From positions 1-34,470 of the forward strand of contig JAFGMK010000022.1 of assembly GCA_016927565.1 (NCBI GenBank): a stretch of DNA of 34,470 bases, written 5' to 3'. A model generated the notes under the pieces. It did no database searches. It was not told where the DNA came from and saw only the letters and a list, made by a program, of their open reading frames with translations. Numbering within the stretch: the stretch's first letter is position 1; each line of letters starts with the position of its first letter. The stretch is from Minisyncoccota bacterium (lineage in GTDB: Bacteria; Patescibacteriota; Microgenomatia; PFEM01; JAFGMK01). This document shows positions 1 through 34,470 of the stretch, piece after piece. The translations under genes were made by a program, and so were the position numbers.

Positions 1-480
<480 letters not shown>

Positions 481-615
481 TATGGACTACATCCTGTTCA
501 CTTTTTAGCAAGCCAAGCCTGAATAGTTAAAACCACCACGAATTGCTCCGAAAGCCGGCTTGAATAATACCCGGAAGCGAATGGCAGGAACAGGCTGTTT
601 TTTTCCTTAAAACAT

Positions 616-623
616 GTTATAAT
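616..623 (+). promoter_or_regulatory. extended -10 box for 5S rRNA
   Basis: TG-T-TATAAT (TATAAT at 618-623) ends 6 bases before the first base of the 5S helix I at 630, the normal -10 to +1 distance. No good -35 is visible. This suggests that 5S is transcribed from its own start and not only processed from a 23S-5S precursor. Confidence 0.5.
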
Positions 624-629
624 CTTTTT

Positions 630-744
630 GCTGGTGCTTTACGCAAAGCGGAACGACTCGATCCATTCCGAACTCGATAGTCAAACGCTTTAGCGCCGAC
701 GATAATCATTCCGCGAGGGTTGGTGAAAATAGGTCAGTGCCAGC
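630..744 (+). rRNA. rrf: 5S ribosomal RNA
   Basis: The 115-base RNA is bounded by helix I: GCTGGTGC at 630-637 pairs with GTGCCAGC at 737-744 (two G-U pairs). The centre has the loop-B/helix-III motif CGATCCATTCCGAACTCG, which is characteristic of bacterial 5S. It lies about 150 bases after 23S, as expected. No tRNA is seen in the spacer. Confidence 0.93.
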
Positions 745-751
745 TTTTTTT
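737..751 (+). terminator. 5S terminator (helix I plus T run)
   Basis: The 3' strand of 5S helix I runs directly into seven T residues (745-751), so the rRNA closing helix may double as an intrinsic terminator. Confidence 0.4.
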
Positions 752-763
752 GTGGTTTAAGGC

Positions 764-791
764 TTGCTTCCTGATGAGATTTATGTATAAT
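764..791 (+). promoter_or_regulatory. promoter of the S1 gene
   Basis: TTGCTT at 764-769, a 16-base spacer, and TATAAT at 786-791 preceded directly by TG. The predicted start is near 798, giving a leader of about 30 bases before the TTG start at 829. Confidence 0.55.
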
Positions 792-828
792 GGGGTTTAT
801 TCTAAAAGAAAGCGAGGTTTTGTGAAAG

Positions 829-2040
829 TTGGCCGAAAACAAAAAATCAACTCCCAAAAAGACCGGCAAAAGCCGTGAGGAGCCAGCGGTAAAAAAGAAA
901 CCGTCCAAAAAAACGGCAAAAGCTTCAGTACCCAAAAGAGTTTCCCGAAAAAAAGAACCCCAAACGATGGAGGAGCTTTTGGCTTTAAACAAAAATCAGA
1001 TTCGGGGGCTAAAGAGAGGCGATGTTCTAAAAGGTTCGATCACGGAAAAGTCCCGGCGGGCTTTATTTATTGATATCAATGCTAAAACCGAGGGTGTTGT
1101 TTTTGATCGGGAATTGAAAGAAGCCCGGGATTTAGTTAGGGAATTGAAGGTTGGAGATGAAGTAACAGCAACAGTTGTTCAGCCGGAAAATGATTCGGGC
1201 CAGATTATTCTGTCTTTGAAAAAAACAGCTTTGGATCGGGCCTGGAGATTTTTTGAGGAAAAACTGGAGACAGGAGACTCTTTTGTTGTTCAGGGCAGGG
1301 AAATAAACCGGGGCGGTTTAATCGTAAATGCCCGGGGATTGCAGGGTTTTGTTCCTTCTTCTCAATTTTCGCGGGAATTGTCTAATCAGATTGGCACTCT
1401 GGTTGGGAAAGGGATTGAAGTCAAGGTAATTGAGGTTGATTGGGAAAAGAATCGGTTAATTTTTTCCGAGCGGGCGATTTCTGAGGCAGACATGCTGGCG
1501 GCTCAGAAAAAAATTTTGGGAAAAATAAAAATCGGTGATATTTTGGAAGGAAAAATTACCGCTGTTATGCCCTTTGGTTTTTTTGTTAAGGTCAGTTTCA
1601 ATTCGGAAGAAAATAAAGAAGAAAATTTTCTTGAAGGCCTGGTCCATATTTCCGAAATTTCTTGGCAGAGGGTGGATGAAGTGGCCAAGTTCGGCAAGGT
1701 GGGAGACGAAGTGAAGGTAAAGGTGTTGGCAATTGATGAAAAAAGCGGCAAACTCAACCTTTCGATTAAACAGCTGATTGATGATCCCTGGAATGAGATT
1801 GATAAAAAATATCCTAAAGAAAAGAATGTCAAGGGTAAAATCAGCCGAATAACTCCTTTTGGGGCTTTTGTTTTGCTGGAGCCCGGAATTGAGGGTTTGA
1901 TTCATATTTCCAAAATTCCGGCCGGGATTGATCCCCGAGTGGGAGATGAAATTGATTGTTTTGTGAATATGATTGATCCTGAAAATCGGCGGATGAGCCT
2001 GGGAGTGGTCTTGACAACCAAACCGGTGGGATATAAGTAA
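829..2040 (+). CDS. rpsA: 30S ribosomal protein S1 (four S1 domains)
   Basis: A 403-residue RNA-binding protein that helps the small subunit capture mRNA. The N-terminus (about 1-55) is a Lys-rich, low-complexity tail. Four S1 OB-fold repeats follow at about 62-140, 148-222, 233-322 and 330-400. Repeats 3 and 4 carry the classic GFFV/GAFV and GLVHISE/GLIHISK signatures; repeat 1 is more divergent. E. coli S1 has six repeats, and four-repeat forms are common elsewhere. The frame has a stop (TGA, 823-825) just before the TTG at 829, so TTG is the only early start; GAGG lies 12-15 bases upstream. A terminator follows at 2095. The family call is secure; the name rpsA is by homology of architecture. 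Confidence 0.88.
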   Translation: MAENKKSTPKKTGKSREEPAVKKKPSKKTAKASVPKRVSRKKEPQTMEELLALNKNQIRGLKRGDVLKGSITEKSRRALFIDINAKTEGVVFDRELKEARDLVRELKVGDEVTATVVQPENDSGQIILSLKKTALDRAWRFFEEKLETGDSFVVQGREINRGGLIVNARGLQGFVPSSQFSRELSNQIGTLVGKGIEVKVIEVDWEKNRLIFSERAISEADMLAAQKKILGKIKIGDILEGKITAVMPFGFFVKVSFNSEENKEENFLEGLVHISEISWQRVDEVAKFGKVGDEVKVKVLAIDEKSGKLNLSIKQLIDDPWNEIDKKYPKEKNVKGKISRITPFGAFVLLEPGIEGLIHISKIPAGIDPRVGDEIDCFVNMIDPENRRMSLGVVLTTKPVGYK

Positions 2041-2094
2041 ATTTTAAACTTAAAAAATCAAAATTTAAAACGCAAAACCGGGGATAAGGATACT

Positions 2095-2117
2095 AGCGGG
2101 CCAAAACCCGCTTTTTT
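2095..2117 (+). terminator. intrinsic terminator after rpsA
   Basis: AGCGGG (2095-2100), loop CCAAAA, CCCGCT (2107-2112), then a T run to 2117. It ends the S1 transcript and isolates it from radA. Confidence 0.75.
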
Positions 2118-2264
2118 AGTCGGGAGAAGCGGTTGGAGTTTGGTGAGAGTTAGCTTAGATTTGATTTCTTTTTTGATAATCTTTCGGGTTTCAGACTGAA
2201 CGATTTGGCTAATTTACTTGAGATTGGTTATGGTTTTGGTATTTTCGGCGAGATTTCAGCCATA

Positions 2265-2273
2265 TGTTATGAT
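2265..2273 (+). promoter_or_regulatory. extended -10 box for radA
   Basis: TG-T-TATGAT with TATGAT at 2268-2273. The expected start (about 2280) is only about 5 bases before the radA ATG at 2285, and no Shine-Dalgarno is present. This points to a leaderless or nearly leaderless mRNA. Confidence 0.45.
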
Positions 2274-2284
2274 GATAAATCAGA

Positions 2285-3649
2285 ATGAAAGAAAAGTCGG
2301 TTTTTGTTTGTCAGAGTTGCGGTAATGATACGCCGAAATGGGCGGGCAAATGCCCGTTTTGCGGGGAGTGGAATACGCTGGTGGAAACGAGTGTGGCGGT
2401 GGGAAGGGGCAAGGCGAAGAGAGAGAGAAAAAAAACAAAAAATAAACCGCAAAAACTTTCCGAAGTTAAAAATACGGCTTTTAGCCGGATTAAAACCGGC
2501 TTGGGAGAGCTGGACCGGGTTTTAGGTGGGGGACTGGTACCGGGGTCGGTAATCCTTTTGGCAGGAGAGCCGGGAATTGGGAAGTCAACGCTGGTGCTGC
2601 AGTTGGCTGAGGCTTTGGCTGGAAAATCAAATCAGGATGATCCCGGATTGAAAAATCAGACGGTCCGGGATCGGAAGACCGTGCTTTATGTTTCGGGGGA
2701 AGAGTCGTTAGCCCAAATTAAGATTCGGGCTGACCGGCTGGAACTGAAGACTGATAAAGGGCTTTATTTGTCGGAAACGGATGTTGAGATGATTGGAGAA
2801 CAAATCCGGACTTTTAAGCCTGAGGTGGCGATTATTGATTCAATTCAAACTTTGAGCACTGATGATCTGGCGGCGGCGGCGGGTTCGGTTTCGCAGATCA
2901 GGGAAACGGCGGCCCGCCTGATCCGAATGGCTAAAGATTTGTCTGTTTCGGTAATTTTGATTGGTCATGTGACTAAGGAAGGAGTGATTGCCGGGCCGAA
3001 GATTTTGGAGCACATGGTGGATGCGGTAATTACTTTAGAGGGAGAAAAATTTGCCAACTTTAGGGTTCTGCGCGCCACTAAAAATCGCTTCGGAGCAACT
3101 TCAGAAGTGGGGATTTTCGAGATGACTGACCGGGGGATGATCGAAGTGAGTAATCCTTCTAAGGTGATGATTGAAGATCGGGTTCGGCGGACACCGGGAT
3201 CAGTGATTGTTCCGGCGATCGAAGGAACCAGGCCGGTTCTGGTTGAAGTTCAGGCTTTGGTGGTGAATACTAATTTGCCGGTACCGCGGCGGGTGGCGCG
3301 GGGAGTGGATTTTGGCCGGCTCCAGTTGATTACAGCGGTTTTGTCAAAAACTTTGGGCTTGCGTTTAGGAAATTATGATATTCTGGTTAATGTGGCCGGA
3401 GGGATAAAGATCCAGGATCCGGGAGCGGATTTAGGGGTGGCCTTAGCGATTTATTCTTCATTGAAAAATAAGAACCTGCCGGCAAAGACAGCGGTTTTTG
3501 GCGAGTTGGGTCTTTTGGGTGAGTTAAGGCCCGTTTATCAGGCTCAACAGCGGATTAAAGAGGCGCAGAGGTTGGGCTTCAATCAAATAATTTCATCGGA
3601 GAAGTTTTCTTCAATCAAAGCGGTAGTCGCGTCGCTTCGTTCGAACTAG
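2285..3649 (+). CDS. radA: DNA repair protein RadA
   Basis: A 454-residue cytosolic RecA-like ATPase that drives branch migration during recombination and repair. The N-terminal zinc finger has Cys at 9, 12, 23 and 26. The RecA core has Walker A GEPGIGKST at 94-102, a Walker B-like IIDSIQT, and the RadA-specific KNRFG motif at 266-270. The C-terminal third is the Lon protease-like domain (GGIKIQDPGADLGVALAI), without proteolytic function in this family. Length matches the family (about 450). It converges with the minus-strand gene at 3672, with a 22-base gap and no clear terminator. Confidence 0.96.
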   Translation: MKEKSVFVCQSCGNDTPKWAGKCPFCGEWNTLVETSVAVGRGKAKRERKKTKNKPQKLSEVKNTAFSRIKTGLGELDRVLGGGLVPGSVILLAGEPGIGKSTLVLQLAEALAGKSNQDDPGLKNQTVRDRKTVLYVSGEESLAQIKIRADRLELKTDKGLYLSETDVEMIGEQIRTFKPEVAIIDSIQTLSTDDLAAAAGSVSQIRETAARLIRMAKDLSVSVILIGHVTKEGVIAGPKILEHMVDAVITLEGEKFANFRVLRATKNRFGATSEVGIFEMTDRGMIEVSNPSKVMIEDRVRRTPGSVIVPAIEGTRPVLVEVQALVVNTNLPVPRRVARGVDFGRLQLITAVLSKTLGLRLGNYDILVNVAGGIKIQDPGADLGVALAIYSSLKNKNLPAKTAVFGELGLLGELRPVYQAQQRIKEAQRLGFNQIISSEKFSSIKAVVASLRSN

Positions 3650-3671
3650 TTTTTGCCGGATTGTTTTATTA

Positions 3672-4709
3672 TCAGGGCTGAGAGGTATAGTAGTAACCCC
3701 GGCCTCGAAGGTTCTTGATATGTTCAGGCGAAATGCTGTTTTGGTAAAGCTTGTGGCGGATTTTGTAGATTAGCCGCGAGAGAGCCCAAAGGGAAAATTT
3801 GTCCGGATCATTTTTCCAAATGAAATCACCCAGCTCGAAATAGCTGATTGGTTCGTCAGCATTTTTAACTAATTTTTTCAGAATTAATTCCTCGGTCGGG
3901 GAAAAGGTTATTTTAGGAGACCGATTGTTGATTAGAAGTTTATCTTGATCAAGAGAGAGGCCGGTTTGGGTTTCAAAGCCGAGCTTTTTTAAATAAGCGG
4001 CAGAGGCAAGACAGTGTTTCTGCAGTTTGCTGATGCTGTATTTGGCTTTCAGGGTTGACGGGTAATCGGGAAAAAGGCGGGCCAGTTTGGTTTCTTGAAG
4101 GATAAAGTCAACAATCGCTTCTCTTTGAAGAAAGGAATATTGTAATCTCCGGTTAAAAATTTCTCGATAAAATCCGGAAAGAAACCCTTCGGCAATTTGA
4201 GGAAGACCCATGTCATCGCGAAGGTAGATTTTAAGGATGATTTTCTTCCCTTTTTGTTTCCGGCTTCCAAAAGAAACAAGAGTGCCGTAGCGGGTCCAAT
4301 AGGTTTCAAGGGTAATTCTGAAAAGACGATATTGGGGAAAAAGATCTAAGAAATAATCTTCAAACAGCGGTTGAATTAAGAACCAATTCTTTTTTGTTTT
4401 TAAACAAGCCGTCTGGCTGATTTTTTGCGGTCGGAAAGAGGTTTCTTTTATGGCTTTTAAAACTTTTTCAGTGGCCGGATTCTTAGGAAGAGGGATATCA
4501 GGCCAGGGATTGGTTCTCAGTTCTTTTAGGTAACGAATCGGGGAAAACCCGGGAATATCAGGCAGATAAACAGTTTTAGGATGACGGGGCAGGCGGTAGG
4601 GCAGGACCAAAAAGCCGTTGTCCTGATAAATTCCAAATGGGAGCTGATGATAAAGACATAAAATCCGCTCGTATTCCAGTTCCGGCTGATAACAGAAGCT
4701 GACCTTCAT
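3672..4709 (-). CDS. winged-helix (OmpR/PhoB C-terminal type) putative regulator
   Basis: 345 residues. The last 80 (about 265-343) read as a Trans_reg_C winged helix: FSPTEELILKKLV, then a recognition-helix segment LWALSRLIYKIRHKL, ending in the wing signature NLRGRGYYY. The first 260 residues are not a receiver domain: no Asp/Lys phospho-acceptor pattern is visible, and I recognise no family. The start codon ATG at 4709 follows TATAAT (4721 to 4716) at the distance expected for a leaderless mRNA. It is divergent from the RiPP precursors, with GGTCA repeats between, so I infer that it regulates itself and the peptide locus. DNA binding is well supported; the ligand or signal is unknown. Confidence 0.75.
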   Translation of the reverse strand: MKVSFCYQPELEYERILCLYHQLPFGIYQDNGFLVLPYRLPRHPKTVYLPDIPGFSPIRYLKELRTNPWPDIPLPKNPATEKVLKAIKETSFRPQKISQTACLKTKKNWFLIQPLFEDYFLDLFPQYRLFRITLETYWTRYGTLVSFGSRKQKGKKIILKIYLRDDMGLPQIAEGFLSGFYREIFNRRLQYSFLQREAIVDFILQETKLARLFPDYPSTLKAKYSISKLQKHCLASAAYLKKLGFETQTGLSLDQDKLLINNRSPKITFSPTEELILKKLVKNADEPISYFELGDFIWKNDPDKFSLWALSRLIYKIRHKLYQNSISPEHIKNLRGRGYYYTSQP

Positions 4710-4715
4710 TAATTA

Positions 4716-4721
4716 ATTATA
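4716..4721 (-). promoter_or_regulatory. -10 box of the winged-helix gene
   Basis: TATAAT on the minus strand (4721 to 4716). Its last base is 7 bases before the ATG at 4709, so the transcript would start at, or within a base of, the start codon. No well-placed -35. Confidence 0.5.
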
Positions 4722-4729
4722 CTGCATTT

Positions 4730-4773
4730 GGTCAAATAACGGTCATATTATCAAATGAGTTTATTGACCGGTC
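4730..4773. promoter_or_regulatory. candidate operator with GGTCA direct repeats
   Basis: GGTCA occurs at 4730-4734 and 4741-4745, an 11-base period, and a perfect palindrome GACCGGTC lies at 4766-4773. PhoB/OmpR-type winged helices typically bind direct repeats spaced by about one helical turn. The repeats sit in the divergent region between such a protein and the peptide locus. Binding is inferred. Confidence 0.4.
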
Positions 4774-4860
4774 TTTAAAGTCAAGCTTGCGGCCCTTTTT
4801 TCTGTTAAAAAAAGAGACGATTCTTTTTGGTCGCTTTTTAATTAATGAAAGGGGGCAGAT

Positions 4861-4968
4861 ATGGATTTTAAAGAGAGCCGGATTATCAGCGGCAAAGAAA
4901 TAATTGTCAAAAAGCCGGAAGAAGATTGTGCCAATGAGCAGGATTGTGCTTGCGATTCCGCTGATTAA
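4861..4968 (+). CDS. putative RiPP precursor peptide 1 (Cys-Ala-Cys core)
   Basis: A 35-residue peptide. The N-terminal leader MDFKESRIISG is followed by a charged linker and a C-terminal core with Cys23, Cys29 and Cys31, in which Asp-Cys-Ala occurs twice (22-24 and 28-30). The leader matches peptide 2 at 5112 in pattern (MDFK.S.I..G), and both cores contain DCAC. A strong Shine-Dalgarno (AAAGGGGG, 4848-4855) precedes the ATG. It lies upstream of a PqqD-like/radical SAM/SPASM protein, the expected place for a substrate. The modification chemistry is unknown. It could instead be a small metal-binding peptide. Confidence 0.72.
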   Translation: MDFKESRIISGKEIIVKKPEEDCANEQDCACDSAD

Positions 4969-5041
4969 TTTCAAAAGAATAACAGGATTGCTTCTCTGGT
5001 CAAAAAAAAGTCAATTTGAGAGCTGTTATCTGCTTTCTGTT

Positions 5042-5062
5042 ACAGTCAAGCGGACTGTTTTT
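5042..5062 (+). terminator. weak terminator or attenuator between the two precursors
   Basis: ACAGTC (5042-5047), loop AAGCG, GACTGT (5053-5058), then TTTT to 5062. The 6-bp stem is weak. It could set the ratio of peptide 1 to the downstream peptide 2 and maturase messages. Confidence 0.35.
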
Positions 5063-5076
5063 GGGTTTAGTAAAAT
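5057..5076 (+). promoter_or_regulatory. promoter-like element before precursor 2
   Basis: The 20 bases GTTTTTGGGTTTAGTAAAAT end in a -10-like TAAAAT (5071-5076), 35 bases before the precursor 2 ATG. The same element recurs with one mismatch at 16661-16680, just before another gene. A second promoter inside the locus is therefore likely. Confidence 0.4.
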
Positions 5077-5111
5077 TTGAAGTAACTTTTTAATAAAAGA
5101 AGGAGGCAGGG

Positions 5112-5195
5112 ATGGATTTTAAGAATAGTCAAATTCTGACCGGGAGAAAGCAGCCGGTTGGAGAAAATAGTGATTGTGCTTGCGGAGCTCCCTAG
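5112..5195 (+). CDS. putative RiPP precursor peptide 2 (Cys-Ala-Cys core)
   Basis: A 27-residue peptide whose leader MDFKNSQILTG resembles that of peptide 1; it ends DCACGAP with Cys22 and Cys24. The DNA for the core (GATTGTGCTTGCG) is identical to the peptide 1 core, while the linkers differ in length and sequence, so selection on leader and core is plausible. A near-ideal AGGAGG sits at 5101-5106. The stop is 12 bases before the radical SAM start, suggesting co-transcription and perhaps coupled translation. Confidence 0.75.
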   Translation: MDFKNSQILTGRKQPVGENSDCACGAP

Positions 5196-5207
5196 ATTTT
5201 TTTTAAG

Positions 5208-6554
5208 ATGATTTCTTCGCGGACTGTTTTCAGACTCTATCCCGGGTTATGGACAAAAAAGCTGGGGAGTTGGTTGGCAATTTACAGCCCTTTCAGTCGC
5301 GAAGGCTTGTGGGTTTTAAACCGTGAAGCGGCGTTTTTGCTGGCACAAATTGACAACAGAAGGTCATTAGCTGAAGTTTTGGCATTAGCCCGAGAGGAAA
5401 GCGAGACTGTCGTCTTGGCTGATCTGAAGCCGGTTTTAAAAAAGTTAGAAAGGGCAAGGATTGTTTCCAAAGGAAGATTTAAACAAGCGGATTTTTTGAA
5501 AAAACCGGACCGGTTAGGGGTTTGGCTGCAGTTGACCAATCAGTGCAATTTGCGTTGCTCCTATTGCTATGTTGCCGGAAATTCGACTCAGATGGGCCCG
5601 GTAACAGCCCGGAAAACAATTCAAAGGATTTTAGATGCCGCTCGCCAGCATAATTTCTCTAAGATTAAGTTCAAATTTGCCGGAGGCGAGCCGCTTTTAA
5701 GACTATCTTTAATTATTTCTTTAACCGTTTGGATCCGGAAGCAAGCTCAAAGACGAAAGACCGAAACAAGTTTTGTGGTTTTGACCAATGGCATTCTGTT
5801 GACCTCGCGGGTGGCCCGTCTTTTTAAAAAGACGGGCCTTGGAGTGTCGGTTTCGGTTGATGGCTTAGCCGAATTTCATAATCAGACCCGGAGACTGGTT
5901 AACGGCCGGGGAAGTTTTGCTTTAGTTAAGAGAGGGATTGAAAATTTAAAAAAAGAGAAAGTGCCCTTTAATGTTTCGGTGACGATCACCAGGGAAAATT
6001 TGGCCGGAATTCCGGAGTTAACTGAGTGGTTGTTGGAAAAAAAGATTTCCTTTGCTTTCAATTTTTACCGGCCGAATTCTCTGTCAAGTTCTGATCTAAT
6101 ACCCGATCGGGAAAAGTTAATCGTTTGTTTGAAGAAGGCCTATCGATTGATTAAAAAAAACTACAAATACTGGCTGCCGCCGACCGGCGGTTTTCTGGAT
6201 CGAGTGATTTTTCCCAGATCCCATCTTTTTCCTTGCGGGGCAGGCCGATCTTATGTGGTCGTTGATCCGGCCGGCCGGATAACTGATTGTCAGATGAGAT
6301 TGGGTCAGCCATTAGGTTCGGCAAAAAACCAGGACTTAATCAAAACCATAAAAAAAGGCGGTTTAAATTCTGGAAACCGAAAAATAAAGAAAACTTGCCA
6401 AACTTGCCGATGGCGTTTTTTATGTGCCGGGGGCTGTCCTTTGATTGATCAAATTTATTGCCGGGTTTATCAGGCCTTGATCCCTGAAGTTTTGGAACTT
6501 GAGGCCAAAAGGATAATCAGTCTTTATCGATCTCAGGATTCTCAGCTTGTCTAG
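5208..6554 (+). CDS. radical SAM/SPASM peptide maturase with N-terminal PqqD-like domain
   Basis: 448 residues. Residues about 1-88 resemble a PqqD-like RiPP recognition element (EGLWVLNREAAFLL, DLKPVLKKLERARIV), which would hold the leader peptide. The radical SAM core has Cys113, Cys117 and Cys120 (CNLRCSYC, CxxxCxxC) for the SAM-binding 4Fe-4S cluster, then GGEP at 159-162. The SPASM tail has Cys343, 361, 397, 400, 406, 410 and 418 (CxxCx5CxxxC plus flanking Cys), enough for two auxiliary clusters. All key residues are intact. Enzymes of this build make radical cross-links (thioether, C-C) on short peptides. No strong Shine-Dalgarno is seen; translation may couple to precursor 2. The product is unknown. 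Confidence 0.9.
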   Translation: MISSRTVFRLYPGLWTKKLGSWLAIYSPFSREGLWVLNREAAFLLAQIDNRRSLAEVLALAREESETVVLADLKPVLKKLERARIVSKGRFKQADFLKKPDRLGVWLQLTNQCNLRCSYCYVAGNSTQMGPVTARKTIQRILDAARQHNFSKIKFKFAGGEPLLRLSLIISLTVWIRKQAQRRKTETSFVVLTNGILLTSRVARLFKKTGLGVSVSVDGLAEFHNQTRRLVNGRGSFALVKRGIENLKKEKVPFNVSVTITRENLAGIPELTEWLLEKKISFAFNFYRPNSLSSSDLIPDREKLIVCLKKAYRLIKKNYKYWLPPTGGFLDRVIFPRSHLFPCGAGRSYVVVDPAGRITDCQMRLGQPLGSAKNQDLIKTIKKGGLNSGNRKIKKTCQTCRWRFLCAGGCPLIDQIYCRVYQALIPEVLELEAKRIISLYRSQDSQLV

Positions 6555-6659
6555 AAACCATTTTCGAGTAGAAACATTTTTAAATGGTCAAAATTCAGTC
6601 AAGATATTTTCGGCCGATGGTGATAAAAGCAATCTGATTTTAATTAGGAGGATTTTTTA

Positions 6660-8123
6660 ATGGATTGTGAGCGAAGAGGGGATGTCTTTGATAGGGCTGG
6701 GGATGAGAAAGATTCTTTTCGGCCCTACCAGTCTGGTCTTTTTGTCGGTCGAGAGGCTGAATTGGGTCTTGTTTTTCAGACCGCCTCCGGTTTTCTTGCC
6801 GGCAAAACGGTAAGTTCGGTGATAGAGTTTACCGGGGCTTCGGGAATGGGCAAAGATTGGTTAGTCGATGAGATCCTTTACCGTTGCCGGAACCCTGTTG
6901 GAGGCGAAGAGCCTTATTTATCTGGAGCCCGGGTTAATTTGAAAGGGTTTTCTCTGATAGAGATAAGAAAACAGATTCTGGAAGAATTAATAGGCCAGCT
7001 TGTTATTCAATTGCCTGACTCGGAGTCGGGTAAAGCTTTTTCGGAATCGGTAACTTTGGCGGGATTTAAAGAGCTGATAAGAGGAATGAATGATTCGGGC
7101 TTTTTGCCGGTAATAGTTTTGGATATGCAGGACCAAGCCGGAGAAGGAGATGTAGATCTTTTTGAAAAAGAACTAATGCATCCCTTAATCCGGGGAGAGG
7201 CGTCGGGTTTATTTCTTTCGGTGGGAAATTTCCCCCACAGATTCAAAAAGTTTGATGTTCGGCATGGCGTTCGGTCATTCACCCTCGGTCCTCTTTTGCA
7301 GAATGACAGGGACGATGAGGTCGGGTGCTTTTTAAACAGAAGAGGTTTTGAAGGAAATAGAGTTTTGGCTTTTTCCTTGAATGAAATATGTTTTGGCCAT
7401 CCTTTGATTTTGGAAGCGATTTTGGCTCAGTTCCCCGGCCTGAATGTCGGCTGGCTGGCTTCATCTCAAGGCCGGCGGGCGGTAGCCGGTCTGGTAAGAG
7501 AGATAATTGATAATGAGATTTTGGGTGACTTAGACGGGAATGATGATTTGCGGTCGTCAATTTGGAGTGCTTCGCATATTCGTCAGTTTAGTGCCGGATC
7601 TTTAAGAGAGATGAGAAGCGTCCTTGGAGAAAATAGAGAAACAGGCGAATTGGAATTAATCCGGACAATGCAGAATGTCGGTTTGGCAAAGTGGACAACT
7701 GATGTTCGCGGTTATGTTTTTGAGCCGACTCTCAGAGCGATAATGGCTAAAAATTTGCTGATGACTGATCCGGAGTCATATCAGCATCACCAGCAGGAAG
7801 CGATGGCTGTTTATGAAAATTGGCTAAGAACTTGCTCTGAAAGAGGAGGTTCTTATCTGATTGAGCGGACCTTCCATCATCTTAAAGTGAACCAGGCGGT
7901 TCAGTTTTTGGGCGGTGAGGAGGTTAGTCCGGGGATAATTATCGAAGAGATGAAGCGAGGATGGCAAATTTTAGAAGAAAATCCGGATGCCCAATTGAGT
8001 CTGTTTGATATCACCAGGTTGTTTTTCAAACTATTGACTGAGGATGCGGAGCTGGCTTCTTTGCTGGGAGAGCCCGCTTATGAAGAGGCAATTGCTTTTG
8101 CCAGAAAAAATTTTGATTATTGA
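6660..8123 (+). CDS. STAND/AAA-type P-loop ATPase linked to the RiPP locus
   Basis: 487 residues, predicted cytosolic. FVGREAEL at about 28-35 is the usual opening of AAA_16/STAND ATPases. Walker A is GASGMGKD (59-66), with Asp after Lys where Ser/Thr is usual. Walker B is VIVLDMQD (151-158). CFGHPL (244-249) fits the GxP motif that ends STAND nucleotide-binding domains. The last 200 residues are helical and unrecognised. It has its own AGGAGG, 105 bases after the maturase gene, same strand. STAND proteins are signal-dependent switches; a role in the peptide system is inferred only from position. Confidence 0.65.
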   Translation: MDCERRGDVFDRAGDEKDSFRPYQSGLFVGREAELGLVFQTASGFLAGKTVSSVIEFTGASGMGKDWLVDEILYRCRNPVGGEEPYLSGARVNLKGFSLIEIRKQILEELIGQLVIQLPDSESGKAFSESVTLAGFKELIRGMNDSGFLPVIVLDMQDQAGEGDVDLFEKELMHPLIRGEASGLFLSVGNFPHRFKKFDVRHGVRSFTLGPLLQNDRDDEVGCFLNRRGFEGNRVLAFSLNEICFGHPLILEAILAQFPGLNVGWLASSQGRRAVAGLVREIIDNEILGDLDGNDDLRSSIWSASHIRQFSAGSLREMRSVLGENRETGELELIRTMQNVGLAKWTTDVRGYVFEPTLRAIMAKNLLMTDPESYQHHQQEAMAVYENWLRTCSERGGSYLIERTFHHLKVNQAVQFLGGEEVSPGIIIEEMKRGWQILEENPDAQLSLFDITRLFFKLLTEDAELASLLGEPAYEEAIAFARKNFDY

Positions 8124-8260
8124 AAAAGGCGGTCTTGCCGGCTTTTGAAGAGTTTTCCACATACCCGGGCTTTTTCTTAAAATTGGCGTTTATTGAGCTT
8201 GTTTCCCCCATAGCTTTTATTATAGGTGGGGGTTTATGAGAGGTTTAAAATGCTATAGGG

Positions 8261-8289
8261 TTGACAGTCGATGAAAACTATGCTATAAA
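8261..8289 (+). promoter_or_regulatory. near-consensus sigma-70 promoter
   Basis: TTGACA (8261-8266), exactly 17 bases, then TATAAA (8284-8289) preceded by TGC (extended -10). It is the strongest promoter in the window by eye. The start is expected near 8296, about 13 bases before the small basic ORF and upstream of the hairpin run. Confidence 0.8.
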
Positions 8290-8308
8290 TAATCATCACT
8301 AACTGCCT

Positions 8309-8473
8309 ATGAGAAAAAGACGGATTAAAAATATTTTAAAAAGAAAAATTCTGATCGGTCTGGCAAAAAAAAAGAAAAACTCTTCCCGGAAAAGTTTTTC
8401 TCAATGGGCCGGTCAGCAAATCCAGGAGCTGACTAAATTAAAACAGGGAGTAGTGATTGATTTTTTAAATTAA
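8309..8473 (+). CDS. small highly basic protein (54 aa), unknown function
   Basis: The N-terminal 28 residues are almost all Lys, Arg and aliphatic (starts MRKRRIKNILKRK); the rest is polar, ending LKQGVVIDFLN. It could bind RNA, DNA or membrane. There is no Shine-Dalgarno, but a near-consensus promoter starts transcription about 13 bases upstream, in keeping with other near-leaderless genes here. I recognise no family. Alternatively the transcript is a non-coding RNA and this frame is incidental. Confidence 0.5.
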   Translation: MRKRRIKNILKRKILIGLAKKKKNSSRKSFSQWAGQQIQELTKLKQGVVIDFLN

Positions 8474-8485
8474 AAAGTAAAAAGA

Positions 8486-8691
8486 GCATTACTATCGCTA
8501 CTTGACCCTTGTTTGAAAAGTTCAGTACGAATAGTAATGCCCTTTAAAGGACTGCAAGTCAGGACAGGTGACTTGCTAATCTAAACAGAAAAATAACACA
8601 AGAAAAACAGGTTGTCAATCCTGTTTTTACTCTGGATCTGATAATCTTCAAAAATGAGAGTAGTGTGTAGGGCAGGCGCGCTACTCTCATT
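8486..8691 (+). ncRNA. run of hairpins, candidate structured RNA
   Basis: A gene-free stretch with four well-formed stems. GCATTACTAT (8486-8495) pairs with ATAGTAATGC (8531-8540), and CG and ACT steps continue the helix inside. CCTTTAAAGG at 8541-8550 is self-complementary. GCAAGTCA (8554-8561) pairs with TGACTTGC (8569-8576) around loop GGACAGG. A terminator-like stem lies at 8603-8628. AATGAGAGTAG (8653-8663) pairs perfectly with CTACTCTCATT (8681-8691). A strong promoter lies upstream, and a T8 run at 8735-8742 closes the region. I do not recognise tmRNA, SRP RNA, 6S or RNase P signatures. Confidence 0.45.
8603..8628. terminator. perfect-stem intrinsic terminator
   Basis: AAAAACAGG (8603-8611), loop TTGTCAAT, CCTGTTTTT (8620-8628). 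The 9-bp stem with A/T flanks can act in both directions. It may end the transcript from the 8261 promoter. Confidence 0.6.
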
Positions 8692-8800
8692 CTTGGAGGT
8701 TAAGAGATCGCCGCCAAGCCGGGCTTTCTTGCAGTTTTTTTTAAAAGACAATATACTCGATACTCATTACTTTTTGATTGCGAACTATTAAAATTTAGTT

Positions 8801-8809
8801 TGATATAAT
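8801..8809 (+). promoter_or_regulatory. extended -10 box of the PKD gene
   Basis: TGATATAAT with TATAAT at 8804-8809. The start would fall near 8816, 7 bases before ATG 8823, so the mRNA is nearly leaderless. The -35 is weak. Confidence 0.55.
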
Positions 8810-8822
8810 TAAGGATAATAAT

Positions 8823-9713
8823 ATGACTTGCAGTCAGAATGGAAAAGTTTTAAGTAAATTCTCTTTTTTCCGCGGATTAGAAACAGCGGGGTTTTTTTTA
8901 GTGCTGACAGCCTTTTTTTTATTTACCCGGCCGGTCCGGGCAGCCGGGCCTGTTTGTTCAAGACTGATGGTCGGCCCCAGCAGCGGGGTTCGCAATCTTT
9001 TGGTAATGGCTTCAGTGGCCGGCGCCAGTCAAAATCAGGACGGGTTGGTGGCCGAATACCGGTTGAATTGGGGAGACGGGAGTGAAGATGAAAATCAAGT
9101 TGAGCCGGTTTTTTCCCATCTCTATCGGGATGTAGGTGAATTTGAAGTAAAAGCCTGGGTTAAAGATGAGTTGGGAAGCTGGGCTGGGGGAGAAGAAAAT
9201 TGCCGGGCGGTGGTGACAGTCGGTGATGTTCAAAAAGAGGACAACCTCCGGCCTGAATGTCAGCATTTGTCCCCCTCGACAGTCTCCGGCTTAAAACCTC
9301 TGACGGTTAAGTTTGAGATTGAAGCAGTTGACCCGGACGGCACTTTAAATCATTACTGGGTTGATTTCGGTGACGGTTATTTTGCCCAGCAGGATTCGGC
9401 CAGCTTCCAGCATGTTTATCAAACGGAAGGTGCTTTTTTTGCCCAGGCCAGAGTCCGGGATAACAATCAGCAATGGTCCGGTCTGACGGTTAATTGTAAA
9501 GAGGAGATAAGTGTTGGAGCCGGCCTCGGCGTCGGGGAAAAACCGACTGCCACTCCGGTTCCGGGCAAGCCTCTGGCTGTCGGTGGTGGAGGAGAAGCCT
9601 CCCCGTCAGCTGCTCCTGAAACCGGCTGGTCAATCGGCTGGTTGTGGTTTTTGGGAATGATTGGTTTTGGCCTGACCTTAATCTTCAGGCCTGCTGAAGA
9701 TCAGGCTTTTTAG
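8823..9713 (+). CDS. PKD-domain surface protein with sortase-type tail
   Basis: 296 residues. A signal peptide covers about 1-40 (hydrophobic FFLVLTAFFLF, cleavage near VRA-A). Two PKD-like beta-sandwich repeats follow at about 45-135 and 145-233, each with the NWGDG/DFGDG type turn and each framed by a Cys pair. A Pro/Gly/Ser linker leads to APETG at 264-268, a hydrophobic segment (WSIGWLWFLGMIGFGLTLIF) and a short tail with Arg, the layout of a sortase sorting signal with Ala in place of Leu. The next gene is a sortase, so this is its likely substrate. PKD repeats suggest protein or glycan binding outside the cell. Confidence 0.75.
   Translation: MTCSQNGKVLSKFSFFRGLETAGFFLVLTAFFLFTRPVRAAGPVCSRLMVGPSSGVRNLLVMASVAGASQNQDGLVAEYRLNWGDGSEDENQVEPVFSHLYRDVGEFEVKAWVKDELGSWAGGEENCRAVVTVGDVQKEDNLRPECQHLSPSTVSGLKPLTVKFEIEAVDPDGTLNHYWVDFGDGYFAQQDSASFQHVYQTEGAFFAQARVRDNNQQWSGLTVNCKEEISVGAGLGVGEKPTATPVPGKPLAVGGGGEASPSAAPETGWSIGWLWFLGMIGFGLTLIFRPAEDQAF
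9681..9711 (+). promoter_or_regulatory. overlapping hairpins at the PKD stop codon (terminator or attenuator)
   Basis: Two mutually exclusive hairpins overlap here. ATCTTCAG (9681-9688) pairs perfectly with CTGAAGAT (9694-9701). Alternatively GCCTG (9689-9693) pairs with CAGGC (9702-9706), which is followed by TTTTT (9707-9711) as in an intrinsic terminator. The stop TAG is at 9711-9713. The arrangement could tune read-through into the sortase gene. Confidence 0.45.
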
Positions 9714-9777
9714 TTTCGGGTGTTCAGACTGCAGAAATTCTTAAGCTTTTTTTAAAGAAATTCCAAATAAATTGCCG

Positions 9778-10587
9778 ATGGACATTATCCGTTATCAGCC
9801 AGTTGAAAAAAAAGTTGAATCCGGGATTCAATTTTTCCGGCTGAGCCGGTTAGGCTGGTATGTTCTGAGATCTTTTCGGGAATCAGCTTGGTTACCCAGA
9901 ATATCCACGGCCGCCGGTCGGGGGCTGGTGTTGTTTTCCTTTGCCGGTTTGCTTTTGGGTTACTTTCCGGTGATGGCCCTTGAGGTTCAGCAGGAGGTCA
10001 AAAAAACCTGGCTGAAACCGCCGCCGGTTTCGATTTCAAGTTTGGGAAAATTGCTTGAAAAATATGAACAAGAGACTCAAGAAAAGAATATTCAAAGGGG
10101 AGAACCGGCTGATCTTCCGGCAGAGAATCTGCCTGACCGGGAGAAACAATTCCAGTTGGAGATTCCGGCAATCAGGGCTGATAGTTGTGTGAGAGCTAAT
10201 GTTGACCCGGTCCAAAAGAGCGCTTATGCTCCGGCATTGGGGGAGTGTGTTGCCCATGCCAAAGGTTCGGGTTTACCGGGAGAGGAAAATGCGGCCAATA
10301 AAACAGTTTATCTTTTTGCTCATTCCACTAATGCCCCTTATAACATTTTAAAATACAACGCGGTTTTTTATGCTTTAAAAGACCTGAAAATAGGCGATGA
10401 AATTACTCTTTGGTTTTGGGGTAAAAGGTTTGCCTACCGGGTCGAAAAGATGGAAATTCGCAGTGCCAAAGACACTTCTTACTTTGTTCCTCAAACCGAA
10501 AGGGATCAGCTGGTACTCCAGACTTGTTATCCGCCGGGAACAACTCTGAAGCAGCTTTTGGTGATTGCTAAACCCATCGGTTTTTGA
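9778..10587 (+). CDS. sortase family protein
   Basis: 269 residues from ATG 9778; a TTG two codons upstream (9772) is possible. One membrane segment at about 46-66 anchors it with the catalytic domain outside. The sortase beta-barrel covers about 120-268: His182 in FAHSTN and Cys250 in LQTCYPPGTT fit the catalytic His and Cys. The residue that aligns with the catalytic Arg (R-L-L-V in class D/E sortases) is Gln259 in LKQLLVIA. Either Lys258 substitutes or activity is altered. It sits 64 bases after a protein with an APETG tail, its probable substrate. No Shine-Dalgarno; a TAAATT box lies just upstream. Confidence 0.85.
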   Translation: MDIIRYQPVEKKVESGIQFFRLSRLGWYVLRSFRESAWLPRISTAAGRGLVLFSFAGLLLGYFPVMALEVQQEVKKTWLKPPPVSISSLGKLLEKYEQETQEKNIQRGEPADLPAENLPDREKQFQLEIPAIRADSCVRANVDPVQKSAYAPALGECVAHAKGSGLPGEENAANKTVYLFAHSTNAPYNILKYNAVFYALKDLKIGDEITLWFWGKRFAYRVEKMEIRSAKDTSYFVPQTERDQLVLQTCYPPGTTLKQLLVIAKPIGF

Positions 10588-10883
10588 GTCTGGTTTTAAA
10601 TAAAATCGTAATCGCCCGCACTCTTTGACAAAGATAACGACCCGGGATCGTTTGCGGATTTTGATCCGGATCGGATGCCTGGGTTATTGAGAAAACTGAG
10701 TAAATACAAAAAATCGGCTTGACAGAATTTGATAACTTTGGTTTAATAAAAATGTCAGGTTTGTTTCCCCAGATATTTTTTAAACTAAAAGATCTTTTTA
10801 TTAATGTCTAATTTTCCCCTTTTTTAATTTATAACTAATAACTAGTAGCTAAAAATTAGTAGCTAGTAGAATGGGAGGTTTTT
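10588..10883 (+). other. intergenic region before rho: promoter and long leader
   Basis: The first 120 bases hold no start-bearing frame that I trust; one open Asp-rich stretch (about 10629-10729) lacks an early start codon. The second half carries the rho promoter at 10719 and a leader of about 130 bases. Near its end AGTAGCTA appears twice, separated by AAAATT (about 10843-10864), a possible structured or regulatory leader. GGGAGG at 10873-10878 is the rho ribosome binding site. Confidence 0.5.
10719..10747 (+). promoter_or_regulatory. rho promoter
   Basis: TTGACA (10719-10724), 17 bases, TTTAAT (10742-10747). The leader of about 130 bases before rho is the longest clear one in the window and would allow regulation of rho. 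Confidence 0.65.
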
Positions 10884-12215
10884 ATGACTCCGACCGGACA
10901 AAAGACAGGCTCCTCTAGCAGGAGGCCGCCTGCCAGACAATTAAAAAAAGCTGTTTCCAAGCAACCGGAACCATTGACAGTTGATGAAATTGTCGGCGAG
11001 AAAAAGCCGGCGGCAACTGTTTTTTCCCGGCCCTCCTCTTCGGCCGGAACGGCGCCAAGACCAAGATTCAACGGCGTGGTTGATGACCGGGTTATCCCCG
11101 ATGCTGGAGTGCCGACTGAATACATGGAAGGTGTTTTAGACCAGATGGGTGACGGTCACGGATTCCTGCGGCCCAAATTTTCCCCTTCCAATCGCGATGT
11201 TTATATTTCCGGTTCTCAAATCAGAAGATTTTCGCTGAGACCGGGCGATATGGTTGGTGGCCAGGTCCGCTCGCCGAAGGAAAACGAACGTTATTACGGG
11301 ATTCTGAAGGTAGAAAAAGTCAACGGGGTTGAAATCGAAAAATTGAAGACCCGGGCAAACTTTAGCGACTTGGTTCCGGTTTATCCTAACCAGTTGATTA
11401 AACTGGAAACAGAAAAGGATATTTTAACAACCCGGATTATTGATTTGGTGGCTCCCATTGGCCGGGGACAGCGGGGATTACTTGTTTCTCCGCCGAAAGC
11501 AGGTAAAACCTGGCTTTTAAAAGATATTGCCAACGGAATCACTCAGAATTTTAAAAACATTCATTTGATGGCTGTTCTGGTGGGAGAAAGACCGGAAGAG
11601 GTGACTGATATCTCCCGATCGGTTAAGGGTGAAGTGATGGCTTCAAATTTTGACGAGCCGCCCGAACATCAGACCCGGGTGGCGGAAATTGCTCTTGACC
11701 GGGCCAAGCGTTTGGTTGAGATGGGCCGGGATGTGGTAATTTTACTTGACTCGATTACCCGTTTGGCCCGGGCTTACAATCTTTGTATTCCCACTTCGGG
11801 CCGGACTCTGACCGGCGGGTTCGATCCGGCGGCTCTTTATCCGCCAAAACGCTTTTTCGGAGCTGCCCGTAACATTGAAAACGACGGATCGCTGACTATT
11901 ATCGGCACCACTCTGGTTGACACCGGGTCAAAGATGGACGATCTGATTTATGAGGAGTTCAAGGGAACGGGCAATATGGAACTCCATCTTGACCGGCATC
12001 TGGCGGAACGGCGGGTTTTCCCGGCGATTGATATTCAGCGTTCAGGCACCCGGCAGGAACAGCTTTTATATGATCCTAAGTACTATCCTCAGATCGTGGT
12101 AATGCGGAAAATGGTTGATCTTCTAGGCAAGGACGAGCGAACTGCCTTGTTTTTAGAGCAACTGAAAAAAACCAAGAATAATGAGGAGTTCTTGAAAAAT
12201 TTGAATAGAGCGTAG
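10884..12215 (+). CDS. rho: transcription termination factor Rho
   Basis: A 443-residue hexameric RNA helicase. Residues 1-75 are a polar, Pro/Ser/Lys-rich lead-in. The cold-shock-like RNA-binding domain lies at about 80-150 (GHGFLRP, NRDVYIS). The RecA-type motor has Walker A PPKAGKTW (203-210), Walker B VVILLDSITRLARAYN, and the Q/R-loop segments (GTGNMELHLDR, ERRVFPAIDI). All are standard. It starts at ATG 10884 with GGGAGG 6 bases upstream, one of the few genes here with a good Shine-Dalgarno. The N-terminal helical domain of E. coli Rho is largely replaced by the disordered lead-in. Confidence 0.97.
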   Translation: MTPTGQKTGSSSRRPPARQLKKAVSKQPEPLTVDEIVGEKKPAATVFSRPSSSAGTAPRPRFNGVVDDRVIPDAGVPTEYMEGVLDQMGDGHGFLRPKFSPSNRDVYISGSQIRRFSLRPGDMVGGQVRSPKENERYYGILKVEKVNGVEIEKLKTRANFSDLVPVYPNQLIKLETEKDILTTRIIDLVAPIGRGQRGLLVSPPKAGKTWLLKDIANGITQNFKNIHLMAVLVGERPEEVTDISRSVKGEVMASNFDEPPEHQTRVAEIALDRAKRLVEMGRDVVILLDSITRLARAYNLCIPTSGRTLTGGFDPAALYPPKRFFGAARNIENDGSLTIIGTTLVDTGSKMDDLIYEEFKGTGNMELHLDRHLAERRVFPAIDIQRSGTRQEQLLYDPKYYPQIVVMRKMVDLLGKDERTALFLEQLKKTKNNEEFLKNLNRA

Positions 12216-12226
12216 TCAATATCCCA

Positions 12227-12255
12227 TTGAAAAGGAAGCGAATCTGTGCTAGGCT
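12227..12255 (+). promoter_or_regulatory. promoter of the LysM/M23 gene
   Basis: TTGAAA (12227-12232), 17 bases, TAGGCT (12250-12255) with TG-C ahead of it. The predicted start (about 12262) is 4 bases before ATG 12266. This argues that the TTG at 12227, also in frame, is part of the -35 box and not the start codon. Confidence 0.6.
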
Positions 12256-12265
12256 TTGCCTGCTT

Positions 12266-13363
12266 ATGAGAAGTCCTTCTTTGGTTAAAGATCTGAGCCA
12301 ATTTGCCGGTTGCTTTTTAAACTACTTTAAAAAAAAGCTTTTCGGTGCTCTCTGGTCATTTGAATCTTCCAAAAGTAAACTGGCAACTCAGCTATACCAA
12401 AAAAGGGGGAAATACACCCGGCCTTTCATTCATTCCGGAATGGTGGTTTTGATGATCGCCGCTGTTACTTTGGGGCCGATTTTGATCAGCGAGACCAATC
12501 CCTCACTCCAGCAGGATTTTTGGCAGGAAGCTCAAGCTTCGGCTTCGGTTTTCTCAGCGGTTAGTCAAACAGCCTCGACTTACACCTTTATTTCCGAAAA
12601 ACCCCGGGCGGAAGCAATTGAATATGAAGTGAGAGCGGGAGATACGGTTTCCAACATTGCTCAAAGGTATGATATTTCCGTGGATACGATTGTTTGGGAA
12701 AATAATCTGGTTTCGGCCCAAGCGAAGATTAAACCGGGTCAAATTTTGAGAGTGTTGCCGGTTACCGGAGTGGCCCATCAGGTCAAGCGCGGAGAAACAG
12801 TTTATTCGATTGCCAAAAGATATGATATTTCTGCCCAGGCAGTAGTTGATTGGCCTTACAACACTTTTACCAACGATGAGACTTTTGCTTTGGCCGTTGG
12901 CCAGATGCTGATAGTTCCTGACGGAGTCATGCCCAAAAAACAACCGGCTGCTCCCCGGTATGTGGCGCAGGTGGTACCGCCGGCCGGAACCGCGGCCGGT
13001 ACGGGCCAGTTTGTCTGGCCGGTTGGCGGCCGGATTACCCAATGGTATCGGGCTTGGCACCGAGGGATTGACATTGCTAATAAAAGCTTGCCGGGAATTG
13101 CCGCGGCTGACACCGGCACGGTGATTGTGACCGGCTGGCCTCAGCCCTGGGCTTACGGCAATCGGGTAATGATTGATCATCATAATGGTTATGTGACTTT
13201 ATATGCCCATCTTAGCGAGGTCTATGTTTCTCCCGGCCAGGAAGTGACTCGGGGTCAGGTAATTGGCCAAATGGGATCGACCGGCCGTTCGACCGGACCG
13301 CATCTTCATTTTGAAATCAGGCAAAACGGGGCTGCGATTGACCCGATGGGGTTTTTGAAGTAG
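12266..13363 (+). CDS. LysM and M23-family peptidoglycan endopeptidase
   Basis: 365 residues from ATG 12266. One membrane or signal segment lies near 55-75 (VVLMIAAVTLGPILI). Two LysM repeats for glycan binding follow (YEVRAGDTVSNIAQRYDIS and HQVKRGETVYSIAKRYDIS starts). The C-terminal M23 domain covers about 250-365. Zinc ligands are in place: His265 and Asp269 (HRGID) and the HLH motif at 346-348. It should cut peptide cross-links in peptidoglycan outside the membrane. All catalytic positions look intact. It follows rho by 50 bases but has its own promoter. Confidence 0.92.
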   Translation: MRSPSLVKDLSQFAGCFLNYFKKKLFGALWSFESSKSKLATQLYQKRGKYTRPFIHSGMVVLMIAAVTLGPILISETNPSLQQDFWQEAQASASVFSAVSQTASTYTFISEKPRAEAIEYEVRAGDTVSNIAQRYDISVDTIVWENNLVSAQAKIKPGQILRVLPVTGVAHQVKRGETVYSIAKRYDISAQAVVDWPYNTFTNDETFALAVGQMLIVPDGVMPKKQPAAPRYVAQVVPPAGTAAGTGQFVWPVGGRITQWYRAWHRGIDIANKSLPGIAAADTGTVIVTGWPQPWAYGNRVMIDHHNGYVTLYAHLSEVYVSPGQEVTRGQVIGQMGSTGRSTGPHLHFEIRQNGAAIDPMGFLK

Positions 13364-13398
13364 ACCTTTAAGGAGGCTGCTTTCATTTTTATCTGGCG

Positions 13399-13578
13399 GT
13401 GCTGAAATTTTTTAAAGCATTCCTGCTTCTTTGTTTTCCGGTTTTTTTGATCGGAATCAGGCTCAATCAACGGGAAAGGGCAAACCCGATTTTACCCGTT
13501 ACATATAAATTGCAGAGAACACTTTTTTTCTATTTTGCCAGACCAGGATCGGTTGCTTCCTGTTCAGAGATTCTTTGA
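13399..13578 (+). CDS. small hydrophobic ORF (59 aa), doubtful
   Basis: The GTG start opens a frame LKFFKAFLLLCFPVFLIG that looks like a signal or membrane segment, followed by a basic tail. AAGGAGG at 13369-13375 is too far (about 23 bases) to serve this start. The first 17 bases (TGCTGAAATTTTTTAAA, 13400-13416) recur at 17939-17955. It may be a real small membrane protein, a remnant, or chance. Confidence 0.25.
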   Translation: MLKFFKAFLLLCFPVFLIGIRLNQRERANPILPVTYKLQRTLFFYFARPGSVASCSEIL

Positions 13579-13593
13579 ACAATTTTGCCTATC

Positions 13594-13623
13594 TTATATC
13601 AATAATTTAAATTATTGATATAA
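13594..13623. repeat. 30-base perfect palindrome
   Basis: Left arm TTATATCAATAATTT (13594-13608) is followed directly by its exact reverse complement (13609-13623), then ATTTTTC. As RNA it gives a 13-bp stem with a 4-base loop and a short T tail, so a terminator ahead of the tRNA gene is possible. As DNA it could be a dimeric operator. Confidence 0.7.
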
Positions 13624-13658
13624 ATTTTTCAGTCCTTTCTGATCAAGAAAAAATCGGT

Positions 13659-13664
13659 TATAAT
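13659..13664 (+). promoter_or_regulatory. -10 box upstream of tRNA-Ala(CGC)
   Basis: TATAAT at 13659-13664, 70 bases before the tRNA. The -35 is not clear. It leaves a 5' leader to be removed by RNase P. Confidence 0.4.
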
Positions 13665-13733
13665 CCTGAATTGCGGCGGGTTTCAAGATTGGGGATCGCC
13701 CGCCAAAAATTTGCCTCTGGCGGATATTCAGGC

Positions 13734-13804
13734 GGGCCCGTAGGTAAGTGGCATACCGCATCCCTCGCATGGATGAGTCCCGAGTCCGATTCTCGGCGGG
13801 TCCA
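13734..13804 (+). tRNA. tRNA-Ala, anticodon CGC
   Basis: 71 bases. Acceptor GGGCCCG pairs with CGGGTCC, discriminator A, with the G3:U70 pair that marks alanine tRNAs. D stem GGTA/TACC with a 7-base loop; anticodon stem CATCC/GGATG with loop CTCGCAT, anticodon CGC; T stem CCGAG/CTCGG. The T loop is TCCGATT, not the usual TTCGANT, so U55 is replaced by C. The CCA end is not encoded. It reads GCG codons. Confidence 0.85.
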
Positions 13805-13910
13805 CATGATAAAAATCAGCAAGGCCTTCCGCAAGCACTGAAAAACTGGGAATTTTAAATTTCCCCGATTCAGTCTGCCTCTTGTACAATTCATTTTTAA
13901 GAAGATAAAA

Positions 13911-15047
13911 ATGGTCGGTAAAGAAGGAGAAGGGCAAACCATTCGAGTTCAGGGCTGGCAGTCATGGAGCTTGGCGAGAGATACCTTTCTTAGAGTTCCC
14001 TGTCATCGTTTTTCGCCTCATGGAGAGAATAGTTTGGAAATTCAAGTTCCGATGCCGGAAGGAGAAAAAGAGCTTCCTCCGAGAGGGTGGTCATCTTGGC
14101 CCTGCTGTGGGCCGGAAGTTGACGAAAGAACCGTTTTGACAAATGCCCGCTGGATCAGTGGTTGGCTCGAAAGAGAAGCCGGCGAAACCGATCGTCCTTT
14201 ATATATTGTCATTGATGATGGCTGGACGCGCTGGGGTGATTGGCATTTCTGGAATGAAAGCCGCTTTCCCAGGGGAATAGAATATGTGGCTGATAAAATT
14301 AAAGGATTGGGATTAAATCCGGGAATTTGGCTGAGTCCGTTTTTAGCTGAAAAAAGATCAAGGCTTTTTCAAAATCATCCAGATTGGTTTGTCAGAAATG
14401 ACCGGGGTCAGCTATTGGATGGGATAAGAGATTTGCCGGGAAATCTCAAGATCAGAAAAAGATATTTATTGGATTTCACCCGGGAAGACGTTTATACTTA
14501 CATTTTTGGCTCTATTGATACGGTTCTGGGTTGGGGATTTGATTTGGTCAAGCTCGATTTTTTGTTTGCTCCTTATTTCCATCCGCAGTTTAAAACTTCG
14601 GAAAAGCCCAGACAATTTTTGCAGGGGGTTTTTACGCATATCAGGGAAAATTTTCCCGCTGCTTATATTCTGGCCAGCGGTTGCCCGCTTGAAGCGGCTG
14701 TCGGCCAGGTTGACGGCCGGCGCCTGATTGACGGAATAAGGATTTCGGAAGATGTTGTCTCGCCTTTTTTAGCCGGCCGCTGGCCTTTGAACAGATTAGT
14801 CCATCAGATGTTGATCCGCCATCTTGAGGTTAACTTGGCGGCCAGAAAGGCAATCCGGACTTTATGGGATCTGGATCCGGATATTTTTGCCTGCGATCCC
14901 AGGCTGGGTATTTCCGCTATTTATCTTGATAGATTGGCCAAAACGATTAAAGAAGCCGGGGGCCTGATTTTTTTGGGCGACGATTTGCCTAATCTTCCGC
15001 CGGATCTGACGGAAAGATATCTGGAAACTCTCCTACTTAACAGCTAA
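13911..15047 (+). CDS. GH36/GH-D clan glycosidase (alpha-galactosidase-like)
   Basis: 378 residues with no signal peptide, so probably cytosolic. GWSSW (about 59-63), IDDGW (101-105), GDW and the GLNPGIWLSPF strand are the barrel signatures of melibiase-type enzymes. KLDF with Asp216 fits the nucleophile and ISEDV with Asp281 the acid/base. The enzyme is much shorter than common GH36 proteins (500-700 residues). Most of the N-terminal beta-sandwich is missing apart from an opening GWQSWSL, and no C-terminal domain is obvious. ATG 13911 is preceded by a TACAAT box (13885-13890). Substrate cannot be fixed; alpha-galactoside or a related alpha-linked sugar is likely. Confidence 0.75.
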   Translation: MVGKEGEGQTIRVQGWQSWSLARDTFLRVPCHRFSPHGENSLEIQVPMPEGEKELPPRGWSSWPCCGPEVDERTVLTNARWISGWLEREAGETDRPLYIVIDDGWTRWGDWHFWNESRFPRGIEYVADKIKGLGLNPGIWLSPFLAEKRSRLFQNHPDWFVRNDRGQLLDGIRDLPGNLKIRKRYLLDFTREDVYTYIFGSIDTVLGWGFDLVKLDFLFAPYFHPQFKTSEKPRQFLQGVFTHIRENFPAAYILASGCPLEAAVGQVDGRRLIDGIRISEDVVSPFLAGRWPLNRLVHQMLIRHLEVNLAARKAIRTLWDLDPDIFACDPRLGISAIYLDRLAKTIKEAGGLIFLGDDLPNLPPDLTERYLETLLLNS

Positions 15048-15072
15048 TTGACAATTTTATATATTTTTATAG

Positions 15073-16158
15073 ATGAAAAAGTTTTTCTTTTTGGCTATTT
15101 TTTTCTTTTTAACTTTCGGAGCTACTCTCATTTTTCTAAAACTCCGGCCGGAGAGAAAAGAACCGGTTCTGATTTCACCTTTGACTCCGGTTTACCAGTT
15201 TGATTATCAATCGGGGAAGAATTTCTGGGAAAATTATCCTGATCTTCAGGTTAATACCAGCTATGAGGCTGTTATTCGCGAAAGCCGGTATTTGGCCGGC
15301 CAGAAATGCACTGAAGCGGGGATTGAGAAAGAGATTGAGGGCAAAGACTGGATCTGTTTGTTGGGAGAGGGAGAAAAAATGATAGTTCCTTTTCTGGCCA
15401 CCAATGTTTCCTATCTGATTTTTGAATCGCCTCAGAAGGGTGGTTTTTGGGAGCAAAAGACTCTTATTCAGACTTATCCCCGCCATTTTTTCCAAGCCGG
15501 AAAGAAATCTGAGGCTAAATTTTTCGTGGTTGATTTTGCCGGCCGGCCGGTGCCGACTTATTTTCCGGCAGAAGCCAAAAATTATCTGCCGGTTTGGCAA
15601 AAAGCTTTTTTGGAAATAAACGGAACAGATGGTGAGTATTTTAAAAATCATTTTTTTATTGTTGGTGCCGGAGTAAAAATAACCGGTTCAGGCAAAAAAT
15701 TAAAAAAGCATTTTGAGGTTAATTATTATTTTAAACTTGACTGGGCTCAGCTGGAGCTAAAGGACAGCTTTGTTTTTGGCATGACCGGTTACGAGGCCGG
15801 AGTTTCGGTTGGTGGTTTGGTGAGGGATTTTGAGCTTCCTGTGGAAAAAACAAAATACAATCAGCCTGTTGAGATTCACCGGTTCAAATCGGCAGAGACA
15901 ATCGTTTCTGAAGATACGGTTGTGGCGAAGATAGAAGCCTTTTTAAGGAATCCCAGAGGCGGTTTGGCGCCGACAATTTTTCGTTTTGATGTTAACCGGG
16001 ACCTGGCTCTGATGCCGGACGGCCGGCTTGTTTTGTTTCTGCATGGCGGTCTGGATAAAGAAACCAATCGGTGTTTAGTCGGAACCATGCTGCTTGAAGA
16101 AGCAGAGATAATCGGGATTAATGAAGTTCCCTGCCGGATTGTTTCCGGGGCCGGATAG
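15073..16158 (+). CDS. membrane-anchored protein of unknown function
   Basis: 361 residues. One N-terminal membrane segment (about 3-23, FFFLAIFFFLTFGATLIFLKL) is followed by a large outside domain of mixed beta character; three Cys are spread in it (two near 79-95 and others at the C-terminus). No motif or family is recognised. It starts 26 bases after the glycosidase on the same strand, so they may share a transcript. The stop codon lies inside a perfect 14-base palindrome (GATAGCC/GGCTATC, 16154-16167), which may be part of the 3' end structure. Confidence 0.65.
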   Translation: MKKFFFLAIFFFLTFGATLIFLKLRPERKEPVLISPLTPVYQFDYQSGKNFWENYPDLQVNTSYEAVIRESRYLAGQKCTEAGIEKEIEGKDWICLLGEGEKMIVPFLATNVSYLIFESPQKGGFWEQKTLIQTYPRHFFQAGKKSEAKFFVVDFAGRPVPTYFPAEAKNYLPVWQKAFLEINGTDGEYFKNHFFIVGAGVKITGSGKKLKKHFEVNYYFKLDWAQLELKDSFVFGMTGYEAGVSVGGLVRDFELPVEKTKYNQPVEIHRFKSAETIVSEDTVVAKIEAFLRNPRGGLAPTIFRFDVNRDLALMPDGRLVLFLHGGLDKETNRCLVGTMLLEEAEIIGINEVPCRIVSGAG

Positions 16159-16194
16159 CCGGCTATCAAAAAACCCCGGCGGGTTGAATGTTAA

Positions 16195-16223
16195 TTGAAG
16201 AAATTTAAAAGTCAGGGTATAAT
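16195..16223 (+). promoter_or_regulatory. promoter of tRNA-Ala(GGC)
   Basis: TTGAAG (16195-16200), 17 bases, TATAAT (16218-16223). Start near 16230, giving a 5' leader of about 29 bases. Confidence 0.7.
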
Positions 16224-16258
16224 AAATACAGTTATTAAAGAAGAAAAAATTAAAATCC

Positions 16259-16332
16259 GGGCCCGTAGCTCAGTTGGCTAGAGTGTCTGTATGGCATACA
16301 GAAGGTCGCGGGTTCGAATCCCGCCGGGTCCA
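16259..16332 (+). tRNA. tRNA-Ala, anticodon GGC
   Basis: 74 bases. Acceptor GGGCCCG pairs with CGGGTCC and discriminator A, identical to the other tRNA-Ala and with G3:U70. Anticodon stem TCTGT/ACAGA, loop ATGGCAT, anticodon GGC. T arm GCGGG-TTCGAAT-CCCGC is standard. D stem has one G-U pair. CCA is not encoded. It reads GCC and GCU. Confidence 0.95.
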
Positions 16333-16382
16333 CACAAAGCCGGACTCAGTTTTTTATTTAAATTAATCGAAAGGAAACCAAA

Positions 16383-16613
16383 ATGGCTGAAATTCAGGGG
16401 GGGAGACCAGGTCAAGGAGAGTTGGATGAGGCAAGAGAAAGGGGCGTGAAATTTGCCCTAGAGGTTGCTGGTGATGTTTCCGGAGTTGCTCGTGAGGCTT
16501 TAGCAGAGCTTGGGGCAATTGCCACAGGAGCTGATAATCCAGAACCAGCAGGAGAAAGGACTGGCGGAGGTGAAACTGGAACATCAACGGTTTCAGTTAA
16601 GGAGACATCGTAG
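16383..16613 (+). CDS. small acidic Ala/Gly/Glu-rich protein (76 aa)
   Basis: ATG at 16383 with AAGGA (16371-16375) at suitable distance, 50 bases after the tRNA. The sequence has a helical middle (GVKFALEVAGDVSGVAREALAE) and a Gly/Thr/Ser-rich, probably disordered tail. No membrane segment, no Cys, no known motif. The start signal and codon pattern favour a real gene. Function unknown. Confidence 0.5.
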   Translation: MAEIQGGRPGQGELDEARERGVKFALEVAGDVSGVAREALAELGAIATGADNPEPAGERTGGGETGTSTVSVKETS

Positions 16614-16660
16614 GGTAAGGGAGAATTTTTCTTTTTTAGGCGGTTTTTTGGTTTGGTAAC

Positions 16661-16680
16661 GTTTTTCGGTTTAGTAAAAT
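16661..16680 (+). promoter_or_regulatory. promoter-like element before the Tat lipoprotein
   Basis: GTTTTTCGGTTTAGTAAAAT matches the element at 5057-5076 in 19 of 20 positions. The TAAAAT at its end is only 4 bases from ATG 16684, so if it is the promoter the -10 is more likely TTTAGT (16670-16675) and the mRNA is leaderless. Confidence 0.4.
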
Positions 16681-16683
16681 AAT

Positions 16684-17709
16684 ATGTCTGAAGCGTCTGA
16701 TGTTTCTCCAGCGCCGGGAAGCTTGCTGTCCCGGCGAGCGGCTTTGAAATTAAGTGCTTTGGCAGCAGCGGGGATGGCGGGATTGGCTGCCTGTAGTTCT
16801 GGTGCAAAGTCAAAGTTAAGGATCGAAAGCGAGGGGGATGATGGTTTTGGGGCGGGTTTAACTGCTGAAAAGGAATTTAGGCCGAAAACAGATGTGCCTT
16901 TTTTGGAGGAAAAAAAAGAGCCCCCTCCCGGAGCGGCTGTTATCAGGCCGGGCCAGACATTGTCGATAGATTTAGGGAGTAAAGATTTTGACGGCAGAAG
17001 AAGGGGGGTTTTTTTTACAACTAATCATTTGCAGAATGTGGCGATTCTTTATTATCGTTTTAAACTTGGACTGCTTGCCTTTGCTCTTGGGAGGGAGCCT
17101 TCGGAAAGAGTAAAATTACATCCGGACAAGAGAACTTATGTTGATATTTATGATCTTAATTTACTTAGTCCGGCAAATCGGGAAACCGGAGGAGATTATG
17201 CTGAGGCGGCTGATCCTCGTCAGGAGCTTGGAATTCCGCCGGAAGCTTCGATATATTTAACTTGGCAGGAGAAGAAAGAGGGTATTTACAGCTCTTTGAT
17301 GATTGATCCTTCTTTAAAAGAGGGGGATGTTTGTCTGTCGGCAATTTTGTTTGGTTTCTTAGCAACGGCGGCTTATACCGAAGCTAGTCCGGAGGCGGAT
17401 CCGGAGAGGGTTTGGCGGAAGACTGAAGAGAATTATGCCCGAGCTTTAGCGGTAAATGCCGCTTTGGGAGGAGAGACGGCTTATCCTGAACTGAAAAAAC
17501 TTACCAGTGTCAGAGTGGCAACTGTTTTTCCCTTTAAGGCTTTGGTTGATGAGGCGGATGTCCGGCTTTTGGAGCCGGAATTGGTTGGGCCTCAAGGATA
17601 CCAAGCGATAACCGATCAGATTGGGGAAGCTGGTTGCCAGGGCTTGCCGGCTTTTTTCCGCTATGACAAAGAAGATCCTGCTCCTCTTCAAGAAAAAAAA
17701 CAATCTTAG
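16684..17709 (+). CDS. Tat-exported lipoprotein of unknown function
   Basis: 341 residues. The N-terminus has a twin-arginine motif SRRAALK (16-22), a hydrophobic stretch and a lipobox LAAC with Cys37, so it should be exported folded and lipid-anchored. The rest (about 75-330) is soluble. RPGQTLSIDLG and YVDIYDLN segments suggest a compact enzyme-like or binding fold, but I recognise no family. It is followed by another uncharacterised gene at 18001. A lipobox and Tat signal together are unusual in such small genomes, and the tat genes are not in this window. Confidence 0.65.
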   Translation: MSEASDVSPAPGSLLSRRAALKLSALAAAGMAGLAACSSGAKSKLRIESEGDDGFGAGLTAEKEFRPKTDVPFLEEKKEPPPGAAVIRPGQTLSIDLGSKDFDGRRRGVFFTTNHLQNVAILYYRFKLGLLAFALGREPSERVKLHPDKRTYVDIYDLNLLSPANRETGGDYAEAADPRQELGIPPEASIYLTWQEKKEGIYSSLMIDPSLKEGDVCLSAILFGFLATAAYTEASPEADPERVWRKTEENYARALAVNAALGGETAYPELKKLTSVRVATVFPFKALVDEADVRLLEPELVGPQGYQAITDQIGEAGCQGLPAFFRYDKEDPAPLQEKKQS

Positions 17710-17718
17710 ATGGCAAAT

Positions 17719-17901
17719 TCAACTGTCAGGATCAAATTTTTTTTTCGGCCGGGTGGAAGGCGGCTGTTTTTCCTGACCAAGAAACGGCCGTTGGGACGGG
17801 CTCGGCTGGGGGGGATTATCAACTAAAGTATGAATCTCCCGTGAGGTGCTTGGGGCAGAGGGCAAAGAATTTTCAAACGAGCCTTCACAGCCTTCGCTCA
17901 T
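17719..17901 (-). CDS. possible Pro/Ser-rich small protein (60 aa)
   Basis: The minus-strand frame from ATG 17901 encodes a polar, Pro-rich, probably disordered peptide (starts MSEGCEGSFENSL). It is preceded by TTGACC (17937 to 17932), a 17-base spacer and TAAAAA (17914 to 17909), placing the start of transcription at or just before the ATG. That is the pattern seen at other genes here. Without homologs it may still be chance. A longer TTG start at 17937 exists but would overlap the -35. Confidence 0.3.
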   Translation of the reverse strand: MSEGCEGSFENSLPSAPSTSREIHTLVDNPPQPSPSQRPFLGQEKQPPSTRPKKKFDPDS

Positions 17902-18000
17902 TGATGATTTTTTATCACATTTGAACCTGATGGTCAATTGCTGAAATTTTTTAAATTATTTTTAAAGGACAGGCTTAATTTCCCGGTAAATTTAAAAAAA

Positions 18001-19425
18001 ATGTCTGGCTCACTCGAATCTTATGAAACCAGAATCTTAGAACATCAGCATTCTTTAATGGGCGCTGGTTTGTCTTTTGATGAGGCACTTCGAATGGCGC
18101 AAGAATGGGCAGTCAGATGTTATTGGCTTAAGACTGTCCGGGAAGATGTTCTAGAAATTTTTAACGGAATCGGTCGGCGGGAAACCCAAAAAGCGATTGA
18201 GCAGGTTGCCTTTGCCAGTTTAGATCTCCCGGATTTCGGAATAAATCTGGCACCGCATCATTCTTTTTTTGAACAATTGTCCGATCAAGGGCGAGAAGCG
18301 GTTTGCGGTCAGGTTTATGCCAGCACTAAAAAACCTTATCCGGCTGACTTTGTTACTTCTTTGTCTTTTGAGATAGATCAGTCCGCGTTTGGGCCAATGA
18401 TGGTCAATGTTTTGATAGTGGCTGATGGGGCTAGTTCTTTGGTGCCGGCGACTTCTTGGCCTCAGGAGGTTAAAGATGCCTGTCGGTTCCAAGTCGGTGA
18501 TAAAGCTTTTGTCCGGCCTGATATTTACTGGCGGGCCGGTTTGGCGGCGATTTTGGGTGACCAGAGTTTGCCCGTTCCGCCGGAGTATCTGGCCCGCCGG
18601 TCGGTAAAAGACGGGGGGCTGGTTTTGGATCAGTTGGCACAGCTTGACCATCGGCGGTCACTTGAAGACCGGATAAAAAGTAATTTTGGCCGGCAACCGA
18701 TGTCTAAAATTGCCGCCGATTGTCTTTTGAAGGATATTGATTATCCTCTCGGTTCTTTTTTGAGATGGTCGTTTGATAGGTTTGGGGAGGCTAACTTTGA
18801 ACTCTATCCTTCAGGGGTTGCAGCAGTGGTGGTTCATACTATATCAAAGCGCCCTGTTCAGGGAGATTTTTTTTATCGCCGGGAAATGGAGGCTTTTCTC
18901 CGGCGGAATTCCGGTTTTGCTTTAACCGGCGACATTACCGTTGCTGCCGGCAGTTATAGCCATCTTAGAACAAAGAATGATCCGGGTTTGGTTGACTTTC
19001 ACGATCGGGAGTTAAACGCTAAATTCGGACAAGATCGGGATAATCCTGCCGTTCTTCGCCGGATTGCCCGTCTGCGGGCTCCATTTTGCGGCAATCTGCA
19101 AGGCCGGGGAGCTGAAAAGATTCAAACAGGTTCTCTGGGTCCGGATAACAGGTTCGTTTTTGCCTATACTGATGGTTTAAAACCTAAACCTGAACCTGAT
19201 TTCGCTCTCGGACAGGGGGATAACGATCTTGGGGCGCAGCGTTTGAAGGTTAATCCTGGTTTGGCGGTTCTTGAAAAGAGATGGGAAAACTGGCAAGCCG
19301 GTCGGGCTTCAGGAAAGCTAACAGCTGATGATGGCGGTTGGGGAGCCAGTCTGAGTTGGTTCACAAAAGATTATCGAGCCAACGTGATGGGGTCTTTTTT
19401 TACCGGTTACGGGGAAGCTGTCTGA
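18001..19425 (+). CDS. uncharacterised protein, possibly PP2C-like
   Basis: 474 residues from ATG 18001; the frame is open back to a TTG at 17938 (495 residues). I prefer the ATG because TAAATT (17987-17992) sits at leaderless distance. No signal peptide or membrane segment. VNVLIVADGASS, FALTGDITVAAG and RFVFAYTDGLK resemble, in order, the metal-binding DG motif, a GD motif and the TDG motif of PPM/PP2C phosphatases, but spacing is loose and the match is by eye only. If right, it would be a metal-dependent Ser/Thr phosphatase. Otherwise unknown. Confidence 0.55.
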   Translation: MSGSLESYETRILEHQHSLMGAGLSFDEALRMAQEWAVRCYWLKTVREDVLEIFNGIGRRETQKAIEQVAFASLDLPDFGINLAPHHSFFEQLSDQGREAVCGQVYASTKKPYPADFVTSLSFEIDQSAFGPMMVNVLIVADGASSLVPATSWPQEVKDACRFQVGDKAFVRPDIYWRAGLAAILGDQSLPVPPEYLARRSVKDGGLVLDQLAQLDHRRSLEDRIKSNFGRQPMSKIAADCLLKDIDYPLGSFLRWSFDRFGEANFELYPSGVAAVVVHTISKRPVQGDFFYRREMEAFLRRNSGFALTGDITVAAGSYSHLRTKNDPGLVDFHDRELNAKFGQDRDNPAVLRRIARLRAPFCGNLQGRGAEKIQTGSLGPDNRFVFAYTDGLKPKPEPDFALGQGDNDLGAQRLKVNPGLAVLEKRWENWQAGRASGKLTADDGGWGASLSWFTKDYRANVMGSFFTGYGEAV

Positions 19426-19476
19426 GCCGGTTTTAATCTTGTTAAATAGCGGGGGTTTTTTTTGTAGGATTTGAAA

Positions 19477-19485
19477 TGGTAGAAT
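19477..19485 (+). promoter_or_regulatory. extended -10 box of leuS
   Basis: TGGTAGAAT, with TAGAAT at 19480-19485. Start near 19492, about 16 bases before ATG 19508. No Shine-Dalgarno is visible. Confidence 0.4.
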
Positions 19486-19507
19486 AAAGAATAATCTTGA
19501 CAGAAGC

Positions 19508-22102
19508 ATGATGTACGACCATCAATCTTTAGAAAAAAAGTGGCAGAGCTGCTGGAAAAAAGAAAAAACCTTTCAGCCGGATTTGAAAAAGGCGGGAAAG
19601 CCTTTTTATAACCTGATGATGTTTCCCTATCCTTCGGCAGAAGGCTTGCATGTGGGGAATATGTACGCTTTTACCGGAGCGGATATTTACGGGCGTTTTA
19701 TGCGCCTGAAAGGTTACGACGTTTTTGAACCGATTGGTTTGGATGGTTTTGGAATCCATTCGGAAAATTACGCTTTAAAAACAGGCCGTCACCCTTTTAA
19801 ACAAGCCGAAAGAAGCCAGAAGAACTTTTACCGCCAGCTTCACGCTATCGGCAATCAATTTGCCTGGGACAATCATTTGGAGACCTATGATCCCGATTAC
19901 TATCGTTGGACTCAATGGATCTTTGTCCAGTTTTTCAAAAATGGTTTAGTTGAGCGGAAAAAAGCGACCTTGAACTGGTGTCCTTCCTGTAAAACAGTTT
20001 TGTCGGATGAGCAGGTGGAGCCTAAGGAGGGAAAAAATGTTTGCGAACGGTGTAAGGCCGAAGTAGAACGGAGAGAGACCGAACAGTGGTTTTTTAAAAT
20101 CACCGACTATGCCGAAAAACTGCTTGATTATCATGGAACCAAATGGCCCAAAACGACTCGGCAAATTCAGACGAATTGGATTGGGAAAAGCGAAGGAGCA
20201 ACGGTTTTATGGAGAATCAAACCCTGCCAGGGATCCGACCCTGTAGTCGAGTTCGGCACTTTTACCACCACCATTGACACTATTTTTGGCGTCACCTTTA
20301 TTGTGGTTTCGCCGGAATCTCCTTATTTAGAAAAATTAGTTACAGAGGAGCAGAAAAAAACAGTCGATGCTTACTTGGAAAAAGTGAAAGGGAAGACTGA
20401 GGTTGAGCGGATGGAGGCCAAGGAAAAAGACGGAGTTTTTACCGGGAGTTATGCGGTCAGCCCGGTTAATGGCCGGGAAGTGCCAATTTGGGTGGCGGAT
20501 TATGTGTTAATGAACTATGGAACCGGAGTGGTGATGGGGGTGCCGGCTCATGACCGGCGGGATTTGGAGTTTGCCCGGAAAAACAAACTGGAAATTATTC
20601 AGGTGATAGAGTCCAAAGGAAAAAGTTTTGTTTATGACGAGGTTGACAAACATTCCGTTAAGGGGAAAATTGTTAACTCGGAAAACTACACCGGCTTGTC
20701 AATTCTGGCTGGTAGAGAAAAGATAACTGATGATTTGATAAAAGAGGGAAAAGCAAAAAGAACGGTTAATTACAAACTGCGTGATTGGTGCATTTCCCGG
20801 CAGCGTTATTGGGGACCGCCGATTCCGATGATTTATTGTCCAAAATGTGCTAAAGAAGGCAATTCTTGGTTTACCAAGTCAAATAGTTCAGGATCGGATC
20901 CGGCTAAAGATGTAAGTCTTTTAACAAAAGAAAGAAGACAAAAATTGGCTCAGGAAATGGCCGGGTGGTATCCGGAAGCGCCGAAGAATCTGCCGGTGGA
21001 ATTACCCTATGTTGAGGACTACCAACCGAGAGGTAAAGGGCAATCGCCCTTAGCGGGAGTGAGGAGCTTCTATCAGGCCAAATGCCCGGCCTGCGGAGCT
21101 GAGGCAAGGCGGGAAACGGATGTTTCGGATACTTTTCTTGATTCAGCCTGGTATTTCTTGCGCTACCCCTCAACTGACTGCAAAGATCAACCTTTTGATC
21201 CCAAGACAACCAAGAGGTGGTTGCCGGTAGGGATGTATATCGGCGGCCAGGAACATGCCTGTCTTCACCTTTTATATGCCCGGTTTGTGACGATGGCGCT
21301 TCACGATTTAGGCTATTTGGATTTTATTGAGCCTTTTAAAGAGTTTTTTGCTCATGGTCTGATTATTAAGGATGGAACTAAAATGAGCAAATCTAAGGGG
21401 AATATCATTGTGCCGGATGATTATATCGGCAAATATGGCGCAGATGCTCTCAGGATGTATCTTATGTTTCTGGGGCCAATTACTCAGGGTGGTGATTTCC
21501 GGGATGCGGGAATGCAGGGAATGAAGCGTTTTTTGAGCCGTCTCTATCAATTAGCGCAAAAGAGTGCTAAAAAGGAAGCGAAACCCATATCGAAAGATGC
21601 CGGAATGGGCTCTTCCGATGTGACGCTGTCAGAGAACTTAATCAAAAAACTTCATCAAACCATCCGGAAAATGGGAACAGATTATGGCAAAAAAAAGTAC
21701 AACACTGCCCTGGCCGCCTTAATGAAATTGACCAATGTCTGGCAAGCTTATCCGGAGAGTGCTAATAAGGATTTTGTGGGAATTGTTGCCCGGCTGATAG
21801 CGCCGGTGGCGCCTCATTTGGCCGAAGAATTCTGGCTGATATCCGGAGGAAAAGGTTCTGTTTTTGCGGCCGCCTGGCCTGAATTTGATCCCGAATTAGT
21901 TAAAGAAAGCGAAGCTGAAGTAGTGATTCAAATTAACGGCAAGTTGAGGGAAACAATTAAGCTTGAATTGGCGGTAGCCGGTAATCAGGAAAAGGTTTTG
22001 GAAAAAGTTCATGTCTCCCGAAAGGTGCAAAAACACCTGGGAGGCAGGGAGCCGAAAAAAGTAATCTTTGTGCCGGGAAAGTTAATCAACTTAGTTGTCT
22101 GA
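19508..22102 (+). CDS. leuS: leucyl-tRNA synthetase
   Basis: An 864-residue class I synthetase that charges tRNA-Leu. HVGN (48-51) is the HIGH-type motif after FPYPSAEGL; KMSKS is at 625-629. The CP1 editing domain is present (FTTTIDTIFG, VPAHDRRD), so mischarged tRNA can be hydrolysed. Two Cys pairs after the first core part (CPSCKT, CERCKA) form a zinc site, and further Cys pairs (CPKCAK, CPACGA) flank the second insertion. The C-terminal VIQINGKLR is typical. ATGATG at 19508 leaves a 3-base ambiguity in the start. Length is normal. Confidence 0.97.
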   Translation: MMYDHQSLEKKWQSCWKKEKTFQPDLKKAGKPFYNLMMFPYPSAEGLHVGNMYAFTGADIYGRFMRLKGYDVFEPIGLDGFGIHSENYALKTGRHPFKQAERSQKNFYRQLHAIGNQFAWDNHLETYDPDYYRWTQWIFVQFFKNGLVERKKATLNWCPSCKTVLSDEQVEPKEGKNVCERCKAEVERRETEQWFFKITDYAEKLLDYHGTKWPKTTRQIQTNWIGKSEGATVLWRIKPCQGSDPVVEFGTFTTTIDTIFGVTFIVVSPESPYLEKLVTEEQKKTVDAYLEKVKGKTEVERMEAKEKDGVFTGSYAVSPVNGREVPIWVADYVLMNYGTGVVMGVPAHDRRDLEFARKNKLEIIQVIESKGKSFVYDEVDKHSVKGKIVNSENYTGLSILAGREKITDDLIKEGKAKRTVNYKLRDWCISRQRYWGPPIPMIYCPKCAKEGNSWFTKSNSSGSDPAKDVSLLTKERRQKLAQEMAGWYPEAPKNLPVELPYVEDYQPRGKGQSPLAGVRSFYQAKCPACGAEARRETDVSDTFLDSAWYFLRYPSTDCKDQPFDPKTTKRWLPVGMYIGGQEHACLHLLYARFVTMALHDLGYLDFIEPFKEFFAHGLIIKDGTKMSKSKGNIIVPDDYIGKYGADALRMYLMFLGPITQGGDFRDAGMQGMKRFLSRLYQLAQKSAKKEAKPISKDAGMGSSDVTLSENLIKKLHQTIRKMGTDYGKKKYNTALAALMKLTNVWQAYPESANKDFVGIVARLIAPVAPHLAEEFWLISGGKGSVFAAAWPEFDPELVKESEAEVVIQINGKLRETIKLELAVAGNQEKVLEKVHVSRKVQKHLGGREPKKVIFVPGKLINLVV

Positions 22103-22426
22103 AATAACTTCATTTGCTGTAATCTTAACGCTTGTTTGCGGGGTTGGGGGGTGGATTACCGGGTTTATACGGTAATAAATGGAGAGAGGTTGGGTTATCT
22201 GCTAAAGCCGGACTCAGAATTAAATCCCAAACTGGCTGGTTTGGAGATGGGGATTGGGGGGATTAGAAAATCCGGCTATCTTTTGGAGCGGGCTAAGGGA
22301 TAGTTTTCTGTTTAAAGAGAATGAACGGGCGGCAGGCAATTGAGGAAGCAATTTTTTAAATAAATTGTAATAAGTCCTATAGCGTGGTAAAATTGGAAAC
22401 TATCAGTTTTTTTGAGGTAAGCTGGC
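22103..22426 (+). other. gap between leuS and the sigma factor gene
   Basis: One short frame (22151-22303, listed separately) is the only coding candidate. A weak stem AATTG (22338-22342)/CAATT (22349-22353) followed by T residues could be a terminator. GAGG at 22414-22417 is the ribosome binding site of the sigma gene. No other structure seen. Confidence 0.5.
22151..22303 (+). CDS. doubtful small ORF (50 aa)
   Basis: The GTG frame begins VDYRVYTVINGERLGYLLK and ends LLERAKG; it reads like a compact soluble peptide, but no Shine-Dalgarno or -10 supports it. It could be a remnant of a longer gene. Confidence 0.25.
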   Translation: MDYRVYTVINGERLGYLLKPDSELNPKLAGLEMGIGGIRKSGYLLERAKG

Positions 22427-23734
22427 GTGGCATTTCCGGAAAGTTTCCGATCTGAAGATGGCAATGGTCCCTGGATTAGTCTTGATCTTACCGAAATCTA
22501 TTTCTATCAGGCTCACCAATATCCGTTATTGACGGCTGAAGAAGAGGTTAGATTGGCAGATTTAAGAGATCGGGGAATAGAGGCAGGCAGGAGGTTAAAA
22601 CAAGAACCGGATTTGGAGGCTGGTGAAAGAGAAGCTTTGTTTGCCAGACAAGAAGAAGGGTCTAAGGCGTTTCGGGCTTTGATTCGTGCCAATTTACTCT
22701 TGGTTGCCAAAATAGCTGCAGGATATTGGCGTCTGGATGAATATCCCGATTTGATTCAGGCCGGCAATGAAGGATTAGTGCTGGCGGCCGGAAAATATGA
22801 CCCCGGGCGGGGTTTTCGTTTTTCCACCTATGCCGCCTTGGCGATTAAACGGGAAATCTGGGATTATCTGCGGCGGTCAGAAAGTATTCCTCTGACGTTG
22901 ACAGATTTTAGAGAAGTAAGAAAGTTACAGCAGGAACAGGATTCTGCCTTGCAAAAACTGGGGAGAGAGATGAATTTGGCTGAATTAGCCGATAAGTTTG
23001 GCTGGTCGCTTGAGAAAACTTTAACGCTACTTCGTCTGAGCAATGGTCAGATTGCTTCCCTTGATTGGAGCTGGAAGGATGGTGATAAAGATGCCTCCCC
23101 CAGCTTGTATGATTTTCTTTCTGACGATAGTCAGGATCTGGAGAGAAAGGCAGCGGAAGCTTATTGGCAAGGCAAACTCCCCGATTTTCTCCGGCAAGCC
23201 GGATTAAGCCGAAGAGACTTGCTTGTTCTCCAGTATCTGCTGATTGACGGAAAGACGCAAACAGCGGCAGCTGAATTATTAGGAATCACCCAAGAGAGAG
23301 TTGGCGAGCTTCTGAGAAAAGCCATGGGAAGATTATTCAGTCTGGCTTCCAGGAGTCCGGGATTCAGAGCCTGTCTGAATGACTTCGGCCTTTGGCCGGA
23401 TGAGGATGATGGCGATACGGGCAGTCAGATTGGATCGGATGCGGGAAAAGGTTCTCAATCTCAATTTCCGTCTGGCGACTCTGAAAAAAGGGTGACAGAT
23501 TTTTTCTTTAGCCAAGCCGGTTTAACACCAGAGGAAACAGAGGTCGCAAAGCTAATTTTATTGGATCGCTTAATACCAGATGAAGTTTTCCGCCGACTGA
23601 ATCCGGGGAAAACTCCCAATCGGCATCTGATAGATGAAATAGTCGAAATTGAAGAAATAATAATCGGAAAACTTAACGCCTTGTTATCAAAACATCCGGA
23701 ATATTCGAATACCCTTCATCAGCTTTTGAGTTAA
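22427..23734 (+). CDS. divergent sigma-70 family factor with extra C-terminal region
   Basis: 435 residues. Region 1.2-like segment (about 25-50, YQAHQYPLLTAEEEVRLADL), region 2 (about 83-155, with DLIQAGNEGLVLAAGKYDPGRG and FRFSTYAALAIKREIWDYL), region 3 (about 165-215) and region 4 (about 265-310, DGKTQTAAAELLGITQERV). After an acidic Gly/Ser/Asp linker, about 80 more residues (LTPEETEVAKLILLDRLIPDEV and on) look like a second region-4-like helical module. The GTG start has GAGG 10-13 bases upstream. It differs from the second sigma gene at 28989 and is probably an alternative sigma factor. Confidence 0.75.
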   Translation: MAFPESFRSEDGNGPWISLDLTEIYFYQAHQYPLLTAEEEVRLADLRDRGIEAGRRLKQEPDLEAGEREALFARQEEGSKAFRALIRANLLLVAKIAAGYWRLDEYPDLIQAGNEGLVLAAGKYDPGRGFRFSTYAALAIKREIWDYLRRSESIPLTLTDFREVRKLQQEQDSALQKLGREMNLAELADKFGWSLEKTLTLLRLSNGQIASLDWSWKDGDKDASPSLYDFLSDDSQDLERKAAEAYWQGKLPDFLRQAGLSRRDLLVLQYLLIDGKTQTAAAELLGITQERVGELLRKAMGRLFSLASRSPGFRACLNDFGLWPDEDDGDTGSQIGSDAGKGSQSQFPSGDSEKRVTDFFFSQAGLTPEETEVAKLILLDRLIPDEVFRRLNPGKTPNRHLIDEIVEIEEIIIGKLNALLSKHPEYSNTLHQLLS

Positions 23735-23764
23735 CTGTTCTTTTTCAATTCTCACCGGGAGTTG

Positions 23765-23773
23765 TGATATATT
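23765..23773 (+). promoter_or_regulatory. extended -10 box of comEA
   Basis: TGATATATT with TATATT at 23768-23773. Start expected near 23780, 3 bases before ATG 23783; nearly leaderless. It drives the comEA-comEC set. Confidence 0.5.
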
Positions 23774-23782
23774 AAAATCGGC

Positions 23783-24409
23783 ATGTCCGGTTCTGGATTA
23801 AGGTCAAATAAAAAAGAGAAAAAGCCAACCTGGGATTTTTTTTTGAATCGGTATCGCTGGCCATTAGCGGTAATTTTTATTGGTCTGGCTTTGATCGGAG
23901 CGGGTTTATTCCAATACCCGTCTCAGGACCAGAATCCGGTAGTGGAGATTTTGTCTCAAGAAGAAACAGTTCCGGTTACAATTTGGGTTGATGCCCAGGG
24001 GGCTCTTTTAAATCCCGGGGTTTACGAGCTGCCCGGAAATGCCCGAATTAATGATCTTCTGATCCGGGCCGGCGGATTAGCTGCCAACGCCGATCGGGAA
24101 TGGCTGGCAAAAAATATCAACTTGGCGCAAACCATGACAGACGGGGCAAAAATCTATATTCCCCACATTAGTGAGGCGGCTCAATCCTTATTAGCATTTC
24201 CTGATTTGGACCCGGGCCAAGTAACCGCTAAGGTTAATCTTAATACCGCCGCTGATTCTGAATTGAAAGAACTTTGGGGAATCGGCGAAGCTCGGGTAGC
24301 GGCTATCATTTCTGCCCGGCCTTTTTTAAAAATCGAAGAGTTAATTGAAAAGAAAATTGTTCCCCAGAATGTTTATGACCGGATTAAGGAAAAAATTACC
24401 GCCTTTTAG
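23783..24409 (+). CDS. comEA: ComEA-like DNA-binding competence protein
   Basis: 208 residues. One membrane segment at about 26-46 (PLAVIFIGLALIGAG) anchors it facing out. An SLBB domain (about 66-131, VDAQGALLNPGVYELPG) is followed by a C-terminal helix-hairpin-helix DNA-binding domain (about 150-208, VNLNTAADSELKELWGIGEARVAAII). This is the usual ComEA build: it binds incoming double-stranded DNA and hands it to ComEC. comEC starts inside its 3' end, so the two are translated together. Confidence 0.93.
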   Translation: MSGSGLRSNKKEKKPTWDFFLNRYRWPLAVIFIGLALIGAGLFQYPSQDQNPVVEILSQEETVPVTIWVDAQGALLNPGVYELPGNARINDLLIRAGGLAANADREWLAKNINLAQTMTDGAKIYIPHISEAAQSLLAFPDLDPGQVTAKVNLNTAADSELKELWGIGEARVAAIISARPFLKIEELIEKKIVPQNVYDRIKEKITAF

Positions 24410-25655
24410 CCGGGGCGAAACTATTTTAGGTTTAATTATTTTATATTTTGCGGTTTTATTTTTGAGAATTTCCGGATTTAAGACTCCTGATTATCCCGCT
24501 AACCAAACAATTAAGCTGACTGGAAGGTTAAGCGAAGAACCCTATCTTAAAGGTTCAAACCAAATCTTGACTCTCGGCCGGATTAAAGTGGTAACCGAAC
24601 CTTACCCGCAGTTTTTTTATCAAGACAAAATTGAAGTTATTGGCAAATTAAAGGAAGGACTGATAAAAGACAAGGGAAATAAATTTTCGCTTTACACCGG
24701 AAAAATTTATCGGCTTGAGGATGGTGATAAATTATCATTGTGGTCCAGAATCAGGAGAAGCCTGACTATTTTCAGACAGGACTTGGAAAGTATTTTCAGC
24801 CGGCTTTTACCTGAGCCTCAAGCTTCTTTGGTTAGCGGCATACTTTTAGGTTCGCGAACCAACTTACCTGATAATTTTCTGCAGGATTTGCGGGAAACAG
24901 GTACGATTCATCTTCTTGCGGCTTCTGGTTATAATATTACAGTGGTGGCAGGTTCTTTGATTTCCTTTTTGGTTTGGTTTTTTCCCCGGAAGAAGGCTTT
25001 GCCGATCGCTTTTTTAGGAATCATCATCTATACGCTTATGGCCGGTGCCGGTCCCGCGGTTGTCCGGGCGGCGATTATGGGGAGCCTGACTTATCTCGCC
25101 CAATTTTTAGGAAAACAAAAAGACGCTGTCGGCGGGCTGCTTTTAAGTGGGGTAATAATGACACTTTACAACCCTTTGATAATCTTTGATATAGGTTTTC
25201 AGTTATCTTTCGGAGCCACTGCCGGGATTATATTTTTTTTGCCGCTTTTGGAAAAATGTCTGATTTTCCAACCCCGGACAATTGGTCATGAAGCGGCTTT
25301 AACCCTGGCGGCTCAATTTGGGGTTTTGCCGATTTTGCTGTACCATTTTAAAACTATCTTTTTCTTTTCGCCCGGTCTGAATGTTCTGCTGGCGCCTTTG
25401 GTGCCGCCGATAATGGCTTTCGGGATGATTGTTGCCTTTGGGGCCGGATTTTTTTTGCCCATAGGAAAGATCTTAGTCTGGCCTGTCTGGGTTTTAAGCA
25501 CGCTCATGATCAAATTGATTACCTGGTTTGGCCGGCTTTCCTGGGGAAATCTGAAGTTAGGCGAGTTTCGTTTTTGGTGGGGATTGGTTTATTATCTTTT
25601 TTCGGTATTTCTGGTTTTAAAAATCCAAAAAAAAACTAATGTCCGGGAGAAATAA
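24375..25655 (+). CDS. comEC: ComEC/Rec2 membrane channel protein
   Basis: 426 residues from ATG 24375; starts at TTG 24345 or ATG 24369 are possible. All overlap comEA out of frame, which implies coupled translation. The Competence domain is clear (SGILLGSRTNLPD, TGTIHLLAASGYNITVVAG), with about eight membrane segments. The N-terminal soluble part (about 30-110) matches the DUF4131-like OB fold. The metallo-beta-lactamase domain that forms the C-terminus of ComEC in many bacteria is absent here and is encoded by the next gene, overlapping by 17 bases. Confidence 0.92.
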   Translation: MTGLRKKLPPFSRGETILGLIILYFAVLFLRISGFKTPDYPANQTIKLTGRLSEEPYLKGSNQILTLGRIKVVTEPYPQFFYQDKIEVIGKLKEGLIKDKGNKFSLYTGKIYRLEDGDKLSLWSRIRRSLTIFRQDLESIFSRLLPEPQASLVSGILLGSRTNLPDNFLQDLRETGTIHLLAASGYNITVVAGSLISFLVWFFPRKKALPIAFLGIIIYTLMAGAGPAVVRAAIMGSLTYLAQFLGKQKDAVGGLLLSGVIMTLYNPLIIFDIGFQLSFGATAGIIFFLPLLEKCLIFQPRTIGHEAALTLAAQFGVLPILLYHFKTIFFFSPGLNVLLAPLVPPIMAFGMIVAFGAGFFLPIGKILVWPVWVLSTLMIKLITWFGRLSWGNLKLGEFRFWWGLVYYLFSVFLVLKIQKKTNVREK

Positions 25656-26565
25656 AAATTTTTATCTGGTCGTTTTCTTAGTCGGCGCCGGGATTTTTTT
25701 CTCAGTTCCTTTTTTGCCTGATAAAAAATTGGAATTGACTTTTTGTGATGTAGGTCAGGGAGATGCAATTTTAATTCAACAGGGGGAAAATCAGGTTTTA
25801 ATTGATGGTGGTCCTTCAGCTAATCAACTTTTGGAATGTCTGGCTAAAGTTCCGCCCTGGGATCGGCGGATTGAGCTTGTGGTTTTGACCCATCCTGACA
25901 GCGATCATTTGACAGGCCTGATTGAGGTTTTTAAAAGATTTCAGGTTAACCAGCTGGTGGCTAATTCAATTGTAAAAGAAAGCGGTCTTTTCTGGCAGTT
26001 TTATCAGGAAGTCTTAGCGGAACCGGATTTGGTAATTTACTCTCCCCGGGCGGGCGACAGAATCCGTTTGGGAAAAATGGAATTTCTGGTTTTGTGGCCA
26101 GAAGAGAGACCGGGAGACAGTCGCCTTTGGAAAACCCAATTTCCGCTTCCGGGTCAAAATGGCCTTGGGGATCAGATTACCGCCGATTCTCAAATGGTTT
26201 CTATTCTTGGTGCGGCGGCGATTGGGAAAACTAATGAAACTTCAGTAGTACTTAAATTTTCTTATGGTGAATTTGATGCACTTTTAACTGGAGATATTGG
26301 TTTTGATAGTGAAAAAAAGATTGATTTTCCTGAGGTTGAGGTTTTAAAGGTGCCTCATCACGGCAGTAAATATTCAACCTCTGATGAACTGGTTAGAGAA
26401 TCCAGTCCGGAGTTGGCCGTTATCTCCGTGGGCAGGAACTCTTTTGGCCATCCGACCGATGAAGTTTTGAACAGATTGAATGAAAAGGGGATTAAAGTAA
26501 AACGAACTGACGAGGAAGGCGAGATTGAAATTGTTACCAATGGCAAAAGTTATTGGTTAAAATAG
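25639..26565 (+). CDS. ComEC-type metallo-beta-lactamase fold protein
   Basis: 308 residues. An N-terminal membrane or signal segment (about 8-26) puts the domain outside. DVGQGDAILI, THPDSDH (His85, Asp89, His90 around residues 84-90), LLTGDI and KVPHHGS are the motifs of the ComEC C-terminal hydrolase, thought to degrade the non-transported DNA strand. The ATG overlaps the comEC stop by 17 bases in another frame. So ComEC is split in two co-translated proteins, as in many small-genome bacteria. Confidence 0.92.
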   Translation: MSGRNKNFYLVVFLVGAGIFFSVPFLPDKKLELTFCDVGQGDAILIQQGENQVLIDGGPSANQLLECLAKVPPWDRRIELVVLTHPDSDHLTGLIEVFKRFQVNQLVANSIVKESGLFWQFYQEVLAEPDLVIYSPRAGDRIRLGKMEFLVLWPEERPGDSRLWKTQFPLPGQNGLGDQITADSQMVSILGAAAIGKTNETSVVLKFSYGEFDALLTGDIGFDSEKKIDFPEVEVLKVPHHGSKYSTSDELVRESSPELAVISVGRNSFGHPTDEVLNRLNEKGIKVKRTDEEGEIEIVTNGKSYWLK

Positions 26566-26591
26566 GGATTGATCCCTGTTAAGGTAAATAA

Positions 26592-26687
26592 AAAGACCCG
26601 GGTGTTCTCGATTTTTTTTTCGTAGCATTATTGCAACAAGAAAAAAAATCGCCAGCTGGTAAGGCTGAAGCGAATACTCGGGTCTTT
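26592..26687 (+). ncRNA. three-helix structured RNA element
   Basis: An outer 16-bp helix pairs AAAGACCCGGGTGTTC (26592-26607) with GAATACTCGGGTCTTT (26672-26687); its two wobble pairs are G-U only on the plus strand. An inner helix pairs CGATTTTTTTT (26609-26619) with AAAAAAAATCG (26641-26651) and continues to a 6-base apical loop. A small third stem (CAGC 26653-26656/GCTG 26663-26666) fills the 3' side. The terminator at 26693 follows. It may be a small RNA or the 3' end of the com transcript. Read on the minus strand, the outer helix ends in TTTTT and could end the VWA gene. No known RNA family is recognised. Confidence 0.5.
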
Positions 26688-26692
26688 GACTC

Positions 26693-26726
26693 CAGGTCAC
26701 CCTGAGGGATGGGTGACCTGTTTTTT
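26693..26726 (+). terminator. strong intrinsic terminator (plus strand)
   Basis: CAGGTCACCC (26693-26702), loop TGAGGGAT, GGGTGACCTG (26711-26720), then TTTTTT (26721-26726). The 10-bp perfect stem serves the com genes and the structured element. It touches the stop codon of the minus-strand gene. Confidence 0.85.
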
Positions 26727-28324
26727 CAGTCGCACATGGCGAGGGGTAGAAATAGCCCCTCGGGGAGGATAGTAACTGCCACGATGGCAGTGTTATCCTC
26801 CGGAATCGGATCCGGAAGGTCGGATTTAATTTCCGACGTTAGAGTGAACGGCCTGGTGGCCGATTCACCTAACAAGCAGGAGAAGGATAATTCTCCTGTT
26901 TCTCCCGGATGAAGGCTCATATTGGTGAGCCTTATTTTTCCGGTTATGCCCTGGTAGGGGCATTCTGGGGGGAATTCTCCCCAGATTTCGGCCGCGGCAG
27001 TTGCCGGGCCGATGTTTTGATAGCCAACCTGAAAGTTGGCTCTTCTCCCCGGGCTGATTGGTCCCAGGGTGCGGAAACGGCTGATCCGGAGATCAGCCTC
27101 GTCATCATCCAGGATGACGAGGATGGCTTGGCCCTTTTCAGGGTCAATTGCCGCTCCTGTCATTCCGAAGAAAGACAGGGAGATGGTTTCGTCCCCTTCA
27201 GGACGATTGTCTTGAAGGGTTCTCAGCGATACCCGTTTCCGGGTTTCCGGAGGTTCAATCCGGAAAGAGATGGCGGTTGCCATCTCATAGTCCACCCCGG
27301 CTTCTGCCGAGATGGGCGTGATAGAAACAGTTCCCTGAACTGTTTCTTGGGGAGCTCTTTCGAGCTCCACGATAATGACGGCCCGGTTGCCTTCTTCAAC
27401 AAAGAAGGTTTCCTGGCCGAAGCTGGCCAGAGGGAGGATCGGCCAGCTGTCGCTGACCACTCCCTCCAGTCCCTGATCCAGGCGGACGGTCGCCTGGGCG
27501 TCTGTTGTCAGGGAGTTTGCCGCAATGTCCGTAGCGGCAGTCATCTCGACGGTTTCATTTCCGCCAAGATTGATCAGCCAAATATCGGGGCCAGCGGCCC
27601 CTTCCAGGCTGATTTCGACCCATCCCCAAACGGGGTATGGGTTGAGGTTTAAGAGGCGGATTACGAACACCGCCTCTTCCCCGGGTTGGATCTCGGGGTT
27701 GGTCAGTTCGATCTGCACCTCGATTTGAGGTACGATCGAATCCACTTCTTCGGCTTGGAAAGACAGCAGATACCTGCTGACCTCCAGCCTCCTCTCCACG
27801 GGAGGAGTTTGGCCGGTGACTTCCGATTGGAAGTACCAGACTACCCCTCCTCGAAGGAGGATGCTGCCGATTACCGACTGTGATTCGGCATCGGCCTGGC
27901 CGTCGCCAAAGACGGCTACTCCCCAAGGAGAGGCTCCGATCTCAGGGATGACTTTCCAGCTGAGATCAAGGCCTTCTTTCAGGGCCCGGCTCAGAAGGGT
28001 GTTTCCCTTCTTAGTCAAGTCCTGACCGGCCAGACAGGTTCTGGCCTGATCCGGGCTTACCGCGTGGCAAACCACGCGGGTATCGTCGTTGAAGACGATA
28101 ACTGAGACCAGGCTTTGCGGCCTGATCTCAGCCAGCCGGTCGAGCATCTGATCCGCTGATTGGCGGTCCTGCTCGATCCCGGTCTGGCTCCGGGAATCTG
28201 ACAGGTCAAAAATGACCGTCAGATACTGGAGATTGCTCTCCAGTTTTTCTTCTCCGGCCGCGGCAGGGCTACTAGGCCCTGCCAGGGACAGGAGGACTAA
28301 TAGTAATAACTTTAACTTTTTCAT
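26726..28324 (-). CDS. secreted VWA/Calx-beta protein with hairpin-tiled coding sequence
   Basis: 532 residues from ATG 28324, chosen because AAGGAAAAG lies just upstream and the signal peptide (MKKLKLLLLVLLSLAG) then starts at residue 1; an ATG at 28351 adds nine residues. A von Willebrand A domain covers about 33-190 with MIDAS DLSDS (Asp40, Ser42, Ser44). A conserved-repeat-like domain follows, then a Calx-beta domain at about 295-400 (DNRPEGDETISLSF), then a CARDB/DUF11-like domain to the end (FLPLAMCD). No membrane anchor or sorting signal is seen, so it is probably secreted and binds ligands with metal ions. The DNA is visibly richer in G+C than its neighbours and almost entirely folded into short inverted repeats (separate entry). 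Confidence 0.85.
   Translation of the reverse strand: MKKLKLLLLVLLSLAGPSSPAAAGEEKLESNLQYLTVIFDLSDSRSQTGIEQDRQSADQMLDRLAEIRPQSLVSVIVFNDDTRVVCHAVSPDQARTCLAGQDLTKKGNTLLSRALKEGLDLSWKVIPEIGASPWGVAVFGDGQADAESQSVIGSILLRGGVVWYFQSEVTGQTPPVERRLEVSRYLLSFQAEEVDSIVPQIEVQIELTNPEIQPGEEAVFVIRLLNLNPYPVWGWVEISLEGAAGPDIWLINLGGNETVEMTAATDIAANSLTTDAQATVRLDQGLEGVVSDSWPILPLASFGQETFFVEEGNRAVIIVELERAPQETVQGTVSITPISAEAGVDYEMATAISFRIEPPETRKRVSLRTLQDNRPEGDETISLSFFGMTGAAIDPEKGQAILVILDDDEADLRISRFRTLGPISPGRRANFQVGYQNIGPATAAAEIWGEFPPECPYQGITGKIRLTNMSLHPGETGELSFSCLLGESATRPFTLTSEIKSDLPDPIPEDNTAIVAVTILPEGLFLPLAMCD
26740..28283 (-). repeat. continuous array of about 40 short inverted repeats inside one gene
   Basis: From just after the signal-peptide codons to the stop, the coding sequence is a chain of hairpins about every 40 bases, each with its own sequence. 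Perfect examples: GGCAGGGC/GCCCTGCC (28262-28283), TATCGTC/GACGATA (28081-28100), CCGCGTGG/CCACGCGG (28060-28079), AAGAGGCGG/CCGCCTCTT (27651-27678), GAAACAGTT/AACTGTTTC (27324-27346), GAGATGGC/GCCATCTC (27267-27286), CCTCGTCATC/GATGACGAGG (27097-27122), GGCTGATC/GATCAGCC (27079-27098), AAGGCTCA/TGAGCCTT (26912-26933), CAGGAGAA/TTCTCCTG (26877-26898). About 25 stems have 7 bp or more. The first 40 bases of the frame have none. Confidence 0.9.
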
Positions 28325-28988
28325 TGTCTTTTCCTTTTCTCCTGCCCTCATCAGGATCGGCCAGTGGCCGGGGAAAGAGAAAAGGCTTTTTGATTGATCA
28401 GGGATAGCTTCTTAATCGGTGCTGTTCCTGCATTTTAGCTTTTCTGCTTCCTGGGCCACTGGTCTGAAATCAATGGAGAAAAAAATCCCGGGAAATATGT
28501 TGCCTGCGGATTTTGTTCGACTGAAAAAAATGTTAAAGAGCCGGTCCGCTTTCGGTTAATCTGCCTTACGGATAATTACCGGCTGTTTAAAGGCATTTTT
28601 CCAAGCGGATTAAATTACCAATTGGCTTTTGCCCGGTTTTTTACCAAAGCGATTTTTGGCTAACCGGATTCAGAAGCCGTTTTTACTAAATAGTGATATT
28701 ATTTTTTTGACAGCAGGGAAAGTTAATTAAAAATAATCTTTTTATATTTAAAGTCATCTTATCATATCAAAATAGTTAAGGCGTGTCTATTATAGGACTG
28801 ACCAAAACTGAAAATTGGTTGGTTGTTGGCCGATCGGTTTTGGTAAAGACGGCCACTGTGCCGGAAAAAGATATTGAGGGTTGATTTTTAACTGGCTTTC
28901 AGGAGAATATTATTAAAGAGTAAGCTGATAGATTAAAAAAATGTCTTTAAGCAGACAGATTGGCTGGTTGACAGGAGAGCAATAAACA
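28325..28988. other. gene-poor stretch between the VWA gene and the sigma gene
   Basis: It carries the minus-strand leader of the VWA gene, with a CGGCC/GGCCG stem at 28358-28370. A 74-codon plus-strand open stretch (28439-28663) contains CGFC but has no usable start codon and may be a gene remnant. A GTG frame of 33 codons (28783-28884) overlaps a hairpin, ACCAAAAC (28801-28808) with GTTTTGGT (28837-28844), that encloses the palindrome CGATCG. The last 50 bases lead into the sigma gene (GGAG at about 28975-28978). I can assign no gene with confidence. Confidence 0.45.
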
Positions 28989-29945
28989 ATGACAGAATTA
29001 GAGGGATCAGAATCCAAGCCGGCAGGTAGTTGCGTTTCGGCTGGTCAGGTTGGTGATGCTGGTACGGATAAGCTTCTGACTCTTTATCTCAAGGACATTC
29101 AACAACCTTTATTGACTGCTGAGCAGGAGAAAGAATTGGCGAGGAAGGTTCAGAGTGGGATTCGGGCAAAGCAGGCTCGGGAAAAAGGCGAACCCGCCGA
29201 TTCGGCGGTGATTGAGGCCGGAGAAGCGGCTCGCCAAAAGTTTATCGAAGCCAATCTTCGCTTGGTGATTTCATTTGCCGTAAGGTGTACCGGCCGGGGA
29301 TTGCCTCTTGAAGATCTTATTCAAGAGGGGAATATCGGGTTGATGGAGGCAGTAAACCGGTATGATCCGGAAAGAACCAATCGGTTTTCTGCCTTCGGTG
29401 GATGGTGGATTTGGCAGGCAATGATCAGGGCGATTGAAAATCAGGGGCGATTGATCCGGCTGCCGCCACATGTGGATGATCAACTAAGAAAAGTGAGGCA
29501 GGCTCAGGAAAATCTGAATCATAAATTAGGCAGAGATCCGACACCCGAGGAATTAGGTGCAGAAATGGGGATAAGCAACGATGAGGTCAGCAGAATTCTG
29601 AAAAGATCTCAGGAGCCGCTTTCTTTAGAAGCTCCGGTTGGTGAACGGGGGAGGGTTTTAGGTGATCTGCTTCCGGTTGCCGGGGTGCCGTCTCTGGAAG
29701 ATTGCGCTGATTTGGTGTTATTGCAGCGGGCGTTCGATGTTGCTTTGGGAAATCTATCTCCCCGGGAGCGTAAAATGGTGGAGATGCGTTATGGTCTTGC
29801 AGGAGACGGGACTCAGAAAAAATGGGAAGAGATCGGGGAAAGTTTCGGCGTCACCGGTGAGCGGGCCAGAGTGATTGTAAAAAACGCCCTGAGAAAACTG
29901 GAAGAACCTTCTGTCAGACAAAATTTACAACCCTGGGCTGATTAG
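28989..29945 (+). CDS. RpoD-type sigma-70 factor
   Basis: 318 residues. After a variable N-terminus, region 1.2 (LLTLYLKDIQQPLLTAEQEKELA, about 29-51), region 2 (about 82-150, NLRLVISFAV, DLIQEGNIGLMEAVNRYDP, FSAFGGWWIWQAMIRAIENQ), region 3 (about 160-210) and region 4 (about 240-305, LSPRERKMVEMRYGL, WEEIGESFGVTGERARVIV) are complete. No long region 1.1. It directs RNA polymerase to -10/-35 promoters. Region 2.4 and 4.2 are close to housekeeping factors, so it could be the primary sigma factor or a group 2 paralog. Purine-rich GGAGAG lies about 9 bases before ATG 28989. Confidence 0.9.
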   Translation: MTELEGSESKPAGSCVSAGQVGDAGTDKLLTLYLKDIQQPLLTAEQEKELARKVQSGIRAKQAREKGEPADSAVIEAGEAARQKFIEANLRLVISFAVRCTGRGLPLEDLIQEGNIGLMEAVNRYDPERTNRFSAFGGWWIWQAMIRAIENQGRLIRLPPHVDDQLRKVRQAQENLNHKLGRDPTPEELGAEMGISNDEVSRILKRSQEPLSLEAPVGERGRVLGDLLPVAGVPSLEDCADLVLLQRAFDVALGNLSPRERKMVEMRYGLAGDGTQKKWEEIGESFGVTGERARVIVKNALRKLEEPSVRQNLQPWAD

Positions 29946-30114
29946 AAAAGGATCTTGACTGTGCGGCAAAAGTTTTAACGGGGATGGCAGCTAGTTTTTT
30001 CCCGACTTCTTTTTGTGCTGTTGCGACTAAGATTTTTTGGCCGGTGAAATCTCTCGATTTATTTTCAGCTTGGTTGGGTTCTTGCTTAACGGGTGCATCT
30101 TGAGCTTCAGACAC
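29914..30114 (-). CDS. possible small protein (66 aa) divergent from argS
   Basis: The minus-strand GTG at 30114 (MSEAQDAPVKQEPNQ start) follows a perfect extended -10, TGATATAAT (30131 to 30123), at leaderless distance. The peptide has a polar, disordered N-terminus and a short basic C-terminal half (FTGQKILVATAQKEVGKKL). Its end overlaps the sigma gene end by 32 bases, tail to tail. No family recognised. The promoter could instead serve an antisense RNA to the sigma gene 3' end. Confidence 0.4.
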   Translation of the reverse strand: MSEAQDAPVKQEPNQAENKSRDFTGQKILVATAQKEVGKKLAAIPVKTFAAQSRSFSNQPRVVNFV

Positions 30115-30122
30115 CCGGAATA

Positions 30123-30131
30123 ATTATATCA
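30123..30131 (-). promoter_or_regulatory. extended -10 box, minus strand
   Basis: TG-A-TATAAT, a perfect extended -10, read from 30131 to 30123. It is back to back with the argS -10 at 30152, so two starts diverge from about 30 bases. Confidence 0.5.
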
Positions 30132-30148
30132 AAAAATCGCTTAAAAAA

Positions 30149-30157
30149 TGTTATACT
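30149..30157 (+). promoter_or_regulatory. extended -10 box of argS
   Basis: TG-T-TATACT with TATACT at 30152-30157. The expected +1 is the A of the argS ATG at 30164, the clearest leaderless arrangement in the window. Confidence 0.55.
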
Positions 30158-30163
30158 GGCTTT

Positions 30164-33100
30164 ATGAAATTTAAACTGGCTCTTGAAAGCTTAACTAAGC
30201 ATCCTCAGGTTAAGGTAGGGGTAGTGGTAGCGTTGGGGATTAATAACGAAAAAAACGAATTAACAAGCTTTTGCCAGGATCTTTCTCAAAAATATCCGCT
30301 TTCGATTAGTGGCGAGGATCTGGACAAAATTAAGGGCGATCTGGTCCTCAAAGCCGGTGATGGGGAGGGGGGGCAGTTTGGTTTTAGCTCCCTAACCCGA
30401 TCAGCTACCATTGTTATTGAGGCTTTGCCGGGGGTAATTGAGGGTGAATTAAGAGCTGCTTTGGAAGAGTTGGCGTCATTTTTGGCCGATAAGCTGGGAG
30501 GTGAGATTCGGGGGGCAGTTTTGGGTCGGGCTAAGCCGGAATGGGAGATTGATTATCCTCCCGGCGGTAAAACAAAATCCGCTAATCAATCAGAGCCTTC
30601 TAAAAAGAAGAAAAAGACAGGTAAAAGGCTCCAAAAAGCTTCAATTAGCGGAATACCGGCTCTTTTGCAAACGGACTATTTTCCACTTCTTCAATCCCGA
30701 TTGCTGGCAGAAGTCAAAAAAGCCGTTTTAGCTCTCGGTTTAGATGATTCCGGGCTTTGTTTGGAACATCCGGCTGATTTTAAATTTGGTGACTACAGCA
30801 CCAATTTTGCTCTTGCCGGCTACGGCCGGATTAAGAACAAAAAGAAAAAAATCAAAAGTCCTCTTGATCTGGCTGAACAGCTTAAATCCCAAATTTTAAA
30901 TCTCAAATCTCCCTTGATCGGCAGGGTTGAAACCGCGCCGCCGGGTTATCTTAATCTTTGGTTTAAAAAAAACGCCCTGATCAGCCAATTGGGCTTAGTG
31001 TTAACTGATCGGGAAAAATATCCTCGACTGGACTTTTTGACCGGTAAGAAAATTCTTCTTGAACACACTAGCCCTGATCCTATCAAAACCATTCATATCG
31101 GTCACCTGAGAAATAATTTTATTGGCATGTCGGTTGGCCGGATTCTGACTAAGTTAGGAGCTGAAGTAATCCTGGATTGCATCAATAACGATCGGGGAAC
31201 TCATGTTTGCCGGGCAATGCTGGGTTACTTGATTTTTGGCCGGAAATCGGTTGGCTTAGATCCTGAAGCTTTGAAGACCTTTGCGATTGGTGACGAAAAA
31301 GTAAAGATGGTCAGCCAAAAAGCGAACTGGCGGGAATTGCTTGATGGCTGGCTGGCCGGTCCGGATGAATGGTGGGGGCCGGAAGACTGGTCTTTGAAAC
31401 CCGATCACCAGAACCTTATTTTTTATGCTTTGGGTGACCGGGCGGAAAGATTAACGCCTGAATTGGGAGAGCAAGTCCGGGAAATTTTAAGAGATTGGGA
31501 GGCGGAAAAGTCCAAGGTTTGGGCTTTGTGGCGGCAGATCATTGATTGGTCTTTGTCGGGCTACCGGCAGACCTATGAACGGATCGAAAGTCACCACGAC
31601 AAAGTCTGGCATGAATCGGAGCTTTTTCAGGGCGGCAAAGAGCTGGTCAGGATTGGTCTTGAAAAAGGCATTTTTAAAGAAAGCCACAAAGCAATCATCA
31701 GCCAGTTGGCGGAGTATGGTCTGCCGGATACGGTGGTGATTAAATCTGACAAAACGGCGCTTTATCATACCTTTGATCTCAATCTGGTGCTTCAAAAAAG
31801 AAAAATTTTTCCGGCTGATCTTTATATTTGGGATATCGGCAGCGATCAGCTTCTGTATTTAAAACAACTTTTTGCCATGTGTGAACAACTGGGGATCGGT
31901 CAAAGAGAAAGTTTTTTCCATTTAAACTATGGTTATGTTTCTTTGGCTTCGGGGGAAAAAATGGCTTCGCGGAAAGGGACCGTGATTAAAGCCGATGACC
32001 TGATTGATCTTTTAAAAAACAAGGCTCGGCAAATTATGCAAACCGCCGAAAAAGGGGAAAAATCAATTTCTGGCACCGAAAAAGATTGGATTATCGAAAA
32101 AGTGGCTTTGGCGGCTATTAAATACGGCCTTTTAAAAACTTATCGGATTAACAATATCCGTTTTGATCCTGACCGGTCGGTTGATCTTAAGGGAGATTCC
32201 GGACCTTATCTCCAATATACTTATGCCCGGTGCCAATCAATTTTAAAAAAAGCCTTGATCCAAAGAATTATTTTTTCTGAGACCGAGCTTTTGAGCGTCA
32301 TTAGTTCGGCTGGCGGGGTTATGCCGCTTTCCCGGGCTTTTCCGGGCCGATCGGCTTTTCCTTTTCCCGGTTCCTCTCCGGCCCGTTCGGGGATGAGGAA
32401 TCAGGGCTTTTCTCTGCCTCAGAATTTTCCCGGCCAAGTTGGCAGTCAAAGCGGCGGCAAAAATTATCTGCCAGGTTCCGGAGCCGGATCAGGTTTTTCT
32501 CAATCACTGCCGGCTCGTTTTCCGCCGCCAAGAGCCGGTAGTTTGAGCAGTCCGGCTCCTTTAGCCGGGGTTCAAAATCGGCCGAATTCTTCATTTGGGC
32601 GGACTCAAACTCCGGTTGCCCCGGGTTTCAGCCGTCAGACGTCTTATAACCCGACTGGTTACAATTCCGGGCTTTCCCGGAATTGGCCTAGAGGACTGTC
32701 TGGCAGTCCATTGCCGGGAAAAAAACCGGTTTGGCTGACAAAACTTTCTTCTCAGGAGGAATTGCTCTTGCGGACTCTTTACCGTTTTGAAGAGGTGGTT
32801 TTGGAAGCCGGCCAAAAAATGGATCCGAGTCTGATCTGTCATTTTCTCTTGGATTTAGCCCAAAAATTTAATTTATTTTATCACCGATGCCCCATCTTGA
32901 AATCAGCTAATAGCAATAATAATGATCCCGGATTGGCAGATATTTCCGATCCGGGATCGGGGAGATTGGTGAGACTGACGAATGGCCGGGAAAAAACAAT
33001 TTTTGAGCAAAAAAGAACTAAGGATGACGGGTTATCAAGGCGCGGGTTGCCAAAAAAAAGGCAGGCAATTGATCCCGGCCTGCAAAAATTCCGCCTGGCT

Positions 33101-33175
33101 TTAACCGGAGGCGTTGCCCAGGTCTTGAAAAATGGCCTGGAGCTTTTGGGAATTGAAGCTTTGGAGAGGATGTAA
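30164..33175 (+). CDS. argS: arginyl-tRNA synthetase, enlarged
   Basis: 1003 residues, against 550-600 usual. Residues 1-130 are an extra N-terminal domain that I cannot name (VKVGVVVALGIN start), followed by a Lys-rich linker (about 140-165). The normal Add-1 domain follows (FKFGDYSTNFAL), then the catalytic core with HIGH at 311-314 and KMASR at 599-603. Between core and anticodon domain lies a Pro/Gly/Ser-rich, probably disordered insertion (about 712-853). The DALR anticodon domain (about 857-1003) is broken by a second polar insertion (about 914-973). The frame is unbroken through both insertions and the catalytic motifs are intact, so it should be active. Confidence 0.93.
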   Translation: MKFKLALESLTKHPQVKVGVVVALGINNEKNELTSFCQDLSQKYPLSISGEDLDKIKGDLVLKAGDGEGGQFGFSSLTRSATIVIEALPGVIEGELRAALEELASFLADKLGGEIRGAVLGRAKPEWEIDYPPGGKTKSANQSEPSKKKKKTGKRLQKASISGIPALLQTDYFPLLQSRLLAEVKKAVLALGLDDSGLCLEHPADFKFGDYSTNFALAGYGRIKNKKKKIKSPLDLAEQLKSQILNLKSPLIGRVETAPPGYLNLWFKKNALISQLGLVLTDREKYPRLDFLTGKKILLEHTSPDPIKTIHIGHLRNNFIGMSVGRILTKLGAEVILDCINNDRGTHVCRAMLGYLIFGRKSVGLDPEALKTFAIGDEKVKMVSQKANWRELLDGWLAGPDEWWGPEDWSLKPDHQNLIFYALGDRAERLTPELGEQVREILRDWEAEKSKVWALWRQIIDWSLSGYRQTYERIESHHDKVWHESELFQGGKELVRIGLEKGIFKESHKAIISQLAEYGLPDTVVIKSDKTALYHTFDLNLVLQKRKIFPADLYIWDIGSDQLLYLKQLFAMCEQLGIGQRESFFHLNYGYVSLASGEKMASRKGTVIKADDLIDLLKNKARQIMQTAEKGEKSISGTEKDWIIEKVALAAIKYGLLKTYRINNIRFDPDRSVDLKGDSGPYLQYTYARCQSILKKALIQRIIFSETELLSVISSAGGVMPLSRAFPGRSAFPFPGSSPARSGMRNQGFSLPQNFPGQVGSQSGGKNYLPGSGAGSGFSQSLPARFPPPRAGSLSSPAPLAGVQNRPNSSFGRTQTPVAPGFSRQTSYNPTGYNSGLSRNWPRGLSGSPLPGKKPVWLTKLSSQEELLLRTLYRFEEVVLEAGQKMDPSLICHFLLDLAQKFNLFYHRCPILKSANSNNNDPGLADISDPGSGRLVRLTNGREKTIFEQKRTKDDGLSRRGLPKKRQAIDPGLQKFRLALTGGVAQVLKNGLELLGIEALERM

Positions 33176-33178
33176 AAA

Positions 33179-33340
33179 ATGCCTGAAACTGGTCAGATTG
33201 GGATGTTTGGCTTAACAACTCAAGAAAAAAACCGCTTCTTTTTTCAAAAAAAGGTTCCGATTGAGCCCGCTGGTGAAAGCTTCCATGTCGGGTTTCGCTA
33301 TAATCAAGCGCTGGCAGAGATGCCTGTTTATTGCGGTTGA
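33179..33340 (+). CDS. small ORF (53 aa) directly after argS
   Basis: ATG 33179 is 3 bases after the argS stop, same strand. The peptide starts MPETGQIGMFGLTTQEKNRF and has a middle of basic and aromatic residues, no membrane segment, and ends in YCG. The tight spacing argues for an operon partner. No family recognised. Confidence 0.5.
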   Translation: MPETGQIGMFGLTTQEKNRFFFQKKVPIEPAGESFHVGFRYNQALAEMPVYCG

Positions 33341-33397
33341 GCGGTTGGTCGGGCAAATGACAGCAGCGATTTTCATTCATAAAAATTAGTATAAAAA

Positions 33398-34312
33398 GTG
33401 AGCTATTCGGAAATTGAAACTCCTCAGATTAGATTTCGGATTCTTCATCGGCTTGAAGGCAAGGATGTTTTGCCCCGGGATTTGCCGGCGCAGTTTGATG
33501 CTGTCTTGATTGAGTTGGTTCATTGCCAGCCGATTGCTGATCCTGAGCAACGGCTTAAAGCCTATCTCGCCGGTCTGGAAAATAGCAGTGATTTCGATCG
33601 TTTGCTGGCAAGGGTCAAGAAGAACGGTGCTAAGCTCTTTTTTGGTGATCTAGCCGAGCATGAAATTATCTCCAGCCGCCAGGATTTGAGTTTGATGCTG
33701 CTTGAACTTTGGGTGGGGCTGGCTTTTTGGGGCCGGATGCTTTTCTTTTTATTTCCTTTGAAAGATGAAAAACGCCGCCGGAGAATCAAAAAGCGTTTTT
33801 TAAAGGGAGCGGCATTCGGCTTTTTGGGTTTGTGGTTTCTGTCCGGTATTTTTGAACTGCTGGGGTTTTTTTTAGTTTCGGTAGCCGGCAATACCAGCAA
33901 GAAAGGTTTTTTAAAAGCAGTCCGGGAGGCGATTGCCGCTTCAGCTAATCTCCATCCGGAGAAAACGGTGGTTTTTTTGCGGAATCTTGTCTTGGCCGAA
34001 AAAGCCTGGGAAATTAAAAAGACAATTCAGGACCAGAAAGGTATCGGGAGGAAGAAACCTCTTATTCTTCTTGATTTTCATTTTGGCCACGCCGGGATTA
34101 TTAAAATGCTTGCCTGGTCTCAGGAAATGAGACTGGCTTTGCTTCGGGCCTATCAGCCTTTAATGAAAAAGATGCTTTTTGATCCGGTTCAGAGAGATTA
34201 TTTTAGCCGGTTGACGAGCGCCTCCTGGCACCAGGATCATTGGCGGCAAGAGAGGAGTTATTTGGTAGATAGTTTGGAAAAAATTTCCGATTCCTCATTG
34301 GTTCGGGAATAA
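33398..34312 (+). CDS. membrane protein, weakly TraB/GumN-like
   Basis: 304 residues from GTG 33398. Two hydrophobic segments (about 100-125, LMLLELWVGLAFWGRMLFFLF; about 145-168) are split by a strongly basic loop (KDEKRRRRIKKRF). The C-terminal soluble part has VVFLRNLVLAEKAWEIKKTI and LILLDFHFGHAGI, which recalls the closing region of TraB/GumN-family proteins, but the N-terminal half does not fit well. A TATAAA at 33390-33395 is too close to the GTG to be its promoter; CATAAA (33378-33383) fits better. Function uncertain. Confidence 0.6.
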   Translation: MSYSEIETPQIRFRILHRLEGKDVLPRDLPAQFDAVLIELVHCQPIADPEQRLKAYLAGLENSSDFDRLLARVKKNGAKLFFGDLAEHEIISSRQDLSLMLLELWVGLAFWGRMLFFLFPLKDEKRRRRIKKRFLKGAAFGFLGLWFLSGIFELLGFFLVSVAGNTSKKGFLKAVREAIAASANLHPEKTVVFLRNLVLAEKAWEIKKTIQDQKGIGRKKPLILLDFHFGHAGIIKMLAWSQEMRLALLRAYQPLMKKMLFDPVQRDYFSRLTSASWHQDHWRQERSYLVDSLEKISDSSLVRE

Positions 34313-34345
34313 TAGATCGTAATTGGCGGCGGTGGCGGTTCTCTT

Positions 34346-34375
34346 CTGATACCATGATTCGAATCATAGTATCAG
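34346..34375. repeat. 30-base near-perfect palindrome
   Basis: CTGATACCATGATTC (34346-34360) is followed by its reverse complement with one mismatch (34361-34375), and flanking TCT/AGA extend it after a one-base bulge. No T run follows on either strand, so it looks more like a protein-binding site or recombination target than a terminator. Confidence 0.6.
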
Positions 34376-34383
34376 AGAAAGAA

Positions 34384-34407
34384 AGAGGAATAGAGGAATA
34401 GAGGAAT
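34384..34407. repeat. tandem repeat, 3 x 8 bases
   Basis: AGAGGAAT is repeated three times head to tail, then AAAGAAAAG. A purine-rich short tandem repeat that could vary in copy number by slippage. Confidence 0.8.
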
Positions 34408-34470
34408 AAAGAAAAGAAATGAAGGAATAACAGAAAAATGGACAAGGGGATTGTTTAAACATATTTTCCA

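Follow-up and report, generated by a model that had tools for sequence, protein, structure and literature searches.

Why should a protein-coding gene of a bacterial chromosome be tiled over its whole length with short hairpins, and does the tiling belong to the DNA or to the mRNA made from it? The question is raised by a gene on the minus strand of contig JAFGMK010000022.1 from a Minisyncoccota bacterium, analysed here over 34,470 nucleotides (the window; contig label C24). An earlier note, written from the sequence of this stretch, had described about 40 hairpins in the gene, with about 25 stems of at least 7 bp, where one or two would be expected by chance.

Hairpin tiling in the window gene and in the genome

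Counting perfect inverted repeats with loops of 3-12 nt and without overlap gave 22 stems of at least 7 bp (13.5 per kb) and 34 of at least 6 bp in the window gene (Table 1). The fold of its mRNA strand contains 49 hairpin loops, or one per 33 nt, arranged in 51 consecutive hairpin domains with about 65% of the bases paired. These numbers are close to those of the earlier note, and its estimate of chance was equally sound: synonymous codon shuffles yield 1.12 stems of 7 bp or more per kb, corresponding to about 1.8 for this gene. The folding energy lies 17-20 SD under that of protein-preserving codon shuffles. The 21 other ORFs of the window have 0-3 stems of at least 7 bp each (0-2.9 per kb), as had been stated for the neighbouring genes; this restriction does not extend to the whole genome, in which two more tiled genes were found. 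The tiling itself is confirmed by stem counts, shuffles, neighbours and genome scan alike.

For the genome scan, all 31 contigs (1.19 Mb) were read; the relatives and the small size of the genome suggest that it belongs to the Candidate Phyla Radiation. The local folding energy of 901 ORFs of at least 150 codons was compared with codon permutations that change neither the protein nor the codon usage. The most extreme value among all genes is that of the window gene (z of -19.5), followed by those of the genes C31:7698-9098 (-17.2) and C10:16370-17677 (-12.9), named here after their contigs, whereas the fourth-ranked gene reaches only -5.7 and the mean of all ORFs is -1.1 (SD 1.5). Moreover, the window gene ranks first of 4,664 one-kb windows, with 16 stems as compared to a mean of 1.16, and when 300-nt windows of either strand were folded (15,816 folds) and corrected for composition, the same three loci again came out highest. 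Tiling in this genome, as these computations show, is nearly confined to three genes. Their longest stems measure 11-15 bp and their longest unpaired run 8-19 nt; the tiling runs on into the 3' UTR. With the window gene as query, blastn detected no repeated unit in the genome, in line with the earlier remark that the stems differ and do not form a palindromic repeat family.

Expression signals, products and relatives

Table 1. Elements of the tiled window gene and its flanks.
Feature	Position	Strand	Remarks
TCCTATA box overlapping -35-like TAGACA (28789-28784)	28784..28797	-	Also at the promoters of the C31 and C10 tiled genes
-10-like TATGAT, 17 bp from the -35	28761..28766	-	Probable transcription start near 28755, from the sequence
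Leader, ~400 nt	28352..28755	-	z -3.0 vs dinucleotide shuffles
Leader stem-loop, motif GCCAAA[AG]AT[AC]GCTTTGG at 28660-28644	28632..28668	-	
Ribosome-binding-site hairpin, GGAGAAAAGG (28342-28333) x CCTTTTCTC (28385-28377)	28333..28385	-	
Hairpin-tiled ORF	26726..28351	-	541 codons
Hairpin chain, ~50 hairpins, stems <=11 bp	26740..28283	-	Domain span median 25 nt, gap median 2.5 nt
3' UTR hairpin, 10 bp, CAGGTCACCC...GGGTGACCTG	26693..26720	-	Genome-wide, otherwise only after the C10 gene
Nested terminator-like 3' element, outer stem AAAGACCCG/CGGGTCTTTTT around CAGC...GCTG and an A/T stem	26590..26687	-	

The three tiled genes share more than their folding. Upstream of each, TCCTATA overlaps or precedes a -35-like element and is followed by a TATAAT-like -10, resembling a sigma-70-like promoter. 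The leaders, 300-400 nt long, are less tiled than the coding regions (z of -3 to -6), and exact matches to the motif of the leader stem-loop (Table 1) occur in the genome in these three leaders only. The 3' end is shared by two of the three genes: the nested element behind the window gene, with which the transcript would end near 26590, is about 68% identical to the 3' end of the C10 gene, with 3 pairs changed on both sides, and an analogous nested 3' stem follows the C31 gene. The ribosome-binding site of the window and C31 genes forms a stem with a part of the leader upstream of it. The likely start of the window ORF is ATG 28324, codon 10 of the listed ORF; the stem-free start reported earlier holds for the mostly unpaired sequence after this ATG and fails for the ribosome-binding site just upstream, which is paired. 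Two genes for sigma-70 family factors lie within 7 kb (22427-23734 and 28989-29945 of the window), flanking the tiled gene and a natural-competence cluster (ComEA-like, ComEC, metallo-beta-lactamase), and one of the two factors could drive the TCCTATA promoters. In front of the C31 promoter, a 57-bp sequence (C31 7301-7357) belongs to a dispersed repeat with a dozen or more genome copies of 74-86% identity.

All three tiled proteins start with a signal-peptide-like segment, and their products are predicted to be secreted. The window protein begins with MKKLKLLLL... and ends with LFLPLAMCD; it comprises a VWA-like region at residues of about 43-174, Calx-beta at 310-417 and a weak DUF11 at 420-525. 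The Calx-beta match (PF03160) scores 27.6 bits at a cut-off of 27, and in the Pfam comparison for VWA the window protein stays below the cut-off with 13.1 bits, whereas the C10 protein passes VWA_2 with 31.3 bits. Alternating helices and strands are predicted for residues 43-174 with moderate confidence, and the structure models are of low confidence outside the VWA region. The window and C10 proteins, both with VWA and Calx-beta features, are paralogs that have diverged far, BLASTP giving about 26% identity in an alignment of 445 columns; the C31 product, a predicted secreted protein, is unrelated or unrecognised. All three proteins end with LP[LMV] and 3-4 further residues, a loose pattern noticed after the fact and present in 3 other ORFs of the 901. 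The C31 protein additionally contains a short in-frame duplication (C31 7800-7880, RVDFDPPALQARADFDPPALEQ), the sequence of which itself folds into long hairpins.

Neither 59 relatives nor the genome collection, IMG/VR, plasmids or phages yielded protein relatives, and no orthologue was found in the genomes searched. Profile searches with the paralogs in 137 genomes of the class and 287 of the phylum returned only weak VWA or Calx-beta matches, none of them tiled, and the C31 protein had no match in the 287 phylum genomes. Matches to the leader motif, sought in IMG/VR, in 84,980 species genomes and in 280 genomes of the class, were consistent with chance and none adjoined a tiled gene, and a homology-free scan of 885 kb from two genomes of the same order detected no tiled gene. 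Secreted VWA/Calx-beta proteins have a domain content like that of the window and C10 products, yet the members checked in class and phylum are untiled: this applies to VWA genes elsewhere in the class and on C15 of the same genome, and to the Calx-beta genes checked in class and phylum. Since other VWA genes are untiled, the tiling goes with the promoter and leader and not with the protein domain. The nearest genomes searched represent other families of the same order, and the trait may be recent or restricted to an unsampled family.

Probable selection on the mRNA

The folding gain of the sense over the antisense strand exceeds that of shuffles in all three tiled genes, with z of -2.2 in the window gene and of -5.4 and -3.6 in the other two. 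The window gene by itself gives a weak strand signal, with few G-U pairs and nearly equal folding of both strands. Single stem interruptions comprise 21 G-U as compared to 5 A-C, an excess that is partly explained by the G+T-rich composition of two of the tiled genes. A criterion independent of energy is the sequence of the 4-nt loops: GNRA or UNCG accounts for 8 of 39 on the sense strand and for 0 of 39 on the antisense strand, whereas in other genes the share is about 4.5% on either strand. The enrichment of G-U pairs and of GNRA/UNCG loops on the mRNA strand favours selection on RNA over a mutational process in DNA, and RNA-level selection on the three mRNAs is well supported.

The comparison of the paralogs is in line with selection for tiling as such. 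When the pairs of the window gene were mapped on the C10 gene via the protein alignment, 9 of 348 coincided, compared to 3.4 (SD 4.3) in a shifted-register control, and no conserved stem positions were thus found between the two above this control. The aligned nucleotides are 42% identical, a level at which ancestral stems would be erased. That both genes are tiled without common stems implies that the tiling, and not particular hairpins, has been maintained or renewed since their divergence. Furthermore, stems occur in all three codon phases, and 32% of the pairs are in the phase least helped by synonymous change, which indicates that the protein sequence has been altered too. In all three genes the order of amino acids raises complementarity at codon positions 1 and 2 to about twice the shuffled level, and most of the effect still comes from synonymous choice, as seen from 'syn' versus 'full' shuffles. 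Of the causes considered in the earlier note, the first, that a secreted protein's mRNA has been selected to be structured, has the best support, from the strand-biased G-U pairs, the sense-only GNRA/UNCG loops and the tiling kept in paralogs, whereas a role of the structure in stability we can only infer.

Structural selection on bacterial coding regions is usually weak and debated, and the tiled genes present a much stronger case. According to a survey (PMC6544989), structural selection acts in a species on 2-3% of the coding sequences on average; there, as here, the arrangement of synonymous codons results in extreme structure among alternatives for the same protein. That survey gives ranks among alternatives, whereas the tiled genes lie 13-20 SD away with continuous tiling and involvement of the amino-acid sequence and, unlike the surveyed cases, their structure coincides with a common promoter, leader and 3' elements. 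Dispersed palindromic repeats, REP among them, also place short hairpins in transcripts, for which mRNA stabilisation was proposed (PMC3733652), but they form repeated extragenic families, whereas the stems of the tiled genes are all different and lie inside the ORF.

Functional readings and alternatives

Our preferred reading, held tentatively and at somewhat under even chances, is that the three genes form a regulon, the mRNAs of which are selected from end to end for local folding into a series of ~25-nt hairpins, resulting in stable, translation-controlled messages. Genes for RNase III, RNase Y and Rho are present in the genome, and RNase III prefers stems longer than 11-15 bp. Following this, we propose that hairpins of at most 11-15 bp would be too short for a good RNase III site, that RNase Y, 3' exonucleases and Rho would find hardly any single-stranded RNA, and that a ribosome-binding site in or beside a stem would render translation slow or available on demand; long-lived messages might in this way provide secreted, adhesin-like proteins for a cell with a minimal genome. 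It is the combination of short stems, few single-stranded sites and a buried ribosome-binding site that suggests a stable, translation-controlled message. Points against this are that altering the protein sequence is costly for a mere benefit in stability, and that the leaders are less tiled than the coding regions, a difference for which a role in stability alone gives no reason. The data point to RNA-level control of a kind undescribed for ordinary genes of a chromosome. No account of genes like these was found in the literature, which is weak evidence because open-access sources only were covered. The data also suggest that some ultrasmall bacteria encode mRNA half-life or translation along the whole message and not in its untranslated ends; moreover, the confinement to three co-marked genes makes the role of coding-region structure directly testable by synonymous swaps. 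More doubtful is the broader proposal of a new mode of bacterial expression, in which a dedicated regulon would produce mRNAs that are compact, nuclease-proof objects (stored, localised or exported) as well as messages, to which the encoded proteins are bent.

Alternatively, elongation speed and not stability might be selected: regularly spaced hairpins would slow the ribosomes and thereby coordinate export and folding of multi-domain, beta-rich secreted proteins. All three products seem to be secreted, the coding sequence is tiled more than the leaders, and one hairpin per 30-34 nt is close to the footprint of a ribosome. However, a spacing of about 33 nt would result equally from end-to-end packing of 25-nt hairpins, the untranslated 3' UTR is tiled as well, and the other VWA genes of the genome and class are untiled. 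We consider pacing of translation unlikely.

A process at the DNA level, namely repeated template switching at quasi-palindromes by which genes under weak constraint acquired perfect inverted repeats, is disfavoured and in our view improbable. The many perfect Watson-Crick stems, the nearly strand-equal folding of the window gene and the presence of stems in every codon phase would be in accordance with it. However, this process, the second cause named in the earlier note, predicts neither an excess of G-U pairs and GNRA/UNCG loops on the sense strand nor the restriction to three genes with a common promoter and leader, about 900 others being unaffected; it could still supply the variation on which selection acts.

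We judge it quite improbable that the transcripts undergo packaging, export or replication in the form of RNA, or that they come from RNAs that did so; descent from a structured RNA element was the third cause in that note. On this view the chain of hairpins would make them compact or shield them, as it does the genomes of ssRNA phages, and the shared 5' and 3' elements would be handling signals. By the same method, the maturation and replicase genes of MS2 reach z of -11.3 and -10.2 with 0.9-1.8 stems per kb, the window gene -17.1 with 13.5 stems per kb, and its energy per nucleotide is -0.47 versus -0.35 to -0.37 in MS2; among ordinary genes of the window, Rho (10884-12215) has a z of -3.3 and the 864-aa ORF at 19508-22102, by inspection presumably LeuRS, one of -2.4. 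With MS2 as yardstick, the three mRNAs are predicted to fold tighter than an RNA virus genome, which would be very unusual for chromosomal genes. Like the genome-scale ordered RNA structure (GORS) of RNA viruses and like MS2, the window gene has order-dependent local structure across the coding sequence, far past codon-preserving shuffles, and the shared terminal elements and the bent protein sequence also fit an RNA element. Unlike these viruses, the tiled genes are chromosomal and without replicase or capsid, and the contig carries ArgRS, Rho, rRNA and other ordinary genes; the structure of the tiled gene is denser than that of MS2 and also simpler, with short, almost perfect hairpins in a row. 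Moreover, the tiled genes stand singly among ordinary genes, each with its own DNA promoter, their proteins carry ordinary VWA and Calx-beta domains, no viral, phage or plasmid relative was found, and Rfam gave no match above the gathering score.

A side effect of composition is refuted: the tiled genes are GC-rich (0.56-0.59, the mean of the genome being 0.436) and RNA of high GC content folds better, but codon-preserving shuffles fix the composition and still give z of -12.9 to -19.5, and composition is not the cause because other GC-rich genes (GC of 0.57-0.64, z of +1.9 to -5.7) are untiled. The next most structured gene, C23:15430-16281 (z of -5.7), encodes a permease-like protein on a GC-rich contig and ranks far below the tiled three. 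Strong hairpins are also present in the intergenic region 8480-8720 of the window (e.g., at about 8486-8544, and GAGAGTAG...CTACTCTC at about 8657-8689), which lacks an Rfam match and has a folding z of about -5 on either strand.
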